Below are positions 1-64,000 of a DNA stretch of 64,000 nucleotides, piece by piece. Numbering within the stretch: the stretch's first letter is position 1; every line of letters starts with the position of its first letter. Origin of the DNA: Sphingomonas arvum (GTDB taxonomy: Bacteria > Pseudomonadota > Alphaproteobacteria > Sphingomonadales > Sphingomonadaceae); NCBI RefSeq assembly GCF_026013565.1, contig NZ_JAPDOB010000002.1, positions 806,001 to 870,000 of the forward strand, written 5' to 3'. The notes under the pieces are model-generated. The model ran no database searches. It was not told the DNA's origin and saw only the letters and a program-made list of their open reading frames with translations. The position numbers and the translations under genes are program-made.

Positions 1-1
1 C

Positions 2-550
2 CTCACCTGGTGGGGCGTGATCGCCTTCATGGCCATAGAAGCCACCGGCTTCGCGCTGGCAATCGGCGCCTACTTCTTCCTGATGGCGCACGAGCACAGC
101 TGGCCACCCGAACCGTGGCTACCGCCCGACCTGCTCGCGGGAACGCTCTTCACTACCTTGATCGTGCTGAGCGAAGTTCCGAACACGCTGGCCAAGCACG
201 CGGCGGAGAAGCATGATCTGCCCGCCGTCCGGCGCCTGCTAATCGTCATGGCGGTGATCGGAGCCGTGTTGCTGGTGCTGCGCGGGTTCGAGTTTAACAG
301 CCTCAACGTGCGCTGGACCGACAATGCCTATGGTTCGGTCATCTGGCTGCTGCTGTTCCTGCACACGACCCACATCGCAACCGACTGGGCCGACACGCTG
401 GTCCTGGCCGCGCTGATGCACACCCGAGAAGGGGAGGAGGCCCGCCGCTTCACCGACACGAGCGAGAACAGCCTCTACTGGCGCTTCGTCTGGCTCACCT
501 GGCTGCCCATTTACTTGTTGCTCTATTGGCTGCCGAGGTGGGCGCCATGA
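2..550 (+). CDS. Cytochrome c oxidase subunit III (5' partial)
   Basis: Integral membrane subunit III of a haem-copper terminal oxidase in the cytoplasmic membrane. The frame is open from the first bases of the window (codons for LTWWGVIAFMAIEATGF precede the GTG at 17), so the true start lies upstream. About 182 residues are visible, with several hydrophobic helices and the COX3-like segments AIEATGFALAIGAYFF and LLFLHTTHIATDWADT, typical of the subunit III-like proteins of bacterial caa3/ba3-type operons. It ends in an ATGA overlap with the next gene, so it is translationally coupled to a small membrane protein and then to a CtaG-like assembly factor. This arrangement supports the oxidase assignment. 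The exact oxidase class cannot be decided without subunits I and II. Confidence 0.85.
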   Translation, partial: LTWWGVIAFMAIEATGFALAIGAYFFLMAHEHSWPPEPWLPPDLLAGTLFTTLIVLSEVPNTLAKHAAEKHDLPAVRRLLIVMAVIGAVLLVLRGFEFNSLNVRWTDNAYGSVIWLLLFLHTTHIATDWADTLVLAALMHTREGEEARRFTDTSENSLYWRFVWLTWLPIYLLLYWLPRWAP

Positions 551-888
551 GGATGGCAACGCGGGCGCGGCTATATGCCTGGCCATGGGCGGGGTTCCTG
601 CTGGGCGGGCTCGGTTTCATCCTGTCGCACCAGATCGGGTCGACGGGCAATTATGACGCGTGCAGCCTGCACGGCTGGCCCGACGTCCTGCTGGCAGGCG
701 TGCTGTCCCTCGGACTGGCAGGCATGGGAGCGCTGCTATCCTGGCGGTTGTGGCGGCGCGGGGAGCACCACGAGAGTGCGACGCGGCGCTTCATCGCGCT
801 GGTGTCGACCCTTGCTGCGGGGCTATTCGCCTTTGCCATCGTTCCGCCCATGATCGCGTCGCTGCTCATACCAAGGTGCTTCGGATGA
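547..888 (+). CDS. Small membrane protein of the oxidase operon
   Basis: Unrecognised 113-residue membrane protein. Three hydrophobic stretches are visible: near residues 10-27 (WAGFLLGGLGFILSH), 47-67 (VLLAGVLSLGLAGMGALLSW) and 85-107 (FIALVSTLAAGLFAFAIVPPM). The ATG at 547 overlaps the stop of the subunit III gene (ATGA) and the stop at 886-888 overlaps the ATG of the next gene, so it sits in a tightly coupled operon. By position it is probably an accessory protein of the terminal oxidase. That role is inferred from context only. Confidence 0.7.
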   Translation: MRMATRARLYAWPWAGFLLGGLGFILSHQIGSTGNYDACSLHGWPDVLLAGVLSLGLAGMGALLSWRLWRRGEHHESATRRFIALVSTLAAGLFAFAIVPPMIASLLIPRCFG

Positions 889-1766
889 GGTGGTGGGCGC
901 TCATGCTGCTCGCGGTGCCGGGTTCCGCTTACGCGCATGCCGGACACGAGCATGCCGAAGCGCCCGGCTGGACCTTTGATCCGCTACTCGTGCTGCCGCT
1001 GCTTTTCGCGCTTGGCCTCTACCTGCTGGGTGCCCGCCGGCTATGGCAGCGGTCCGACCTGTCGCACCCGGCGCAGCGCCGGACCACGCGGCTCTTCGTG
1101 TCCGGCTTGGCTGTTCTCGCTTTGGCTTTGCTGTCGCCGCTGCACGAAGGGGGGGAGCGGAGCTTCACCCTGCACATGATCGAGCACGAACTCATCATGC
1201 TGGTCGCGACGGCGCTGCTCGCCGGATCGGGCGCGGGCGGGGCGCTGGCCTGGGGCCTACGGAAGTCATGGCGCTCGCTGCCGGCCGGCGCCCCGGCGCG
1301 GCTGTGGCGAGCAGTAACCGAGCCGGTCACGGCCACCGTGCTGCAAGCTGCGGCGCTGGTCGCCTGGCACCTGCCGGTGCTGTTCGACCTGGCACTTCGC
1401 CAGCCCGCCGTGCACATCTTGCAGCACGCGAGTTTCTTCACCACCTCCTTGGTCTTCTGGTGGGCCATGCTGCACGCACGGGGTGACCGCAGCCGGTACG
1501 GAGTGTCGGCGCTGTGCCTGTTCGTGACCAGCCTCGTCGGCGGGGCACTCGGCGCGCTGATGGCCGTGTCGAACAGCCCGTGGTACGCACCTTACGCCGC
1601 CATGCCGCTGACCGGCATCGGGCTGCAGCCCGCCGCCGACCAGCAGCTTGCCGGGTTGATCATGTGGATACCCGGCGGGCTGGTCCACGCCGGTGCCGCC
1701 CTTGTCTTTCTTCATCGGTGGCTGAAGGCCGCGGAGACCAGTCATGCCCCTGTCCCGCAACAATAG
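885..1766 (+). CDS. CtaG/caa3-type cytochrome oxidase assembly protein
   Basis: Predicted polytopic membrane protein of 293 residues related to the caa3_CtaG family, which assists cytochrome c oxidase assembly. The N-terminus has a signal-like segment ending ...PGSAYAHAGHEHAEA, followed by about seven hydrophobic helices. Conserved-looking membrane motifs are HMIEHELIMLVATALLAG, AWHLPVLFDLAL and the His/Trp-rich VFWWAMLHAR. The start at 885 is chosen because ATGA overlaps the stop of the preceding gene. A longer upstream frame exists but would run through that gene. The 3' end overlaps the cytochrome c gene by 23 bases. Gene order (subunit III, small protein, CtaG-like, cytochrome c) supports a role in oxidase biogenesis. 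Confidence 0.82.
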   Translation: MRWWALMLLAVPGSAYAHAGHEHAEAPGWTFDPLLVLPLLFALGLYLLGARRLWQRSDLSHPAQRRTTRLFVSGLAVLALALLSPLHEGGERSFTLHMIEHELIMLVATALLAGSGAGGALAWGLRKSWRSLPAGAPARLWRAVTEPVTATVLQAAALVAWHLPVLFDLALRQPAVHILQHASFFTTSLVFWWAMLHARGDRSRYGVSALCLFVTSLVGGALGALMAVSNSPWYAPYAAMPLTGIGLQPAADQQLAGLIMWIPGGLVHAGAALVFLHRWLKAAETSHAPVPQQ

Positions 1767-2160
1767 GCGGCTGGCCGCCGCCGCAGCCGTGCTCGTGCCG
1801 GTCGCAGCAGCCGGAGCGGTGACGGCAGACTATGTGGACGAGAGCCACGAACTGCAGACGCGGGCGGCCCTGGTCACGGGCGGTGATCCGACGGCGGGGC
1901 AGGCCAAGTTCATCGCCTACGGCTGCGGTAGCTGCCACAGCCTGAAGAACGTCCGCCATGCGGTCGGGATGGTCGGACCTCGACTCGACGGCGTCGCACT
2001 GCGCGCGATGATCGCGGGCAAGCTGGCGAACAATCCGGGCAACCTGCAGCATTGGATCCGCGACCCGCAGGCGGTCAGCCCCGGCACCGCGATGCCCGAC
2101 CTCAACGTCGGCGAACGCGACGCGCGCGATATCGCCGCTTTCCTGTACACTCGCTCGTGA
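1744..2160 (+). CDS. Periplasmic c-type cytochrome
   Basis: A 138-residue mono-haem cytochrome c. An N-terminal hydrophobic signal/anchor (LAAAAAVLVPVAAAGAV) is followed by one haem-binding motif CGSCH around residue 60 and a likely distal Met ligand in PGTAMPDLNVGERDARDIAAFLY, the usual C-terminal helix of class I cytochromes c. It overlaps the 3' end of the CtaG-like gene and is coupled by GTGA to the downstream beta-propeller gene. In PQQ-dehydrogenase systems such a cytochrome takes electrons from the dehydrogenase and passes them to the oxidase. That fits the oxidase genes directly upstream, although the dehydrogenase itself is not in the window. Confidence 0.88.
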   Translation: MPLSRNNRRLAAAAAVLVPVAAAGAVTADYVDESHELQTRAALVTGGDPTAGQAKFIAYGCGSCHSLKNVRHAVGMVGPRLDGVALRAMIAGKLANNPGNLQHWIRDPQAVSPGTAMPDLNVGERDARDIAAFLYTRS

Positions 2161-3080
2161 TCTTCCTGCTGGCGGCGGCCGAGACGATTTTCGTCAGCGA
2201 CGAAGCGGGCAGTTGCGTCCAGGCGGTGGACGCGGCCACCCTAAAGGTTGTCGAATGCGTCGTGGTTGGCGCTCGTCCCCGAGGAATGGCGGTGTCGCGC
2301 GACGGCAAGCGGCTGTACGTCGCAGCGAGCGACGCTAACCGGATCGCGGTAATCGACACCGCCACCCGCAAGATGGTGCGAACTATCGACTCCGGTCCAG
2401 ACCCGGAGACCTTCGCGCTGTCGCCCGACGAGCGACAGGTCTATGTCGCCAACGAGAACGACAACGAGCTGTCGATCATTCCAATCGCCAGTGGCGCCCG
2501 GCGAGAAGTGGCGGTTGGGGGCGAGCCGGAAGGAACGGCCGTCAGTCCCGACGGACGAACCGTCATTCAGGCATCCGAAAGCGGCAGCATGGCGCACGTG
2601 ATCGATGCTGCGTCCGGCACCGTGCGCGCCAACCTGATAGTGGATACCCGTCCGCGCTACATCGCGTTCACGCCGGACGGGACGCGGTTCTGGGTGTCAT
2701 CCGAGCTGCGCGGGACGGTGTCGGTGTTCGATGCGGCAACGCTGAAGCCGCTAGGCAAGATCGATTTTGATCGCGCGAACCTTACAACCGAGCTGATCCA
2801 ACCGGTCGGCATCCGGTTCACGCGCGACGGGAAGCGTGCATTCGTGGCGCTCGGGCGCGGCAAGCTGGTGGCCGAGGTCGATCCGCAGACGCTCGCCATC
2901 CGGCGGACGTGGCCGGTTGGCCTGCGCGCCTGGAACCTCGCGCTGTCGCCTGACGAGCGCCGGCTCTACACGGCAGACGGGCTCGACGGCACGATGTCTG
3001 TCGTCGACCTGGTCGCGAATAAGGTGCTTCCCCCGGTGAAGCTGGGCGGCAAGCCGTGGGGCATCGAGGCGGTGCCATGA
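2157..3080 (+). CDS. YVTN beta-propeller protein (PQQ catabolism-associated type)
   Basis: A 307-residue beta-propeller built from repeated YVTN-like blades such as MAVSRDGKRLYVAASDANRI, LSPDERQVYVANENDNELSI and LALSPDERRLYTADGLDG. A short hydrophobic start (IFLLAAAETIFVSDEAG) suggests periplasmic export. The GTG at 2157 is preferred because it overlaps the previous stop as GTGA; the longer frame would lie inside the cytochrome gene. The protein resembles the PQQ-dependent catabolism-associated beta-propeller family found next to quinoprotein dehydrogenases. Lying between a cytochrome c and a XoxJ-like binding protein, it fits that family well. Its molecular role is unknown. Confidence 0.82.
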   Translation: MIFLLAAAETIFVSDEAGSCVQAVDAATLKVVECVVVGARPRGMAVSRDGKRLYVAASDANRIAVIDTATRKMVRTIDSGPDPETFALSPDERQVYVANENDNELSIIPIASGARREVAVGGEPEGTAVSPDGRTVIQASESGSMAHVIDAASGTVRANLIVDTRPRYIAFTPDGTRFWVSSELRGTVSVFDAATLKPLGKIDFDRANLTTELIQPVGIRFTRDGKRAFVALGRGKLVAEVDPQTLAIRRTWPVGLRAWNLALSPDERRLYTADGLDGTMSVVDLVANKVLPPVKLGGKPWGIEAVP

Positions 3081-3865
3081 AGTGGGCCCTTGCGCTGGCG
3101 GCGCTGCTGACGGTGCAACCGGCGGCGGCCCGAACCCTGAAGGTCTGCGCGGACCCCAACAACCTGCCGTTCTCGAACGCCAAGGAAGAGGGCTTCGAGA
3201 ACAGGATCGTCCGGATCGTCGCTGCCGAGCTTAGGGCCGACGTGGAGTATGTCTGGTGGGCGCAGCGCCGCGGTAACGTGCGGGAAACGCTGAATGCCGG
3301 GCTGTGCGACATCATCCCAGGGGTGGGCAGCTCGCTCGACATGCTGGCGACGACGCGGCCTTACTACCGCTCCGCCTATGTCGCGGTGGTGCGCGATCCG
3401 GCGCTGAAAGGGCTCTCCAGCTTCGACGATCCGCGGCTTGCGCGGCTGAAGATCGGGGTGCAGCTGATCGGCGACGATGGCAGCAACACGCCGCCGGCGC
3501 ATGCACTTTCGCGGCGGGGCATGATCGACAATGTGCGCGGCTTCGCGGTGTACGGCGACTATTCGCAGCCACTACCGCAGGCACCGATCGTGCAAGCCGT
3601 CGCCAGCGGGGAGGTCGACGCGGCGTTCGTGTGGGGACCGACGGCCGCCTTTTTCATTCGTCGCTCGGCCGTGCCGCTGAGCTATGCGGTCGTCTCGCCG
3701 CTCAGCGACGGTCCGGCGCTGCCGATGGCGTTCGACATATCCATGGGTATGCGGCGGACGGATGTACCGTTACGGCGCGAGCTGGAGGCGGCGCTCGAAC
3801 GGCGCGCTGTCGAGATCCGGTCGGTGCTGGTGAGTTACGGCGTGCCGCTGCTGGACCAGCCCTGA
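3077..3865 (+). CDS. XoxJ/MoxJ-like periplasmic binding protein
   Basis: A 262-residue secreted solute-binding protein (SBP_bac_3 fold). The signal peptide MKWALALAALLTVQPAAA is followed by LKVCADPNNLPFSNAKEEGFENRIVRIVA, the typical start of quinoprotein dehydrogenase-associated substrate-binding proteins (MoxJ/XoxJ group). Later segments include GLCDIIPGVGSS and VASGEVDAAFVWGPTAAFF. The ATG at 3077 overlaps the previous stop. In methylotrophs XoxJ is thought to help mature or activate PQQ dehydrogenases. Here it closes an operon containing cytochrome c and oxidase genes, so a lanthanide- or calcium-dependent PQQ alcohol dehydrogenase is expected upstream of the window. Confidence 0.82.
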   Translation: MKWALALAALLTVQPAAARTLKVCADPNNLPFSNAKEEGFENRIVRIVAAELRADVEYVWWAQRRGNVRETLNAGLCDIIPGVGSSLDMLATTRPYYRSAYVAVVRDPALKGLSSFDDPRLARLKIGVQLIGDDGSNTPPAHALSRRGMIDNVRGFAVYGDYSQPLPQAPIVQAVASGEVDAAFVWGPTAAFFIRRSAVPLSYAVVSPLSDGPALPMAFDISMGMRRTDVPLRRELEAALERRAVEIRSVLVSYGVPLLDQP

Positions 3866-3979
3866 TCAATAGATGTCGTTCAGCGCCGCGCCGATTGTGA
3901 TCAGCGCGGTGACAAGCACCAGCAGCGCCGCCCAGAGCTCCCACTTCGCCTTCATCGGCGCCCGATCGTTGCCAGCCAT
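3866..3979 (-). CDS. 37-residue single-pass membrane protein
   Basis: A short minus-strand frame encoding 37 residues: MAGNDRAPMKAKWEL, then one hydrophobic helix (WAALLVLVTALITIGAAL) and NDIY. A GGAGG motif lies ten bases upstream of the ATG, which supports real translation. It sits between the converging XoxJ-like gene, whose stop codon it abuts, and the upstream end of the M1-peptidase/permease gene region. No family is recognised. Coding nature is inferred from the ribosome site, the clean amphipathic/TM layout and the absence of another gene there. Confidence 0.5.
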   Translation of the reverse strand: MAGNDRAPMKAKWELWAALLVLVTALITIGAALNDIY

Positions 3980-4029
3980 ACGCGTCCGTCCTCCGTCTGG
4001 TGCAGCAACGCGCGGGCCGTCCGAAGGGG

Positions 4030-7000
4030 TCAGCGGGCGGCGGGACCCGTGACTTCCTTCACATTGTCGTCGCTGTTGCGGTCGATGTAATAATTGTACG
4101 GATCGACGCCCGCGAACGCCGGCTTGGCCGTGCTGCGGATCACGATCTTCTTGACGCTGCTGCGGATCGGCTGGCGCCCGAGTTCGATCACGTTCCTGGC
4201 CGAGAAGGCTCCGAGTCCGGGGCGGGCGGTGAACAGCCCGACTTCGATCGGCTCATAAAGATTAGCCTTCGACTCCGCACCCTTGCCGTCCGCATAGTAC
4301 TTGTCCGCGGCGATCGTCAGCGTCGTCTGCCAAGCGTTGCCGACCTTCGTGGTAACGGCATCGGTGACTTTGAGGTCGTACAATGTGATCCGTTCGAACA
4401 GGTCGGTGATCAGCTGCTGCTGTTCCGGCGTCTCCGCCTCCTTGCGGAACTCGGCGACGAGGTCGGTCGAACGCAGGTAGGGCGGACCAGTGAAGCGATA
4501 GCGGGCAACGAAGCGCGCCAAGGCCCGGTTAACCGCCGCTTCGCCCAGTCGCTCCTGGAGGAGGTACATCGCCACGGCGCCCTTGCGGTAATGGATATAC
4601 TGCTGGTTCTCGACCCGCTCGAGCGGCAGTTCCTCCAGCGCCTCGCCCTTGCGGCCGCGCAGGTAGCCGTCGAGTTCGTATTTGAGGAAGCGGCGGATCT
4701 TGTCCGGTCCGTACAGCTTCTTCATCACCATCAGCGCGGAATATTGCGCGAGCGTCTCGCTGCTCAGCGTCCCGCCCTGCATGTCGGCGCCGACCACCTG
4801 GTGTGCCCAATATTGGTGTGAGATCTCGTGCGCGATGACGTAGGTGGTAAAGTCGATCTTCTCCGGGTCGTTGGTGTTGGCGTTGAAGCCGATCGACTCC
4901 GAATAGGGCATGGTGCCGGCAAAAGCCTGGGCGAAGCTGTTGTAACCCGGGAATTCGATGATGCGGGCGTAGTTGAACTGGTAAGGCCCGAAGTTTGCGC
5001 GATAATAGTCGAGCGACGTTGACATCGCGCGCAGCATCTTGGGCACGTTGTGGTCGTGACCGGGATGATAGAGCACCTCCAGCGCGACGCCGTTGTGGTT
5101 GCGGCGCGCCGCCTGGTAGGCGGCCGACTGGACGGAGAAGAAGTTGAGGATCGGCGCGGGGCTGACGAACCGGGCTGTGCGGCGGCCGTTGGCGGTCGTG
5201 TCCGCGACCTGGTTGCCGGGCGCGATCGGCGTCTGGTCCGCATCAGTGGTCACCCGGATGTCGGACATGACCCAGTCCGACCCGATGTAGTTGCGACGGG
5301 TTGCGCTTAGATCCTCGAGCTTGGCGGGGCGCAGCTCGGCGGGAAGGCCCTGACGGCGACGCTGCGTCCGGTCGCTGAGCATGCCTTGGCGGGTCATCCC
5401 GATCAGCGGCGCGAAATCGAAGTTGTTCACGAGCGTGCCGTTTTCGATCACGTCCGTGGCCGGAGCACTGGCCCGGAAACCTTGCCGCCAGATGCGTGTG
5501 CGGAAGACAAGGGCAGTGGCCTGGCCAGGAGCGAGCGGACGGTCGAACCGATAGATGCGATAGCCGAACCTTTCGTCGTCAGACACTGGGCGCGCGCCCG
5601 GTATGTCGAGCTTCAGCAATTCGGTATCCCGGTCCCCCTGACGGACGTGGAGATCGCGGATGGGTGCGTCCGTCCGATTGACCAACTCGTAGCGCCCGTC
5701 GGTCACCATCCGCCGTTCCTTCGGGAACAGCTGCACGTCGAGGTTCACCCGGGTGATGCTGGGCTGCGGCAGCTTCTCGTACTTGAGGTACTTGCGCTCG
5801 TAATCGGCGCGGAACTTCTCGACCTCGTCCGAAGTCTCGTAACGGTTCAATACCTTGATGTTCTGGTAGGCGTAAGCGCCCGTGGCGGCCATCGCCAGCG
5901 CCGCCACGCCCGCGATCGCCAGCGGCACGGCGCCCGGCCGCCGCAGGCGCCTCAAGCGCGTGCGGAGGTCGAGGTCCGTGCCGCGGGGCCACAGCAGGTG
6001 GGCAAGGACGGCGAAAATCACGGCGCACATCAGCCAGTAGAACTGCAGCGTCAGCGCGCCCTTCCAGAAGCTGCCGGCGCCGACGAAGTCGCTCAAGGGC
6101 ACGCCTGGGTATGCACCGTAGAGGTAGAGCGGGTTGGTGTAGCCCATGTTCGATAGGAAGATGGTCCCGACGAACCAGACGAAGATGACTCCCCAACCAA
6201 GGTACTTGCTGGGGCTGAGCACCTGCACCAGGACCACTAGGATGGCGATTAGCAAGCCATCCATGGCAGCGGGAAGAATGAACCACGCGAGATAATCGGC
6301 GACGCCGAACTCGGTAGCGCCCTTGGCCAGCTGGTAGAACAGGCCAGTCGCCATCGCGACGAGGTTGACGGTGAGCAGGACCACGAAGATGGCGATGATC
6401 TTCGGCACGGTCATCACCCAGCTGGGCACAGGCGTGGAGTCGATCAGCTCGTTGAACTTGCGATCGCGTTCGCGCCAGACCAGCTCGCCGCCGTAGAATA
6501 CGGCGACCATTAGCAGGAAGATCGACGACATGTTGCGTACGACGTCGACCACGGCCGAGACGGTCGGATAGTCGGGCGTGCCGTAGGTCGACTGGCCCTG
6601 CCACAGGTTTGCGGAGGTGAAGCCGATCGCCAGCAGCGCCAGGATGAGCAGGCCGGGACTGGTCAGGACCTGGCGGACCTCCAGGCGGAGCCGCATGAAG
6701 AACTGGGTGGCGGTGGACGAGCGCGCGTTGCGGGCGACCACCTCGTCGCCGCCGAATGTCGGCGCCACGGCGGCAGCCTTGGCCTCGCGGGCTTCCCGCT
6801 TGGCCAGCTTGCGCAGCCGGCGGCGCGACGGCGCGCGCTCCGTCAGCGAGAAGCGCCAGAGGGTGAGCCCGAGGAACAGTAGGCCGAGAACGATCGCCCA
6901 GCCGCGATTGAATGCCATTGTGCCCGTCAGGTCGACCAGGCGGTTGTTCAACTCCGCCTGCGTCCAGTAACGGGTGGCCTGATCCAGTGCGCCGGTGCCG

Positions 7001-7632
7001 AGCGGCTCCCAGCGCGCGAAGCTGTCCCGATATTCGATGTTCTGCCCGACGACGCTGCTGGTCACGAGATAGCCCATCACCAGCAGCACGGCGCCGATGT
7101 ACGATGCCATCATCGAACGCAGCGAGGTCGCGAGCGCAAACAGGATAGCGCTGGTCAGGAAGATGTTGGGGATGGCGAACAGCAGGTAGTTCCAGGCGTA
7201 GTGCGACAGCCGCAACGGCCCGACTGTTTCCGGATCGACCCACGGCATCGCCGATCCGACCATCAGGCCGAGCGGCACCGCCAGATAGCCGAGGTAGGCG
7301 ACGACGAGGCCGCCAAGAAAGCGGCCGAGCACAATCTGCGCCTTGGTTACGCGCGTCGCCCGGATGATCGGTGAGAAGCCGCTGGAATCGTCGCGGACGA
7401 TGGCGTTGGCGACGAACGCGGTGGTGACGAACAGGTAGAAAAGGGTAAAGATGGCGGTGGCCACGGCGATGGCGGAGGGCGCGTTCTCGTGCACCGCGCC
7501 GGGCGTTCCGATCCGGACGTTCTCGCTGGCGGTCAGGCCGAAGCCGAGCAGGAAAAAGATGGCGATCGCGACCCAGAAGACCGGGTTGCGGAGCTGGTAG
7601 CGGATCTCGAACCGCGTGATACCAAGTAGCAT
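4030..7632 (-). CDS. ABC-2 permease fused to an M1-family aminopeptidase domain
   Basis: A 1200-residue membrane protein. The N-terminal half has two sets of ABC-2 type permease helices: the first opens with ITRFEIRYQLRNPVFWVAI, the second lies after residue about 320 (MRLRLEVRQVLTSPGLLIL) and includes GGELVWRERDRKFNELIDSTP. After a helix near residue 580 comes a periplasmic gluzincin domain with HEISH at about residue 934 and a downstream Glu in TLSSETLAQY, as expected for the M1 zinc site HEXXH-18-E. It overlaps nothing and lies three bases upstream of the partner ATPase's coding frame, so the two form an operon. Fusions of this kind are known in proteobacteria and Bacteroidetes. Substrates are unknown. 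Confidence 0.85.
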   Translation of the reverse strand: MLLGITRFEIRYQLRNPVFWVAIAIFFLLGFGLTASENVRIGTPGAVHENAPSAIAVATAIFTLFYLFVTTAFVANAIVRDDSSGFSPIIRATRVTKAQIVLGRFLGGLVVAYLGYLAVPLGLMVGSAMPWVDPETVGPLRLSHYAWNYLLFAIPNIFLTSAILFALATSLRSMMASYIGAVLLVMGYLVTSSVVGQNIEYRDSFARWEPLGTGALDQATRYWTQAELNNRLVDLTGTMAFNRGWAIVLGLLFLGLTLWRFSLTERAPSRRRLRKLAKREAREAKAAAVAPTFGGDEVVARNARSSTATQFFMRLRLEVRQVLTSPGLLILALLAIGFTSANLWQGQSTYGTPDYPTVSAVVDVVRNMSSIFLLMVAVFYGGELVWRERDRKFNELIDSTPVPSWVMTVPKIIAIFVVLLTVNLVAMATGLFYQLAKGATEFGVADYLAWFILPAAMDGLLIAILVVLVQVLSPSKYLGWGVIFVWFVGTIFLSNMGYTNPLYLYGAYPGVPLSDFVGAGSFWKGALTLQFYWLMCAVIFAVLAHLLWPRGTDLDLRTRLRRLRRPGAVPLAIAGVAALAMAATGAYAYQNIKVLNRYETSDEVEKFRADYERKYLKYEKLPQPSITRVNLDVQLFPKERRMVTDGRYELVNRTDAPIRDLHVRQGDRDTELLKLDIPGARPVSDDERFGYRIYRFDRPLAPGQATALVFRTRIWRQGFRASAPATDVIENGTLVNNFDFAPLIGMTRQGMLSDRTQRRRQGLPAELRPAKLEDLSATRRNYIGSDWVMSDIRVTTDADQTPIAPGNQVADTTANGRRTARFVSPAPILNFFSVQSAAYQAARRNHNGVALEVLYHPGHDHNVPKMLRAMSTSLDYYRANFGPYQFNYARIIEFPGYNSFAQAFAGTMPYSESIGFNANTNDPEKIDFTTYVIAHEISHQYWAHQVVGADMQGGTLSSETLAQYSALMVMKKLYGPDKIRRFLKYELDGYLRGRKGEALEELPLERVENQQYIHYRKGAVAMYLLQERLGEAAVNRALARFVARYRFTGPPYLRSTDLVAEFRKEAETPEQQQLITDLFERITLYDLKVTDAVTTKVGNAWQTTLTIAADKYYADGKGAESKANLYEPIEVGLFTARPGLGAFSARNVIELGRQPIRSSVKKIVIRSTAKPAFAGVDPYNYYIDRNSDDNVKEVTGPAAR

Positions 7633-7635
7633 GCC

Positions 7636-8511
7636 TCAGGCCGCGCGGCGCAGGGTGGAAAGCGTGGCGAAGTAGACGTCCTCGAGCCCACCCTCGACCG
7701 GGTGGAAGCCGGCCGGCTGCCGGTCAGACAGGACGTGGATGATGGTCTGCCCGGCAAACAGGCGGGTGGAAATGATCTCGTGGCTGGCCTGGTAGGTCGG
7801 CAGTTCCGAGTGGCCGATCGCCTTGCGCCAGACATGGCCACGGGTGGAGGCGATGAGGTCGGCCGGCTTGCCCTGCAGTTGCACGCGGCCGTTCGCGAGC
7901 ACCGCCATCAAAGGGCAGAGGTCCGCGACGTCGTCGACGATGTGGGTCGACAAGATAACGACGACGTTGTCACCGATCGCGGCGAGGAGGTTCAGGAAGC
8001 GATTGCGCTCCTCCGGGTCGAGGCCGGCGGTGGGCTCGTCGACGATGATCAGTTCCGGATTTCCAATCAGCGCTTGAGCGATGCCGAAGCGCTGCCGCAT
8101 GCCACCGGAGAAGCCGGCAATGGCCTTGTCGCGGACGGCCCAGAGGTTGGTCTGGTTCAGCAGCGTCTCGACCACTGCCTTTCGGTCGGCGCGGCCGGTA
8201 ATGCCCTTCAGTACCGCCATCTGGTCCAGCATCGCGTAAGCCGAGACTCGCGGGTAGACTCCGAAGTCCTGCGGCAGATAGCCGAGGGTACGGCGGAGCC
8301 GATCCGGCTCGGCGAGCGCGTCGATGTCGCCAAACCGGATGGTCCCCGCCGTGGGGGCCTGCAGGGTCGCAATCGTCCGCATCAGGGTGGACTTGCCTGC
8401 GCCGTTGGGTCCGAGCAGGCCGAACATGCCCCGTGGAATAGACAGAGAGACGTCGTTCAGCGCCACCGTGCCGTTGGCGTAGGTGTGCGACAGGCCCGCG
8501 ATTTCCAGCAT
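7636..8511 (-). CDS. ABC transporter ATP-binding protein
   Basis: A 291-residue ATPase of an ABC-2 type transporter. Visible motifs are Walker A GPNGAGKST, Q-loop LPQDFG, signature SGGMRQR, Walker B LIIVDEP and the switch region STHIVDD. The ATG at 8511, starting MLEIAGLSHTYANGT, is chosen over a longer upstream frame because homologues begin here and a G-rich ribosome site (GGGGGG) lies three bases upstream. It is immediately upstream of the permease-peptidase fusion in transcription order and so should power it. The substrate is not evident. Confidence 0.92.
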   Translation of the reverse strand: MLEIAGLSHTYANGTVALNDVSLSIPRGMFGLLGPNGAGKSTLMRTIATLQAPTAGTIRFGDIDALAEPDRLRRTLGYLPQDFGVYPRVSAYAMLDQMAVLKGITGRADRKAVVETLLNQTNLWAVRDKAIAGFSGGMRQRFGIAQALIGNPELIIVDEPTAGLDPEERNRFLNLLAAIGDNVVVILSTHIVDDVADLCPLMAVLANGRVQLQGKPADLIASTRGHVWRKAIGHSELPTYQASHEIISTRLFAGQTIIHVLSDRQPAGFHPVEGGLEDVYFATLSTLRRAA

Positions 8512-8629
8512 TTTCCCCCCGGTGCGCCACCCTCTTGGACAGGTGAGCGGCGCGCGGCAGGCTAGCGTCGTGCTTCGTGCCTCACAATGCGAAGTTCGGC
8601 AGACCGACAGACGGCAGATGTCTCTAGGA

Positions 8630-9415
8630 CTAGGCCGCCGTCCAGCCGCCATCCATGCTGAGGTTCGCGCCGGTGATCGAGCCCGCTTCAGGCCGGCAGA
8701 GGTACAGCGCCAGGCTGGCGACCTCGATCGGCTCCACGAAGCGCTTGGTCGGCTGGGCGGCGAGCAGGACGTCGTTCATCACCTGCTCCCGGGTCAACCC
8801 GCGGGCCTTCATTGTGTCGGGGATCTGGTTCTCGACCAGCGGCGTCCAGACATAGCCGGGCGAAATGCAATTAACGGTGACACCGTCGCGCGCCGCCTCC
8901 AGCGCCACCGCCTTGGTGAAGCCGGCGACCCCGTGCTTGGCGGCGACATAAGGCGCCTTGTTGGGCGAAGCGACAACGCTGTGGGCGCTTGCGGTGTTGA
9001 TGATCCGGCCCCAGCCGCGCTGGCGCATGCTGGGCAGGCACAGGCGCGTGGTATGGAACACGGCCGACAGGTTCACCGCCAGGATTGCGTCCCATTTCTC
9101 GGTGGGGAAGTCCTCGATCGGCGAGACGAACTGAATGCCGGCGTTGTTGACGAGGATGGAGGGGGACCCGAGCTCGTCCGTGCAGGTTGCGACCATCGCG
9201 TCGATCGCTTCCGGGTTCGACAGGTCGGCGTCCGAATAGCCCGCGCAGTCGCCGTTAAGCTTGGTGAGTTCGTCCTGGATGACCTGGATCTCGGCTCGGT
9301 CGCCGAAGCCGTTCAGCATCACCCGAGCACCTTCGGCCGCAAGGGCCCGCGCGATGGCGAGGCCGATGCCCGACGTGGAACCCGTGACCAGCGCGACCTT
9401 GTCCTTGAGCAGCAT
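8630..9415 (-). CDS. bdhA: 3-hydroxybutyrate dehydrogenase (SDR family)
   Basis: A 261-residue classical short-chain dehydrogenase. It has the cofactor motif TGSTSGIG at the N-terminus, NNAGIQ, the catalytic Ser region TASAHS and the active-site YVAAK. The segments HSVVASPNKAPYVAAKHGV, CISPGYVWTPLVENQIPD and the C-terminal ITGANLSMDGGWTAA match D-3-hydroxybutyrate dehydrogenases. These oxidise 3-hydroxybutyrate to acetoacetate with NAD, for example when polyhydroxybutyrate is mobilised. It is transcribed alone, divergently from the zinc peptidase gene. The subfamily is judged from remembered signatures, so another SDR specificity remains possible. Confidence 0.85.
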   Translation of the reverse strand: MLLKDKVALVTGSTSGIGLAIARALAAEGARVMLNGFGDRAEIQVIQDELTKLNGDCAGYSDADLSNPEAIDAMVATCTDELGSPSILVNNAGIQFVSPIEDFPTEKWDAILAVNLSAVFHTTRLCLPSMRQRGWGRIINTASAHSVVASPNKAPYVAAKHGVAGFTKAVALEAARDGVTVNCISPGYVWTPLVENQIPDTMKARGLTREQVMNDVLLAAQPTKRFVEPIEVASLALYLCRPEAGSITGANLSMDGGWTAA

Positions 9416-9515
9416 GGTTAAGTCCTCCGTTGTCGGGCGCCTGTCGCGTGCCGCCGCGCCGATTGCAACCGTTACGGGCGGCGAAGCATTTTATAGCTAC
9501 TTGAAGGAGCATGGC

Positions 9516-10400
9516 ATGCGTTTGGGTGGTGGCAACGACGACGGCTTTATCGATCGGACCGGCTCGAGCGGCGGCGGCGGCATGCTTGGCGGCGGAGGCG
9601 GGATGCTCGGCTTCCTCCTGCCGATGGTTCTTGGCCGCTTCGGCTTCGTCGGCATCCTGATCCTGCTGCTGGGTTATTGCGCCTTGTCCAGCCTTGGCGG
9701 CGGCGGCGGCATGCTCGGTGGCGGCTCGCAGCAGGCTGCTTCCGGCCAGTCGACCCTGTCACCACAAACCCGGCAGGTCCTGACGGGTGCGTTGTCCTCG
9801 ACCAACGAGATCTGGGGCGAGCTGTTTCGCGCGTCCGGTGCGTCGTATCAGCGTCCCGAACTAGTGGCTTATACGCGAGGCACGTCCACTGGCTGCGGGC
9901 AGGGGCAGGCGGCGATGGGGCCGTTCTACTGCCCGTCGGACCGCCGCATCTACATCGATCCTCAATTCTTCAATGAGCTCAGTCAGCGTTTCGGAGCACC
10001 GGGCGACTTCGCGCAGTACTATGTCATCGCGCATGAGGTCGGCCATCACGTCCAGAACCTCGAGGGCACCCTTGATCGCGCAAGCACGGCTCAGGCCCGC
10101 GCAGGCGAAGCGGGCGGCAACCAGATTCAGGTCGGTGTCGAGCTGCAGGCCGACTGCTATGCAGGAGTCTGGGCAGCCAACGCCAAGGCGCCGGACGGCA
10201 GCCGGGCGCTTGAAAATGGCGACATCGAAGAGGGTCTGCGCGCGGCGCAGGCGATCGGCGACGACACCTTGCAGCAGCAGACGCAGGGACGCGTCGTGCC
10301 GGAGAGCTTTACCCACGGCACCTCGGCGCAGCGCATGGAAGCGCTGCGCCGCGGCCTGACCACGGGTAACCCGGCGAGCTGCAACTACAACCGGGTCTGA
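9516..10400 (+). CDS. Neutral zinc metallopeptidase, YpfJ family
   Basis: A 294-residue protein of the putative neutral zinc metallopeptidase family. A Gly-rich N-terminus is followed by one transmembrane helix (FGFVGILILLLGYCALSSL). The catalytic part contains CGQGQAAMGPFYCPSDRRIYIDP, HEVGHH and the downstream ELQADCYAGVW, which supplies a third ligand or helper Glu. The ATG at 9516 is chosen because AAGGAG lies seven bases upstream. A longer frame that overlaps the dehydrogenase gene on the other strand is not credible. Orientation suggests a cytoplasmic-membrane anchor with the peptidase domain in the periplasm, by inference. Confidence 0.88.
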   Translation: MRLGGGNDDGFIDRTGSSGGGGMLGGGGGMLGFLLPMVLGRFGFVGILILLLGYCALSSLGGGGGMLGGGSQQAASGQSTLSPQTRQVLTGALSSTNEIWGELFRASGASYQRPELVAYTRGTSTGCGQGQAAMGPFYCPSDRRIYIDPQFFNELSQRFGAPGDFAQYYVIAHEVGHHVQNLEGTLDRASTAQARAGEAGGNQIQVGVELQADCYAGVWAANAKAPDGSRALENGDIEEGLRAAQAIGDDTLQQQTQGRVVPESFTHGTSAQRMEALRRGLTTGNPASCNYNRV

Positions 10401-10401
10401 C

Positions 10402-11394
10402 CTAGAGCTTCACCAGCATCTTGCCGGTGTTCTTGCCGGAGAAGAGGCCAAGGAATGCTTCCGGCGTCTTCTCCAGGCCTTCGACAATGGTGTCGCGGCT
10501 CTTGACCTGGCCGCTGGCCATCAGCGCGCCCATCTTCTGAAAGAACTCGCCCATCTGGGGCATGTAGTCGGTGTAAATGAAGCCCTTGAGCATGATCCGC
10601 ATGGCGATGATCCGCATGATGTAGCGGAAGGCCATCGGCTCGGCACTGTTGTAGCTGTCGATCATGCCGCAGATGGCGAAGCGAGCATTCTGGCGGGCGT
10701 GGGCGAAGGCAGCGTCCAAATGATCGCCGCCGACATTGTCGAAGTAGACGTCGATGCCCTTGGGCGCGGCCTCTGCCAGCGCCTTCACCAGCGGCGTGCC
10801 GGACTTGTAGTCGATCACCGCATCAGCACCCAATGAGCGGACGAACTCGCACTTGTCGGCCCCGCGGGCCGAGCCGATCACGGTCATGCCGTGCGCCTTA
10901 GCGATTTGCACCACGGCCGAGCCGACCGCGCCCGCCGCCGCGGACACGAACAGAGTGTCTCCCTCCTTGGCCTGAGCAGCGTCAAATAGTCCGAACCAGG
11001 CGGTGCCGCCGGTGACACCCAGGTTACCGAGGAAGTCCTGCGGCTGAACACCGGGGATTGGCGGCAGCTTGTTGAGGCTCTTACCCGGGACCACCGCTTC
11101 GTCGCGCCAGCCCGCCATGTGCAGCACCGTGTCGCCAGGCTGGAAAGCGGGGTCGCGGCTTTCCACCACCTCGCCGACGGCACCGCCTTCGAGCGGCTGG
11201 CCGATCTGGAACGGCGGGACGTAGCTCTTCACGTCATTCATCCGCCCGCGCATGTACGGGTCGACCGACAGCCAGCGGTTGCGGACGTGGACGCTCCCTT
11301 CGGTCAGCTCCGGCAGGCTGGTCTCCGCGAACTCGAAGTTGTCGGCGGTGGGTAGTCCGCTGGGGCGGCTCTTGAGGTTCCAGGCGCGGGCCAT
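10402..11394 (-). CDS. NADP-dependent oxidoreductase, CurA/leukotriene-B4-dehydrogenase-like
   Basis: A 330-residue zinc-independent medium-chain reductase. The N-terminus ARAWNLKSRPSGLPTADNFE, then SVDPYMRGRMNDVKSY, and a nucleotide-binding segment VSAAAGAVGSAVVQIAKAHG are typical of 2-alkenal/curcumin reductases, as is the C-terminal AFLGLFSGKNTGKMLVKL. The start at 11394 is preferred because AGGAG lies just upstream; the longer frame passes through the terminator hairpin. It probably reduces alpha,beta-unsaturated carbonyls with NADPH in the cytoplasm. Its stop lies one base from the convergent zinc-peptidase stop. Confidence 0.88.
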   Translation of the reverse strand: MARAWNLKSRPSGLPTADNFEFAETSLPELTEGSVHVRNRWLSVDPYMRGRMNDVKSYVPPFQIGQPLEGGAVGEVVESRDPAFQPGDTVLHMAGWRDEAVVPGKSLNKLPPIPGVQPQDFLGNLGVTGGTAWFGLFDAAQAKEGDTLFVSAAAGAVGSAVVQIAKAHGMTVIGSARGADKCEFVRSLGADAVIDYKSGTPLVKALAEAAPKGIDVYFDNVGGDHLDAAFAHARQNARFAICGMIDSYNSAEPMAFRYIMRIIAMRIMLKGFIYTDYMPQMGEFFQKMGALMASGQVKSRDTIVEGLEKTPEAFLGLFSGKNTGKMLVKL

Positions 11395-11414
11395 CGAGCT
11401 TCTCCTAAAGCAAA

Positions 11415-11445
11415 GGGCCCGACCGCCATGGCGGCGGCCGGGCCC
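11415..11445 (-). terminator. Rho-independent terminator
   Basis: Strong hairpin. GGGCCCG at 11415-11421 pairs with CGGGCCC at 11439-11445, and CCGCC at 11423-11427 pairs with GGCGG at 11430-11434. Read on the minus strand it is followed by TTTGCTTT. It lies directly after the stop of the DUF2171 gene and before the reductase gene, separating the two transcripts. Confidence 0.75.
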
Positions 11446-11469
11446 TCGCGTCAACGCTTCAACGTGCGC

Positions 11470-13005
11470 TTAACTGCGCTTGTTGTCGTCCTCGTAGGTG
11501 CCGGAGAAGCTCCGGTCGAGGATATGCGGGCCATCCCCGGACTGCTGGCCGGCGGTCGACGAACCAGTTGCTCCGGTCGCGCCCGTGTTCAGGTCCTGGT
11601 TGCCGCGGTTCTCGTCGTCCCGTCGACCACCGAACAGGCCGCTTAGCAGGCCGCCGCCGCCCGAGCCGCGATCGTCACCGCCGCGCTCCTCGTGCAGCTG
11701 ACCGCGGAGCGAGTCCTTGGTGCCGCTGAGGTAGACCTTGCCGTCTTCAACCCGTTCCAGGAGCGAGCAGCTGAAGCTGCGGTGCACGCCGCCGGCTTCG
11801 GGATCGTTCTTGGTCATGATCACGGTGTCGCCGTGAACCTTGTCGACCATGCCGATGTGCTGCCCGCTCGAGTCTACTACTTCGAAGTGCTCGCGGATGG
11901 ATTGCAGCATCTGGCGCTTGGTCTGGCGTTGCTGGCGGAATCCGGAGAACTCGTTCTCGAACCGGCTCTGATGCTCCTGGCGGTAGGCGTGGTAGTCATT
12001 GTCGAGCTCGTCGATCTGACGCTGGCGCCAGCTCGAATAATGCTCGTCGTGCGGGCTGCTGCCACGGCCGCCGAGCAGGGACGCGCCCGCACCTGCCGCC
12101 GCGCCGACGAAGCCACCCCGATTACGGCTGCGGTCGTCATCGCGCCCGCCGCCGTAGCGCTGGCCGCCGCTCATTCGGTCGTTGCCCTGGTCCTGACTGA
12201 AGTCCTGGCGGCCATACTGACTGCGGGTGAAGTCCTGCCCGCCCATGCCGGAGCGGTAGTGCTCCTCATGGTCCTGGCCGCCGCTGCTGCCACGGCCATA
12301 GTCACCGGTCATCGGCCGGTACTGGTCGCCACCCTGGCTCTGCCGGCCGTAGCGCTGACTGCCGAAGCCGGAGCGGTCATCGTCATGGCTGAAGCTGCCT
12401 TGGCCGAAGCGCTGCCGGTCCTGGTCACGGTCGCGATGCTGGTCTTCCCAGCCGCGGCTCTGCGGCGAAGGCGAGTAGCTGCCGCCGCCACGCTGGCCGT
12501 AGCCCGGGGGGTAGCCGCGGTTGCCGCCACGGTCCTGGTCCCGATCCCGGTGCTGGTCCTGGCGATAGCCGGTGCTGCCCCAATGGGACCGGTCCTGGCT
12601 GGTGTAGTCGCCGCCGCCGAAGCCGCCGCTTTCGCCGCCGCCACGGCCATACTGGCTACGATAATCGCCGCCTTCACGGCCGCGGCCATAACTGGTCGAC
12701 TGCCCACCGCCGAAGAAGGCCGAGCGGTCGTCGTCATGAGCCCCGCCGTGCTCACGCCGGGGGTCGCGACCCTGGTTGCCGTACTCGCTGCGGCCACGGC
12801 TACTGTCCGGATGGCTCATGCGGTCGTCATCGCCGCGCCGACCGCCGCTGTCCTCGTCGCCGAACCAGCTTTGCACCTCGTCACGGGCGCGGTCCCAAAA
12901 GCCGCGGTTGTCGCCGCCGCCGCCGCCACGCGGCCCGTTGTTGCGGTCCTGATAGCGACCCTCGTCGCGGTATCCGCCGCCGCGGTCATACCGATCGTTA
13001 GCCAT
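11470..13005 (-). CDS. Low-complexity Gly/Arg/Asp-rich protein with C-terminal DUF2171 domain
   Basis: A 511-residue protein. About 310 N-terminal residues are a low-complexity tract rich in Gly, Arg, Asp, Gln, Ser and Tyr, with repeats like GGGYRDEGRYQDRN and HRDRDQDR. These are followed by a helical Arg/Gln-rich linker (RQRQIDELDNDYHAYRQEH) and then a DUF2171 (PRC-barrel-like) domain: MLQSIREHFEVVDSSGQHIG ... GDTVIMTKNDPEAGG. The start at 13005 (MANDRYDRGG) follows a GGAGG site at about ten bases. The disordered region recalls desiccation/stress proteins of sphingomonads. Function is unknown. The opposite strand carries a long Ala/Val-rich frame that is only its shadow. Confidence 0.8.
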   Translation of the reverse strand: MANDRYDRGGGYRDEGRYQDRNNGPRGGGGGDNRGFWDRARDEVQSWFGDEDSGGRRGDDDRMSHPDSSRGRSEYGNQGRDPRREHGGAHDDDRSAFFGGGQSTSYGRGREGGDYRSQYGRGGGESGGFGGGDYTSQDRSHWGSTGYRQDQHRDRDQDRGGNRGYPPGYGQRGGGSYSPSPQSRGWEDQHRDRDQDRQRFGQGSFSHDDDRSGFGSQRYGRQSQGGDQYRPMTGDYGRGSSGGQDHEEHYRSGMGGQDFTRSQYGRQDFSQDQGNDRMSGGQRYGGGRDDDRSRNRGGFVGAAAGAGASLLGGRGSSPHDEHYSSWRQRQIDELDNDYHAYRQEHQSRFENEFSGFRQQRQTKRQMLQSIREHFEVVDSSGQHIGMVDKVHGDTVIMTKNDPEAGGVHRSFSCSLLERVEDGKVYLSGTKDSLRGQLHEERGGDDRGSGGGGLLSGLFGGRRDDENRGNQDLNTGATGATGSSTAGQQSGDGPHILDRSFSGTYEDDNKRS

Positions 13006-13204
13006 TGCCACTCCTCCAAAAGGGTGCATGCCGGCGCGGGCGGGGGTGCCCGCCGCATGATGGTTGATAAACGAGCAGGCGCAGGGCTCTGTTCCGGGCG
13101 GAGAGAGGGCAGCACGGCCAGGCGGAGGCGCCTAGACGACGAGGCGAAAAGGCGCGTTGCAAGGGAGAGAAAGCGCAGCTAGAGGGGCGCTTACCGACAG
13201 GTGC

Positions 13205-13280
13205 GGGGCTGTAGCTCAGATGGGAGAGCGCTGCAATCGCACTGCAGAGGTCAGGGGTTCGATTCCCCTCAGCTCCACCA
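13205..13280 (+). tRNA. tRNA-Ala (anticodon CGC)
   Basis: A complete 76-base cloverleaf with encoded CCA. The acceptor GGGGCTG pairs with CAGCTCC, the D-arm is GCTC/GAGC, and the anticodon stem CTGCA/TGCAG holds loop ATCGCAC, giving CGC with U33. The T-arm AGGGG TTCGATT CCCCT is intact. It decodes GCG. A stretch of phage-like and defence-like genes begins right after its 3' end, so this tRNA may have been an integration site. Confidence 0.95.
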
Positions 13281-13557
13281 GCCCTGTCAATTACTTAGCT
13301 GGCCTCACCCGCGGGCGGTACGGAAATAGCACGGAAGGCTGTTCCGGCTGATCTTACTACAGGTAGCGCATCCGTGTCTGATGCGCCGCACTCCAGCGCT
13401 GGCCAGCCGTAGGCAGGGCCTTTCCTGCCGGCTCTTGCATTGCGAAGTGAGTGGCTTACCGTTCGTCACGCCGGATCACCTGCTGTCGCGGGAGCAATAC
13501 GCGCGAGTTAAGGAACTCGGGCCTTTTCCCCAGAAAACAGCCCTTTACGAGCAGAAT

Positions 13558-14472
13558 ATGACCTCAAAGGAACTCACCCCCGCGCAAGGCAAACTAGACC
13601 TTGGAATCGAGTGCCAGGCCGAAGTCGACGGCATCGGCATGGGAGTTTTAAAGAATGGAACCGCCTATCTGACGGGTCGCGGCCTTGCCCGCCTCGTAGA
13701 TATGGAGAACCTCCATATTCGCACTATCGGTCAAGAGTGGCTGCTGGACTCCCCACCACCGCGCACAGAGAGCATCAAGGCCATTCTCGCAAAACGTGGG
13801 ATACATCGGGACTCGGCTTACATCGCCACCAAAGATGCAGGGGGGCAGACTGTTCATGCTTTCCCCGAAGACGTTTGTCTCGCCGTTCTTGAGTACTATG
13901 CGTTTGATGCCGCTAAGCCGCGGGAAGCAGCTCGCGACAACTACCGCCTGTTAGCCGGCAAGGCGTTGCGTGACCTGATCTATAACCAAGTCGGGTACGA
14001 CCCGAGCGGAGCTAATCGGTTTCACAAGTGGCATGAGCGGATCGCTCTCAATCACCAGTCGGCTCCCAAGGGCTTCTTCCACGTCTTCAACGAAGCTCAC
14101 ACGATTATTTACGAATTGATTTTAGCCGGCGCCGAGATTGGTGAAAAGTTTGTCGTCGATATCTCAATCGGTTCGCACTGGTCGAAGTATTGGAAAGAGG
14201 CCGGCCTAGACATGGTGTATGATCGTGGAAAGTATCCGCATTGTTACCCTGAGAGCCACCCTCAATCCAAATCGAATCCACAGGAGTCATGGTGCTACCC
14301 GCTCGCGGCTCTTGGAGCATTTCGAGAGTGGCTGCAGGACGTTTACTTAGAAGGAGGCAAGTTCAAGGGTTATCTTGACGGCAAGGTTGCCAAAGGCGAG
14401 TTGCCTCCGTCAGTAGCGCAGCTTGCAATAGACACTCTAGCGCCGGCACAGATCACCGGACCCGAGGCTTAG
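13558..14472 (+). CDS. Possible BstA/KilA-N-like prophage protein
   Basis: A 304-residue protein. The N-terminal third (KLDLGIECQAEVDGIGMGV, then LTGRGLARLVDM) looks like a KilA-N/ANT-type phage DNA-binding module. The C-terminal part carries ANRFHKWHERIALNHQSAP, GFFHVFNEAHTIIYELILAG and YPHCYPESHPQSKSNPQ, ending in a helical tail. This layout reminds me of BstA, the prophage-encoded abortive-infection protein, but that is from memory and unverified. The start is uncertain: the frame is open from 13381, but the upstream part does not look conserved and ATG 13558 gives a natural N-terminus. It is followed four bases later by a DUF3223 gene, probably cotranscribed, and lies just downstream of tRNA-Ala. 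Confidence 0.55.
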   Translation: MTSKELTPAQGKLDLGIECQAEVDGIGMGVLKNGTAYLTGRGLARLVDMENLHIRTIGQEWLLDSPPPRTESIKAILAKRGIHRDSAYIATKDAGGQTVHAFPEDVCLAVLEYYAFDAAKPREAARDNYRLLAGKALRDLIYNQVGYDPSGANRFHKWHERIALNHQSAPKGFFHVFNEAHTIIYELILAGAEIGEKFVVDISIGSHWSKYWKEAGLDMVYDRGKYPHCYPESHPQSKSNPQESWCYPLAALGAFREWLQDVYLEGGKFKGYLDGKVAKGELPPSVAQLAIDTLAPAQITGPEA

Positions 14473-14475
14473 AAG

Positions 14476-14793
14476 ATGGGCAGGGCTCGCGCCATCAATC
14501 TTACTACTCGCAGCTTCGCGAAAGCTGGCGACGCAACCGCTCACTTCAGCAGCATGCTCTCACGCTACAAAGTCGGCGACGAGGTCTCGCCTGAGGACAG
14601 TGCTGACTTGGGCGCACTTCTGAAGCGACACGATGAGGCAGCTGATAAGATTGGAGTTGGAGTTCAGCGCTACGAAGTTGGCAGCGCGCCCGAGCCCTTT
14701 CCCAATCAGAGGTGCTTCTGGATCGTCCGGAAAGACGGTTCTCGTATCGATTTCTCGTACCAGCATTGTTTGGAGAAGAAAGCTTACGACTAA
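14476..14793 (+). CDS. DUF3223 (DCL-like) domain protein
   Basis: A 105-residue protein matching the pattern of the DUF3223/DCL family. It has an N-terminal helix leading to FSSMLSRYKVGDEVSPEDSA, LGALLKRHDEAADKIGVGVQ and the terminal RCFWIVRKDGSRIDFSYQHC. In plants DCL proteins act in organellar rRNA processing. Bacterial members are uncharacterised and often sit in mobile regions. It begins four bases after the BstA-like gene, so the two are likely one transcript. The family call is from memory and fairly confident; a role in defence is only a guess from position. Confidence 0.7.
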   Translation: MGRARAINLTTRSFAKAGDATAHFSSMLSRYKVGDEVSPEDSADLGALLKRHDEAADKIGVGVQRYEVGSAPEPFPNQRCFWIVRKDGSRIDFSYQHCLEKKAYD

Positions 14794-14818
14794 TCCGTGG
14801 CCGCCCTGAGCGGGGAAG

Positions 14819-15418
14819 CTAGGTTTCAATCCGTCGCATCTCTGCGTCTGAGAAGGGCACGGCAAGCTCGCAGGCAGTCACGCGTTCGCTACTCAGCCAC
14901 GTGGGCACGTCAGCAGGTCGCAGCATCACCGGCATCGCCTTCGGGTGCACGGCGCCAACGCTTTGGTTTGGCTCGCAAGTGAGAAAGGCGAAGTAGGACC
15001 GCTCGTCGCCTGGTCGCCAGATGCCGGCAAACGCGAACAGCGGCTCGTCATGCTCGTGCAGGCCGAACCACACTTTGCGCTTTCGCTTGGTCTCTGGGTC
15101 GGGCTCTGCCGTCCACTCGCAGAAGCGGGACACGGGCACGATGCAGCGCCGCTCCGGTTTCTCCAGAGCGCTGCGCCAGAACGGACTCGCAAGATTGCGG
15201 ACGTTGGTGACCGGTCTACCCTTGGCTGCGGCCGGCCCAGGAAAGCCCCACTCCATAACCTCCAGCTTCAGCGTCGCGCCCTCAGTGCGCAGCACAGGTG
15301 CGGGCTTCGCGGGGTATATGTCGCCGAACGCAGGCATGTTGGTTCTGTCACCCTCAAAAGAGCCGAAGACACGTCGAATCTCATCGACAGTCGCTGTCAT
15401 GCTGTACAGATTGCACAT
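14819..15418 (-). CDS. SOS response-associated peptidase (SRAP, YedK/HMCES family)
   Basis: A 199-residue SRAP protein, which crosslinks to abasic sites in single-stranded DNA. After Met, the catalytic Cys2 opens MCNLYSMTATVDEI. Further family features are WGFPGPAA, TNVRNLASPFWRSAL, the RCIVPVSRFCEW segment with the active-site Glu, and VHPKAMPVML, which supplies the His. It is a stand-alone gene convergent with the DUF3223 gene. The name SOS-associated refers to the family; I see no clear LexA box upstream. Many sphingomonads carry several SRAP copies, some on phages, so a mobile origin is possible. Confidence 0.9.
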   Translation of the reverse strand: MCNLYSMTATVDEIRRVFGSFEGDRTNMPAFGDIYPAKPAPVLRTEGATLKLEVMEWGFPGPAAAKGRPVTNVRNLASPFWRSALEKPERRCIVPVSRFCEWTAEPDPETKRKRKVWFGLHEHDEPLFAFAGIWRPGDERSYFAFLTCEPNQSVGAVHPKAMPVMLRPADVPTWLSSERVTACELAVPFSDAEMRRIET

Positions 15419-15503
15419 GGCGGCAGCTTATCTGCAGCCTTGATTACTGGCTATGGGGGACAAGTGCTCGTCGGTTCGATGAAGGTGGGGTGAGGGGGGG
15501 CCT

Positions 15504-16247
15504 ATGTACTGCATCAGGTGCGGCGCCGAACTGCCGGACGGCGCGCTCTACTGTCCGAAATGCGGGAAGAAACAGGAAGACGGGGCTCCTTATGCCGGAA
15601 CGTCTGCTCTGCACGCGGACGTAGCGGCTACACTTAACCAACCCATCGTACCCGAGGCGTCAGCTAACACGAGTACGAGCGCTTTGAGTTGGATTGTGGG
15701 AGCAATCTTGGGGCTGTTTGGTTTGTTCGTTATCGGTGTGGTCGCAGCATCGATTGCAGCGCCCAATAAGGTAGCTGAGCCTAGCGTCGCGAACGCTGTG
15801 GTGGGTCAGAACGTCGTCGACATACCCACGGGCCCGCAGGTTACGGAGCCGACATCGAACAGAGCTGCTGAGAATGTGGCTCCTGATCCTGTGGAGAAAG
15901 CGACCGTCCAGGAAGAGGAGGAGGACGGCTCCGGCCTAACATCTGCGCAATTAAACGCTGTTCGGTCGGCACAGCAGTATCTGAATATGACTGGCTTCTC
16001 ACGCGAGGGGTTGATCCAGCAGCTCTCGTCCGAATACGGCAGTGGCTACTCTCGCGCGGATGCAACTGCCGCCGTGGATAGCCTAGCCGTGGATTGGGAC
16101 GAGAATGCTGTTAGGTCGGCACAGCAGTATTTAGAGATGACTGGCTTCTCATGTCAGAAGCTTATTGATCAACTCTCGTCGGATTATGGCAGCAAGTACA
16201 CGGTTGAGCAGGCGACCTATGGCGCACACCAGGCCGGGGCTTGCTAG
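15504..16247 (+). CDS. Zinc-ribbon membrane protein with two Ltp-like repeats
   Basis: A 247-residue protein in four parts. An N-terminal zinc ribbon has CIRCG and CPKCG pairs. A transmembrane helix lies near residues 55-80 (LSWIVGAILGLFGLFVIGVV), followed by an acidic/low-complexity linker. At the C-terminus are two repeats, NAVRSAQQYLNMTGFSREGL and NAVRSAQQYLEMTGFSCQKL, each continuing with IDQLSS-like and YG..YT..QA-like text. These match the Ltp family (host-cell-surface-exposed lipoprotein repeats), known from the phage TP-J34 protein that blocks phage DNA injection. The topology would place the Ltp repeats outside the cytoplasm. The superinfection-exclusion role is inferred from the family. 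Confidence 0.72.
   Translation: MYCIRCGAELPDGALYCPKCGKKQEDGAPYAGTSALHADVAATLNQPIVPEASANTSTSALSWIVGAILGLFGLFVIGVVAASIAAPNKVAEPSVANAVVGQNVVDIPTGPQVTEPTSNRAAENVAPDPVEKATVQEEEEDGSGLTSAQLNAVRSAQQYLNMTGFSREGLIQQLSSEYGSGYSRADATAAVDSLAVDWDENAVRSAQQYLEMTGFSCQKLIDQLSSDYGSKYTVEQATYGAHQAGAC
15957..16152 (+). repeat. Duplicated Ltp repeat unit
   Basis: Two near-identical stretches of about 45 bases, at 15957-16002 and 16107-16152, both containing GGTCGGCACAGCAGTAT and GACTGGCTTCTCA. They encode the two Ltp repeats of the zinc-ribbon protein and point to a recent internal duplication. Confidence 0.75.
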
Positions 16248-16354
16248 TTGCTGACCGTTGCAATCCCGCCAGCGACGAAAGAGCCGGTTCTGAGCATATC
16301 TACCGACAGGGAGAGGACTACGAGAGATTAGGCGAAGTGAGCTTGAAAGCTCCG

Positions 16355-16690
16355 TTAGGCTTTAGAGCTATCTCGGCGAAGTTTCGCGGGGGTGCGATCC
16401 TCCATGAGGGCAAGGAATGAGTATATGCCGGCAGCAGCGAACGTGATCCGGCTGCTTTCCGTCAGCATTGTCATTACCTTGTCCGAGAGGGCGGCAGGCG
16501 TCAGGAGTGCCAGAGGGACTAGAGCTACCCCTGCGAAGAACAGTTCTCCCGTGTCTCGGGAAAAGACGGGAGGAGGCCTCTTCAGCTGCCGCCTACGGAA
16601 ACGGACGTAGAGCATGGCCCCGATGAGCGAGGCCAGATCGACAGCTCGAGAAGCTATGCCCTCCCAGAGAGCTGCAGCGAGGGAACTCAA
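16355..16690 (-). CDS. Small membrane protein of a phage-like gene run
   Basis: A 111-residue membrane protein with hydrophobic segments near residues 17-29 (LASLIGAMLYVRF), 48-66 (ELFFAGVALVPLALLTPAA) and 80-95 (ITFAAAGIYSFLAL). Its ATG overlaps the stop of the upstream small membrane gene (ATGA-type overlap at 16687-16690), so the two are coupled. Together with upstream small genes it resembles the end of a phage morphogenesis or lysis module. No family is recognised, and a holin-related role is only a guess. Confidence 0.55.
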   Translation of the reverse strand: MSSLAAALWEGIASRAVDLASLIGAMLYVRFRRRQLKRPPPVFSRDTGELFFAGVALVPLALLTPAALSDKVMTMLTESSRITFAAAGIYSFLALMEDRTPAKLRRDSSKA

Positions 16691-16914
16691 TCGCGTTTGA
16701 TGGCTCGAAACGCCGTCAGCATCCCTGCACCGAGGCCAACGACCGCCCCTAGCTCGCTAGCGGCAGCTGTCAGCGCCGGGATCCAGCTGAGAAACGCACC
16801 TGCCACAACGGTGCCAGCCAAAGCCGACCCAGCAACCCAGCGTAGGCTATGGATAATGGTTTCAGTGGTGGTCGTCATGAAAAGACACGTAATCCAGAGT
16901 GTGAGGCGATTCAA
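16687..16914 (-). CDS. Small membrane protein, holin-like in size
   Basis: A protein of up to 75 residues. The first start in frame is TTG at 16914; an ATG at 16878 gives 63 residues beginning MTTTTETIIHSLRWVAGSAL and is about as likely, since neither has a clear ribosome site. Two hydrophobic segments, LAGTVVAGAFLSWIPALT and LGAVVGLGAGMLTAF, precede a basic tail (RAIKRD), a holin-like layout. It is coupled by overlap to the next small membrane gene. Phage origin is inferred from size, topology and neighbours. Confidence 0.5.
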   Translation of the reverse strand: MNRLTLWITCLFMTTTTETIIHSLRWVAGSALAGTVVAGAFLSWIPALTAAASELGAVVGLGAGMLTAFRAIKRD

Positions 16915-16965
16915 CTTGTGGTTGAAAGTCGCGTTCCCTGCCGATCGCTTTGCTCATTCAACTGC

Positions 16966-17494
16966 TCACGCGTAGAACATAAGTGGCAGTATTCGCCCGA
17001 ATGAATTGCTTGGCCCAAATGGGTCGGTAAAGGCTACGCCAGTCATCCCGGCCTTGTAGCGGTTGCGGCCATCGTCCGCTCGCAGCGCACCCGAGAACCA
17101 CTGCGACTGGGTGGAGGCGATGCAGCCCCAGACCTTCGCTCCCGCTGCCACAACAACGGGGGCGAGCATGTTGACCTTGAGAACGCCGCCAACCTGCCTG
17201 CACCGGCACCGTTTGGCTGATGCCGAGCAAAGCACCTGGCAGGTTCGCAGCGTCCGCATAGATAGCCATGCGGAACGTCTCCAGCGGTGCGTCACCGCCT
17301 GATACGATGTTGACGACCTGAAGCTGAGTGACAGTGACAGGCCCGCCGCTATCATTGGTGAACTGGCACACGTCATGCTCACCGGACCAAACAGCTTGGT
17401 CAAACGTGCCTGTGCCGTCGCCGGTCTTGTAGCCGAACGCGAACGTAGTTGCGGGTGCGCTGCTCGCCGGAAACGGCATGGATTGAACGATCAT
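16966..17494 (-). pseudogene. Frameshifted phage-like structural gene
   Basis: Two minus-strand frames join into one plausible protein of about 176 residues. The first runs from ATG 17494 (MIVQSMPFPASSAPATTF) through FRMAIYADAANLPGALLG and TVPVQAG. It then loses sense near 17185-17200, where the other frame continues as GVLKVNMLAPVVVAAG, FSGALRADDG and ends FGRILPLMFYA. Changing one base in the G-rich run at that point restores a single reading frame. Left as is, the first frame runs on to 16958 with a composition unlike coding sequence. It overlaps the upstream gene by ATGA. It may be a tail or fibre-related protein, but no family is recognised. A sequencing error would also explain it. Confidence 0.55.
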
Positions 17495-17763
17495 AGACCC
17501 ACCGCCGTCCGGTCCCAGCGGGTGCCCGCAAGCAAGCTCTCACCAGCTTGCTCTGCATAATGCCGGAAGAACGCCGGAACGTGGTGGTCGCCCCAATGCC
17601 GGGAAACAAACTCGGACAAGGCCATGGCAAGGACGAGGCCCTGCCCCTCGTGGTCCAGCCCCTCCCGGCATGCCAGGGTGGCGAACTGGTGGTGCAGCTC
17701 ATAGGCGCGGCGAGCCGCGTCAATCCCGCTGAGTTGGGGGCGGGCTGGTCTGTTGTGGCACAC
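17491..17763 (-). CDS. Hypothetical protein of the phage-like run
   Basis: A 90-residue soluble protein beginning MCHNRPARPQLSGIDAARRA, predicted largely helical (YELHHQFATLACREG, LVLAMALSEFVSRHWGDHH, AFFRHYAEQAGESLLAG). Its stop overlaps the ATG of the frameshifted gene, which ties it to the minus-strand phage-like transcript running from about 18112 to 16355. No family is recognised. Confidence 0.55.
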   Translation of the reverse strand: MCHNRPARPQLSGIDAARRAYELHHQFATLACREGLDHEGQGLVLAMALSEFVSRHWGDHHVPAFFRHYAEQAGESLLAGTRWDRTAVGL

Positions 17764-17913
17764 GGTTATGCTCCTCGTTGGAATGTGCCGCCTCTCGGCG
17801 GAAGTTAGCTCTGATCACGGAGGGGGCGCTCCGATCCCGGCGGGCCGCTTGCGGGACAGCGGCGCGAAAGGTCGCAGATATCGCTAACTGCAAGTTTTGT
17901 GTTGCGGGGGAAG

Positions 17914-17937
17914 GGGCGGGAGCCGAAGCCCCCGCCC
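17914..17937 (-). terminator. Hairpin downstream of the 55-residue gene
   Basis: GGGCGGGAGC at 17914-17923 and GCCCCCGCCC at 17928-17937 form a ten-pair stem (one mismatch) closed by a four-base CGAA loop. It lies seven bases after the stop of the small gene on the minus strand. The following bases are pyrimidine-rich but lack a clean T run, so termination may be weak or Rho-dependent. Confidence 0.5.
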
Positions 17938-17944
17938 AACCGGC

Positions 17945-18112
17945 TCAGAGAATACCGACCAGCTTGGCGAAGTGCGCCTTGCGCTCAAGCTGGACGTCGG
18001 TCCGCATACCAAATACAAAGTCAACTTGGCTATTCTCGGCGAAGCGCTCCTGAAGAACGCGGATCGTCAGCTCGTTAAGCTTACCAATGAGACCCTTGTT
18101 GAGGTCGCCCAT
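17945..18112 (-). CDS. 55-residue phage-like protein
   Basis: A short minus-strand frame: MGDLNKGLIGKLNELTIRVL, then QERFAENSQVDFVFGMRTDV and QLERKAHFAKLVGIL. It looks like an ordinary small helical protein with balanced charges. An in-frame TAG lies four codons before the ATG, so this is the longest possible form. A hairpin follows the stop. It is the first gene of the minus-strand phage-like run. The plus-strand frame over the same bases reads as Leu/Ala/Arg-rich nonsense. No ribosome site is obvious. Confidence 0.45.
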   Translation of the reverse strand: MGDLNKGLIGKLNELTIRVLQERFAENSQVDFVFGMRTDVQLERKAHFAKLVGIL

Positions 18113-18428
18113 GGGTTCGAGCTAGCCGCGATGCTGGGGGGCTGCGCCAAACTCCTGGCATGCCTGTTAGTGGCCGCCAGGTGACCGTCCGGTTTTCGCG
18201 CGCGGAGGCCGGAAGCAGACGCCCGTTCAGCTACGTAGCTGATGTGCGGAACCGGTCCATTCCTGACTTTTGCTCGTCAGCTGATGAGCCTCCATCTCCG
18301 CAGTTCAGAGTGCAGGCGAACGCACCCGTAAGCCCACCCTTGTTCGTCGACGCGAGTCGTGCGCGGCGGCGGCTGCAGTTCTGGTGGTGCCGTACAGCAG
18401 GGGCTCTGCCTCGGACAGCTGTCGCATC
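18113..18428. other. Gene-free stretch
   Basis: No convincing gene. It holds the upstream region of the phage-like run and, near 18203-18220, a short sequence (GGAAGCAGACGCCCGTTC) resembling half of the dispersed hairpin repeats found further right. Confidence 0.4.
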
Positions 18429-20390
18429 TCAGTCGACTGAGCTGCCAACCAGCTTTCTCCGACGTAGATTTTCGGAGGCAAATAGAGTTCCGGTAGGCCA
18501 GCGATCTGAAACTGCTCCACTGCTGGCAAGCACCAAGCGTTTTCCCTCCCGCTTTCGGCCGCTCAGCCAGAGGCATTCCCCGCGTATGTTGTCGACCCAA
18601 GCGCTGCGCCACGGATCATCCGGATAGTCGGCGCGGGTCACCGTTGCGGCCTCATCAAGAAGTGCAAAAGCATTGTTGTAGGCTCCACGTGCGCATCGCA
18701 GTGACGCGAGATCAGCGAGGCTGGGTCCCAAGGTGCGATGACTATGGCTCCGCGCCGCCGCGATGGCCTCGTCAAACAGGCGCTCAGCCTCGTGGCGCTG
18801 CCCGAGCCGCGCTTTGACAATGGCGAGATTGGAAAAGACAAATGCCATCTGGTCGTGGGTCTGGCCGCGCTCCACGAGATTGCTGCGCATCGCCCGTTCG
18901 AGCAGCGGCGCAGCTTCGGCGAACCGCTGCTTTTCCAGCAGCACTCGCGCAAGATTGTTGCGCGTGGTCGCCGTGTCGGGATGGTCGGGACCAAGCACTC
19001 GTTCGTCGGACACCAAATTGCCGCGGAAGAAGCGCTCGGCGCCGTCAAGATCGCTCTGCAGGTAGGCGATCGATCCGAGGCTGTTGTAATTGTCGCTCAC
19101 GCTGGGGCTGGCGTTGCCTTCGGCCTTGCGGCGCAACGCGAGCGCCCGAACGAACAACGGCTTCGCGTTTTGGAGATCGCCTGCCAGCATCTGGTTTAGG
19201 CCCAGCGCTTCATAGTCCCGGGCTTGGTCGCTGATCGCCGTCTCGCCACGGGCGCGATCAAGGAGCAGGGCGCGGCGGAGATGCGGCGTCGCTTCCGGAT
19301 ATCGCTCGAGCTGCGTCAGGCTCTGGCCCAAGCCGGCCAGGATCCGGGAGCGGACCGACGGCGTCGCATTGGGCGCCTGCGCCAACGCCCGCCGAAACTG
19401 GCGCTCGGCCGCTTCATAATCGCCCAGGCGGAGCATCGACTCCGCCAGTGCTGCTGTCCGGCGCGCCACCGTCGTTGGCTCGGAGACCGGAATGGTGAAG
19501 CTTCGCCGGACCAGTCGATCGCTCTTCGTGTATAGCCCCAGCGCGCCGTACACGTCCGCCAAGGCGACCGCGAGTTCGGCCTTGACCACGGGCTGATCGG
19601 ACAGACTGTTTTCCAGTCGATCGGCCGCTCGATCGACGATCTCGCGAGCCGTAATGGCGGCCCCCTTGGCTTCGGACGGATCGGCCAGGGAGAACATGCC
19701 CTTGACGAAGTCGACCGTCCGCTCGGCCACGGCCATTCGCTGCTCGGCAAGAGTCCGTTGGCGCAGGGCCTCCGCCCGCGACATCAAGGCGATGACGGTC
19801 AGGCCGGCCATGATCAGGAAGCCGATCGATGCTGCGCTGGCCAGGACCAGCAGCCGTTGCTGGCGCCGCGCCACCTCTCGCTGGCGAAGTTCGTCGAACG
19901 GCACGTCGATGATGCCAGCGATCAATTTGAGGATAGCGCCTGAGCGGCCGTCCGCAGTCTTTCGGACATCGGCGGCGAGTGGCTCTGGGCCGCCATCGCG
20001 CAGCGCCGGCGGCAGGCACTCCTGCTCCGGATCGGCGGCATGAGGTTGCCCGTCGACAACGACCAGCCGGATGCGGTCTCGGCGGCCGCTGTCGATGAAG
20101 GCGCGCACCTCCTGATCGACCCAGCGCGAGCGCGCGGCATGCGGCGAGCAGATTACGACCAGTGTCGTCGACTCCGCCAACGCTCTCCTGACCGCGGCAT
20201 CGAGATCGGCCGAGGCCGCCAGTTCGTCGCGATCACGGAACACCGGCGGCAGCCGTGGGCCAAGCTCACCCCATGGCGCGGCGCGGCCTCGCAGGCGCTT
20301 GGGCACCGAGTAACTCTCAAGCGCACGGTGGAGCCGAATCGCCCAATCGCGGTTGCGGTGATTGTAGCTGATGAACGCGCTGTATTTCAC
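18429..20390 (-). CDS. TIR domain, transmembrane helix and TPR repeats
   Basis: A 653-residue protein. Residues 1-130 form a TIR (TIR_2 type) domain: KYSAFISYNHRNRDWAIRLH, LPPVFRDRDELAASADL, TTLVVICSPHAARSRWVDQE. The last Glu matches the position used for NAD cleavage in catalytic TIRs. A transmembrane helix follows near residues 190-213 (LVLASAASIGFLIMAGLTVIAL), then about 400 residues of tetratricopeptide-like helices (DYEAAERQFRRALAQAPNAT, DLDGAERFFRGNLVSDERVL). Start: GTG 20390 has GGGAG five bases upstream; GTG 20402 is the alternative. The TIR side would face the cytoplasm. TIR-TPR proteins are common in alphaproteobacteria. A defence or NAD-linked role is inferred, not shown. Confidence 0.82.
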   Translation of the reverse strand: MKYSAFISYNHRNRDWAIRLHRALESYSVPKRLRGRAAPWGELGPRLPPVFRDRDELAASADLDAAVRRALAESTTLVVICSPHAARSRWVDQEVRAFIDSGRRDRIRLVVVDGQPHAADPEQECLPPALRDGGPEPLAADVRKTADGRSGAILKLIAGIIDVPFDELRQREVARRQQRLLVLASAASIGFLIMAGLTVIALMSRAEALRQRTLAEQRMAVAERTVDFVKGMFSLADPSEAKGAAITAREIVDRAADRLENSLSDQPVVKAELAVALADVYGALGLYTKSDRLVRRSFTIPVSEPTTVARRTAALAESMLRLGDYEAAERQFRRALAQAPNATPSVRSRILAGLGQSLTQLERYPEATPHLRRALLLDRARGETAISDQARDYEALGLNQMLAGDLQNAKPLFVRALALRRKAEGNASPSVSDNYNSLGSIAYLQSDLDGAERFFRGNLVSDERVLGPDHPDTATTRNNLARVLLEKQRFAEAAPLLERAMRSNLVERGQTHDQMAFVFSNLAIVKARLGQRHEAERLFDEAIAAARSHSHRTLGPSLADLASLRCARGAYNNAFALLDEAATVTRADYPDDPWRSAWVDNIRGECLWLSGRKREGKRLVLASSGAVSDRWPTGTLFASENLRRRKLVGSSVD

Positions 20391-20429
20391 GTCCGCTCCC
20401 ACCCTTAAACGGCGTCTTTCCGGAGAAAA

Positions 20430-20456
20430 CTATCGTTTATTTATTATTAATGATAG
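20430..20456. promoter_or_regulatory. AT-rich inverted repeat between divergent genes
   Basis: An unusually AT-rich block in a GC-rich context between the divergent TIR and RTX genes. CTATC at 20430-20434 and GATAG at 20452-20456 flank TATTATTAA. It could hold divergent promoters or an operator shared by both genes. The symmetry and base composition are seen; the function is inferred. Confidence 0.35.
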
Positions 20457-20513
20457 ACCCGAGTCGTATTGACATTCCGGCTTGGGATCGGGTCGGCAAA
20501 GGGGGAGGTATCA

Positions 20514-22490
20514 GTGGCTCGGACCATTCGCACCGGCATTGACGCGCTTTCAGGCTACCGGCAGCTCGCGTGGGAAAACGATAGGCCGCCTTTGCCGCCC
20601 GGCGAGGACCATACCGAGATTGCCTACTCGATCACGCTCGCTAACGGGATGACCTTCGACCGGGTCACGATCTGGGGCATTGGGCTGGTCTCGCTCGGTC
20701 CGGCCACAGCGGCCCAGCAGGCGTTCGTTGCCGCCATGACGCCAACCACAAGCCTGGCCTCGTTTCCGGGCCTGTTCGCGGCCGGAGGCGTCGCCATACC
20801 CGCACAGGTGAGCGTGTTCGACATCCTCGTCGGCAATCCGGCTTCGACCGACCTTAGGATCTGGTGGAGCGGCGGCGGCGTGATCCTAACTGATCAGGGT
20901 TTCGGCGCAAGCGGCGCCACGGGTCAGACCGGCGTCCTGAGCGCCAACGGCTATCAGGCGGGGGCCGGCTTCAGCTACTGGAGCGACTTTTCGATCACGC
21001 AGGGCACCGCGTCGGGTGAGCTGATGGTCGGTACGGACCTGGCAGAGACCCTGATGGGGCTTGCTGGCGACGACACGCTGGTCGGAGGGCTCGGGGCCGA
21101 CGCGCTGAGGGGCGGCGACGGCAACGATGTTCTGGTCGGCGCTGGCAAGGACCGCATGTGGGGCGATGCCGGCAACGACTGGCTCAAGGCCACTCCCGAC
21201 TTCGCGCTGGCTGATGGCGGCAGCGGCTACGACCGGCTGACGGTGGATTATTCCGCCTCCAACCGCAGCCTGGTGTTGCTGTTCGACAACCTGCTTGCAG
21301 ACACGAGGGTGTCCGGGATCGAGCAGCTGGAAGTCATCGGCACGAACCAGGTCGATACGATCACGGGCACCGCCGGCGACGACCGGCTGTTCGGGGGTGG
21401 CGGCTACGATGTGCTGCGCGGCGGTGCCGGCAACGATTGGCTGGACGCCGGTCCGGCGGGCCCGTCGACCGTCGGCATCATCGGCGAGCGCGGCGGCTTC
21501 TACTCGGGCCTATCGCTCGATAGCCTGTGGAGTGCCGGCGCGGGCGGTCCGACGCTAACTACCCGTGTGACCTACGTTCCGGTGCTGTTGCCACCGGCGC
21601 CGAACACGGGTGGCGATTTCAGCTTTACCGTGACTGATCCGGGCACCACGTTGTCGATCGCCTACGCTTTTCAGGGAGCGCTTGCGGGCGGGTGGGGCTA
21701 CTACGACGCGCATCTCGTCGCTCCCGACGGCAGCTGGATCGACCTCCATCCCTACTCCGCGGACAATGTCGTCAGCCTGACCCAGGTCGGGACCTATCAG
21801 TTGTCCGCCAGCCTATTTTCCGGGAGCTCTTGGGAGTACGGACACCTCGACCTCACGGTCACGCTGTCCGGCGGGGAGGTCCTCTCTGCGAACCGCTTGA
21901 TCGGTGGGGCAGGCAACGACACGTACGTCATCTATTCCGTGACGGACCAGATCGTTGAAGGCGCCGGCGAGGGCATCGATACGGTGCGTAGCCCATTCTC
22001 CTACGTGCTTGGCGACAATTTGGAACAACTAGTCCTGACCGGCTCCGCAGTGGACGGCACCGGCAACGGCCTTGCCAACGCCATCATCGGCAACGTAGGC
22101 GATAACTGGCTGCGCGGCCTGGGCGGGAACGACCGGCTGGAAGGTGGCGACGGAACGGACCGGCTGACGGGCGGCAGCGGTCGTGACATCTTCGTGGTGG
22201 GGCTCGATGAGCTCGGAACATCGCGATCCGGCGAGCATGACACCATCACTGATTTTATTGGGGGCCAGGACCGCATCGACCTGAGTGCACTCTACGCTGG
22301 CAGCAAATTCGGCGGAGTGAAGAAGGGGACTTCCGGCGATTTCGCGGACATCTCCAAGTACCGGGTGGCAACCATCGTGGACGGCGACAGGACCTGGGTG
22401 ATCGGCGACACCGACGGACTGCCAGGCGCAGATTTCGTCCTGGAGCTAACTGGCGCGCACAACCTGACCAAGTCCGACTTCATACTTTGA
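20514..22490 (+). CDS. RTX (hemolysin-type calcium-binding) secreted protein
   Basis: A 658-residue acidic protein without a classical signal peptide. About 180 N-terminal residues are of unknown fold (AYSITLANGMTFDRVTIWGI). Nonapeptide RTX repeats follow at several sites (GLAGDDTLVGGLGADALRGG, RLFGGGGYDVLRGGAGNDWL, LRGLGGNDRLEGGDGTDRLT). The C-terminus (DTITDFIGGQDRIDLSALYA ... NLTKSDFIL) is typical of type I secreted RTX proteins with a serralysin-like C-terminal domain. The GTG start at 20514 has GGGGGAGG six bases upstream. Secretion by a type I ABC exporter is expected, but none is in the window. It is divergent from the TIR-TPR gene. Confidence 0.85.
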   Translation: MARTIRTGIDALSGYRQLAWENDRPPLPPGEDHTEIAYSITLANGMTFDRVTIWGIGLVSLGPATAAQQAFVAAMTPTTSLASFPGLFAAGGVAIPAQVSVFDILVGNPASTDLRIWWSGGGVILTDQGFGASGATGQTGVLSANGYQAGAGFSYWSDFSITQGTASGELMVGTDLAETLMGLAGDDTLVGGLGADALRGGDGNDVLVGAGKDRMWGDAGNDWLKATPDFALADGGSGYDRLTVDYSASNRSLVLLFDNLLADTRVSGIEQLEVIGTNQVDTITGTAGDDRLFGGGGYDVLRGGAGNDWLDAGPAGPSTVGIIGERGGFYSGLSLDSLWSAGAGGPTLTTRVTYVPVLLPPAPNTGGDFSFTVTDPGTTLSIAYAFQGALAGGWGYYDAHLVAPDGSWIDLHPYSADNVVSLTQVGTYQLSASLFSGSSWEYGHLDLTVTLSGGEVLSANRLIGGAGNDTYVIYSVTDQIVEGAGEGIDTVRSPFSYVLGDNLEQLVLTGSAVDGTGNGLANAIIGNVGDNWLRGLGGNDRLEGGDGTDRLTGGSGRDIFVVGLDELGTSRSGEHDTITDFIGGQDRIDLSALYAGSKFGGVKKGTSGDFADISKYRVATIVDGDRTWVIGDTDGLPGADFVLELTGAHNLTKSDFIL

Positions 22491-22554
22491 TGCGCCGTCC
22501 GGAGCGATGACAGGCACGCCGCAGAGCGACTCACCGGACTGCTGAGTCGTCGGC

Positions 22555-23988
22555 CTACTTGCCAGCGAGATCACGCAGCAGAATAGTCCAGTGCACCACA
22601 TTCTGTGTAAGTGCTGCAACCGGCAGGCGCTCGTCCTTACCATGGGCGCGATTGTCGTCCGGGGTCACGACGAGCGTTCCGTCAGTGCCATAGATCGGAA
22701 TGCCGGCGACGCGGAAAGGGCGGGCATCGCTTGCGCCGGTTGACATCTCCGGCGTGATCGCAACGCCTGGATGCAGCGCATGCACTGCATGTTCGAACGC
22801 TGAGACCACGTCTGGCCGCAATGGCGAAGCTAGTGACGCTACATATTTGTCATTGCGCGTGACCACCACCGTTGGATCGGCGACAATGGCCGTGAGATCC
22901 GCTTGCACTTGGTTGGGATCAACGCCGGGGAAGATGCGGCAGTTGATAAGCGCGGTCGCAACCTGCGGGAGGGCGTTATCCGCATGGCCGCCAAATAGGC
23001 GGGTGGGCACACATCGCGTCCGCGTTAGTCCGACATAGCTTTCATCTGCCTCGATCAAGTCAGGCGCAGCGCCATCGTTTGGATTGGCAAGCCATGTGCG
23101 CATGGCTCCGGCCAGCGCACCTTGTTCGGTTTTAGCGCGCGAAGCGAAATATGCTCGGGTGGTCTCGTTCAACATCGGGGTGAAGCGATGAGCTTCAATG
23201 CGATCCAGGGCGTGCGCCAAGGAGTAGATCGCATTGTCTTTGCGCGGCTTGGACGAATGCCCGCCACGGTTTCGGACTGTCAGCGTGTAACCCGCAAAGG
23301 TCTTTTCCGCCGTTTGCATGGAGAAGCTCGTAGCTCCCTTGCCGGCCTTCCGCTCGCCCCCACCGCCATCGGCGTTCAAGCCAAATTCTGGGTGGCCGAG
23401 GCGGCCAAGCCACTCGCCGGAACCTTTGTCCGCACCGACCCCGTTCGTTTCCTCGTCCCCCGTGAAGAACACCACGATGTCACGCTTCGGCGTCCAACCA
23501 GCCGCCTTCAGCTCGAACAGCGCCTGGGTGATGCCGGCGATGCCGTTCTTCATGTCGATTGTGCCGCGACCATATAGATATCCGTCCCGCTCTGTGAGGG
23601 CGAAAGGATCCGTAGTGCTGTCCTCACGCTTAGCCTCGACCACGTCCATGTGGCCAAGCAGCAGAATAGGCTTTTTCGTCGCTTTGCCCGGTGCACGCCA
23701 GCGGACGAGCAAGGCTGCCGTCGTGTCATTGCCCGTAGTCGCACTGCCGGTGTCGTAAGGGATCACCTGCACGTCGGCCGCTTGGAATCCTTTGGCGATG
23801 TACTGGTCCGCAAGATATCGGGCCATGGCGGGCACCTGGCCCCGCCCGATCACGGTCGGCGTGTTCACCAAGCGTTCGAACATCGCCCGTGTTTCCGCCT
23901 GTCTGGTGGCACTCATAGTCGGTGCGGGCGCAGCGGTGCTGACAGACGATGCACAGGCAAGTGAAGCGGCAACGATCAGGCGACGCAT
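22555..23988 (-). CDS. M20 family zinc peptidase, secreted
   Basis: A 477-residue M20-type metallopeptidase. The signal peptide MRRLIVAASLACASSVSTAA is followed by the zinc-site motifs LLLGHMDVVEA, GRGTIDMKNG, the catalytic FFTGDEETNG and a dimerisation insert (RNRGGHSSKPRKDNAIYSL). The C-terminal ligand segment is TDGTLVVTPDDNRAHGKDER. It matches periplasmic M20/M25/M40 carboxypeptidase-like enzymes, which remove C-terminal residues from peptides or hydrolyse acylated amino acids. It is a single gene, convergent with the RTX gene. Exact substrate cannot be told. Confidence 0.88.
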   Translation of the reverse strand: MRRLIVAASLACASSVSTAAPAPTMSATRQAETRAMFERLVNTPTVIGRGQVPAMARYLADQYIAKGFQAADVQVIPYDTGSATTGNDTTAALLVRWRAPGKATKKPILLLGHMDVVEAKREDSTTDPFALTERDGYLYGRGTIDMKNGIAGITQALFELKAAGWTPKRDIVVFFTGDEETNGVGADKGSGEWLGRLGHPEFGLNADGGGGERKAGKGATSFSMQTAEKTFAGYTLTVRNRGGHSSKPRKDNAIYSLAHALDRIEAHRFTPMLNETTRAYFASRAKTEQGALAGAMRTWLANPNDGAAPDLIEADESYVGLTRTRCVPTRLFGGHADNALPQVATALINCRIFPGVDPNQVQADLTAIVADPTVVVTRNDKYVASLASPLRPDVVSAFEHAVHALHPGVAITPEMSTGASDARPFRVAGIPIYGTDGTLVVTPDDNRAHGKDERLPVAALTQNVVHWTILLRDLAGK

Positions 23989-24592
23989 AAGGGGAACTCC
24001 GCTCGTGGCCCAACAAACGCTAGGGCAAGCTCATAAGCAGTCAATCGGCACGAACTTGCGGACCGCTAGGGTGCTGCCGAATGACGCCATGTGGGTGCTG
24101 GCGAATGGCTCTGGAACGTCCGGGATGGGCGCTGAGCCGACGCCATCCTCAGCATGAACGAGCGTCCGCTTCGCGTAATTGCTCGCCCGAAAACTGCCGG
24201 TCCGCTTTCCACCAAGAACGAACATTCATGACACAAGTCACGGGATGTTATGGCTCTGGTGCCCAGCTAGCGAGCCGCTGGGGCGACGCTATCCCAAGTG
24301 AGTCATAAGCGAGAACTCAAGCACCACGAACCCAGCTGGCTTAAGCGGCGCAAAGCCGATGTGGACTTGACGACGCCACGGTTGATGTCAGCGGTAGTCG
24401 TAGTGGAGGCATCACACATCACGATATAAGCGTGCAAGCGGAACCGCTAGTTCGAAGCAGGCAGGCGGAGCTCTGGACCGGCTGCTGCCGTGTCGTCAGG
24501 CGATGGTCACCGTAACTCTCTTTCTTTTACGTGTGGAGCTAACTTCCGATTAGTGCTTCAGGGTTATGCAACCCTCTCGAGAGGTCCAGTTC
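23989..24592. other. Long intergenic stretch with repeat remnants
   Basis: No full gene. It contains a repeat-like block near 24153-24232 (GAACGAGCGTCCGCTT followed by GTCCGCTTTCCACC) of the dispersed hairpin family, and at 24432-24515 a degenerate piece of a small-protein family seen intact at 25756. It probably also contains the promoter of the first PilZ gene. Confidence 0.5.
24432..24515 (+). pseudogene. Remnant of small AELW-motif protein family
   Basis: In the frame of 24459 the codons read RQAELWTGCCRVVRRWSP then stop. This aligns with RQAELWRGYTVLQRWPASP encoded near 40683-40738 and AAELWRGYQVVGSWRVAS near 25890-25944. No start codon or conserved N-terminal half is visible, so it is a fragment. 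The similarity is seen at the protein level over about 16 residues. Confidence 0.35.
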
Positions 24593-24967
24593 ATGGCGTT
24601 TGGAAAGAAGATCGGGGGCGGCCGTCGCGCCGGCTCTAGAGCAACAATCCTCCTAGCCGCTTCCATCGTCGGCAAGGGTTTTGGGCGCCGGGTGGCAGTT
24701 ATGGACCTAAGTGCCACTGGCGCGAAGCTTCGAGACGCACAGCCTCCGCCAGCCGGCACGGAGCTATGGTTGCGCATAGCCGGCATTGAACGGCTCTCAA
24801 CCGTTCAATGGTCGAGAGGCGGGTTTCTAGGCGTCCTGTTCGACAAGCCGCTCATTCCACGAGAATTGCACGAGCTGCACCGCCAGAACTCCATCTCGAT
24901 CGCGACGAAGCTCAAGCCTGAAGAGCGCCTTGCCGTTAATGACTGGAACATCGGGCTGGCACGTTAG
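24593..24967 (+). CDS. PilZ domain protein
   Basis: A 124-residue single-domain PilZ protein, a likely c-di-GMP or ex-c-di-GMP sensor. It has an N-terminal GGGRRAGSRATILLAAS (Arg-rich, RxxxR-like), VMDLSATGAKLRDAQPP in place of the DxSxxG motif, and VQWSRGGFLGVLFDKPLIPR. The start at 24593 is chosen from a GAGAGG site eight bases upstream and from its likeness to the third PilZ gene here (both begin with an FGK..GGRR pattern). The RxxxR and DLSATG motifs suggest ligand binding is possible. The target is unknown. It is the first of three PilZ genes within 2.1 kb. Confidence 0.82.
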   Translation: MAFGKKIGGGRRAGSRATILLAASIVGKGFGRRVAVMDLSATGAKLRDAQPPPAGTELWLRIAGIERLSTVQWSRGGFLGVLFDKPLIPRELHELHRQNSISIATKLKPEERLAVNDWNIGLAR

Positions 24968-25103
24968 CTGGTGAAAAGCCGTGCGAGCTGAAGGCGTCCC
25001 CTGGCTTCGTATCGTTCGCCGAAGCACATAAAAGCGGTAACGGTTTGTTACGGGTCCGTCGTTAGCTCGCAGTGAGTACCAGCTTGTTGGGTGATCCGAG
25101 TTT

Positions 25104-25505
25104 ATGCTTCTGGCGACATCAACTCCTTCGTCGCTAATCGAGCCGAACCGACGCAAATTGAAGCGCCTGGATCTGCAGTGCCGAGCCAGGATCGTGATCG
25201 GGACCCGGCACCATGCCGGATATCTCAGTGACATATCGCCGGGCGGTGCAAAGCTTAGAACCATCACACCCATCGCGAGGCCGGGAACCGTCCTGCTGCG
25301 TCTACCGGACCTTCCAGTTCTTCGCTGCTCATTGCGCTGGCATGATGGATACAACGCCGGCGTGGCCTTCGAGCGGTCGCTTGAGGAGGGTGAGTTCCAC
25401 GCTTGGCTAAGAACCCGCAGCGGCTTTGAATCACACGGCGGCCAGATGCCTCTGTGTGAAATCGTCAGGGCTGAGCCAGGCCGAGCGTGGCAGAAATTAG
25501 CATGA
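25104..25505 (+). CDS. PilZ domain protein
   Basis: A 133-residue PilZ protein with RRKLKRLDLQCRARIVIGTR (RxxxR), YLSDISPGGAKLRT (DxSxxG) and LRWHDGYNAGVAFERSLEEG, the usual WxxxxxxGVxF end of the barrel. The C-terminus has a short extension (RTRSGFESHGGQMPLCE). Its stop overlaps the ATG of a 58-residue gene, so the two are translationally coupled. The two c-di-GMP contact motifs are intact. Confidence 0.82.
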   Translation: MLLATSTPSSLIEPNRRKLKRLDLQCRARIVIGTRHHAGYLSDISPGGAKLRTITPIARPGTVLLRLPDLPVLRCSLRWHDGYNAGVAFERSLEEGEFHAWLRTRSGFESHGGQMPLCEIVRAEPGRAWQKLA

Positions 25506-25678
25506 GTTCTGAGGATCTAGAGCAACGGTCGGCGCGCGTGGAGTTGCATTTCCTCGCAGCGATCATGGATGAGCTGATGCAAGCGCTGCTGGTTGGCGGC
25601 ATCATGAGCCGCGCTCAGGTGCAATCTGTGGAGAATGCCGTGAGTGCGCGCATCGGCACCGAGCCGAGGGTCTGGTGA
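25502..25678 (+). CDS. 58-residue protein coupled to a PilZ gene
   Basis: A small helical protein, MSSEDLEQRSARVELHFLAA then IMDELMQALLVGGIMSRAQV and QSVENAVSARIGTEPRVW. The ATG overlaps the stop of the PilZ gene (ATGA), indicating coupled translation. The composition (Glu/Gln/Ala/Leu) suggests a short coiled or helical-hairpin protein. It could be a partner of the PilZ protein; this rests on coupling alone. Confidence 0.6.
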   Translation: MSSEDLEQRSARVELHFLAAIMDELMQALLVGGIMSRAQVQSVENAVSARIGTEPRVW

Positions 25679-25755
25679 GAGACTGACCTCGGAGCGGCTG
25701 TAGCCGAAAGTTACGCTCCTTACGTGATCGATCAAAAGGCTAGTCCAGCTGTATC

Positions 25756-25974
25756 GTGAGGCCTGTTATCCCGAAGCACCGCCTGATCTGCCTCAAACCG
25801 AAAACTAGGCTTGATGATCCAGTGTTTCACTTCGAGGCCCCAAGTGACAACTCTGCGATCCAGATTGCTGCGCGCCAGGTCGAGGGTTGCGCTGCTGAGC
25901 TGTGGAGAGGCTATCAAGTGGTGGGAAGCTGGCGGGTAGCTTCTACTCCGCTAGGAAGTGCCTCAGACACCTGA
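25756..25974 (+). CDS. Small AELWRGY-motif protein
   Basis: A 72-residue protein starting at GTG: MRPVIPKHRLICLKPKTRLD, then DPVFHFEAPSDNSAIQIAAR and AAELWRGYQVVGSWRVAST. A paralogous stretch at 40549-40773 conserves the N-terminal RPVIPKxRLIC, the DPVxHFEA and the AELWRGY segments, while intervening bases differ. Protein-level conservation supports that this small frame is or was translated. Function is unknown. No strong ribosome site is visible. Confidence 0.55.
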   Translation: MRPVIPKHRLICLKPKTRLDDPVFHFEAPSDNSAIQIAARQVEGCAAELWRGYQVVGSWRVASTPLGSASDT

Positions 25975-25994
25975 ATGAGACAACCCTGCTCGTC

Positions 25995-26243
25995 TCAGGC
26001 GAGCCGGTCGCCCCCCTTGATTACAGAACCACTGCCAGGCGAGTTCGACTCCGAGTTCACAACGTTCGGCGGAGATGGACTGCTCACTGCGCCTTTGGCT
26101 GAGTTGGAAGTTGCGGCCGATCTGGCACGGCATTCATCCAACAGCTTCTTGCAACTTTCGAGGTGCGCTTCGAAGGCTCTGGTTCCTAGCTCCGTAACCT
26201 AGCCAAGCTTGCGAAGCTCTTCAACTTGCCGCAGGCGAGCCAT
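25995..26243 (-). pseudogene. Possible broken small gene with in-frame TAG
   Basis: A minus-strand frame starts at ATG 26243 (MARLRQVEELRKLG), hits one TAG, and then continues open for 67 codons (VTELGTRAFEAHLESCKKLL, DECRARSAATSNSAKGAV). Composition on both sides of the TAG looks coding-like: charged and helical, with Cys/Lys spacing like other small genes here. A single nonsense change could have split it. This is a weak call. Confidence 0.3.
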
Positions 26244-26354
26244 GGCTCAACGGGGTTGGGCAAGCATGCTTGTGGGGAGGTTAGGCACGATCCCTTACCC
26301 GCTGTTTACCCCGGTCAACGACTGCTCAAACGGGGGCGAGCAGGAGTATTTGCG

Positions 26355-26693
26355 ATGCCGAGTTTTGGTAAGAGAGTGGACGTGCCCGGCGGCCGGCGCA
26401 GCAGCCGGCGCGATCACGTGGTACTCGCAGCCGCGGCCATGTCCTTGGACAAGTCTAGGTCGGTGGTGGTTGAGGACGTCTCCTCAACCGGGGCCAGGCT
26501 TCTGGGGCGAGACTTGCCGGGTGCCGGGAAAGACCTGCTGTTGAAGGTGGCCGCTGAGGCATTCATGGCTTGGGTGGTTTGGTCCACCGGGGAAGAGTGC
26601 GGAATTGAGTTCGAGGACCCACTCGATTCAGCCGCGGTTAGCCGCTTGAAGGCTGATGCTTCCATCGAGCACTTTCTGGTGCTCGTGGAATAA
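26355..26693 (+). CDS. PilZ domain protein
   Basis: A 112-residue PilZ-type protein. MPSFGKRVDVPGGRRSSRRD parallels the start of the PilZ protein at 24593. VVVEDVSSTGARLLGRDLPG supplies the D-SSTG motif, and VVWSTGEECGIEFEDPL the terminal strand. A GGAG site lies nine bases before the ATG. The upstream frame is open further but shows no conserved content. Its 3' end overlaps a convergent minus-strand gene by about 55 bases. Confidence 0.8.
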   Translation: MPSFGKRVDVPGGRRSSRRDHVVLAAAAMSLDKSRSVVVEDVSSTGARLLGRDLPGAGKDLLLKVAAEAFMAWVVWSTGEECGIEFEDPLDSAAVSRLKADASIEHFLVLVE

Positions 26694-26889
26694 GCGGCGC
26701 AGGACCGGGAACCTCAGCAAAGGGCAGGCCGATCACAGCAACGCGCCCGCTGGCCGTCCAGATCTCCACCCGGAGGTGCCGAGGCTTACCAGAGGCTTTC
26801 TCGATGGCTTCCAGGCCACCTCGGACGCGCACCTCATCCGTATGCTCGAGAACACCCTGGTCGACATACAGAACGCGGAAGGTTTGCAT
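26638..26889 (-). CDS. Small hypothetical protein
   Basis: An 83-residue protein beginning MQTFRVLYVDQGVLEHTDEV, with RVRGGLEAIEKASGKPRHLR and VEIWTASGRVAVIGLPFAEV. The alternating strand/helix pattern (VLYVD..., HLRVEIWTASGRVAVIG) looks like a compact alpha-beta protein. The last 15 or so codons overlap the PilZ gene's 3' end on the other strand. The plus-strand frame over the same bases is judged the shadow. No family is recognised. Confidence 0.5.
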   Translation of the reverse strand: MQTFRVLYVDQGVLEHTDEVRVRGGLEAIEKASGKPRHLRVEIWTASGRVAVIGLPFAEVPGPAPLIPRAPESARWKHQPSSG

Positions 26890-26927
26890 CGCGCAATCAA
26901 CGCACCGCTATTGTCCCCTCAGCTCAA

Positions 26928-27071
26928 TCACTGATCGCTGCTCCGCTTTCGCGCGAGGTCTTCAAATGCTGCAGCGACATTGATGAGCAGGCGCTGTTCC
27001 GGACGACCAGAATATCGACGCGCCAAGGTCCGGCACTTGCGCGCCTCACTGGCAAAGGTGTCCTCCCGCAT
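26928..27071 (-). CDS. 47-residue CR-LA motif protein
   Basis: A tiny gene with a strong ribosome site (GGGAGG, five bases from the ATG). It encodes MREDTFASEARKCRTLARRY, then SGRPEQRLLINVAAAFEDLA and RKRSSDQ. It belongs with two other small proteins here (at 34409 and 40151-40393) that share a Cys-Arg-x-Leu-Ala helix followed about 12-20 residues later by a second helix with LL...A..E..L. The family looks like a two-helix hairpin of unknown function, common in sphingomonads by my recollection. Confidence 0.65.
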   Translation of the reverse strand: MREDTFASEARKCRTLARRYSGRPEQRLLINVAAAFEDLARKRSSDQ

Positions 27072-27228
27072 CTTGCCTCCCGCCAATCGAATCGAACCAA
27101 GTCGCGCGCGACGAGCGCTGACTGATTGATCGTTGGCTCGTCATGACGAAACGAAGCGCGACAATCTTTCCCGTGAATCTGAAAAACTGTGAGAACGACC
27201 GATTGGACGAGATGAGTGTCGCTCTGGG

Positions 27229-28188
27229 TCAGTCGGTCCGGTGCTCGGCTTGCCCCAAGCCAACGGCAGCCTCCCCCTGCGCCTCGGTTGAAGGCGCAAG
27301 CCTCTTCAGCACTTTCGCACGCACCTCTTGCGGCGTAACCGCCAAGTCGATGGCGCCGGCGGCAGTCACCATCCGCCTTTGCGCCTCTTGTCCCGCACGA
27401 TCCTTCGGCCGCATCGTGTAGATGATGACGGGGACCATCATCCGTCTATCTTGCATCGCTTCGATCATCCTCAATCCGGCGAGGCGATCATCGCCGCGCC
27501 CAAGGTCGCTGATCAGGAGCGCGTAGCGGTTCATGGCGACTAGTTTGAGTGCGTCTTCTGTCGACCCCGCAAGATGCACCGCAATCCGGTGCTGCTTGAA
27601 GGCCGCGATCTCCAGTCGATTGTTGGAAGGGTGATCGTCGACCCACAAGATCGTCGCGACAGCATTAGGCGCATCATGCGTGAGCGGCGGCGCTGTGCGA
27701 ATTGGCACAGCCCGCTGTGCGGGAGCGAAAGCCCCGGTGATGCCCACAGCGGACAGGATCACAAGCAGGGCCGCGACGACAACAGCGCTCGTAGAACACC
27801 GTGATCGGATCGACTTCGCAACTGATCTAGCAGGTCCGACTGGCTCCTCGTTTTCGAGGGCAGGCGCCTGGTCGCGAGCGGCCTCACGAAGGATATAGCC
27901 GACGCCGTAGGCGGCGACGATCTCGAGCCCGGATCCGCTTATGGTCCTGCGTAGCTTGCTGATCGCCTTAGCGAGTGAGTTTTCGTGGACCAGCTGATGC
28001 GGCCAGGCGGCACGCAGCAATTCCTCCTTGCTGACGCATTCGCCGAGACGCTTCGCGAGAGCCGCGAAGACGCTCCACGATCGACGATCGAGCACCGTTC
28101 TCTGCCCACTCACACTCATTGAGCGGACATGCGGATCGAATTCGAGATCCAGAAGTCGCAGCGAGGTGCCTTCCATATCGCCGATCAT
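27229..28188 (-). CDS. Winged-helix regulator with TM helix and C-terminal receiver-like domain
   Basis: A 319-residue protein. Residues 8-100 are an OmpR/ToxR-type winged helix (VLDRRSWSVFAALAKRLGEC, HENSLAKAISKLRRTI, AAYGVGYILRE). A basic, then hydrophobic stretch at about 134-155 (SAVVVAALLVILSAVGIT) is a probable transmembrane helix. Residues 178-295 form a receiver-like domain: ILWVDDHPSNN (acid pair 184-185), LLISDLGRGDD (phospho-Asp position 228) and VIIYTMR (Thr 258). The usual Lys near the end is not evident. If the helix spans the membrane, the receiver would be periplasmic, which is odd. If it is merely buried, this is a reversed-order response regulator. Alternative start: ATG 28176. 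Confidence 0.75.
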   Translation of the reverse strand: MIGDMEGTSLRLLDLEFDPHVRSMSVSGQRTVLDRRSWSVFAALAKRLGECVSKEELLRAAWPHQLVHENSLAKAISKLRRTISGSGLEIVAAYGVGYILREAARDQAPALENEEPVGPARSVAKSIRSRCSTSAVVVAALLVILSAVGITGAFAPAQRAVPIRTAPPLTHDAPNAVATILWVDDHPSNNRLEIAAFKQHRIAVHLAGSTEDALKLVAMNRYALLISDLGRGDDRLAGLRMIEAMQDRRMMVPVIIYTMRPKDRAGQEAQRRMVTAAGAIDLAVTPQEVRAKVLKRLAPSTEAQGEAAVGLGQAEHRTD

Positions 28189-28350
28189 CTCTTTCGATCT
28201 TCACCCAGCGCAAGAACAAGGCAACTGATGCACGGTATAGGTGGCTGCTCCAAGGTGCCTGCAATATCTGACCGCGCCGTAGGCCAGCAGAGAAACATAA
28301 TCGCAGTGGCACGCAAACAGTCATCTGGGCCCGATCAGCTGGTTGTGTCC

Positions 28351-28397
28351 GAACGTCTGCTCGTGGTGGCAAGCGGACGGGCAGCTTCAGGTGAGCA
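28351..28397. repeat. REP-like intergenic repeat
   Basis: Contains GAACGTCTGCTCGTGGTGG then CAAGCGGACGGGCAGCTTCAG, the same order of motifs as the copies at 31361, 32681, 36421 and 42664: a TGGTGG lead followed by an AAGC...GCTT(T)C hairpin. Confidence 0.6.
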
Positions 28398-28513
28398 AAT
28401 CCGATAAGCTGCAGTTCGTTCAGGCGGGCCAAGACGTCGGCTTAGCGCCCTTCTTGGACGCTCAAGGCGGCCTAGCGATCGCCCGTTAGCAGACGTCGTT
28501 CACCTTCCGAGCT

Positions 28514-28548
28514 AAATGTGTCCGGTTCCGACCCATATCGGACATTAG
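28514..28548. repeat. REP-like palindromic repeat
   Basis: AATGTGTCCG at the left and CGGACATTAG at the right flank TTCCGACCCATAT, giving an imperfect palindrome. It fits the pattern AATGTCCG-TTTCCACCCAT-CGGACATT that is frequent between genes of sphingomonads, as I recall. Confidence 0.6.
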
Positions 28549-28678
28549 TGTTGCAGCAGCTCAGTGCCCTCGTTGCCCCTGCGGCTCTGCGGCGAACTGG
28601 GTATTGGTAAAGTGATGGTTAGGTGCGATGCTCTGAACTCCAAGTTTGCGAGTCGTCTCAAGAGGGAGGAGAGCAGCT

Positions 28679-29149
28679 GTGAGCATCCAAACTTACGGCA
28701 CGATCATGCTCGTGCTCGTTGCAGCGGCGGGCGTCGCCAGCGCACAAACGGCGAGGGACATCCGCGGCGTGTCACCCTACGAAAACTCCTTGACGGATCA
28801 GCCACCACCTCGGCTTGTCGTCGATCCGCCCTTCCAAGAAGGACTGAAGGTCGGCGTTTTCCAAGCGCAGTACCGTGTCGAGAACCTTCGCATTGTCCCG
28901 GTATTTGGGCCCGACGGTTTGAAGGTTAGTCCCAGGATCGGTCACCTTCATGTGATCGTGGACGACGGACCGCAGTGGTGGGCCGACGCGAGCGACAGCA
29001 ATACCGTTGATGTAGCCAATCTCGCGCCTGGCCCACACCGCGTCACTATCCAGCTGGTCAACGCAAACCACGTCGTCTTTCCCGGGCAGGTGGTAACCCT
29101 CAACTTCACGGTTCCCGCCACAGCCAAGGTAGCCCCAGTGATCCGTTAG
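28679..29149 (+). CDS. Secreted DUF6130-like protein
   Basis: A 156-residue exported protein. The signal peptide TYGTIMLVLVAAAGVASA is followed by a mature beta-rich domain: LKVGVFQAQYRVENLRIVPV, VSPRIGHLHVIVDDGPQWWA, NLAPGPHRVTIQLVNANHVV and FPGQVVTLNFTVP. The HLHVxVDD and LxPGPHxVxIxLxxANH motifs resemble the DUF6130 family, a secreted immunoglobulin-like domain of unknown role. The GTG start at 28679 has GGGAGGAG at about nine bases. It is followed 35 bases later by an epoxide hydrolase gene in the same direction, so an operon is likely. Confidence 0.65.
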   Translation: MSIQTYGTIMLVLVAAAGVASAQTARDIRGVSPYENSLTDQPPPRLVVDPPFQEGLKVGVFQAQYRVENLRIVPVFGPDGLKVSPRIGHLHVIVDDGPQWWADASDSNTVDVANLAPGPHRVTIQLVNANHVVFPGQVVTLNFTVPATAKVAPVIR

Positions 29150-29184
29150 TCCGCGTCGTCAGCCCACCAAAGGGAGATGTCGAT

Positions 29185-30450
29185 ATGCGTACGTTCCTCG
29201 TGACTCTTGGCATTCTCACGATCGGCGTGAATCCTACTCAAGCGCAGAGACCCGCCGACACAGGGATTCGCGCGTTCAGAGTGCACGTGCCGGAACGCGA
29301 CATCGCAGACCTCAAGCGACGCCTTCAGCAAACCCGCTGGCCGGACAAGGAAACGGTCAACGATGCGTCGCAAGGAGCGCAGCTCGCAAACATGCGAGAG
29401 CTCGTTGGTTACTGGGGCGGCTCGTACGACTGGCGCAAGGCCGAAGCGAAGCTCAATTCGCTGCCGCAATATACGACGGACATCGACGGCGTCCGCATCC
29501 ACTTCATTCAAGTACGGTCCCGCGAAAAGAACGCACTTCCATTGCTTGTCATGCACGGCTGGCCAGGTTCCGTGTTCGAGCAACTCAAGCTAGTGGGACC
29601 CCTGACGGACCCAGTGGCCCATGGTGGCAGGGCTGAAGACGCGTTTGATGTCGTAATCCCGTCCATGCCCGGGTTCGGCTTCTCCTCACGGCCAACCACT
29701 ACGGGGTGGGATCCCGACCGGATTGCTCGGAGCTATGCCGAATTGATGAAGCGGCTCGGCTACAGCCGCTGGGTGGCGCAAGGCGGAGACCTGGGAGCAC
29801 TGGTCGCCAACTCGCTTGGACGCCAAGCACCGCAAGGCCTGCTTGCGATCCACAGCAGCCTGCCAGCAACTCTTCCGCCCGAACTCGGACCGGCCCTCGC
29901 GAGCGGCATGGCGCCGGCCGGCCTGTCCGACAAGGAACGCGTTGCGTTTCAGGCAGTGGACGCGTTCAACAAGAACGCTCGGGCATATGCGTTCATGATG
30001 ACGACCAGGCCACAGGCAGTCGGGTATGGCCTGACCGATTCTCCGGCGGGGCTTGCCGGCTGGATGCTGGTTCATACCGGCTTCGACAAATGGCAATACG
30101 GCCGGGATCCAAGGCAATCGCCGACCCGGGACGACGTGCTGGACAACTTCTCCCTTTATTGGCTGACAAACACCGCAGTGTCGGCCGCACGCGAGTATTG
30201 GGAGAACGGGTCGCGCAGCGTGCTTTCCGCCGCCGCCCAGAAAACGGCGGACATCAAGGTGCCGGTTGCGATCACGGCCTTTCCCGATGAAATTTACGTA
30301 GCTCCGGAGAGTTGGGCGCGGCGCGCCTATCCGACCCTCCTCTACTTCCACGAGGCGGCGAAAGGCGGGCACTTTGCAGCTTGGGAACAGCCACAGGTGT
30401 TCAGCGCGGAGCTGCGCGCGGCCTTCGCACCCATTCGTTCGAGACCGTGA
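29185..30450 (+). CDS. Epoxide hydrolase family protein, exported
   Basis: A 421-residue alpha/beta hydrolase. The signal peptide (MRTFLVTLGILTIGVNPTQA) is followed by the epoxide hydrolase N-terminal domain (FRVHVPERDIADLKRRLQQT), the oxyanion LLVMHGWPGSVFE, the nucleophile Asp in AQGGDLGALVA, and the catalytic His in KGGHFAAWE. The order and lengths match microsomal-type epoxide hydrolases (EHN plus abhydrolase). The expected reaction is hydrolysis of an epoxide to a diol, probably in the periplasm. It is coupled by GTGA to the next gene. Confidence 0.87.
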   Translation: MRTFLVTLGILTIGVNPTQAQRPADTGIRAFRVHVPERDIADLKRRLQQTRWPDKETVNDASQGAQLANMRELVGYWGGSYDWRKAEAKLNSLPQYTTDIDGVRIHFIQVRSREKNALPLLVMHGWPGSVFEQLKLVGPLTDPVAHGGRAEDAFDVVIPSMPGFGFSSRPTTTGWDPDRIARSYAELMKRLGYSRWVAQGGDLGALVANSLGRQAPQGLLAIHSSLPATLPPELGPALASGMAPAGLSDKERVAFQAVDAFNKNARAYAFMMTTRPQAVGYGLTDSPAGLAGWMLVHTGFDKWQYGRDPRQSPTRDDVLDNFSLYWLTNTAVSAAREYWENGSRSVLSAAAQKTADIKVPVAITAFPDEIYVAPESWARRAYPTLLYFHEAAKGGHFAAWEQPQVFSAELRAAFAPIRSRP

Positions 30451-31136
30451 ACGCAACTATCGCGGCAATTTGCCTCGCACCGGTAGGAGCCAAGCGGCCC
30501 GTGGAGGCAAGTGCAAAGCGCAGAACGTCCATACCGCCGGAGCTTAGGCCCACGAATCGGCGTCAAGAGTCCTTTTCAGACGCGGTCTTTGCAATCGTTG
30601 TCACCATCATGATCTTGGAAATTCGCATTCCGGATGCGCTCGCTTTTGATAGCGATGGTCAAGCGCTGATGGGGCTCGCAGCCGTCGTTGCGACCTATGC
30701 GCTCAGCTTTGTCGTGATCGCGATTTTCTGGAGTAATCATCACTATCTCGTCTTCACACTTCTACGCGCTGACCGCGCAACAATCTGGCTCAACAACAAT
30801 GCGTTGTTCTGGATAACCTTGATCCCGATCGTCGCACATTTCTTTGGACTTCACCCGACGGCGCCGAGGGCGGTCGCCGCCTACGCGTTCGTCGTCATGA
30901 CATGTACGCTGTCGTTCGGTCTGCTGCGCGGAGCGAAGATCAGCCGAAACCAATTACACCGTTCGCTGCACCGCCGGGTTTTCAGGAGAATTTGGCCGGC
31001 CGTTATCGCTTACGGTGCCGCGATACCCTTGGCCTTCGCCGACGTACATATCGCTTGGGCATGCCTGCTTGTTCTGCCTGGGCTCTTCTTCCTGCCCGTC
31101 ACGCAAAGCGCGCCGGTCGAAAACAGTGGACGATGA
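30447..31136 (+). CDS. TMEM175-family potassium channel-like protein
   Basis: A 229-residue membrane protein. After a basic N-terminus comes FSDAVFAIVVTIMILEIRIP, the FSD signature of the first TMEM175 helix (formerly DUF1211). Further helices include VVATYALSFVVIAIFWSNHH, LFWITLIPIVAHFFGLH and AAYAFVVMTCTLSFGLLRG. Bacterial TMEM175 proteins form tetrameric leak-type potassium channels. The GTG at 30447 overlaps the stop of the epoxide hydrolase gene. A function linked to that enzyme is not obvious. Confidence 0.85.
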   Translation: MNATIAAICLAPVGAKRPVEASAKRRTSIPPELRPTNRRQESFSDAVFAIVVTIMILEIRIPDALAFDSDGQALMGLAAVVATYALSFVVIAIFWSNHHYLVFTLLRADRATIWLNNNALFWITLIPIVAHFFGLHPTAPRAVAAYAFVVMTCTLSFGLLRGAKISRNQLHRSLHRRVFRRIWPAVIAYGAAIPLAFADVHIAWACLLVLPGLFFLPVTQSAPVENSGR

Positions 31137-31248
31137 GGACACCTACTTCTCGGGCAAGCGTGAGCTCGCCCGTGCGGCGGCCGCCTCGAACGCTGGGGAT
31201 CAGCTGGGTGTGACAGCAAGCAGACGCCCGGCCCGCAGCTAAGCTTAG

Positions 31249-31276
31249 GTCCGCTTTCCACCCATTCCGCAAGTAA
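31249..31276. repeat. REP-like repeat, half element
   Basis: GTCCGCTTTCCACCCATTCC followed by GCAAGTAAG: the core of the AATGTCCGCTTTCCACCCAT-CGGACATT repeat with a degenerated right arm. Confidence 0.55.
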
Positions 31277-31360
31277 GCTCGCCGGCTGCTTTGCGCCCAT
31301 CTCGGCTGCTCAGGCCGGAAACGGCGGAACTCGTTAGCGGACCTTCGTTCGCCTCGGCTG

Positions 31361-31400
31361 ACGTCTGCTCATGGTGGGAAGCGGAATGGCAGCTTTCGGG
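31361..31400. repeat. REP-like intergenic repeat
   Basis: ACGTCTGCTCATGGTGGG then AAGCGGAATGGCAGCTTTCG: TGGTGGG lead plus a hairpin with GAAGC and GCTTTC arms. Same arrangement as the copies at 28351, 32681, 36421 and 42664. Confidence 0.6.
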
Positions 31401-31515
31401 TCCGCACCCACAGAATGCAGAGGTGTGCCCGCGAAGGGCCTAGATGACGGCTTAGCGCCAATCGCCATCCTGGCAGCATCTTGAATGACAGGTATTCATC
31501 TGCTCGACCGCCTGC

Positions 31516-32007
31516 ATGATCAGCCTGCTGTTTGTATTGGGTGCCCAAGCTTCCTCCCCTGCTGCTCCAGAGCTCTCTCCCGACGCGCTGAAGGCAGAGA
31601 TCGCGGCTGTCGACGCGGAGTATTTTCGCCTCCTTTGGAAAGATTGTGAGGCGCCCGAAAAATTGAGGGCACTAATCTCGCCCGATCAGGAGTTCTACCA
31701 TGACCAGCATGGCCTAACGATCGGGCCGGCTGCCGACTTAAGCTTCGTTGCTCGCCGGTGCGACAACCTTGCTAGAACCGGCGCCAGCACACGGAGAGTA
31801 ATCGTTCCTGGCACCTTCCGCGTTGATCCCGTGCCAGGCTTCGGAGCCGTCGCTACGGGTAGGCACCGTTTCTACCGCACCGACCCGGGCAAGCCCGAAC
31901 GCTTTCTGGGCTCAGCGACTTTCTCGGTCGTATGGAAGCGAACTGGTGCCAGTTGGCAAAGCTATCGAGTGCTCAGTTTGGATCATCGGAAAGCTAGCAA
32001 GCCGTGA
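31516..32007 (+). CDS. Exported NTF2-like (SnoaL/DUF4440-type) protein
   Basis: A 163-residue protein with a short signal-like start (MISLLFVLGAQASSPAAP) and an NTF2-like fold pattern: ALKAEIAAVDAEYFRLLWKD, LRALISPDQEFYHDQHGL, VATGRHRFYRTDPGKPERFL and FSVVWKRTGASWQSYRVLSL. The DQEFYHDQHG and terminal W..YRVLSLDH are typical of periplasmic DUF4440-like proteins. Catalysis is uncertain. A second NTF2-like gene lies 108 bases downstream on the opposite strand. Confidence 0.7.
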   Translation: MISLLFVLGAQASSPAAPELSPDALKAEIAAVDAEYFRLLWKDCEAPEKLRALISPDQEFYHDQHGLTIGPAADLSFVARRCDNLARTGASTRRVIVPGTFRVDPVPGFGAVATGRHRFYRTDPGKPERFLGSATFSVVWKRTGASWQSYRVLSLDHRKASKP

Positions 32008-32114
32008 GCGGATCGGCTGCGCGGAGCTGCTTCGAGCTCAGTGCTCTTCCCCGGGGCCGGATTCGGCGATCGTCAGAAAGCAGGCTCTGTCGCACAATTA
32101 GAGCCTCCACCCGG

Positions 32115-32558
32115 TCACTTCTGTGCGGGCGATCCAGCTAACATGTTTTCGTGTTCTAGGATGATGCGAAGGTTATTGTTCTCTACCCTTAGCACTGCCG
32201 TATAGGCCATTTGAGCCGTCCGGCTGCCAGCGGTCCAGCTGAAGCCACCAACGACAAGGCAAGTGTCCGGGCTGATCTGTTCATAGCTGAGATCCTGCCA
32301 CGCGAACTTGTCGGGCTTTTGCCACTCTGGACTCGCGTAACGCTTACCAATTGCATCGAAGCTATCGCGACTTTTCGGTGTGAAGCCCAGTGAATAGGCT
32401 CCCAGCGCGCTGTAGCGTGCGGCGACGGCGCCTCGATCGCCTCGGGAAAGATCCGACGCATAGGCCCTCATGAACTCCGTCGCATCGCTGCCGCAGTCCA
32501 CAAGCTTTGACGTAGCTTGGTTTGCGGCAAGGCCTGCTGCAATCAAAACAATGAGCAT
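32115..32558 (-). CDS. Exported NTF2-like protein
   Basis: A 147-residue protein with signal peptide MLIVLIAAGLAANQATS, then ATEFMRAYASDLSRGDRGAV, LGAYSLGFTPKSRDSFDAIG and CLVVGGFSWTAGSRTAQMAY with a terminal LRVENNNLRIILEHEN strand. This is the helix-then-curved-sheet pattern of SnoaL/NTF2-like proteins. A longer frame begins at 32651, but the added part is basic and unlikely as a leader. It converges with the NTF2-like gene at 31516; sequence similarity between the two is low. Confidence 0.65.
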   Translation of the reverse strand: MLIVLIAAGLAANQATSKLVDCGSDATEFMRAYASDLSRGDRGAVAARYSALGAYSLGFTPKSRDSFDAIGKRYASPEWQKPDKFAWQDLSYEQISPDTCLVVGGFSWTAGSRTAQMAYTAVLRVENNNLRIILEHENMLAGSPAQK

Positions 32559-32911
32559 GAGGGTTATCTCTCGAGGTTTCGCGGAAGAAAGTGCCAGTAA
32601 GACCAGCTTTGGGCAACGGGTGAGCGCTTTGTTCCGCCTTCTTTCGGCCACTTGCCGACGCTCAAGCTGGCTTCAAACCGATGTCTGCGGGTGGTGGGAA
32701 GCAGAACGGCGGCTTTCGAGTTGGAAATGCTTGAAAGCAGGCGATGCCGGGGGCAAGGCTCGAGCGACTTGCCGCACCAGCACTCAAGGGGGCTGCAAGC
32801 CTGAAACCCGAAGCTGACGGTCTTTCCGACCGCCTTTCCTCGGGGTTCCGCACGATGATGTCGACAACCTTGTGGCACTTGAGCGTCTGCCCTCGATGAT
32901 CCAAGCTCGGA
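32559..32911. other. Intergenic stretch with a repeat
   Basis: No gene is supported. It holds the repeat-family member at 32681-32720 and the upstream region of the NTF2-like gene. Confidence 0.4.
32681..32720. repeat. REP-like intergenic repeat
   Basis: ATGTCTGCGGGTGGTGGG then AAGCAGAACGGCGGCTTTCG, again a GGTGGTGGG lead and an AAGC...GCTTTC hairpin. Confidence 0.6.
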
Positions 32912-33499
32912 TCACCGCTCGCCCGTCGCAGCAACAGAGGGGCGTTCCTGACAGCGTGCAACCCACGCGCGGATCGCGGGAGTGGTGGCCATCTGATCGC
33001 CGAACCAGGCGAAGGGTCCTGCGCAGAGCAGATCGGCGGCACTGTAGCTATCGCCGAGCAGATAGGGCTGCTTGCTCAGAACCGCGTCAAGGTGGTCCCG
33101 CGCCGTATCGTAATCGCGCAGTGAAGCTGTAACGGCGGGATGGCTCAGCCCTGCCCAGGACAAGATCGCCACGGGCTCGAGAACGCCCTGATACCAGATC
33201 AGCCACGAGATGTAGCGGCCTCGCTGCTCGTGACCGACCGGTCGCCCGAGGCCGGCCTCGGGAAAGCGATCGGTCAGGTAGAGAACGATCGCAGCTCGCT
33301 CTCGCACACTGTCCTCTCCGTCTATGAGATAGGGCACCTTTTTTTCAGGATGCGCATTTCGAGGGTCAGGACCTCCCGAGCCGTCCTGACGAGGGATCGT
33401 GACTTCGATCGTGTCGATCTGATCCGTGATGCCCAGCTCGATTGCCAACTGCTTGATGCTCGTGGAGCGGCTGTTCGGTGCATGGTAGAAGCGCAACAT
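32912..33499 (-). CDS. Glutathione S-transferase
   Basis: A 195-residue GST. The thioredoxin-fold N-terminus is MLRFYHAPNSRSTSIKQLAI with the Ser/Thr-type active-site region. EKKVPYLIDGEDSVRERAAI gives the cis-Pro and the Glu/Ser motif that binds glutathione, and VLYLTDRFP follows. The all-helical C-terminal half has DYDTARDHLDAVLSKQPYLL and GDSYSAADLL, the conserved N-capping box. It probably conjugates or reduces electrophiles in the cytoplasm. It is divergent from a WYL-type regulator that is a good candidate for controlling it. Confidence 0.88.
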   Translation of the reverse strand: MLRFYHAPNSRSTSIKQLAIELGITDQIDTIEVTIPRQDGSGGPDPRNAHPEKKVPYLIDGEDSVRERAAIVLYLTDRFPEAGLGRPVGHEQRGRYISWLIWYQGVLEPVAILSWAGLSHPAVTASLRDYDTARDHLDAVLSKQPYLLGDSYSAADLLCAGPFAWFGDQMATTPAIRAWVARCQERPSVAATGER

Positions 33500-33561
33500 G
33501 GTGGTTCTCCTGACGTGGTCGGACTTGGAATAAGCCAGTCATCCTGACAGAAGTGGTCAGC

Positions 33562-34257
33562 ATGGCACGGGCTGACCGACTGATGCGTCTAATGGACCTG
33601 ATCCGGCGATTGCCGGCGCCGGTCACGGCTGGGCGCCTCGCGGACGAAATGGAGATCTCGCCCCGCCAGTTGTACCGCGATGTTGCGACGCTGCGCGCCG
33701 GCGGCGCCATCATCGAAGGCGAGCCCGGCTTCGGCTATACGCTTACTGAGGACATTGCCTTGCCTCCGCAGAGCTTCTCTCGACTTGAGATCGAAGCATT
33801 GCTGCTCGCAGCTCAGGCGCTCCAGCGCTTAGGCGATGAAGAACTGGTGCTCGCCGCGCGCTCGGCAGTGCAACGTATCGTAGCCACTCTTCCGGAACGG
33901 CAGGCCAAGCAGGCACTGCACGCGATCATGCGCAGTTCTGCGGCGTCGCCGACGCGTCGTGCACCCCAGATCGAACTGGCCCTCGTGCGAGAGGCATGCT
34001 GGAACGAAGAGGCATTAATGATCGGATATCTCGATCAAGATGGCATCGCGACCGAACGAGCCATCTGGCCGCTTGCCCTATTCTACGGGGAGGATGCGCT
34101 GATGCTCCTCGCTCAGTGCCAGCTGCGTCAGGACTTCCGCATCTTCCATGTCAACCGTATCAGTGCGATCCGACTTACAGGCAACAGCTTCCGGCCTCGA
34201 CGGGTCGCCCTACTGCGCGAATTTACCATGCTACGCGGGAGACCAGCTGCTCATTAA
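33562..34257 (+). CDS. YafY-type HTH regulator with WYL domain
   Basis: A 231-residue transcription factor. The N-terminal HTH reads MARADRLMRLMDLIRRLPAP with TAGRLADEMEISPRQLYRDV, the typical DeoR-like/HTH_11 start of YafY proteins. It is followed by a WYL region (ACWNEEALMIGYLDQDGIAT, WPLALFYGEDALMLLAQCQL, DFRIFHVNRISAIRLTGNSF). The ATG at 33562 is preferred to GTG 33553. The gene is divergent from the GST gene with a 62-base gap, so local control of GST is likely. The ligand is unknown. Confidence 0.87.
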   Translation: MARADRLMRLMDLIRRLPAPVTAGRLADEMEISPRQLYRDVATLRAGGAIIEGEPGFGYTLTEDIALPPQSFSRLEIEALLLAAQALQRLGDEELVLAARSAVQRIVATLPERQAKQALHAIMRSSAASPTRRAPQIELALVREACWNEEALMIGYLDQDGIATERAIWPLALFYGEDALMLLAQCQLRQDFRIFHVNRISAIRLTGNSFRPRRVALLREFTMLRGRPAAH

Positions 34258-34408
34258 CTACCCGCAGCAGTATGCTGACATGACCAGTGCTGAGGAATCA
34301 GACACCTGGCGACGTGACGAGGTTGCAGGTGGCGAACCGCAAGTGGTGCTTGGCTCCCCAGGCAGGCAGAGAGTCGGGAACTCGACACTGATTCCTCGAG
34401 TTTTGGGG

Positions 34409-34597
34409 ATGATGGACAAGGAAGACCTGCTGAGCAAAGTTCGCGGCCGAGTTGGGCAGTGCCGACGCTTAGCGCGCCACGTTGCCGACGAGCACACTAA
34501 GCGCGTGCTCCTGCAAATGGCGAACGAGGCCGAAGAGGATCTTCGGCGCCGCGAGGCGAAAGAATGCGAGCAGCAGGACCAACGCTGCGAGGGCTAG
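34409..34597 (+). CDS. Small CR-LA motif protein
   Basis: A 62-residue helical protein: MMDKEDLLSKVRGRVGQCRR, LARHVADEHTKRVLLQMANE, AEEDLRRREAKECEQQ. It aligns well with the protein of 40151-40393 (RERIERCRRLATYVNDERTT, RALLQMAEEGEADLLRLVAE) and more loosely with the 47-residue protein at 26928. The second ATG (34412) is an equally possible start. Function is unknown. Confidence 0.6.
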   Translation: MMDKEDLLSKVRGRVGQCRRLARHVADEHTKRVLLQMANEAEEDLRRREAKECEQQDQRCEG

Positions 34598-34903
34598 AGC
34601 CGACCGAACAAAACGGTGAGTTGCGCATTCACAAAGGTCTACCGGTTGCCCGGCCAGCAAGCAGCTTCTTGAGAGTCTCCACACATGAAATGATCGCGCT
34701 CATGAGTCTGCACACTCGGGACTATGTGGACATCTCGGACAACGATGTAGGTTTCACCTGCCCGTAGGTGGTGGATAGCGGGCCGGCTGCTTGAGGGCGA
34801 GACGAGGGAGAAAGCAGCCGTTCGTTCAGCAATCCGCGATGTCCGCTTTCGAGCTACTGCGGAGTTCAGAGCTGGCGCTGCGATCAGAGGCGCACGGCCT
34901 AGC
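34598..34903. other. Intergenic stretch
   Basis: No gene seen. Near 34813-34860 there is a degenerate member of the repeat family (GAAAGCAGCCGTTCGTTC and GTCCGCTTTCGAGC). Confidence 0.4.
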
Positions 34904-36247
34904 TCAATCGAGGCTACGCTGCAGCGCGTTGAAGCAGTCCGAGTCCACTGCCGTTCCGACCGCATCGCGCATAATGGCGAGCGCCCCGTCGATCGGGAGT
35001 GCGGCTCGGTAGGGCCGGTCGGACACTAGAGCGTCGAAGAAGTCGCAGGCGGTGATGATGCGGGTCTCGCGGCCGATCGCCTCGGCGCCGATCGCCAGGG
35101 GATAGCCGGTTCCGTCCAGCCGCTCATGGTGCGCAGCTGCCACGTCTGCGAGGTCGGCGAGCGCACCGATGTGGCTGAGGATGGTGCGGGTATGTGCCGC
35201 ATGGCTGCGCATCTCGACCCACTCGCGCTCGCTCAGCGAGGCCGGCTTTTCCAGAATTGCGCTCGATACACCGAGCTTGCCGACGTCGTGGAGGACAGCC
35301 GCTCGCCGCAGCCAGCGCCGCTCATCCACGCTGAGCCCGATTTCCATCCCCATCCGCTCGCTCAGTCGGCCGACCCGCTGCGAGTGACCTGCCGTAAATG
35401 GGCTTTTCGCATCGATCACTTGGCCGAAGGCGTCCGCCACAGCATCGAGGTAGTCTTCGTCGAGCTGCTGCGCCCGCTCTGCGGGCGCCAGGCTCACCAC
35501 TCTGCGCTCCAGGGCCGGCGAGGACAACGTGCTCCAAAAAATCGGCCCGGTGCTGGCATGCTCGAGGGCCCGCACCAGCGACGGATCAAACCAGACGCCG
35601 CTTCGCCGCTTCGCCTCGTCCAGGGCCGCCGCCGGTCCGGCGTGGCTGTTGAACACCTCCACGACCTGTGCGAGCAGGGTGATGCGCGATAGAATTGGAA
35701 TGGCCTCGCCGCGCAGTCGGCCGGGACGGCCCGACCCATCCCAGTGCTCGTCAAGATGGTAGATGCCGTGGCAAACTGCATCTGGAAAGCGAAGCGTCCG
35801 GGCAATGTCCGATCCGCGCGTGCAACGGGCAACAATCATCTCCTGCGCGATCGCGTCGCCATTACGTAGGATGTTACCGATCGCGGCGGCACGCTGGCGC
35901 CATGGACGGCCCTGCGCCGTGTTTCGGAAGACGAAGTGGAGGGTCGATGCGAGGCTGGTGCCCACCGTCTTGTAGCCCTGCTTGAAGGCGCGGTCGTCGG
36001 CCTCATAAAGCTCGCAGATGCGGGCCGCATTGCTACTGCAGCCGAGATCCTTGAGCAGCAGCGTGTAGTAGAGGTCGCCCAACTCAGCCCGGGAGAGGCC
36101 GAGCGCCTGCCCGACCTGCATCCCTATCCAGCAGGCCCGCACGCAATGACCCGCGGGCTGTCCTTCGGTCAGGTCAAGCGCATAGCTGAACGCCGCGAGT
36201 ACTTCCGCGCGATTGGTAGTCCTGGCGGCCAACGGTTCATGGAACAT
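34904..36247 (-). CDS. HD-GYP phosphodiesterase-like protein with tandem HD domains
   Basis: A 447-residue protein. The N-terminal half holds a degenerate HD-like domain (GHCVRACWIGMQVGQALGLS, LLLKDLGCSSNAA, where the HD pair is KD). The C-terminal half is a canonical HD-GYP domain: SPFTAGHSQRVGRLSERMGM, AAVLHDVGKLGV, HHERLDGTGYP and ITACDFFDALVSDRPYR. HD-GYP enzymes hydrolyse c-di-GMP, which fits the three PilZ genes at 24.6-26.7 kb. No membrane segment is seen, so it should be cytosolic. It is a single gene. Confidence 0.87.
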   Translation of the reverse strand: MFHEPLAARTTNRAEVLAAFSYALDLTEGQPAGHCVRACWIGMQVGQALGLSRAELGDLYYTLLLKDLGCSSNAARICELYEADDRAFKQGYKTVGTSLASTLHFVFRNTAQGRPWRQRAAAIGNILRNGDAIAQEMIVARCTRGSDIARTLRFPDAVCHGIYHLDEHWDGSGRPGRLRGEAIPILSRITLLAQVVEVFNSHAGPAAALDEAKRRSGVWFDPSLVRALEHASTGPIFWSTLSSPALERRVVSLAPAERAQQLDEDYLDAVADAFGQVIDAKSPFTAGHSQRVGRLSERMGMEIGLSVDERRWLRRAAVLHDVGKLGVSSAILEKPASLSEREWVEMRSHAAHTRTILSHIGALADLADVAAAHHERLDGTGYPLAIGAEAIGRETRIITACDFFDALVSDRPYRAALPIDGALAIMRDAVGTAVDSDCFNALQRSLD

Positions 36248-36763
36248 GCCCGGCGCTTACGGCAAACGCGTTAGCGCGACCTTTCGCGATCGGGTTAACG
36301 GGCGACGCCTGTCCAGTGGAGGCAAAGCGTTGAAGTCTGTTCGTATGCCGAAGAGGGTTGGCTGAACGCCCGCCCTCACGCTAGCGAAGAGGAAGCATTT
36401 GCTCCGCTCCAAGGGGCGGCAGGTGGTGGGAAGTGGAACAGCGGCTTTCGGGGACGCATTTGCAGAAAGCAGACGTTCGCCCGCGCGAAGCCCGGGGCGA
36501 GGGCTCAGCGCCCGTTCCTAACATTAGAGCCGACGGTTCGGCATCGACCGACGTGCGTGTCGGGGGAGCGGCAGTTCATGCGGAGCCGACGTCGGGCTCG
36601 CGCAATCGCCCCGACCAACTACTTGCAGATAGCAAGGCCTGTTATATCGCGAAGCCACGTAGAGGTGAGGCGGAGACGAAGTCTGCCCAACCTCTAGATA
36701 TAAGGGAGGGAATGCGACGGAGCCGTTACCACAAACGTTACCCCAGTCGGCTGAAGCACAGGA
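36248..36763. other. Intergenic stretch with a repeat
   Basis: No firm gene. It holds the repeat at 36421-36480. A tiny 23-codon basic frame at 36712-36783 has a good GGGAGGGA site but overlaps the end of the next minus-strand gene and is not called. Confidence 0.4.
36421..36480. repeat. REP-like intergenic repeat, long copy
   Basis: AGGTGGTGGGAAGTGGAACA then GCGGCTTTCGGGGACGCATT and TGCAGAAAGCAGACGTTCGC: lead, AAGT...GCTTTC hairpin and a trailing inverted ACGTTC-type arm, the longest copy in the window. Confidence 0.6.
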
Positions 36764-37420
36764 TTAGAACGGTCGTATCATGACAGTGGACGGCACCATC
36801 GGCTCTAGGTCGCTTCGCTTGAACTCCTGCCGCCATTGACCCCCAGACCCATAGTCCTGCCATTCCTCAATCTGCTCGACCTTCCACTCACTGCTGCGCT
36901 TCACGAAGCTCAGACGGTACTTGGTGCCGTCTCGTCTGCGCTCTGTGTCATAGCTGTCTGGGACCATTCCTGCCCTCAGCGGGGTAGTGTTGCGAGCTAT
37001 CACCTGAATGCTTGTCCGCTCGCTGCCAACCGGCGCTACTCCGACCACCTCATAGGCAATCGTATTGCGCTCTCGCATGCACCGGTTGAAGTCGAAGCCG
37101 TCGTATCTGTGCACGATGCGCCTGGGCAAGTCATCGAAGAATGCGTCCCGGCCTGCATCTGTCGCGGCATCCAGAGCGCGCCGGACAGGAGCCTGAATTC
37201 TCTCCTGAACGAGACTTTCAAGACAGGTCATCTCCTCCCGATCGTTCAAATACTGAAAGTAGGATCGCACCGCTCTGACGGGAGTCGACCGATCGTCAGA
37301 CTGAGAGTGAAGCTCCGCCAGTCGTCGCTGCACCTGCTCTGTCGTTGGCTCCGCCAGCTGGGCGGCGGCCCCGCTCGCCGCTACTAGGGACGCGACAGCT
37401 ACCAGGGTGTTCAATGTCAA
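36764..37420 (-). CDS. Exported protein of unknown function
   Basis: A 218-residue protein with signal peptide LTLNTLVAVASLVAASGAAA, then helical and mixed segments (TEQVQRRLAELHSQSDDRST, RSYFQYLNDREEMTCLESLV, RRIVHRYDGFDFNRCMRERN) and a beta-rich C-terminus (TKYRLSFVKRSSEWKVEQIE). TTG at 37420 is chosen because GGAG lies eight bases upstream and a signal peptide begins there. The longer frame from 37510 puts 30 unlikely residues in front. Two Cys could form a disulfide. No family is recognised. Confidence 0.6.
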   Translation of the reverse strand: MTLNTLVAVASLVAASGAAAQLAEPTTEQVQRRLAELHSQSDDRSTPVRAVRSYFQYLNDREEMTCLESLVQERIQAPVRRALDAATDAGRDAFFDDLPRRIVHRYDGFDFNRCMRERNTIAYEVVGVAPVGSERTSIQVIARNTTPLRAGMVPDSYDTERRRDGTKYRLSFVKRSSEWKVEQIEEWQDYGSGGQWRQEFKRSDLEPMVPSTVMIRPF

Positions 37421-37581
37421 AAAAAGGATCTCCGTTTGGCCTTGCGATTTGCACCAGCGGTGGACAATGGCGGTTCCAGTCTCGTGTGCCAATAGCGCCA
37501 TTAGCGCCATTAACTTTCAAGCCTGACGAGCCGCAGCCGGTTGCCTGGAACGACGCAGTTCAGATAGTTCGCTTAGCTATA

Positions 37582-38127
37582 ATGTCAGACGGTCCACCAA
37601 AGCTAAGGCTCGCCACGAACAAGACTGAGGCAGAGCTTGCCAAGGAACGGGCATTAGGAGAGCTGCGCTGGCCCACCCGCGAGATGGCGGCAAACCTTTT
37701 CAGAGTTACGCGAGGGGCCGGGGGACCTCACGAGCTACCTCGGCAAATCATCGATCTCTCATCGGCGATCCTTGATGCGGCCAAGCACTCCAACGCTTGG
37801 GACATCTGGTCAGTGATGGAGGAGGTGCTCGGCGAGGCGCTGACCGACCCAAACCAGTCCGACATCGAGAGCAGCTTTCATACGATCGTCAGAGGCTCAC
37901 TTCAAACCGCTGCGTCAAATCTCCTGAAGCAAAACAACGCGCAAGAAGCGGCTGGAACCTGCGAGATCCTAGAAGGCATCGACGAACGCGAGCGGGCAGC
38001 GGAACGGTTTCGAGAAGAGCGGCGTAAGGAGTTTGCAGAAGAGCAAGCCCGCATCGCCGTTGAGCGGGCCGCAAGTAGAGCCGAGAAACGAGCAGCTGCC
38101 AAAACCGCACATGATGCCAAGAGGTAA
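37582..38127 (+). CDS. Hypothetical protein with C-terminal charged coiled coil
   Basis: A 181-residue soluble protein: MSDGPPKLRLATNKTEAELA, HELPRQIIDLSSAILDAAKH, then a long Glu/Arg/Ala-rich helix (ERERAAERFREERRKEFAEE, QARIAVERAASRAEKRAAAK). The frame is open from 37345, and ATG 37414 with an AGGG site would add 56 residues. I prefer 37582 because third-codon-position GC is lower before it and homologue-like sequence starts there. If 37414 is used, it overlaps the start of the divergent exported-protein gene by seven bases. Function is unknown. Confidence 0.55.
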   Translation: MSDGPPKLRLATNKTEAELAKERALGELRWPTREMAANLFRVTRGAGGPHELPRQIIDLSSAILDAAKHSNAWDIWSVMEEVLGEALTDPNQSDIESSFHTIVRGSLQTAASNLLKQNNAQEAAGTCEILEGIDERERAAERFREERRKEFAEEQARIAVERAASRAEKRAAAKTAHDAKR

Positions 38128-38187
38128 CTCGCGGCTGCGGCGCATGGCTCGCTGCTTGCGTGAGTTCTTTATTTAGGTGCTTCTGAG

Positions 38188-38673
38188 ATGACGCCTGCGA
38201 TGCAGCTAGTAATCGATGAAGAGCAAGCGAACGCCAACACCCGCATGACGGCGATCCGAGCCGCCGTCCTGATGACCCGTTCAATGGAGCTTTGGCGACG
38301 TGAGCGATTAGATCCACAAAGTGTGCTCATCATCCTGTCGGTGATATCGATCACTTCCGAGAAGTTGATACGGGCCAAGCTGGAGCCGAAGTACCACGCG
38401 CTGGACGTCTACCTTCCGCTTGAGGAGCTTCAAGGCTGCAACATAGCGTCCATTGCCGCAGCTTCGGGCCTGAACCGCGAAACTGTTCGGCGGCGTGTGC
38501 AGGGCCTGATTGATGGTGGCTCGCTGATCCGAACCGAGGCCGGCGAGATCGCGCTGCCGCCCGACAGGGTTCAGGAGCCCTCTGCGATTGAACTCATTCA
38601 GAGGCAGCTCGGAGCCATCGTGCGCTTTGCGAATGATGCTCTTCGGGATGGAATTCTCGTTGCTAAAGACTGA
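38188..38673 (+). CDS. Winged-helix DNA-binding protein
   Basis: A 161-residue protein with helical N-terminal half (EQANANTRMTAIRAAVLMTR, PQSVLIILSVISITSEKLIR). The HTH is near residues 85-120 (YLPLEELQGCNIASIAAASG, LNRETVRRRVQGLIDGGSLI), followed by a wing-like hairpin (RTEAGEIALPPD). It resembles MarR/GntR-style winged helices but matches no specific family I know. It follows the coiled-coil gene by 60 bases on the same strand. Confidence 0.65.
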   Translation: MTPAMQLVIDEEQANANTRMTAIRAAVLMTRSMELWRRERLDPQSVLIILSVISITSEKLIRAKLEPKYHALDVYLPLEELQGCNIASIAAASGLNRETVRRRVQGLIDGGSLIRTEAGEIALPPDRVQEPSAIELIQRQLGAIVRFANDALRDGILVAKD

Positions 38674-38761
38674 GCGGCAGACGAGCTTCAAGGCATAGAG
38701 CCGAGGCGCATGCTCTACGCACATTCTGTGCGCATGCGAGGAACGCCACTGTCACATCGCT

Positions 38762-38783
38762 GCTAGCCTCGCTTCAGGCTAGC
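38762..38783 (+). terminator. Hairpin after the winged-helix gene
   Basis: GCTAGCCT at 38762-38769 and AGGCTAGC at 38776-38783 form a perfect eight-pair stem with a six-base loop, about 90 bases after the stop. No T run follows, so it may be a terminator or an operator-like palindrome. Confidence 0.35.
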
Positions 38784-38947
38784 GCCCCTCCCAGCTGGGC
38801 GAAGCTCAGACGGCTCGTAAGAGATCTCCGCCGGGTGCGGCTGCTTCAGACCCACTCGGGGCGGCCGCACCTTACAGGTCCAGTCGCGGGGGCGCTCACT
38901 ATGTTTCAGCCTTTTTCACCTAACCGGTCTTCAGCAGGACTTGGCTC

Positions 38948-39133
38948 GTGACCAAGAAGAGCCTTCCACCTTGTTCGGTTGCTGGATGCCACATCGCCGC
39001 AAGCTTGATCATCAGAGGTTCACTGCTCTGCGCGGAGCACGCTTCCGTGATAATCGCCAAGCGCCGGGCTGCTGAAGCAGAACAATCGAAGCCGCTTTCT
39101 GGCAATCCGGATACCCCAATGCCACCGTCTTAG
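38948..39133 (+). CDS. Small Cys/His protein
   Basis: A 61-residue protein from GTG: MTKKSLPPCSVAGCHIAASL, IIRGSLLCAEHASVIIAKRR, AAEAEQSKPLSGNPDTPMPP. The C-x4-C-H ... C-x2-H spacing (CSVAGCH, LLCAEH) suggests one zinc-binding knuckle followed by a basic/Ala helix. Function is unknown. Confidence 0.5.
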   Translation: MTKKSLPPCSVAGCHIAASLIIRGSLLCAEHASVIIAKRRAAEAEQSKPLSGNPDTPMPPS

Positions 39134-39192
39134 ACCGCGCGGTGCAACACACATGCGACAGAACGCCGGGAGAGCCGTAACTCCTGCCGGTC

Positions 39193-39245
39193 GTAGCGGA
39201 ATCATGATCCGCGTGTCGGGGGTTCAAGTCCCTCCTCCGCTACCA
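39193..39245 (+). other. 3' fragment of a tRNA-Met (probable att-type remnant)
   Basis: The sequence starts at the anticodon arm. GCGGA/TCCGC closes loop ATCATGA (anticodon CAT), followed by variable region GTGTC, T-arm GGGGG TTCAAGT CCCTC, 3' acceptor CTCCGCT, A and CCA. The 5' half is missing: the 23 bases upstream do not form a D-arm and contain no AGCGGAG-like strand. Such 3' tRNA ends are typically left as attachment-site duplications of integrative elements. Not a functional tRNA. Confidence 0.65.
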
Positions 39246-39605
39246 TCCTATTTCCCGAGTCCTCAAGCACTTAGCTCCGACCGTTGCTAGTTGAAGACTG
39301 CGGATCTCGATAGCAACCTGCTTGCGGTTCCGCAGTTTTCCGACGCTTTCGTTTGGCTCCCGGCGGCTCCATGCAACACAGATGCAACAAGCCGGTTTAG
39401 GCGCGTGGCCAAATTGAGCCGGTATGGGACAGGCCGGGTTGGGCCGAAGCCTGCTGCCTGCATGAGCGTTTCTGTGGTCTCGTCCACCTTAGGGCGAGAG
39501 CGACGTGGGAGACTGGCGATGGATGTCACGTTCCCGGAGTATCAGTAAGTGTTGCGTGAGCCCGGTCGAGGATATTCGGCCGGGCCTCTTACCGGCAGTC
39601 GCAAG
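39246..39605. other. Gene-free stretch next to the tRNA remnant
   Basis: No gene that I can support. Short frames here read as nonsense. The position beside a tRNA 3' fragment suggests an old element boundary, but no integrase motif (R-H-R-Y pattern) was found. Confidence 0.4.
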
Positions 39606-39863
39606 CTACTCCCCTGGAACAAGATCGATCGTTTCTCTCTGTTGAGTGCTAGATTCTTCCAGACCACTGGGTCCTCGCCAGACTGCCCACAGGAGTACGA
39701 TTCCAAGCACGACGGCTGGAGCGATCCATGTAGCGAGAGCGATAAGGAGCCAGAACACAGTTGCACTGCTAGCCAGCCAATCTTTATACGCGATTGAATT
39801 TCTACAGAATGCAGGCTTGCCTCTGCGACCTTGCTCGCCGGCGAAACCATCGCTTGCGTTCAT
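39606..39863 (-). CDS. Small single-pass or hairpin membrane protein
   Basis: An 85-residue protein with a hydrophilic N-terminus (MNASDGFAGEQGRRGKPAFC), one long hydrophobic region near residues 35-65 (SSATVFWLLIALATWIAPAV, VLGIVLLWAVWR), which could be two short helices, and a polar tail (GPSGLEESSTQQRETID). A TTG one codon upstream is an alternative start. It is divergent from a DUF4177-like gene, with a gap of 53 bases. No family is recognised. Confidence 0.5.
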   Translation of the reverse strand: MNASDGFAGEQGRRGKPAFCRNSIAYKDWLASSATVFWLLIALATWIAPAVVLGIVLLWAVWRGPSGLEESSTQQRETIDLVPGE

Positions 39864-39916
39864 CAAAGTGCAGCAAAATGACGGTATGCCTGCTTGGAGA
39901 TCAAGCGGAATGCCCG

Positions 39917-40090
39917 ATGGCCTACCAGTGTCACTTCGATAACGTGGATGTGCGCACCGATCCGCAAGCTTACCAGGCGGCGGTTGCTAGCCACGCGGCC
40001 AACGGATGGCGGCTAGTGCAGGTGCATGTGGAGATGCCGGCAGCAATCCCTGCCTCAGTCGTGCTGATCCTTGAACACAAGCAACTCTGA
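39917..40090 (+). CDS. DUF4177-like small protein
   Basis: A 57-residue protein MAYQCHFDNVDVRTDPQAYQ, AAVASHAANGWRLVQVHVEM, PAAIPASVVLILEHKQL. The pattern of a strand, a helix with an NGWRLVxV motif and a final hydrophobic strand (VVLILE) matches the DUF4177 type. Its stop overlaps the ATG of a 33-residue membrane protein gene (TGATG). Start 39877 is a longer alternative. Confidence 0.6.
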   Translation: MAYQCHFDNVDVRTDPQAYQAAVASHAANGWRLVQVHVEMPAAIPASVVLILEHKQL

Positions 40091-40191
40091 TGAAAACGGC
40101 CTCGATGATTGAGCGTCGCGTGCTGTGGGAAGGTGTAATCTTCCTAGCTCTTAACGTCGCGCTGGCTCTCCTGCTGGCGATTGTTCGGTAG
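40090..40191 (+). CDS. 33-residue membrane protein
   Basis: MKTASMIERRVLWEGVIFLA then LNVALALLLAIVR: one transmembrane helix. The ATG overlaps the stop of the DUF4177-like gene, so it is translated by coupling. Its 3' end overlaps the convergent CR-LA gene by 41 bases. Size and topology resemble small toxin-like or regulator-like membrane peptides. Function is unknown. Confidence 0.45.
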   Translation: MKTASMIERRVLWEGVIFLALNVALALLLAIVR

Positions 40192-40393
40192 CTCTGAACG
40201 GGCCGCCATCTTGGGATTCGGGTGCGCTGGTCTGAGTTCGCTCACGCTCGGCCACTAGCCGCAACAGGTCCGCTTCCCCTTCCTCTGCCATTTGCAATAG
40301 CGCGCGGGTGGTACGTTCATCGTTCACATACGTGGCGAGCCTGCGGCAGCGCTCAATCCGTTCACGCATATGATCTAGTGGATCATCATTCAC
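40151..40393 (-). CDS. CR-LA motif protein
   Basis: An 80-residue protein from GTG: VNDDPLDHMRERIERCRRLA, TYVNDERTTRALLQMAEEGE, ADLLRLVAERERTQ, then a polar tail. It aligns closely with the protein at 34409 (VRGRVGQCRRLARHV, RVLLQMANEAEEDL). The start was chosen by that alignment. The open frame extends to 40519 with no conserved content. Function is unknown; the two-helix layout suggests a small protein-interaction module. Confidence 0.55.
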   Translation of the reverse strand: MNDDPLDHMRERIERCRRLATYVNDERTTRALLQMAEEGEADLLRLVAERERTQTSAPESQDGGPFRATEQSPAGEPARR

Positions 40394-40548
40394 CAACGCA
40401 GGCTCCGAGTGCGAAACGTCGTGTTGCCGACGCCCCGTGAAGCGAGCCTTGCCCGGTGTCAAATGCCCTGCCGTGTTCACGTGCGCGAACCGGCGGGTCC
40501 CTTTTGCTACATGGCCCAAAGCAGGTATGAAGCCAGCCTTAGCTGCGT

Positions 40549-40773
40549 ACGAGGCCTGTTATCCCAAAGTATCGCCTGATCTGCGTAAACCCTGGAACGC
40601 GCGTAAACGACCCAGTTGAGCACTTCGAGGCCATTAACGAGACGGTGGCCGCGAGCATCGCGGAGAGGCGGCGACAGGGCCGTCAGGCGGAGCTATGGCG
40701 CGGGTACACAGTTTTGCAGCGCTGGCCGGCCTCGCCTCATGCCGCCAACGCGATAACTGCTGCCAGCACCTAA
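40549..40773 (+). pseudogene. AELWRGY-motif protein homologue lacking a start codon
   Basis: The frame reads TRPVIPKYRLICVNPGTRVN, DPVEHFEAINETVAASIAER, RQGRQAELWRGYTVLQRWPA and stops at TAA 40771-40773. It is a clear paralog of the 72-residue protein at 25756. Where that gene has GTG this copy has ACG, with an in-frame TAG two codons upstream. So it is either silent or uses a non-standard start. Apart from the start, the frame is intact, and the conserved motifs argue for recent or current selection. Confidence 0.5.
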
Positions 40774-40817
40774 GCGCGCTATAGGGTGGCCGATAGGCTC
40801 AGGGAGTGGCGGGCAGG

Positions 40818-40997
40818 CTATGCCGATGGAGAGCGGCTAAGCTGAGAGGCTTGCCACTGGCGCTCGATCTGCTCGGCGTCTGCTTCCAACTTAGCGGCCG
40901 TTTGCAAGAGCGTGGCTTGAGCGTCAATAGCTGGGCTCTGCACACAGAGTCGAAGGTCGGAAGCGAGCTGACGAAGAGCGATCGGAACGGCTGGCAT
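40818..40997 (-). CDS. 59-residue helical protein
   Basis: A minus-strand frame: MPAVPIALRQLASDLRLCVQ, SPAIDAQATLLQTAAKLEAD, AEQIERQWQASQLSRSPSA. It forms a coherent helical hairpin with heptad-like Leu/Ala spacing. No other gene competes for these bases. No family is recognised and no strong ribosome site is seen. Confidence 0.5.
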   Translation of the reverse strand: MPAVPIALRQLASDLRLCVQSPAIDAQATLLQTAAKLEADAEQIERQWQASQLSRSPSA

Positions 40998-41247
40998 GGC
41001 TAAGCTCTACAACACGACGGGCGTCGTGCTCCGCTCTACGGCTAAGTGCTTAACACATGCTCAAGGCAGCCAAAGTCGAGCGCCTACGCTGATCTTTGCG
41101 CCGCTTGCGTCACCGCCCAGAATGATAGGCAAGCGGACCTAAAATGACATTCAAAACCGTAAGACGGAATATGCGTGCGTTCCGTACCGCCGCTCTGTTC
41201 CTCTCGAACCCAGGGGGTGATGGGAACGAACCTAGAAAGGAGTGAAG

Positions 41248-41718
41248 GTGGCAGAACCTGAGAGTGCCCATGAAGGCTGGCCTTTGACGTCGAGGCAGAT
41301 GGAATGCCTTGAGCGCTTCTGGCAGCGTAAGAACGCAAAGGAGATCGCCCTCGAACTCGGCATTTCACACGAGACAGTAGAGATTCACCTCAAGAGGTGT
41401 CGGCAACGCCTTAACACTGCGACCTCCATTGATGCCGCCCGCATGGTGTTCGGCGACCACGAGCAGGTGACGGTAAGGCCTTACTATGATCCTACCGGGG
41501 TTTCGGCCTATGATGATCCGCTTCAGTTGGGCCCCGACCCAACAGCGCCAAAATCGTTCTGGAGGGCGGCTAGCGAGCAGGACCCAATCAATCGGTTCGG
41601 TGCAGTGGCGACTTTGGCGATAGTCCTGACAGTGGCTTTCGCTTCAATCGGCGCTGTGGCGTTGCTGATTACAGCAAGCCAGGGGATCGTTCAGCTTGGG
41701 AGAGCGATGGGTTTCTAG
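41248..41718 (+). CDS. LuxR-type HTH protein with C-terminal membrane helix
   Basis: A 156-residue protein. The LuxR-family HTH is near residues 10-65 (WPLTSRQMECLERFWQRKNA, KEIALELGISHETVEIHLKR, CRQRLNTATSIDAARMVFG). A proline/aspartate-rich linker follows, then one hydrophobic segment near residues 120-147 (GAVATLAIVLTVAFASIGAV, ALLITASQG). GTG 41248 is preferred because AAAGGAG lies five bases upstream; 41242 is the alternative. A membrane-tethered LuxR-like regulator without a sensor domain is implied. Target genes are unknown. Confidence 0.72.
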   Translation: MAEPESAHEGWPLTSRQMECLERFWQRKNAKEIALELGISHETVEIHLKRCRQRLNTATSIDAARMVFGDHEQVTVRPYYDPTGVSAYDDPLQLGPDPTAPKSFWRAASEQDPINRFGAVATLAIVLTVAFASIGAVALLITASQGIVQLGRAMGF

Positions 41719-41964
41719 CGTCCGTGAAAGCGTGCATGTGCACAAGGCACTCCAGATGGTCGCAGCCGCAGGTTATTGCTACCTACTTGATCGCCTCCAG
41801 AATGGACCTTCCAGTTACCCTGTCACAAGGAACGGCGCCCTAAGCAGGTGGAGCGCTGGGAAACCCCAAGACCAACAGCGCGAACGTGACAGAGGGGCTC
41901 GTCGAGTGCGTAACTGCTCGGCGGGCCTCATTGTTACTTGCGCGGTCGGCTTAGCGCTCCCAGC

Positions 41965-42402
41965 TTATTCCTGCTCGGCCCCTCCGCCGAGTAGGAGGGC
42001 GCCGATCCACGTGAAAGGCAGGAGCGCGTGGTGCTCGACGATGTGGTCCTGTATTGCTTCGCCACCCGCGCGGATTAGCGCGCTCATCGGCTCCTTGAAC
42101 ATGCGGGCCATTTCGTCGTTGCAGCGCTTGCAGCATGGGATGGTGTAGTTGCCATAGATCGTGCGCTGGCCGTTCGGCAGCGTCACGGTCTTCTGGTGCA
42201 GCCCAAAGGCTCGAAGCGCCCAATTCGGGACGATGTGCTCGTCGTTGAACGCCACCTCGCGGCGCGAGCGGCCGCAGATGAAGCATGACGTCCCCTCGCA
42301 GATCGTGGCTACGAAGTCCGGCCAAGAGAAAAGGAGGACCTCGCCCGCGCCATTGCGGATCCTCTGGTTCGTCAGCACGTAATCGAAGGGAACGTCAGCC
42401 AT
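41965..42402 (-). CDS. HNH-type protein, C-terminally truncated
   Basis: A 145-residue protein. After DYVLTNQRIRNGAGEVLLFS comes a zinc/HNH-like region: CEGTSCFICGRSRREVAFND, EHIVPNWALRAFG and YTIPCCKRCNDEMARMF, i.e. CxxC ... EHIVPNW ... CxxCN. Full-length relatives, as I remember them, extend well beyond this point. Here sense ends at ALLPFTWIGALLLGG. I infer a C-terminal truncation. A nuclease role is likely for the family and uncertain for this copy. Confidence 0.6.
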   Translation of the reverse strand: MADVPFDYVLTNQRIRNGAGEVLLFSWPDFVATICEGTSCFICGRSRREVAFNDEHIVPNWALRAFGLHQKTVTLPNGQRTIYGNYTIPCCKRCNDEMARMFKEPMSALIRAGGEAIQDHIVEHHALLPFTWIGALLLGGGAEQE

Positions 42403-42749
42403 CGTCCAGCCTTAGGTCCGGACGCCGCGACGCGAAATACTGGCTTCGACAAGGCGCTGTACGGAGTCTTGGCCAGCACCGACCTAGATGAACGAACGTC
42501 CGCTCGCGGGCAGTCTGATTTCGAACCTGAATGTCTGAGAGTGGGTCTTTCCAGACGCGACAGTTGCCTGAACGAACGTCTTCTTCGCTGCCCTAACCAC
42601 CCGAAGGCAGCCGGTCGGCTCACGGCCACCTGCCGACGTTCAGGCTGACATGACGCCGGCCGTCTTCTTCTGGTGGAAAGCGGAACGGCCGCTTTCAGGT
42701 GAGCAACGCCAAATAGCTGCCGCCGGATCAGCCATGGTGTGAGGCTTCT
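42403..42749. other. Intergenic stretch with repeats
   Basis: No gene is supported. Contains a partial repeat near 42489-42520 (GAACGAACGTCCGCTCGC) and a clear copy at 42664-42710. Confidence 0.45.
42664..42710. repeat. REP-like repeat with perfect hairpin
   Basis: The lead TTCTTCTGGTGG is followed by the arms GAAAGCGG and CCGCTTTC (eight perfect pairs, five-base loop AACGG) and a tail CAGGTGAGCAA that also follows the copy at 28351. It is the best-preserved hairpin of the family. Confidence 0.65.
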
Positions 42750-43820
42750 TCAATCGCCAGGAGGCGGAACTCGCCGATCGATTTCCTCCGTTCTGTAGCC
42801 AAGCGACGGCGCGACACGCCGGATCACGGGCTCCCAGCCGCTGCGTAGTGCCACGTAGGCTCGTGGGTCGCCCAAGACCTCCGCGCCTTCTTGGCGCAGC
42901 CTCTCGGTTGCAAGAGTAAAGCTTTCCTCTGCCCTGTCCGCCACCGTCTTTGGACCCTCGTTCGCAGTGGGGAAGTTCCGGTCGAGAGTCTCGATCAGCA
43001 TCTGGGCGCATTCGCGAACGGCGACGACCGCTGCCGAGCGCTGAAGGCTGCGATATCGCTCCGAACCGAGAGCTGTGTCGATGAGGGTCGTGAGGTCGAG
43101 CAGGACGAAGCTGAACCGGGACACCGAATAGCGCGGATCCACGAACCGGAAGTAGAAAAGCAGGGGATAGAAATGATGCGCTTCCTTCACCTGCGAAAGG
43201 GAGCGCACCAGGTTGTCCAGCGAACTCGTGGCGTCATTGAAGTCACCGTCCGGACCGAGCCGGGCCAGCATCTCGGCCGCGTTCCCGGTGCGGGCAGTCA
43301 TTACGTCGATGGCGAGGGCCAGCGCGTTGCGCTCGCGAAGGGCCGAATAGACCTGAACGAGGTAGCTCAGCACCAGCGAGAGCACCGACGCGCCGACCAG
43401 CGAGTTGAACAGGTAGAGGAGGCGCGTGCCCGTGGTCTGGGGCGAGTAGTCGCCCCCGCCGACGATCGACAGGCTGTTGCCGGCGACCAGCATGGCGGTG
43501 ACGAAGTCCGTTGGGGTGTCGCCGCTAGACGGTTTGATGCTGGTGCCGAGTTCGGGCTGGATCAACAGGGCAGCGCCGATCGTCAGGCCGAGCGACCAGA
43601 AGGCGATCAGCGACACGACGATCAGGGGCCCACCGAAGCTCAGAACCTTGCTCTGCCTCCGCCCGAACGGTCGCGCGACGGCCCGGACGAGCGCCCAGAC
43701 TGCACGGTTCCAATAGGGAGCCAGCAGACCGGTGCCAGCCCGGGCATAAAGTACGGTCAGGAAGATATCGGCGAGGAAGAGTAGGAGGAGCCCTGCCCCG
43801 GCGAACTGCTGAAGGGTCAT
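42750..43820 (-). CDS. Potassium channel-like membrane protein
   Basis: A 356-residue protein. N-terminal helices (GAGLLLLFLADIFLTVLYAR, LIVVSLIAFWSLGLTIGAAL) are followed by a pore-like element in which GNSLSIVGGGDYSPQT stands where an ion_trans_2 selectivity loop occurs, and by a further helix (LFNSLVGASVLSLVLSYLVQ). About 200 cytosolic residues follow (AIDVMTARTGNAAEMLARLG, SLSQVKEAHHFYPLLFYFRF). The filter sequence is not a classic TVGYG, so ion selectivity is unsure. It lies next to a small membrane protein gene on the same strand. Confidence 0.7.
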   Translation of the reverse strand: MTLQQFAGAGLLLLFLADIFLTVLYARAGTGLLAPYWNRAVWALVRAVARPFGRRQSKVLSFGGPLIVVSLIAFWSLGLTIGAALLIQPELGTSIKPSSGDTPTDFVTAMLVAGNSLSIVGGGDYSPQTTGTRLLYLFNSLVGASVLSLVLSYLVQVYSALRERNALALAIDVMTARTGNAAEMLARLGPDGDFNDATSSLDNLVRSLSQVKEAHHFYPLLFYFRFVDPRYSVSRFSFVLLDLTTLIDTALGSERYRSLQRSAAVVAVRECAQMLIETLDRNFPTANEGPKTVADRAEESFTLATERLRQEGAEVLGDPRAYVALRSGWEPVIRRVAPSLGYRTEEIDRRVPPPGD

Positions 43821-43865
43821 GACTGTACCTGTCCCGGACTGGCGGCGCGCTTGGCGACGGGCGGC

Positions 43866-44495
43866 TTAGCCCGCCACCTCCAGGATCAGGTCGGCGGAAG
43901 CCGGTGACGTTTCACCGGTGGTGGGAGAAGCCGACGCCGCGGCGGGAGTGGCACGGAAATCCTGCGGTGTCCGTCCGGCTGCCTTGCCACGTGAATAGCC
44001 GACACCCTTCGGAAAGCCGCTGCGGTCGCTGTAGTCGCGCACCGGCTCGCCCTTGCGGTCGTGAAGCGAGCGGATCGACTTACCGGCCAGCGCGTCGAGG
44101 ATCGTAATGCCCGCCACGAGGGCAAGTGCGGTCCCGACGTTTCCCTTCTTGGGATTATCGTCACGGTAAGCGCCGGCCAGAGATGCAAGATCGAGCAGGT
44201 CGCCGCCGACCCGGCTATACGCTCCATAATCATTGTTGACCGACAGGCACAGGATTCCCGACGCAATCTCGCGGGCACCGTAGGAGCGGACGAGACCTTC
44301 CTTGCCCTGCACCCCGAGCCAACGGGTCAAGACCTGCGGCGCGAGGAGCTCGGTGAGGCCGAGGCCCAGGCTGAACCAGCCGAGACCCCGGCCCAAGCTG
44401 TCGACCGGTTTAAGCGAGCTTGGTCCGGTCTCGATGACCTTGGGATCGCCCGGCGAACGCGTGACGTCGGCCAGATGGGAAAGCATGAAAGACAT
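43866..44495 (-). CDS. DUF4267-like/cyclase-dehydrase-associated membrane protein
   Basis: A 209-residue protein with SLGRGLGWFSLGLGLTELLA, then VLTRWLGVQGKEGLVRSYGA, REIASGILCL and two more hydrophobic parts (GTALALVAGITILDAL). The GWFSLxLGxTELLAP and YGAREIAxGI motifs are typical of membrane proteins annotated near cyclase/dehydrase genes in alphaproteobacteria. The ATG at 44495 has AGGTG at six bases. It precedes the potassium-channel-like gene and follows the zinc alcohol dehydrogenase gene on the same strand. Confidence 0.6.
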   Translation of the reverse strand: MSFMLSHLADVTRSPGDPKVIETGPSSLKPVDSLGRGLGWFSLGLGLTELLAPQVLTRWLGVQGKEGLVRSYGAREIASGILCLSVNNDYGAYSRVGGDLLDLASLAGAYRDDNPKKGNVGTALALVAGITILDALAGKSIRSLHDRKGEPVRDYSDRSGFPKGVGYSRGKAAGRTPQDFRATPAAASASPTTGETSPASADLILEVAG

Positions 44496-44540
44496 AATGA
44501 CACCTCGCAAAAGAGGATTGAGGGAAAGGAGATTGGCGCG

Positions 44541-45728
44541 CTAGGCACCGGGCTGCAGCATGACCTTGATGCAGCTGTCCTGCTTGTCGCGGAACGTCCG
44601 ATACATCTCGGGGCCGGCCGACAGCGGCTCCTTGTGCGTGATGACGAAGGACGGATCGATCTGCCCGTCTTCGATCCGGCGGAGAAGGTCGTCGGTCCAG
44701 CGGTTGACGTGCGCCTGGGCCATGCGGAAGGTCAGGCCCTTGTTCATGGCGATGCCTATCGGGAACTTGTCGACCATCCCGCTGTAGACGCCGATGATCG
44801 AGATCACGCCCGCGGGTCGGCAATTGTAGATCATCTCGCGCAGCACGTGGCCGCGATCCTGCTCCAGCAAGCTCATCTGCTTGAACCGGTCTAGGATCGT
44901 GTCGGGCTGCCCCGTGCAGATGTGGTTCTCAAAGCCGACCGCATCGATGCACTTGTGCGGACCCTCGCCGCCGGTCAGCTCGGTCAGCCGTTCGGTGACG
45001 CTTTCCTGCTCAAAGTTGATGATGGTGGCGCCGGCCGCTTCCGCCATCGACAGCCGCTCGGGCAGGAAATCGATAGCAATGACCTGCTCAGCGCCGAGCA
45101 GCATGGCGCTGCGGATCGTCATCTGCCCGACCGGGCCACAACCCCAGATTGCCACTGTGTCGCCGGGCTGAATGTCAGCCTGCATCGCGGCATGCCAACC
45201 GGTGGGAAGGATGTCGCTGAGGAACAGCAACTTCTCGTCGGGAATGCCCGTGGGCACCTTGATGTGGGTCGCGTCGGCGAACGGCACGCGCAGATATTCG
45301 GCCTGGCCACCAGGATAGCCGCCGGTCAGGTGCGTGTAGCCGAACAGGCCGGCCGTGGAGTGGCCGAACACCTTTTCGGACAGGCCCTTCTTGCGGTTGC
45401 TGCGCTGGCAGACGGAAAAGTTGCCACGTTTGCACTGATCGCACTCGCCGCAGATGATCGTGAAGGGAATAACTACTCGGTCAGCGACCTTCAGCTTGCC
45501 CCGGGACTTCGCCTCGGGACCTAGATCGACAACCTCGCCCATGGTCTCGTGGCCCATGATGTCGCCGGGCAGCATCGCCGGGATGAAGTTGTGATAAAGG
45601 TGAAGGTCGCTGCCGCAGATGGCGCAGCTCGTCACCTTGATGATCGCATCGCGGCTGTCTTCGATCTCGGGATCGGTGACCGTGTCGTAGCGTATGTCTT
45701 CCTTGCCGTGCCAGACCAGCGCCTTCAT
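44541..45728 (-). CDS. Zinc-dependent alcohol dehydrogenase (glutathione-independent formaldehyde dehydrogenase-like)
   Basis: A 395-residue zinc-containing medium-chain dehydrogenase. MKALVWHGKEDIRYDTVTDP starts the protein at 45728 (GAGGAGAG site upstream). The catalytic zinc sites are AICGSDLHLY and GHETMGEVV; the structural zinc cluster is CGECDQCKRGNFSVC; the nucleotide-binding motif is VAIWGCGPVGQMTIRSAMLL. The C-terminal NRWTDDLLRRIEDGQIDPSF and long insert match the glutathione-independent formaldehyde dehydrogenase-like group. Substrates are probably simple alcohols or aldehydes. Confidence 0.85.
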   Translation of the reverse strand: MKALVWHGKEDIRYDTVTDPEIEDSRDAIIKVTSCAICGSDLHLYHNFIPAMLPGDIMGHETMGEVVDLGPEAKSRGKLKVADRVVIPFTIICGECDQCKRGNFSVCQRSNRKKGLSEKVFGHSTAGLFGYTHLTGGYPGGQAEYLRVPFADATHIKVPTGIPDEKLLFLSDILPTGWHAAMQADIQPGDTVAIWGCGPVGQMTIRSAMLLGAEQVIAIDFLPERLSMAEAAGATIINFEQESVTERLTELTGGEGPHKCIDAVGFENHICTGQPDTILDRFKQMSLLEQDRGHVLREMIYNCRPAGVISIIGVYSGMVDKFPIGIAMNKGLTFRMAQAHVNRWTDDLLRRIEDGQIDPSFVITHKEPLSAGPEMYRTFRDKQDSCIKVMLQPGA

Positions 45729-45865
45729 GGAAACTCTCCTCGGTGATGGGCTGCTGCTAACGCGCCACGAGCCGCACCCGGCATGCGGGCCATCCCTAGG
45801 GAACATTCCGAGGTTCGCAGACATTGCCGCTACGTCGGCAGCCAGACTCGGGGAAGGTCGGTGCG

Positions 45866-47569
45866 ATGTCGAAGAACCATCACTCCTCCGGCGGGCCCAA
45901 GGGCCCGGCGCAGCAAGGCCTGCATGAACTTCGACTGGTAACCGAACGGTTCGAGGTCACGCAGGCGGAGCTTGCCAGTCAGACCCGCTTTCTAGAGGCG
46001 ACGCTCTCGTCCATCCCGGACTTCGTCTACGCCTTCGATCCCCAGCATCGTTTCATATATGCCAATCGGGCTATGTTGGGATTGTTCGGCCTCTCCGCCG
46101 AGGAGATGCGCGGCCGGACATTCGCCGACCTCGATTATCCCACCGATCTGGCTGAGCTACTCAACAGCCATATCGCGCGTGTGCTTGCCGAAGGTGCCAC
46201 GGTCACCGGCGAGGTCTTCTATGAAAGCCCGACCGGCTACTCCGCTTACTTCGACTATGTCTGGGGACCGGTGTTCGCGGCCGACGGATCCGTCGAGCTT
46301 GTCGTCGGTGTGTCACGCGACACCAGCGAGCGGCACGCCTTCGAAGAAGCCCTGAGCACGAACGAGGCACGACTGCGGGCGGCGACCGAGCTGGTTGGCC
46401 TTGGCATCTACTCCTGGGATCCAGTCACCGGTGCACTCGACTGGGACGATCAGCTGCGGGCCATGTGGGGCCTGCCGCCCGACGCCGGCGTCGACATGGC
46501 CGTTTACGAAGCGGGGATCCACCCCGACGATCTTGCCAGAGTTCGCGATGCCATCGAAGCCTGCGTCAGTCCGGCCGGCGATGGGCGCTACAATGTCGAG
46601 TATCGCGTGATCGGTCGCGACGATGGGATCACCCGGTACATCGCCACTGCAGGGCGGACGACCTTTCAGGATGGCAAGCCTGCAAGCTTCATCGGTGCCG
46701 CCATCGACGTTACCGCCCAGCGCCGTGCGGAAGCAGCTGTACGCGCCAGCGAGGCGCAGTTCCGCGGGTTTGCCGAGAATAGCAGCAACCTAATTTGGAT
46801 TGCGGACAAGGTCGCGCGAAAGATCGTCTATCGCAGCGCTGCTTTTGAACAGATCGTCGGCGCTCCCGCAGACAGCGCTCCGACCGGCCTCGCCGACTGG
46901 CTGGAACTCGTCCACCCGGACGATCGCGACCAAGTGGAGCGGGCACTGACCAGCGTCGGAAAAGGCGAAGTCGCCCAATATGAGTATCGCATCAGCCGTT
47001 TAAGCGACGGCGCGGTGCGCTCGCTGCGGGATACCAGTTTCCCCATCCGTGACGACAAGGGCGAAGTCACGCAGATCGCCGGCATCGCCGAGGATCTGAC
47101 GCGGGAAGATGCGAACCAGATCTACATCTTGAGCACACATGAAACGGTCTTCGGCAACCTCAAGATCGTGCTGCTGATCGGGGCCGTGCTGTTAGCTTTG
47201 GCGCACCAGACCCGCTTCTCAAGGGCGCTGTTCGCTAATCGGCCGGCGCGGCTGGTTGGCCTTTGGAGCTTTTCTATCTACCTGCTGCACGAACCCGTGA
47301 TGCAGGGGATCGGCCTTGCCTTGGCTGGCTTGCGCCTGCCGCCGTTCGTCGTGGGCCTGGCTGGGGTGACGGGCACGTTGCTGGCCAGCGCCGTCAGCTT
47401 CTCCCTGATCGAGCGGCCAGGCCAGCAGGTGATCCGGCGGTTGGCGCCGAGCGGACGGCGACTGCGCGGCAGCGGTGCCATCGAACCGGTGACGGTCAGC
47501 GTGCCGGATGGGATGTTCGGCAGGCAGTCGCAGCAGGTGGCCGAGGAGCCGAGCGTGGCCCGGGGCTGA
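45866..47569 (+). CDS. Chimeric protein: three PAS domains joined to the C-terminus of an acyltransferase 3
   Basis: A 567-residue protein. Residues 40-160, 165-290 and 300-420 are PAS/PAC modules (FLEATLSSIPDFVYAFDPQH, WDPVTGALDWDDQLRAMWGL, NLIWIADKVARKIVYRSAAF, each followed by VVGVSRDTSERHAF-type PAC text). After EDLTREDANQIYILST the sequence changes abruptly to hydrophobic helices (VFGNLKIVLLIGAVLLALAH), FANRPARLVGLWSFSIYLLH and VSFSLIERPGQQVIRRL. These are the last helices and WSFSIYLLHEP/ERP signatures of acyltransferase family 3 (OafA-like). No kinase, GGDEF or AT3 N-terminal part is present, so the gene looks like a deletion-born fusion. The ATG has GGAAGG nearby. Confidence 0.75.
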   Translation: MSKNHHSSGGPKGPAQQGLHELRLVTERFEVTQAELASQTRFLEATLSSIPDFVYAFDPQHRFIYANRAMLGLFGLSAEEMRGRTFADLDYPTDLAELLNSHIARVLAEGATVTGEVFYESPTGYSAYFDYVWGPVFAADGSVELVVGVSRDTSERHAFEEALSTNEARLRAATELVGLGIYSWDPVTGALDWDDQLRAMWGLPPDAGVDMAVYEAGIHPDDLARVRDAIEACVSPAGDGRYNVEYRVIGRDDGITRYIATAGRTTFQDGKPASFIGAAIDVTAQRRAEAAVRASEAQFRGFAENSSNLIWIADKVARKIVYRSAAFEQIVGAPADSAPTGLADWLELVHPDDRDQVERALTSVGKGEVAQYEYRISRLSDGAVRSLRDTSFPIRDDKGEVTQIAGIAEDLTREDANQIYILSTHETVFGNLKIVLLIGAVLLALAHQTRFSRALFANRPARLVGLWSFSIYLLHEPVMQGIGLALAGLRLPPFVVGLAGVTGTLLASAVSFSLIERPGQQVIRRLAPSGRRLRGSGAIEPVTVSVPDGMFGRQSQQVAEEPSVARG

Positions 47570-47572
47570 GCC

Positions 47573-48511
47573 TTACCCGACTTCCGCTGCCCCGGAGTGC
47601 TCGCCCTGGGCTGGCTCAGGACGGATGAATACTCGGAACAGCTCGGGATGCTCTGCGGAGATGCGTTGGGCAAGGCTGGCGATGAGCTGTTCGACGTCGG
47701 GCACGCGCAGGCTGTCCTCAATGTCGATCGCGATATTGGCGATCACCTGGTCGGGGGCGAGCTGCGACGTGGTCACGTCGGTCACCTGCGTCACTCGTGG
47801 CTCGGCATTTGCGATCTGGCGGATGGAACTGGTCAGCTCGGGTGCGGCACCTTCACCGATCAGGAGCGCCTTGCTTTCTCGCGCAAGCAGTACGGCGACG
47901 ACCGCTAGCAATATGCCGATCAGGATGGAGCCGAAGCCATCGATCCACGGCCGCTGCAGCAGGATGGAGAGGCCGGTCGCGGCGGCCGCAATGACGATGC
48001 CAAGTAGCGCGGCGCTATCCTCGAACAGGACCAGGAAGGTGGCCGGGTCCTTGCTGGACTTGAACGCCAACCAGAAGCGCTTGCCGCGGCGAGCCTGGTT
48101 GAAGCTTTTCCAGCCGAACCACCAGCTGATCCCTTCGAACACGAACGACAGGCCGAGTACCACGAAGCTGACCCAGGCCTTTGTGATCGGCTCCGGGTTC
48201 ATGATGTGGATGACGCCCTCGTAAGCGGACACGCCCGCCCCAAGCGCGAAGATCAGCAAGGCGACCACGAACGACCAGAAGTAGAGCTCGCGGCCGTGGC
48301 CGAACGGGTGGCGAGGGTCGGGCGGCAGGGTGGAGCGGTGCTGGCCGTAGAGCAGCAGCACCTCGTTGCCGGTGTCGACCACCGAATGGATCGCCTCGCT
48401 AAGCATGGCCGAACTGCCGCTGACCGCCGCGGCGACGCCCTTCGTGGCAGCGATGCACAAGTTGCCGATCAGCGCGGCGATGATCGCCGTACGGGAACTG
48501 TGTTCGGCCAT
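47573..48511 (-). CDS. Cation diffusion facilitator (CDF) transporter
   Basis: A 312-residue CDF protein. Six predicted helices include SGSSAMLSEAIHSVVDTGNE (helix II, S..AE..H...D pattern), LYFWSFVVALLIFALGAGVS and the helix V segment FEDSAALLGIVIAAAATGLS. The RHPFGHGRELYFW motif precedes a cytoplasmic C-terminal domain (VTQVTDVTTSQLAPDQVIAN). The family exports divalent metals such as zinc or cobalt using the proton gradient. Metal specificity cannot be assigned from sequence alone. It lies four bases from the convergent chimera gene's stop. Confidence 0.87.
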   Translation of the reverse strand: MAEHSSRTAIIAALIGNLCIAATKGVAAAVSGSSAMLSEAIHSVVDTGNEVLLLYGQHRSTLPPDPRHPFGHGRELYFWSFVVALLIFALGAGVSAYEGVIHIMNPEPITKAWVSFVVLGLSFVFEGISWWFGWKSFNQARRGKRFWLAFKSSKDPATFLVLFEDSAALLGIVIAAAATGLSILLQRPWIDGFGSILIGILLAVVAVLLARESKALLIGEGAAPELTSSIRQIANAEPRVTQVTDVTTSQLAPDQVIANIAIDIEDSLRVPDVEQLIASLAQRISAEHPELFRVFIRPEPAQGEHSGAAEVG

Positions 48512-48513
48512 GC

Positions 48514-49776
48514 CTAGCTGAACGCCTTGTCCGCTTCGGGCCGGAGCTCAGAGGCGGCTTCGACCACGATCTCCAAGTCGACTGGCTGGTCGTAGGGATC
48601 ATCGTCGAGCCCGGTCGCGTGCTCCAGTTTATCCTGCCAGCGGTGGAGCTCGGCGACGTATGGCGCGAAAGGCTTGCGAAGCAGGGCGCCGGACTCGAGC
48701 GGCTCGACGTCCGCGATGCCCATGTGCAGCCATTCGCCCTTGTGCCAGTCGGTCATGTCGACGGCCGGGAACAGGCAGATGCCGTGCAGGTCGACGCCGC
48801 GATTGATGGCGGCCAGGCACTCGGAGACCATGTCGTTGAGCCAGTCGGGCCGGCCGCCGTGCAGGCCGGAAGTCTCGGCGACGATGCAGGGCCGCTTGTA
48901 CTTGGCCCAGGCCTCCTCGAGCAGGTCGGCGACGGGACGGATCCGTGGATCGCCGGGTTTTAGCGGCTGGTTGGGCTTGCCGCCGCCGCCGAACTCCATC
49001 TGCCCGAAGCTGTAATTGTTGAAGCCCAGAATATCGATCAGCTCCAGGCTGCCGCCATATTCGGGATGCTTGAGGCCGGAGATGATGTCCCAGGCGATGT
49101 AGGCGTCCTCATAGGCTTCCTGGCGGGCGGCCTCCGCGAGGTCGGGACGGTCCTTGGGCGGGACCACCCAGATTAGCGGGTCGATGTGGACGAAGCGCGC
49201 CTGGGGAAACTCGGCGCGAATGGCCTTGCAGGCGGCGATGTCGGCCCGGGCCAGCATCGTGGTGAAGCGGCGGCGTTCGTCCGCGCTCTTGCCGAACGGC
49301 GCGCACCAGCCCCATTCGCCACCCATGTAGCCCCAATAGGTCGGCTCGTTGACCGGGGTGAAGCAGAGCGGTTCGTGATGGGCACGCGCCGCGACGTAGC
49401 GTGCGGCGGCGCGGGCATAGTCGCGGAAGCGGGTGACGAACCCCTCGGAATAAGGATCGAGGCCGTCAGGATAGCCGTAGTGGCACAAATCCCATATCGG
49501 CAGGATCCCGTGCCGGCGCTGGGCCCGGAGGAACCCGTCGATGCACGAGAAATCGTATTCGCCATTCCCCTTGTCGACGAGCGGCCAGGGGATGCCTTCG
49601 CGCACAGTTGCAATGCCGAGCGGCTTCAGCATCGCATAATCCTCGTCGGCATGGGCGTAATGGCCCAGCTCCCGGTTCATGTCGCGGCGGCCGACGTCCT
49701 TCCAGTCGAAGGTGGAGCACTCGAACCCCGACAGGAAGAAGGTCGGGAAGATACCTTGGCGGCGCTGATCGGGCAT
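48514..49776 (-). CDS. GH1-like glycoside hydrolase
   Basis: A 420-residue TIM-barrel glycosidase-like protein. Visible motifs are FLSGFECSTFDWKDVGRRDM, HYAHADEDYAMLKPLGIATV (GH1/GH5-like barrel start), CFTPVNEPTYWGYMGGEWGW (Asn-Glu-Pro acid/base motif) and PCIVAETSGLHGG (probable nucleophile Glu). It resembles beta-glucosidase-like proteins of unknown specificity often grouped with family 1. No signal peptide is seen at the chosen ATG 49776; a longer frame to 49848 adds a basic segment. It starts 79 bases from the divergent oxoprolinase operon. Confidence 0.75.
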   Translation of the reverse strand: MPDQRRQGIFPTFFLSGFECSTFDWKDVGRRDMNRELGHYAHADEDYAMLKPLGIATVREGIPWPLVDKGNGEYDFSCIDGFLRAQRRHGILPIWDLCHYGYPDGLDPYSEGFVTRFRDYARAAARYVAARAHHEPLCFTPVNEPTYWGYMGGEWGWCAPFGKSADERRRFTTMLARADIAACKAIRAEFPQARFVHIDPLIWVVPPKDRPDLAEAARQEAYEDAYIAWDIISGLKHPEYGGSLELIDILGFNNYSFGQMEFGGGGKPNQPLKPGDPRIRPVADLLEEAWAKYKRPCIVAETSGLHGGRPDWLNDMVSECLAAINRGVDLHGICLFPAVDMTDWHKGEWLHMGIADVEPLESGALLRKPFAPYVAELHRWQDKLEHATGLDDDPYDQPVDLEIVVEAASELRPEADKAFS

Positions 49777-49855
49777 GGCTTTCGTAACGGACGGGTAGGG
49801 GCGAAGGTCCGTCACCCGAGTTGAGCGGGCCGGGCGCGCGTGCTTCAAGGCTTAC

Positions 49856-52800
49856 GTGACGTGCGTGTGGTCCTTTGCCATCGATCGGGGTGGCACCTTC
49901 ACCGACATCGTGGCCCGCGGCTCGGACGGGCGGGTGCGAGTACTCAAGCTGCTGTCCGAGAACCCGCGCCAATACCCGGACGCAGCGCTGGCCGGCATCG
50001 GGCAGGTGATCGCCGACGAGGGTGGACAGGTCGGTGCGGTGCGGATGGGGACGACGGTCGCGACCAACGCTCTGCTGGAGCGCAAGGGCGAGCGGACGGC
50101 CTTGGTGACGACCCGCGGCTTCGCCGATGCGTTGCGGATCGGATATCAGGCGCGACCGGAGATCTTCGCTCGGCATATCGTGCTGCCATCCATGCTGTAC
50201 GAGGCGGTGGCCGAGGTGGACGAGCGGGTCGGAACGGACGGCGCCGTGCTGGTGACGCTGGATGAAGCGGGCGCACGCGAGCGGCTGGCGGAGCTTAGGG
50301 CGGCGGGGTTCGATAGCGTTGCGGTGCTACTGATGCATGGCTGGGCGTACCCCGCGCATGAGCAGGAATTGGCGAGGATCGCACGGGAACTTGGCTTTAC
50401 GCAGGTGTCGGCGAGCCATGAGGTCGCGCCTCTGATCAAGCTCGTCAGCCGCGGGGACACCACTGTCGCGGATGCTTACCTGTCGCCGGTGCTGCGGCGC
50501 TATGTCGAACGGGTCGGGGTCGGGCTGGAGCCGGGCACCGAACTGCACTTCATGCAGTCGAACGGCGGGCTGGCGGAGGCGCGCGCGTTCCGGGGCAAGG
50601 ACGCGATCCTGTCGGGGCCCGCCGGGGGCGTGATCGGGATGGTGGCGGCCAGCGCGGCGCACGGGGCCGAGCGGCTGATCGGGTTCGACATGGGTGGGAC
50701 CTCGACCGACGTGTCGCACTATGCCGGGCAGCTGGAGTTGGCGGAAGAGAGCCTGGTCGCCGGAGTGCGAATTCGCGCGCCCATGATGCAGATCCACACG
50801 GTGGCAGCCGGCGGCGGGTCGGTGTGCCGGTTCGACGGCATGCGGTTCCGGGTCGGGCCAGAGAGCGCCGGGGCGCAGCCGGGACCTGCCTGCTACCGTA
50901 ACGGCGGGCCGCTGACGGTGACCGACTGCAACCTGCTGCTGGGGCGTATCGTGCCCGAGCTGTTTCCGGCGGTGTTCGGACCGGGTGGGGACGAGCCGCT
51001 GGACGTAGCGGCGGCGCGGATGAGGGCGGAGGAGGTCGCAGCCGGGAGCGGGTTGACGGCGGAACAGGTAGCCGAGGGGTTCCTGGCGATCGCAGTGGAC
51101 AACATGGCCGCTGCTATCCGCAAGATCTCGACCGGGCGAGGCTATGACGTCAGCCGCTACACGCTGGCCTGCTTCGGCGGGGCGGGCGGGCAGCATGCCT
51201 GTGCGGTGGCCGACCGGCTGGGCATGGAGCGTATCCTGATCCACCCGCTAGCCGGCGTGCTGTCGGCCTATGGCATCGGCCTGGCCGAGGTGAAGGCCAT
51301 CCGCGAGGCGAGCTGGCGGAGACCGCTGGAGGAGGAGTTCGGGGCCGGGCTGGCGGCGCTGGAGGCGGACGTCGCAGCGGTGCTGGCGGCGCAGGGCGTT
51401 GAGCCGGCGCGATTGCGGCTCGCACGGCGGGCGCGGTTGCGGTTGCCGGGCAGTGACACGTCGCTGGAGCTGGAGGTCGCTCCGCGCGGCGAGATGGCGG
51501 AACACTTCCACGAGCTGCACCGCCAGCGATTCGGCTATGCCGACGAGGGCGCCGGTATCGTAGTCGAGGCGCTGATCGTGGAGGGTGCCGGCGGGGCGGA
51601 GCCGCAGGAGCCGTTCGCCGCGCAGCCCGGGTCCGGGGGGCGCGCCGCCGCGCACGGTGGGTGGGACTGCTACCTGCGCGATGAGCTCGGGGCCGGCCAG
51701 CAGGTGAAAGGGCCGGCGCTGATCCTGGACGCGTCATCCACCACGGTGGTGGAGGCGGGCTGGCGCGCCGACCGATCCGAGGACGGAACCTTGGTGCTTA
51801 CCCGCTCGGTGCCGCTGGAGCGCCGCGCGGCGGCCGGCACGGCGGTCGATCCGGTTCGACTTGAGATCTTCAATAACCTGTTCCGCGCCATCGCCGAGGA
51901 GATGGGCGTGGCGTTGCAGGCGACCGCCACCTCCATCAACATCAAGGAACGGCTGGATTTTTCGTGCGCGCTGTTCGACGCTGGTGGGCAGCTGATCGCG
52001 AACGCGCCGCACATCCCGGTGCACTTGGGTTCGATGGGAGAGAGCATCCGGACAGTGATCGACACGCGTGGGCACGGCCGCGACGGGCGAGGTATCCGGC
52101 GCGGCGACGCGTATGTGCTCAACGATCCCTATCGCGGCGGCACGCACCTGCCAGACATCACGGTGATCGTGCCGGTGTTCCTTGGCCTGGGCGATGAGCC
52201 GGCCGCATTCGTGGCCGCACGAGGTCACCATGCCGACGTGGGCGGGATCGCGCCGGGGTCCATGCCGCCCGAAAGCCGCAGCATCCACGACGAAGGCGTG
52301 CTGATCGACAACCGGCTGCTGGTCGACGAGGGTCGGTTCCTGGAAGCGGAGATGCGGGCGCTGCTTGAGGCCGGCGAGTGGCCGGCACGGCGGCCGGACC
52401 GCAACATCGCCGACCTGAAGGCGCAGTTGGCGGCGTGCAGCCGGGGCGGGCGGCTGCTGGAGGCGGCCGCGGCGGAGCATGGGGTAGACGTGCTGGCGGC
52501 CTACATGGGGCATGTGCTGGCCAATGCGGAGGAGTCGGTGCGGCGGCTGCTCGACCGGCTGGAGGACGGTGCCTTCGACTATGAGATGGACAGCGGGGCG
52601 CGGGTGCGGGTGGCGATCCGGATCGACCGGGCGCGGCGAGCGGCGACGTTCGACTTCACCGGCACCAGCCCGCAGCAGCCCGACAACTTCAACGCGCCGC
52701 GGGCGATCACCCGGGCGGCGGCGCTGTACGTCGTACGAACCCTGATGGACGACGACATCCCGATGAACGACGGCTGCCTGCGGCCGATCGAGCTGGTCGT

Positions 52801-53392
52801 GCCGGCGGGCTCGATGCTCAGCCCGGCCTACCCGGCCGCGGTGGTGGCGGGGAATGTCGAGACCAGCCAGGTCGTGACCGACGCGCTGTTCGCCGCCACC
52901 GGGCGGTTGGCGCCGAGCCAGGGGACCATGAACAACTTCACATTCGGCAACGACCGGCACCAATATTACGAGACGGTCGCCGGCGGGTCGGGGGCGGGAG
53001 CGGACGGTGACGGCACGGCGGCGGTGCAGACGCACATGACCAACAGCCGGCTGACCGATCCCGAGATCCTGGAAGCGCGGCTGCCGGTGCGGCTGGAGCG
53101 GTTCGCCATCCGGCGCGGGTCGGGTGGCGCAGGGCTGCACGGAGGTGGGGACGGCGTGGAGCGCGCGATCCGCTTCCTTGAGCCGATGCGTGCCAACATT
53201 CTCGCCAACCGCCGACGGGTGCCGCCGCGCGGGCTGGCCGGCGGCGGCGATGCGCAGCCGGGGCGCAACTGGGTCGAGCGGGCGGATGGAACAGTGGAGG
53301 CGCTGGGCGCGACCGGCTCGGCCGAGATGCGGCCGGGCGACCTGTTCGTGGTTCAGACTCCGGGCGGCGGCGGATGGGGATTGAAGGAATGA
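49856..53392 (+). CDS. Fused hydantoinase A/B, 5-oxoprolinase-type
   Basis: A 1178-residue ATP-dependent hydrolase. The HyuA-like half (residues 1-660) begins [20 protein letters not shown], has [31 protein letters not shown] and [13 protein letters not shown] for nucleotide and substrate binding, and [20 protein letters not shown] with [12 protein letters not shown]. The HyuB-like half (from about 660) begins [20 protein letters not shown] and has [26 protein letters not shown] and [20 protein letters not shown]. This single-chain order matches 5-oxoprolinases, which open 5-oxoproline to glutamate with ATP. It is coupled to DUF969, DUF979 and DUF2891 genes. GTG 49865 is an alternative start. 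Confidence 0.88.
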
Positions 53393-54060
53393 GTTACTGG
53401 CCGCTGCTTGGAATCTTGGGGGTGGTCGCCGGGTTCGCCCTGCGGTTGAACCCGATGCTGGTGGTCACGGCCGCGGCGCTCGCGACGGGCCTGCTGGCGG
53501 GCATGGACCTGCACCTGGTGATCGCGACGTTCGGCAAGGCGTTCAACGACAACCGGATCATCGCGGTGGTGTGGATCGTGCTCCCGGTAATCGGCTGCCT
53601 GGAACGGTTCGGGCTGCAGCAGCGCGCGGCGGCGGTGATCCGCGGCCTGCGCAGCGCGACCGTAGGCCGGCTGCTGCTCCTTTACCTGCTCTACCGCCAG
53701 CTGACCGCCGCCATTGGTCTGCACTCAACCGCCGGGCACCCCCAGACCGTGCGGCCGCTCGTTGCGCCGATGGCGCTCGCGGCCGCGGAGAAGCAGGTCG
53801 GCGAGCTGGACGAGGTAACGACGGAGCGGGTCAAGGCCTATGCCGCGGCAACCGACAACGTCGGTGTCTTCTTCGGCGAGGACATCTTCTTCGCCATCGG
53901 CTCCATCGTGCTGATCCAGCAGACGTTGCTGACCTACGGCTACAATCTGGCGCCGCTGCAGCTGGCGCTGTGGGCGATGCCGAGCGCGGTGCTGGCCTTC
54001 CTGGTGCACGGGTCGCGGCTGCTGCTGCTCGACCGGCGGCTGGGGAGGGCGCGGGCATGA
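53389..54060 (+). CDS. DUF969 membrane protein
   Basis: A 223-residue polytopic membrane protein: [80 protein letters not shown] and [15 protein letters not shown]. These match DUF969, which occurs with DUF979 as a two-subunit membrane pair, probably a transporter. The ATG overlaps the stop of the oxoprolinase gene, and its own stop overlaps the DUF979 start. Given the operon, uptake of 5-oxoproline or a related lactam is the best guess. Confidence 0.82.
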
Positions 54061-55010
54061 TCACGCTGCCGTGGTTGTACGTGCTCGCCGGGCTGATGTT
54101 CGCCGGCTTTGCGTTGCTGAGCCTGGGCGACCGGTCCAACGGCAAGCGCTTCGGCAACGCGGCGTTCTGGGGATTGATGGCGCTGAGCCTCTTGGCGGGC
54201 AACCAGATCGGCGACTTCGGCAACGGCTTGCTGGTGCTCGCCCTCGCGGGACTGGCCGGCTTCGGGCTGCTCGGCCGCGGGCAGCCGCCGACGACCAGCG
54301 ACGACGAGCGGGAGGGCTGGTCGATCCGGCTCGGCAACCAGCTGTTCCTGCCGGCGCTGATCATCCCGGCAACAGCGCTCATGGGCACGCTGCTCTACAA
54401 CTACACGCCGTTGGGCCAGCTCGGGCTATTCGAGGCCAAGCGCGAGACGTACGTGCTGCTGGGTCTGGGGGTGCTGCTGGCGCTGCTGGTCATCTTCGCT
54501 TGGCTGCGGCCGCCCGCGCTGGCGCCGCTGCAGGAAGGGCGGCGGTTGATCGACGCGATGGGCTGGGCGGCGGTGCTGCCGCAGATGCTGGCGGCGCTCG
54601 GCGTGCTGTTCGCGGCGGCGGGCGTAGGCGACATCATAGGCGGAGTAACCCGGTCGGTGATCCCGGATGGGAGCCTGTTCCTGACCGTGGTCGTGTTCGG
54701 GCTCGGAATGGCGCTGTTCACCATGATCATGGGTAACGCCTTCGCGGCCTTTCCCGTGATGGCGGCGGCGATCGGCGTGCCCTTGCTGATCGGGCGCTAC
54801 GGCGGCGACCCGGCGGTGGTCGGGGCCGTGGGCATGCTGGCCGGCTTCTGCGGGACGCTGCTGACCCCCATGGCGGCCAACTTCAACCTGGTGCCGGCGG
54901 CGCTGCTGGAGCTCAAGGACCAACATGGGGTGATCAAGGCGCAGGTCGCGACGGCGCTGCCACTGCTGGCGCTCAATATCCTGCTGATCTACCTGCTGGC
55001 CTTCCGATGA
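54057..55010 (+). CDS. DUF979 membrane protein
   Basis: A 317-residue polytopic membrane protein with about nine helices (LPWLYVLAGLMFAGFALLSL, LGNQLFLPALIIPATALMGT, FTMIMGNAFAAFPVMAAAIG). PLLIGRYGGDPAVVGAVGML, AGFCGTLLTPMAANFNLVPA and ALLELKDQHGVIKAQ are the DUF979 signature stretches. It is coupled by ATGA to DUF969 and to the DUF2891 gene. The two DUFs together likely form a carrier for the substrate of the oxoprolinase. Confidence 0.84.
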   Translation: MITLPWLYVLAGLMFAGFALLSLGDRSNGKRFGNAAFWGLMALSLLAGNQIGDFGNGLLVLALAGLAGFGLLGRGQPPTTSDDEREGWSIRLGNQLFLPALIIPATALMGTLLYNYTPLGQLGLFEAKRETYVLLGLGVLLALLVIFAWLRPPALAPLQEGRRLIDAMGWAAVLPQMLAALGVLFAAAGVGDIIGGVTRSVIPDGSLFLTVVVFGLGMALFTMIMGNAFAAFPVMAAAIGVPLLIGRYGGDPAVVGAVGMLAGFCGTLLTPMAANFNLVPAALLELKDQHGVIKAQVATALPLLALNILLIYLLAFR

Positions 55011-55999
55011 GCAGCCTCGACTCCGCTACCGCCGCACGCTTCGCCCGCATCGCGCTGGGGCACGTGCGCCAGGAATACCCGCACAAGCTCGACCATGTCT
55101 TGCTGAATGACTCGGACGCGCGCCCTCCGCGCTCGCTGCACCCCATCTTCTTCGGCAGCTTCGACTGGCACAGCTGCGTGCACGGCTGGTGGACGCTGCT
55201 GACGGTGCGACGGCTTTTTCCGGAGCTCGCGAAGGCGGCGGGAATCACTGCGTTGGCGGACGACAGCTTCACCGCGGGCAAGGTTGCGGCTGAACTCGCC
55301 TATCTCGACCGGCCACTATCCGGCGGGTTCGAGCGGCCATATGGCTGGGCCTGGCTGCTCGCATTGCACCAAGAGGCGAGCCGGCACGAGGATCGGCCGT
55401 GGGCAGAAGCGCTTGAGCCTCTGGCCCGCGCCTTTGCCGAACGGCTGCGCTTGTATCTCACGGTGCTCACCTACCCGATCCGTACCGGCACGCACTTCAA
55501 CACCGCCTTCGCGCTGGTGCTGGCGCAGGACTGGGCGGAGCGGTTCGACCCGTCGCTGGCCGGCGCCATCACAGAGCGGGCCTGGACCTGGTTCGGCGGG
55601 GACCGCGACTGCCAGGCGTGGGAGCCGAGCGGGGACGATTTCCTGTCCGCCGCCCTGTGCGAGGCCTTGTGCATCTTGCGCACCAACCCGGACCGGTTCG
55701 GCGATTGGTTCGCCGCGTTCCTGCCGCGACTGGCCGGGGGCGAGCCGCGCACCCTGTTCGAGCCCGCGCACGTCAGCGATCGCTCCGACGGCAAGATCGC
55801 GCATCTCGATGGGCTCAACCTCAGTCGGGCCTGGTGCTGGCGTCACCTCGGGGCCGCGGTGGGAGGCGAGGCCGGGACACGGTTGCTGCAAACCGCCGAT
55901 GCTCACCAGCTTGCCGCCATGCCGCACATCAACGGTGATTATGCGGGCGAACACTGGCTCGCGACCTTCGCGCTATTGGCCAGTCTGGCGACCATATAG
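55007..55999 (+). CDS. DUF2891 protein
   Basis: A 330-residue soluble protein: ALGHVRQEYPHKLDHVLLND, PRSLHPIFFGSFDWHSCVHG, WWTLLTVRRLFPE and GEHWLATFALLASLA. The FGSFDWHSCVHGHW-like motif and alpha-toroid helical pattern (PYGWAWLLALHQEASRHEDR) mark DUF2891, a probable glycosidase-like alpha/alpha barrel or amidohydrolase accessory. It is coupled to DUF979. In the literature on annotations I recall this trio beside pyroglutamyl peptidases in other phyla, which would fit a pyroglutamate-related pathway. Confidence 0.83.
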   Translation: MSSLDSATAARFARIALGHVRQEYPHKLDHVLLNDSDARPPRSLHPIFFGSFDWHSCVHGWWTLLTVRRLFPELAKAAGITALADDSFTAGKVAAELAYLDRPLSGGFERPYGWAWLLALHQEASRHEDRPWAEALEPLARAFAERLRLYLTVLTYPIRTGTHFNTAFALVLAQDWAERFDPSLAGAITERAWTWFGGDRDCQAWEPSGDDFLSAALCEALCILRTNPDRFGDWFAAFLPRLAGGEPRTLFEPAHVSDRSDGKIAHLDGLNLSRAWCWRHLGAAVGGEAGTRLLQTADAHQLAAMPHINGDYAGEHWLATFALLASLATI

Positions 56000-56030
56000 A
56001 ACGACCGGGCACTTGCCGCGTTCTTCGGTA

Positions 56031-56285
56031 ATGCCACGATTTTACCTCCACCTGGAAAACCGCGTCGGGCTCACTCGCGATCACGACGGGCAGGAGTTTC
56101 CGGACCTTGCAGCGGCGCGAACTGCTGCGGCAGCCAACATCCGCGATATATTGGCCGAAGAGGTCAAGCACGGCCGCCTCGACATGCGTGGCCTAATCCG
56201 CATCGCCGATGCACAAGATCCGCAGCTGTCAGTCGTTCCCTTCGCGGAAGCGTTGGCCGTAACGCTTGAAGGAGAGTCCGGGTGA
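56031..56285 (+). CDS. DUF6894 small protein
   Basis: An 84-residue protein: MPRFYLHLENRVGLTRDHDG, QEFPDLAAARTAAAANIRDI, LAEEVKHGRLDMRGLIRIAD. The MPRFYLHL...DxxGxEFxDLxxAR pattern is the DUF6894 family, abundant in alphaproteobacteria, of unknown function. Its stop overlaps the GTG start of the Crp/Fnr-type regulator, so the two are coupled. Confidence 0.75.
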   Translation: MPRFYLHLENRVGLTRDHDGQEFPDLAAARTAAAANIRDILAEEVKHGRLDMRGLIRIADAQDPQLSVVPFAEALAVTLEGESG

Positions 56286-57001
56286 TCGACAAGCACCTGC
56301 TCAAGCTGCGCGCCCGCGACGTGATCAGCGCGGAGGAAGAGGCCTTCATCCGCGGCGGCGTCAGTGGCTCGGCCAAGGTCCCGCGCGACACGGTAGTCGT
56401 GCGCGCGTTCGATCCCATTCATACCTCCAATATCCTGGTCTCGGGGATCGCCTGCCGCCTCAAGGATTTGGGCAACGGACGGCGCCAGATTACCGAACTT
56501 CACGTGCCCGGCGATTTCACCGATGTGCACGGATTCTCGCTCAAGTATCTGGACCACGACATTCTGGCGCTAACGGATTGCCAGTTTGCTCTCGTCCCGC
56601 ACGCGCACCTGCAGGAGATGACCGAGCGTCATGCTCACCTCACGCGAGTCTATTGGTTCGGCACCAATCTCGATGCCGCCATCCACCGCGAGTGGGCGCT
56701 GTCGCTTGGCCGGCGCGACGCGACCGCCCGCATGGCGCACCTGTTCTGCGAATTATACGTGAGGCTGGAGCTCGTCGGACTGGTCCGCCAGGGCGCTTAC
56801 GACCTGCCCCTCACCCAGGTCGAGCTGTCCGACTGCCTGGGAATCACGCCGGTTCATACCAATCGCACCCTGCAGCAGCTGCGGTCCGAGGGGGTTGTGG
56901 AGTTCCGCAGCGGGCAGGTCATCGTCCATGATCTCGCGGCCCTCGAGGCCGTTGCCGGTTTCGACCCGCGTTATCTGTACCTGCAGCGGATGCAGCGTTA
57001 A
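56282..57001 (+). CDS. Crp/Fnr family transcription regulator
   Basis: A 239-residue regulator. A cyclic-nucleotide-binding-type beta barrel (VSGSAKVPRDTVVVRAFDPI, HTSNILVSGIACRLKDLGNG, RRQITELHVPGDFTDVHG) is followed by a long helix (MAHLFCELYVRLELVGLVRQ) and a C-terminal winged helix (LPLTQVELSDCLGITPVHTN, RTLQQLRSEGVVEFRSGQVI). No Fe-S Cys cluster of the FNR type is seen. It belongs to a group common in sphingomonads, often coupled to DUF6894 genes. The ligand is unknown. Confidence 0.85.
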   Translation: MIDKHLLKLRARDVISAEEEAFIRGGVSGSAKVPRDTVVVRAFDPIHTSNILVSGIACRLKDLGNGRRQITELHVPGDFTDVHGFSLKYLDHDILALTDCQFALVPHAHLQEMTERHAHLTRVYWFGTNLDAAIHREWALSLGRRDATARMAHLFCELYVRLELVGLVRQGAYDLPLTQVELSDCLGITPVHTNRTLQQLRSEGVVEFRSGQVIVHDLAALEAVAGFDPRYLYLQRMQR

Positions 57002-58029
57002 CGCCGCGATCCGGGTTCCGATTCGATCACCGTGGCTGCACCGCCGGTTGTCTGGGCATCGACGCCAGCGCGGGTGACGAGCACGGTGGTGCCCGGCGCC
57101 ATGACCGACTTCATCGCGGCCGCGAACGGCGCCGGAAGGCCCATGCGCTCCACCCCCTGCGTGCTGGTGATTTCGCCCGAACGGGTGCTGATCACTTCCC
57201 CGCCGTCCTGTCGGACGGCGGATACGCCGACCTGCAGCCACTCGGTTCGGCCGGGACTGCGGACCATGGTGAGCACCTGCGGGGTGAGCGCCTGGTCGCG
57301 GATGATGGCGCGGGCACGGCCAATCTCTACCCCATTCCGAAGCACGACCACCTGCTGGTCGCCGGTAGAAACGATGATCGAGACCGGGCCGGTGGGGCTG
57401 AGCGCCGGGTTCCAGCTGTAGTCCTGCGCGGAGCCGAGCGGCAGGCGGCGCGCGGCAGGGCCGCCGATGTCGCCAGGGGCAAGCACGCCGGCCGCGCGAC
57501 GGCGGACCGGGTCGGCGTGGTTGCCGGCGATCACCACCGTTCCGCCCAGGTCCGTGATGCCGAACAGCAGCCGACTGAACTCCAAAGGAAGGCGGACGCA
57601 ACCGTGGCTCGCGGGAAAGCCGGGCAGGTTGCCAGCGTGCAGCGCGACTCCCTTCCCGGTCAGCCGCTGCATATTCGGCATTGGCGCATCGTCGTAAGTA
57701 CGGCTGCGGTGGTCGCGGTGCTTTTCGAGGATTGTGAACACGCCGGTGGGGGTCTCATGCCCGGTCTTGCCCGATGACACCGTGCTGACGGCGATACGGA
57801 CGCCGTTGCGGTAGACCGTGGCACGCTGCGCATCGAGATCGACGTAAACCAGCACCGGACCGGTGCGCGCCAGATTGGGCGCCCAGACCCACTCGCCGGG
57901 TTTCAGCCGCTGAGCTTCGCGCGCAAGGGCCACCGGCGAGGAGACCTTTGCGCCGGAACCTGCGGCAGCCGGCGCAGCAAGCCCGAACAGCGCGCCGGCG
58001 ATTAAGCAGCGAACCAAATGACGAACCAT
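56998..58029 (-). CDS. L,D-transpeptidase with two YkuD-like modules
   Basis: A 343-residue exported protein. Signal peptide (VRHLVRCLIAGALFGLAAPA), then a YkuD domain: VLVYVDLDAQRATVYRNGVR, TPTGVFTILEKHRDHRSRTY, with HAGNLPGFPASHGCVRLPLE containing the catalytic His and Cys. A second, incomplete module follows: SIIVSTGDQQVVVLRNGVEI, TPQVLTMVRSPGRTEWLQVG, without a catalytic Cys. L,D-transpeptidases form 3-3 peptidoglycan links or attach proteins. The ATG 58029 is chosen for the signal peptide. It ends four bases into the convergent Crp gene. Confidence 0.85.
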   Translation of the reverse strand: MVRHLVRCLIAGALFGLAAPAAAGSGAKVSSPVALAREAQRLKPGEWVWAPNLARTGPVLVYVDLDAQRATVYRNGVRIAVSTVSSGKTGHETPTGVFTILEKHRDHRSRTYDDAPMPNMQRLTGKGVALHAGNLPGFPASHGCVRLPLEFSRLLFGITDLGGTVVIAGNHADPVRRRAAGVLAPGDIGGPAARRLPLGSAQDYSWNPALSPTGPVSIIVSTGDQQVVVLRNGVEIGRARAIIRDQALTPQVLTMVRSPGRTEWLQVGVSAVRQDGGEVISTRSGEITSTQGVERMGLPAPFAAAMKSVMAPGTTVLVTRAGVDAQTTGGAATVIESEPGSRR

Positions 58030-58160
58030 GGCGGGCACATCCCTCTTTCCCCTGAGAACCGGCGTTTCCCGTCTATTCAAACGTGCGTCCACCGCAGAGT
58101 ACCGCCGAAGGTCGGTGGTCGCAAAGCGGAACCGCAGCGCCTGCGGCGCGCTTGTGGATC

Positions 58161-59066
58161 ATGGCAACCCGTTTCAAATCCCCACTGGCTTCCGGCCACC
58201 ATTCCCAATTCCATACCGACAGCTTCCAGCGCGGGCTCGCCCGCTGGAACCACGATCGGCTCGCCCCCGGTTTCCCCGACGACGCGGCGCGCGCGCTCGA
58301 CCGTGACGTACGCATGCAGCGGCTCGAGCTCGCCTTCCTGGACGAACTGCGCACCGAAGTCCGCGATGAGGCGGCGGCGGTGCCGACCGACCCGCAGGGC
58401 TTCATCGCCTGGTTCGAGGGGCTGGAGCGGACTGGCCCCGGACAGCATGATCCGCTGTTCGACTGGCTGGAGCACGAGTCAAGCCTTGACGACCTCAAGT
58501 GGTACCTGACGCAGGAAGCGGCGGGCGAGGCCGGCTTCGATGACCTCGTCGCCATGACGCAGGTGCGCGTGCCAGATCGCGCCAAGCTGGAACTGGCGCG
58601 TAACTACTGGGACGAAATGGGTCGCGGCAACGCCAAGGGCATGCACGGGCCGATGCTGCACTATGTGGTGGGCGCGCTCGGGCTGGAGCCCCATATTGAA
58701 ACCACCGTTTGGGAGAGCCTGGCGCTGGCCAACGCCATGACCGCAATGGCCGCCAACCGCAGCTATGCCTGGCACTCGATTGGCGCGCTGGGCGTGATCG
58801 AGCTGACGGCTCCGGCCCGTTCGGGAGCGACGGCGCGCGGCATGCGGCGGCTGGGGCTGGACGCCAAGACCCGCCGGTACTTCGACCTCCATGCGGTGCT
58901 GGACGTCAAGCACAGCGAGGAGTGGAACAAGGAAGCCATTGTTCCGCTGGTCAGCGACGAGCGTGAGGGCACCCGGCGCGCCATCGCGATGGCGGAAGGC
59001 GCGCTCATCCGGCTGCGGTGCGGGGAGCGGTGCTTCGAACGCTACCGTGCGACACTATGGAAGTGA
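58161..59066 (+). CDS. Haem-oxygenase-like iron-containing redox protein
   Basis: A 301-residue helical protein: MATRFKSPLASGHHSQFHTD, WFEGLERTGPGQHDPLFDWL, HESSLDDLKWYLTQEAAGEA and KLELARNYWDEMGRGNAKGM. HxxF/E, E(AAGEAGFDD), and DEMGxG with HGPML resemble the iron-containing redox enzyme family with a haem-oxygenase fold and a possible diiron site (E..., D/E..E, H). The upstream frame to 58083 is not convincing. Possible roles include oxidation of small organic acids; the substrate is unknown. Confidence 0.72.
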   Translation: MATRFKSPLASGHHSQFHTDSFQRGLARWNHDRLAPGFPDDAARALDRDVRMQRLELAFLDELRTEVRDEAAAVPTDPQGFIAWFEGLERTGPGQHDPLFDWLEHESSLDDLKWYLTQEAAGEAGFDDLVAMTQVRVPDRAKLELARNYWDEMGRGNAKGMHGPMLHYVVGALGLEPHIETTVWESLALANAMTAMAANRSYAWHSIGALGVIELTAPARSGATARGMRRLGLDAKTRRYFDLHAVLDVKHSEEWNKEAIVPLVSDEREGTRRAIAMAEGALIRLRCGERCFERYRATLWK

Positions 59067-59165
59067 GGCCGACTACGACTGTCCCAAGGTGAAGCGAACA
59101 GTTACGCTGCTGGAACAAGCATCATGACATGCCGTTAGATCAGCTCGTTTCTGCGCAGGTGACAC

Positions 59166-60284
59166 TTGGCCGTTCATCTTAGCCCGCTTCTTGCTCACTA
59201 CCTGGTCTATATCTGCGCCGCCCTGCTCGCGCTGAGCGGAGTGAGCTTCGCGCGCGCCAGCACCGTGCCGGTGAAGACGGTGGTTGCAGCGCCGTTGTCT
59301 GCGCCCGATCCGGTGGCGGCACGGACCGGTGTCCGAAAGATCCAGCCGGAGCCGCATGCTATCGTTCTGGCGGGCGACCGGGACTTCGCCTTTCCGATGA
59401 CGGTCGCCCTGCACTCCGCATTGTATCACTTCGACCCAAGCAAGGCCGTCGACGTCTACCTGCTGTCGCAGGGGATCACTCCGGCCGACCAGGAGCGGAG
59501 TTTGCGAGCGGTCCAAGGCGTGCACCCGCGCGCCACCATCAAGTGGATCGATGTGGACGACGCGGACCTGTCCGACCTGCCAACTGGCCTGTGGCACAGC
59601 CGCGGCATGTACCTGCGACTGCTCATCCCGTCGCTGCTGACGGATCGCTACCGGCGCGTGCTGTACATGGACGGCGATATCGTGGTGAAGCGCGACTTGT
59701 CGGCGCTCTGGCGGCTCGACACCGGCAATCATGCCGTCATGGCAGTGCCGAACTTCAGCGAGCCGACGCTGGGAACGGCCATGCCGCACCTGATGGCGGC
59801 GATCGATGCGCCGCCCGACCGTGGCTACTTCAACTCCGGCGTCCTGTTCATGGACCTGCCGCGCTGGCGCGAACGCCGGATCGTGGAGCGCACGCTGGAG
59901 TTCATCCGCCGTCACAGGGAGCAGCTGGCATTCGGCGACCAGGACAGCCTCAACGCGGTGTTCGCCGGCGACTGGGGACAGCTCGATCCAGCCTACAACG
60001 TACAGCTGCTGACGCTGAACCGCTTCGGTGCGAAGGAGGGCAGCGACCCGCATGGCCTGCGCGAGCAGCTGCTGCGCGAAGCGGCCATGCTGCATTACAC
60101 GGGACCGCAGAAGCCCTGGAACTTGCGCTACGCCGGGGCGGCCAGCGACGACTTCTTGGAAGCAGCGGGGCGCAGCGGTTGGCTGCGGTCGCCGCCTGCG
60201 CTGTGGAAGGCTGAGTATACCGCCGCGCATTTCGCCGTCCGCCAGGCGGCAATGGTCAAAGGAGCGCTTCGCTCACGCGCGTAG
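59166..60284 (+). CDS. Glycosyltransferase family 8
   Basis: A 372-residue protein. After a hydrophobic N-terminal segment (LLAHYLVYICAALLALSGVS) comes a GT8 domain: HAIVLAGDRDFAFPMTVALH, WHSRGMYLRLLIPSLLTDRY and RRVLYMDGDIVVKRDLSALW with the DxD metal motif. Further on are RGYFNSGVLFMDLPRWRER, GDQDSLNAVFAGDW and HYTGPQKPWN, all GT8 hallmarks. It transfers a hexose from a nucleotide sugar. The start is uncertain: TTG 59166 has AGGTG about five bases upstream, and there is no good ATG. Confidence 0.82.
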   Translation: MAVHLSPLLAHYLVYICAALLALSGVSFARASTVPVKTVVAAPLSAPDPVAARTGVRKIQPEPHAIVLAGDRDFAFPMTVALHSALYHFDPSKAVDVYLLSQGITPADQERSLRAVQGVHPRATIKWIDVDDADLSDLPTGLWHSRGMYLRLLIPSLLTDRYRRVLYMDGDIVVKRDLSALWRLDTGNHAVMAVPNFSEPTLGTAMPHLMAAIDAPPDRGYFNSGVLFMDLPRWRERRIVERTLEFIRRHREQLAFGDQDSLNAVFAGDWGQLDPAYNVQLLTLNRFGAKEGSDPHGLREQLLREAAMLHYTGPQKPWNLRYAGAASDDFLEAAGRSGWLRSPPALWKAEYTAAHFAVRQAAMVKGALRSRA

Positions 60285-60303
60285 ACCCGCTAGGGCGCTC
60301 GGC

Positions 60304-61224
60304 ATGACCGACACCTTGGCCGAGCTTCTCCGCACCCTCGACGCGGAGGGATATCAATTCACCTGCGTGACCCCCCGTACGCATCATCGAATTCTCCGCC
60401 GCCGGTCCGGCGCGCTGGCGGAGGACTTGCGCGATGTATTCGGATGGAACCTGCCGTTTGCGCGCGACCTGCTGCCGGGGCCGGTGCTCGACCTGCTGCG
60501 GGAGGCCGACGCGCTCGATACCGTGGAGGAGGGGTATAAGAGCCGTCTGCGAGTCGCTGAGTTGGATGGCCGGTTGTTCCTGCATTCGGCCTATCCGACG
60601 GACGACGAGGACAGCGTGTTCTTCGGGCCGGACACCTACCGCTTCATGCGATTCCTGTCGTGTGAGCTGGCCGAGCACCAGCCGATCGGGAGCCTTGTCG
60701 ACCTGGGCGCGGGCAGCGGAGCAGGCGGTATCACGGCGGCCGCCATGCTGGAGCCAAGTGAACTCGTCCTGCTGGACATTAACTCGCGGGCGCTGGACCT
60801 CGCGGCAGCTAACGCGACGGCGGCCGGGATCGAGGCGGAGCTGGTCAACGGGACGCTTGACACGCTGGAGCGGCCGGTCGACCTGATCATCGCCAACCCG
60901 CCGTTCATCGCCGATCCCGCGGGTCGTACTTATCGGGACGGCGGCGCCGACCTTGGCGCGGGCGTATCGTTGGACTGGGCGCGGCAGGGCATGGCCAAGC
61001 TGGCCGAGGGCGGGGCCATGCTGCTGTACACGGGCAGTCCGATCGTTGCGGGCGAGGACCGCCTGCTGTCGGCGCTGGCCGAAGCCGCGGACGAGGTCGG
61101 GTGCAGCCTGAGCTACCAAGAGCTCGACCCGGACATCTTCGGGGAAGAACTGGACGGAGAGCCTTATGCAGGCGCCGGCGTGGAGCGGATCGCGGCGGTT
61201 GGAGCTACCCTGCGGCGCGCCTGA
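60304..61224 (+). CDS. Class I methyltransferase
   Basis: A 306-residue SAM-dependent methyltransferase. An N-terminal domain (EGYQFTCVTPRTHHRILRRR, GYKSRLRVAELDGRLFLHSA) leads to the Rossmann core: SLVDLGAGSGAGGITAAAML (motif I), LVLLDINSRALDLAAANATA and LIIANPPFIADPAGRTYRDG with the NPPF motif of small-domain N-methyltransferases (rRNA, tRNA or glutamine type). The C-terminal half includes LDWARQGMAKLAEGGAMLLY. The substrate could be a nucleic acid base or a protein amide. The ATG 60304 follows the GT8 stop by 19 bases. Confidence 0.85.
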   Translation: MTDTLAELLRTLDAEGYQFTCVTPRTHHRILRRRSGALAEDLRDVFGWNLPFARDLLPGPVLDLLREADALDTVEEGYKSRLRVAELDGRLFLHSAYPTDDEDSVFFGPDTYRFMRFLSCELAEHQPIGSLVDLGAGSGAGGITAAAMLEPSELVLLDINSRALDLAAANATAAGIEAELVNGTLDTLERPVDLIIANPPFIADPAGRTYRDGGADLGAGVSLDWARQGMAKLAEGGAMLLYTGSPIVAGEDRLLSALAEAADEVGCSLSYQELDPDIFGEELDGEPYAGAGVERIAAVGATLRRA

Positions 61225-61270
61225 ACCGTTCTAGAAATGTTGCGGGCTTCCTACACCTGTATGTACGTCA

Positions 61271-61307
61271 AGCGGGGCTCACCGGCTGTGTGCCAGTGAG
61301 CCCCGCT
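61271..61307. terminator. Bidirectional terminator between convergent genes
   Basis: AGCGGGGCTCAC at 61271-61282 and GTGAGCCCCGCT at 61296-61307 form a perfect twelve-pair stem with a thirteen-base loop. TTTATT follows on the plus strand. It lies between the ends of the methyltransferase and RTX genes and should stop both transcripts. Confidence 0.85.
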
Positions 61308-61320
61308 TTATTGTAGCTGG

Positions 61321-63756
61321 TCAGATCAGGAAGTCGGCAGCCACCAAGTTGACGTGCCCGGTCAGGGTGATGACCAGATCCGCGCCCGCCTTGCCGTCCG
61401 TGTCGGCATAAATGAGCGTGTTGGTGCCGACCTGCTGCCACCCGAACTGGCCCGCGCCGACCGCTCCGCCGCCGCTCACCGCGCCGAGGTAAGCGTTGGC
61501 ACCGTAGTTGAACGCATCGAAGTCGATCTTGTCGCCCTGAGCCTGGCTGAAGTCGGTGATGGTGTCGCCCGTGTCCTTGTTGCTCAGATAGCGGAAGATG
61601 TCGGCGCCGCCGCCACCGCTCAGCAGGTCGGCGCCGAATCCGCCCACGATCACGTCCGCACCGGTCTGCCCGTAGATCGTGTCGCTGCCCGAACCACCAA
61701 AGAGCAGGTCCCCGCCGTCGTTGTTCGGCTCAAGGCTGGCAGGCGGTTCGAAGCCATAGATGACGTCGTTGCCAGAACCGCCGTAGATGGTGTCGGCGCC
61801 TTGTCCGCCGTACAGCTTGTCGTCGCCGGCCTGACCCCACAGGGCGTTGTCGGCGCCGACTTGGCCCCAGATCTCATCGTTGCCGGCATAACCGTAGACC
61901 TGGTCATTGCCGTTGCCCGCCATGATCATGTCTGCCGCATTGCTGCCGATGATCGTGGAGTTACCGGGATCGTCAGTGACGATGACGGGGCCGGGAGCGA
62001 CCGGACCCGGGCCGGCAGTATCGAAATCATTGGGGTCGCCCGCGCCAGTGAAGACTGCCGGAGTGGTCCAGACCACGTCCGTATGACCAATCACGGTCAC
62101 GCTGACGAAGGTGGTCGTGCCGTCCGACGAAGTGACGGTGAATTTCTCCACCGGCGACTGGCCGTCGTTAAGAGCATTGGTCGCGGGCAGGCTGTTGTTG
62201 AGCGTGTAGATCCAAGCGCCCGCCGCATTGATGGAAAAGCTCCCGTAGGTGCCGCTCACATTGCTCTGGGCGACAAAGGAGGCGGGTCCGTTCGGATCGC
62301 TGACGGTCAGGGCACCAGTAGCCGTGATAACCGGCGAGTCTTCCGTGACCGATCCGGTTGCGGTGCCGCCGAACACACTGGGATCGGCCACTGCCGCGAG
62401 GCTGAACCCGGCCTTGGTGTCAACGCTCGCGGTGCCGTCGCTAACCTTGTAGCTCACCACGATCGGGCCGTTGTAGTTGGCATCGGGGGTGAACGTGTAG
62501 GTGCTGGTCGCCGGATTGTAGGCGAGGGTGCCATGGTCAACGGTAACGTTGGTGACCGCAAGCGTGTCCTTGTCGACGTCCGTCCAGCCGGCCAGGAGAT
62601 CGGCGACGGTGAACGACTTGGCGGTGTCTTCGGTCCCGTCCGCCAGCGTGATGGCCGAACCGGTCGGCGCATCGTTCACGGCGGCGAGGTTGAAGCCGGC
62701 GGTGGTGCTGACGTCGGCAGTGCCGTCGGAGACCTGGTAGGAAACGGTCACCGGGCCATTGTAGTTGGCGTCCGGATGGAAGGTGTAGGTGCCCGCGTCA
62801 AACGACAGGGTGCCATGGTCGACCGTCACGTTCTTGACGCTCAGCGCGTCCTTGTCGACGTCCGTCCAGCCGGCCAGGAGATCGGCGACGGTGAAGGACT
62901 TGGCGGTGTCCTCGGTCCCGTCCGCCAGCGTGATCGCCGAACCGGTCGGCGCATCGTTCACTCCGGTGATGATGATGGTCAGGTTGGCAGTGGCGACGCC
63001 GCCCTTGCCGTCCGCTACCTGGTAGGTGGTCGCGACCACGTCCTTGGTCTCGCCAGCTTTCAGAGCATCATAGCTGTCAGCGTCGAAGCTGTAGGTGCCG
63101 TTGGTGTTGAGGGTCAGCCCGACCGGTGCGTTGCCGACGATTGAGTAGGTCAGGGTGTTGCCGTCCTGATCGCTGTCGTTCCCGGCGACCGTGCCGGTGA
63201 CGGTTGCGTCTTCAAGGACGGAGTTCACATCATTGCCCGCGACCGGACCATGGTTGGTGCCCAGGATGTCCTTGTCGCCGATGTTGCCGGTGACGCGGAT
63301 GGCCACATCAGCGATCTTGTCGCCGTCGAGGTCGGCGTAGACGATCTTGTCGCCGGCGAGCGGGCCAGCGCCGACCCACACGCCCCAAGCGCTCGGGCCA
63401 TTGCCGCTCCACTGCAGCATGGAGGGCGCGTTCGCGCCGGTAAGGTGGCCGTTGAAGCCGGACAGGTCGAGCTTGTCGCCCTCGACCGAGTTGAAGTCCT
63501 TGATCCAGTCGCCGCTCAGGGCAGACCAAGCACCATTGACTGCGGCAGAGTCACCATTGGCGTCGCCGTGGTGCCAGTTGTACACGAACTTGTCGCCGCC
63601 ACGGTCACCGTAGAGTGTGTCGGCGCCCTCGTCGCCGGCGATGATGTCGGCACCATTGCCGCCGCCGCCGTTGAGGATATCGGCGCCGTTAGACGATGTG
63701 TCCGTGTTGTTCTTGCTGTCACCCCAGATGACTTCGTCGTAGCTGGAGCCGTTCAC
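61321..63756 (-). CDS. RTX/VCBS-cadherin adhesin-like protein (5' end uncertain)
   Basis: An acidic, Asn/Gly/Asp-rich protein, 811 residues from GTG 63756. Order: an RTX-like start (GADILNGGGGNGADIIAGDE), an FG-type domain, then at least two cadherin/VCBS-type modules with NDAPTGSAITLADGTEDTAK, GWTDVDKDALSVKNVTVDHG and YTFHPDANYNGPVTVSYQVS. RTX repeats follow (GYAGNDEIWGQVGADNALWG, GGQGADTIYGGSGNDVIYGF), ending in a type I secretion-like C-terminus (DTITDFSQAQGDKIDFDAFN ... GHVNLVAADFLI). The frame continues open to 63885 with coding-like text (EGGNGIDTIDAQTLFASSGL), yet no ordinary start codon occurs before an in-frame TGA. The gene may be truncated or start at a rare codon. Confidence 0.8.
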   Translation of the reverse strand: MNGSSYDEVIWGDSKNNTDTSSNGADILNGGGGNGADIIAGDEGADTLYGDRGGDKFVYNWHHGDANGDSAAVNGAWSALSGDWIKDFNSVEGDKLDLSGFNGHLTGANAPSMLQWSGNGPSAWGVWVGAGPLAGDKIVYADLDGDKIADVAIRVTGNIGDKDILGTNHGPVAGNDVNSVLEDATVTGTVAGNDSDQDGNTLTYSIVGNAPVGLTLNTNGTYSFDADSYDALKAGETKDVVATTYQVADGKGGVATANLTIIITGVNDAPTGSAITLADGTEDTAKSFTVADLLAGWTDVDKDALSVKNVTVDHGTLSFDAGTYTFHPDANYNGPVTVSYQVSDGTADVSTTAGFNLAAVNDAPTGSAITLADGTEDTAKSFTVADLLAGWTDVDKDTLAVTNVTVDHGTLAYNPATSTYTFTPDANYNGPIVVSYKVSDGTASVDTKAGFSLAAVADPSVFGGTATGSVTEDSPVITATGALTVSDPNGPASFVAQSNVSGTYGSFSINAAGAWIYTLNNSLPATNALNDGQSPVEKFTVTSSDGTTTFVSVTVIGHTDVVWTTPAVFTGAGDPNDFDTAGPGPVAPGPVIVTDDPGNSTIIGSNAADMIMAGNGNDQVYGYAGNDEIWGQVGADNALWGQAGDDKLYGGQGADTIYGGSGNDVIYGFEPPASLEPNNDGGDLLFGGSGSDTIYGQTGADVIVGGFGADLLSGGGGADIFRYLSNKDTGDTITDFSQAQGDKIDFDAFNYGANAYLGAVSGGGAVGAGQFGWQQVGTNTLIYADTDGKAGADLVITLTGHVNLVAADFLI
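62580..62963 (-). repeat. Duplicated cadherin-like module in the RTX gene
   Basis: Stretches 62580-62681 and 62861-62963 are almost identical over about 100 bases (a few changes) and encode the same NDAPTGSAITLADGTEDTAK ... GWTDVDKD block. The copies lie about 281 bases apart, the spacing of one domain, and point to recent domain duplication. Confidence 0.8.
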
Positions 63757-63890
63757 CGTGTCGGCACCGTTGCCGGCAGTGATATCGTAGCGGTCGATCT
63801 GGCTCAGGGTCAGGCCGGAGCTTGCAAACAGGGTCTGAGCATCGATCGTGTCGATGCCGTTACCGCCTTCAAGGCTGACGATAATGGCTA

Positions 63891-63912
63891 GTAACCCCCT
63901 AATTCTGGTTAC
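63891..63912. repeat. Inverted repeat at the 5' break of the RTX gene
   Basis: GTAACC at 63891-63896 and GGTTAC at 63907-63912 flank a ten-base spacer. It sits just outside the point where RTX-like coding text ends (about 63885). To its right up to the window edge no coding sequence is recognised. Confidence 0.45.
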
Positions 63913-64000
63913 TTTCCACTGTGTCGCTTTGGCACATCAACTTACGTTAACTACTTGCCACTGCGTCGCCGACCCAAGCACCGCGTGGTTGATCCAAACG

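Follow-up and report, generated by a model that had tools for sequence, protein, structure and literature searches.

Chimeric genes arise at rearrangement or island borders. The gene we investigated in Sphingomonas arvum shares with such genes the fusion of two unrelated gene pieces in one frame; it lies in a stretch of 64 kb that was analysed as a whole and is called the window below. On one side, the closest described systems are regulators of the PAS-PAS-PAS-receiver-LuxR type with a FixJ-like end. The window protein has about its first 425 residues in common with them; however, it is without the receiver beyond strand 1 and without the whole LuxR helix-turn-helix (HTH). On the other side stands the acyltransferase-3 (AT3) family (PF01757), of which OafB is an example and with which the window protein shares the last part of the domain, including the motif SFSIYLLHEP and a final ERPG. 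In the part of the OafB study drawn on here, AT3 domains are built of ten helices and have their essential arginines at helices 1 and 3; the proposed catalytic residues of OafB are His25 and Tyr194, the latter between helices 5 and 6 (PMC9833829). Compared with OafB as described in that part of the study, the tail of the window protein lacks about seven of the ten helices, together with the regions of the essential arginines and of His25 and Tyr194 (PMC9833829).

The DNA in front of the gene also bears a resemblance to described sites. The window's putative site, GGAAC-N17-CATT, is similar to the EcfG sites of Sphingomonas melonis Fr1, which, in the part of that work used here, read GGAAC-N17-20-GTT, with some ending in CATT; the same source lists a Zn-dependent alcohol dehydrogenase of this strain, #2499, as a putative indirect target of EcfG (PMC6599016). 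Judged by title and abstract, none of the papers found on AT3, on PAS and AT3 chimeras, on PAS/LuxR and EcfG, or on island-border fusions describes the chimera, and the literature searched yielded no paper on the regulator-dehydrogenase module to which its front part belongs. The features of the locus are:

13205-13280, tRNA-Ala(cgc), at the start of a low-GC segment
42750-43820, minus strand, conserved module gene, Ion_trans_2-like membrane protein
43866-44510, minus strand, conserved module gene without Pfam or NCBIfam match
44541-45728, minus strand, zinc alcohol dehydrogenase (ADH_N and ADH_zinc_N), divergent to the chimera
45800-45825, plus strand, promoter-like site GGAAC-N17-CATT, 5' of the chimera
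45866-47569, plus strand, chimeric ORF of 567 aa: PAS-PAS-PAS, start of receiver strand 1, AT3 C-terminal piece
45866-47140, plus strand, regulator-derived part, residues 1-425: three PAS domains and the first FixJ-like receiver residues (QIYILST)
47134-47162, plus strand, junction interval, from the end of parent similarity to the start of AT3 similarity
47141-47569, plus strand, AT3-derived tail of 142 aa: three likely helices, SFSIYLLHEP, IERPGQQ
47573-48511, minus strand, cation diffusion facilitator (CDF; Cation_efflux, PF01545), convergent with the chimera

A regulator front and an acyltransferase tail in one frame

The chimera is real as a sequence. In the ORF list and its translation, 567 codons run without a stop from 45866 to 47569 on the plus strand, and of the three frames compared over this interval only the chimera's is open; it encodes three PAS domains and then the last ~100 residues of an AT3 protein. 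The original prediction of a triple-PAS sensor that continues in the same frame into an AT3 C-terminus is borne out by these open codons, by Pfam and by the AT3 profile described below. A TTG at 45824 is an alternative upstream start in this frame; we take the ATG at 45866 as the start, since the methionine of the parent from Rhizobium vallis (L056) aligns with it and GGGGAAGG lies directly 5' of it. Pfam finds PAS folds above cut-off in three stretches of the protein and, at E up to 1, no match to Response_reg or to GerE (LuxR DNA-binding); AT3 profile positions before 239 are absent as well. The prediction was therefore also right that the protein has neither an output domain nor the catalytic AT3 region. 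AlphaFold returns three confident PAS folds, with pLDDT mostly 70-90 across residues 51-413. For residues 414-567 pLDDT is below 50, but the input alignment held no AT3 rows, and two of its parent rows carried two or three stray residues in the tail region; the low value for the tail is thus not independent evidence, and we conclude nothing from it. The genome contains no close full-length paralogue, the next best match being 34% identical over residues 33-293.

A single similarity scan of genome contigs, which detects close relatives only, returned 19 related loci (L038-L056), of which 13 were translated (all except L049-L054). Read by eye, ten of the 13 continue from the PAS part through a receiver-like segment to a LuxR-type HTH end, two (L045 and L047) are frame-disrupted, and one (L055) stops at a contig edge. 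The first ~425 residues of the window protein are 62-71% identical to ten PAS-PAS-PAS-receiver-LuxR parents, nine of them alphaproteobacterial and one from Schlegelella; examples are the proteins from Antarcticirhabdus (L039), Propylenella (L041), Sphingomonas deserti (L044), Schlegelella (L048) and Rhizobium vallis (L056). Response_reg and GerE were above the Pfam cut-off in all five parents scanned, and one parent aligned from its residue 418 with positions 5-201 of 203 of the NCBIfam FixJ model, at a score below the model's cut-off.

The transition between the two parts is narrow. Five of the six parents compared lose their similarity at 47134-47146, within the first strand of the FixJ-like receiver, close to the position of about residue 421 (DNA about 47125) given in the original prediction; in the sixth parent it runs weakly on to 47173. 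AT3 similarity begins at residue 427 (47144) in Pfam or at residue 433 (47162) with our own profile. Nucleotide identity to 11 parents is 7-13 per 15 bases in the five bins before 47135 and falls to 3-7 of 15 in the bin 47135-47149. The parents continue into the receiver, as in the Propylenella protein with QVYVVSARAAEARRL; the window at the same place reads QIYILSTHETVFGNLKIVLL, with the first receiver strand giving way to an AT3 helix. Nothing of the remaining receiver and HTH is left in the 64-kb window, where the sole receiver/HTH match elsewhere, at 32-43%, is to a separate LuxR-type gene (41284-41454). A scan of codon log-odds placed the optimum change at residue 379 rather than 425, with weak contrast.

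For the tail, PF01757 matches residues 427-510 at profile positions 240-323 of 326 (E 8.2e-5) with 22.2 bits, which is below the gathering score of 31, and the tail does not amount to a whole AT3 domain. A separate scan of the C-terminal 158 aa extends the match to positions 239-323 of 326 and 25.6 bits. Our own AT3 profile, for which 35 loci supplied 16 AT3 reading frames and the L063 query was entered a second time, matches residues 433-532 with 73.8 bits (E 2.8e-21). Among the stop-to-stop frames of at least 30 aa from the window and the 19 related loci, the tail is the sole match to this profile at E up to 10. Pfam by itself gives a borderline result, but the score of our own profile means that the AT3 assignment is not due to chance. 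Over 112 columns the tail is 38% identical to the intact AT3 protein L063 (385 aa), and SFSIYL and ERPGQ fall in the same columns. No AT3 donor came to light in samples of 396 genomes of the order and 385 of the class, where the best-scoring relatives are 31-40% identical, the top one at 38-40%, and none exceeds 43% among the matches listed; the plasmid search gave 18 records, each below 60% identity and none covering 80% of the tail.

A hydropathy scan marks two strongly hydrophobic regions in the tail, residues 425-452 and 481-515, and a third helix between them (466-488) was placed by hand and from the low-confidence model, which gives at most three likely helices where an AT3 protein has ten. 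Between likely helices 1 and 2 there are 4 K/R and no D/E, and after helix 3 there are 8 K/R and 5 D/E; a single K is located in helix 1 and a single R in the loop that joins helices 2 and 3. By the positive-inside rule these charges would fit the native end of an AT3 protein, with helix 1 starting outside. Since the regions of the AT3 arginines, His and Tyr, as placed in the part of the OafB study cited, are missing, the tail should be unable to act as an enzyme (PMC9833829). It ends 3 bases short of the convergent CDF gene.

The dehydrogenase module and the promoter-like site

In ten of the 13 translated loci (L038-L040, L042-L047 and L055) the regulator adjoins a divergent alcohol dehydrogenase that is 77-83% identical to the one in the window. 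The counterpart of the gene at 43866 comes next in nine of the 13, and the Ion_trans_2-like gene is present in seven. Related genes occur in a different arrangement in L041, L048 has only dehydrogenases of at most 49% identity, and no alcohol dehydrogenase was detected in L056. The window retains the module from 42750 to 47140, including the divergent dehydrogenase and the GGAAC between the two genes.

The GGAAC element is found at nearly the same distance in ten of 11 regions, as against 743 of 5500 shuffled regions, and the longer pattern GGAAC-N16-20-[AG]TT in eight of 11 as against 48 of 5500; L039 and L043 are without the second half of the box and L040 is without the whole box. A single site of this kind proves little, because a similar pattern occurs seven times in the window where 3.1 occurrences are expected by chance; the argument is its conserved position. 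Given the conservation of this GGAAC-type site, the chimera may be transcribed.

Distribution of the fusion and the surroundings of the join

At E 1e-80, no fusion was found in further genomes sampled from the order (295) and from the class (384); the two samples overlap, and at most 3-4 candidates were scored per genome. The AT3 tail occurs in none of the 19 related loci, none of the 679 plasmid records with a match covers 80% of the chimera, and in 100 relatives the matches listed from outside its own genome are only of the PAS type, none extending past residue 459. Within the samples and thresholds used, the fusion is thus found in its own genome only. The original prediction held that the same junction in many species would argue for a domain architecture; no such recurrence was seen in the genome, locus and plasmid samples. 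A conserved PAS-AT3 domain architecture was considered and is rejected, as the samples searched contain no second fusion.

The two parts were also followed separately. Identity to the front part is at most 43% in 60 genomes of the same genus, among the matches listed, as against 62-71% in the ten parents, and the samples from the order and the class have no match at E 1e-80; on these grounds the regulator front part was probably acquired horizontally. On plasmids the best match is 63.5% identical over residues 30-424 and comes from Sphingobium sp. TomTYG65. This relative of the PAS part lies at 809798-810982 of AP027331.1, a plasmid record of 1.28 Mb, and is annotated as a hypothetical protein. 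As for the AT3 part, no head was detected elsewhere in the 64-kb window, and no AT3 gene lies beside the parents in the 19 related loci, whose flanks extend up to 6 kb and are sometimes shorter. The genome has four other AT3 genes, all elsewhere, one of which ends at profile position 291. The search yielded no genome in which an intact regulator and an intact AT3 gene stand side by side.

The CDF gene to the right lies outside the parent module and has no match in L038-L056. In the window, the CDF gene and a GH1-like gene are adjacent (47573-49848). Homologues of the CDF, GH1-like, hydantoinase and ABC/M1 genes were each searched for in 71 genomes of the genus, including its own. Twelve genus stretches were compared, of which four centre on CDF homologues and eight on GH1-like ones; the neighbouring genes were read in the four CDF stretches, and in none of the 12 do CDF and GH1-like genes occur together. 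In one stretch (L132) about 6 kb separates a homologue of the CDF gene from a homologue of the CRP-like gene at 56282. Among the genus stretches examined the right flank lacks synteny, which hides the earlier state of the locus.

GC content is 58-66% over 13-47 kb of the window as against 63-71% to the right, with values left of the join reaching 65% in places, and GC3 rises from 0.73 in the PAS part to 0.85 in the AT3 tail. This contrast across the join suggests that it may be the right border of foreign DNA, but the codon log-odds scan did not place a change there. The segment from 13205 to 47140 is low in GC, contains many short ORFs and has an island-like look. No exact repeat of at least 13 bases from 13201-13400 occurs elsewhere in the window (there are only three of 12), and no att-like repeat was found in it.

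Origin and present state of the chimera

We think it likely that the chimera is a rearrangement junction that inactivated a regulator, in which a PAS regulator was broken within its receiver and continues, without a frame shift, into the 3'-terminal third of an AT3 gene. The break in a probably acquired regulator gene, divergent to the alcohol dehydrogenase, would have fallen just a few codons past the start of the receiver, and the AT3 piece would have followed on in the right frame by chance; the window does not contain the 5' part of this AT3 gene. The event may have been the acquisition breakpoint or a later deletion, and the data are equally compatible with a border of acquired DNA and with a deletion between neighbours. 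The latter, proposed in the original prediction as the fusion of two neighbouring genes, is possible: a local deletion would have removed the receiver, the HTH and the AT3 head between a formerly adjacent pair of intact regulator and AT3 genes. Such a deletion is a special case of the rearrangement junction, so that the probabilities of the two overlap; taken by itself we regard it as rather doubtful. One simple event would yield exactly the observed structure, the regulator and AT3 pieces point in the same direction, and the GC3 of the AT3 tail is host-like; however, the related loci have no AT3 gene within their flanks, and no intact side-by-side pair came to light. The genes of the right flank are not neighbours in the genus stretches, which is absence of evidence and not disproof. 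That an assembly or sequencing artefact joined unrelated stretches is very improbable: the uniqueness of the junction would fit an artefact, but the genome is in 3 contigs with 100% completeness and 0.28% contamination, the join lies about 853 kb inside a contig, and the ORF remains open across it.

Whether the rearrangement left a working protein is a separate matter. The 567-aa protein is most likely inactive as a regulator, since without an HTH it should be unable to bind DNA. Its PAS array could still adopt its fold and be expressed from the conserved stress-type promoter; the AT3 tail would add two or three hydrophobic helices and no enzyme, with tethering, misfolding or destabilisation of the protein as the probable outcome. 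For the dehydrogenase module next door, this would mean the loss of its linked regulator. The open frame, the coding-like GC3 up to its end and the conserved promoter-like site are features that a long-dead gene need not have retained, and they count against this reading. The same open frame and promoter-like site, together with three intact PAS domains and the two strongly hydrophobic regions of the tail, would be in keeping with a functional sensor, in which the AT3 helices serve as a membrane anchor and the PAS array signals via a partner protein. We nevertheless consider such a sensor unlikely, as the protein has no output domain and the fusion is found in one genome only among the samples searched. 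Moreover, the membrane-anchored role suggested in the original prediction agrees with the hydrophobic regions but, in its simple version, is at odds with the charge pattern: helix 1 would have to enter from outside, which a cytoplasmic PAS array could not provide, unless only helices 2 and 3 insert, and a hairpin of these two is still possible. Even less probable, in our view, is a newborn chimera, limited to one lineage, that is expressed from a general-stress promoter and acts as a membrane-tethered PAS sensor or decoy on which selection has yet to decide. The chimera has the look of a single rearrangement scar and not of a novel type of sensor.

As a single case, the locus illustrates that rearrangement can create a long, open and domain-rich ORF, which an annotation pipeline could call a PAS domain protein despite the lost output. 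A useful by-product is the parent PAS-receiver-LuxR regulator, which occurs with a conserved dehydrogenase module and a stress-type box in scattered Alphaproteobacteria; this regulator module is a more durable observation than the chimera. An acidic pair is usual at the start of a receiver. By eye, the receivers of the parents (L038-L044, L046, L048 and L056) begin like QVYVVSxRAAEARRL, without this pair, and most of them retain an aspartate of the VLVDLR type; the parents' receiver may thus be degenerate. In Devosia aurantiaca (L047, 6001-7900) the regulator copy is disrupted, yet coding for the receiver and the HTH persists further on.
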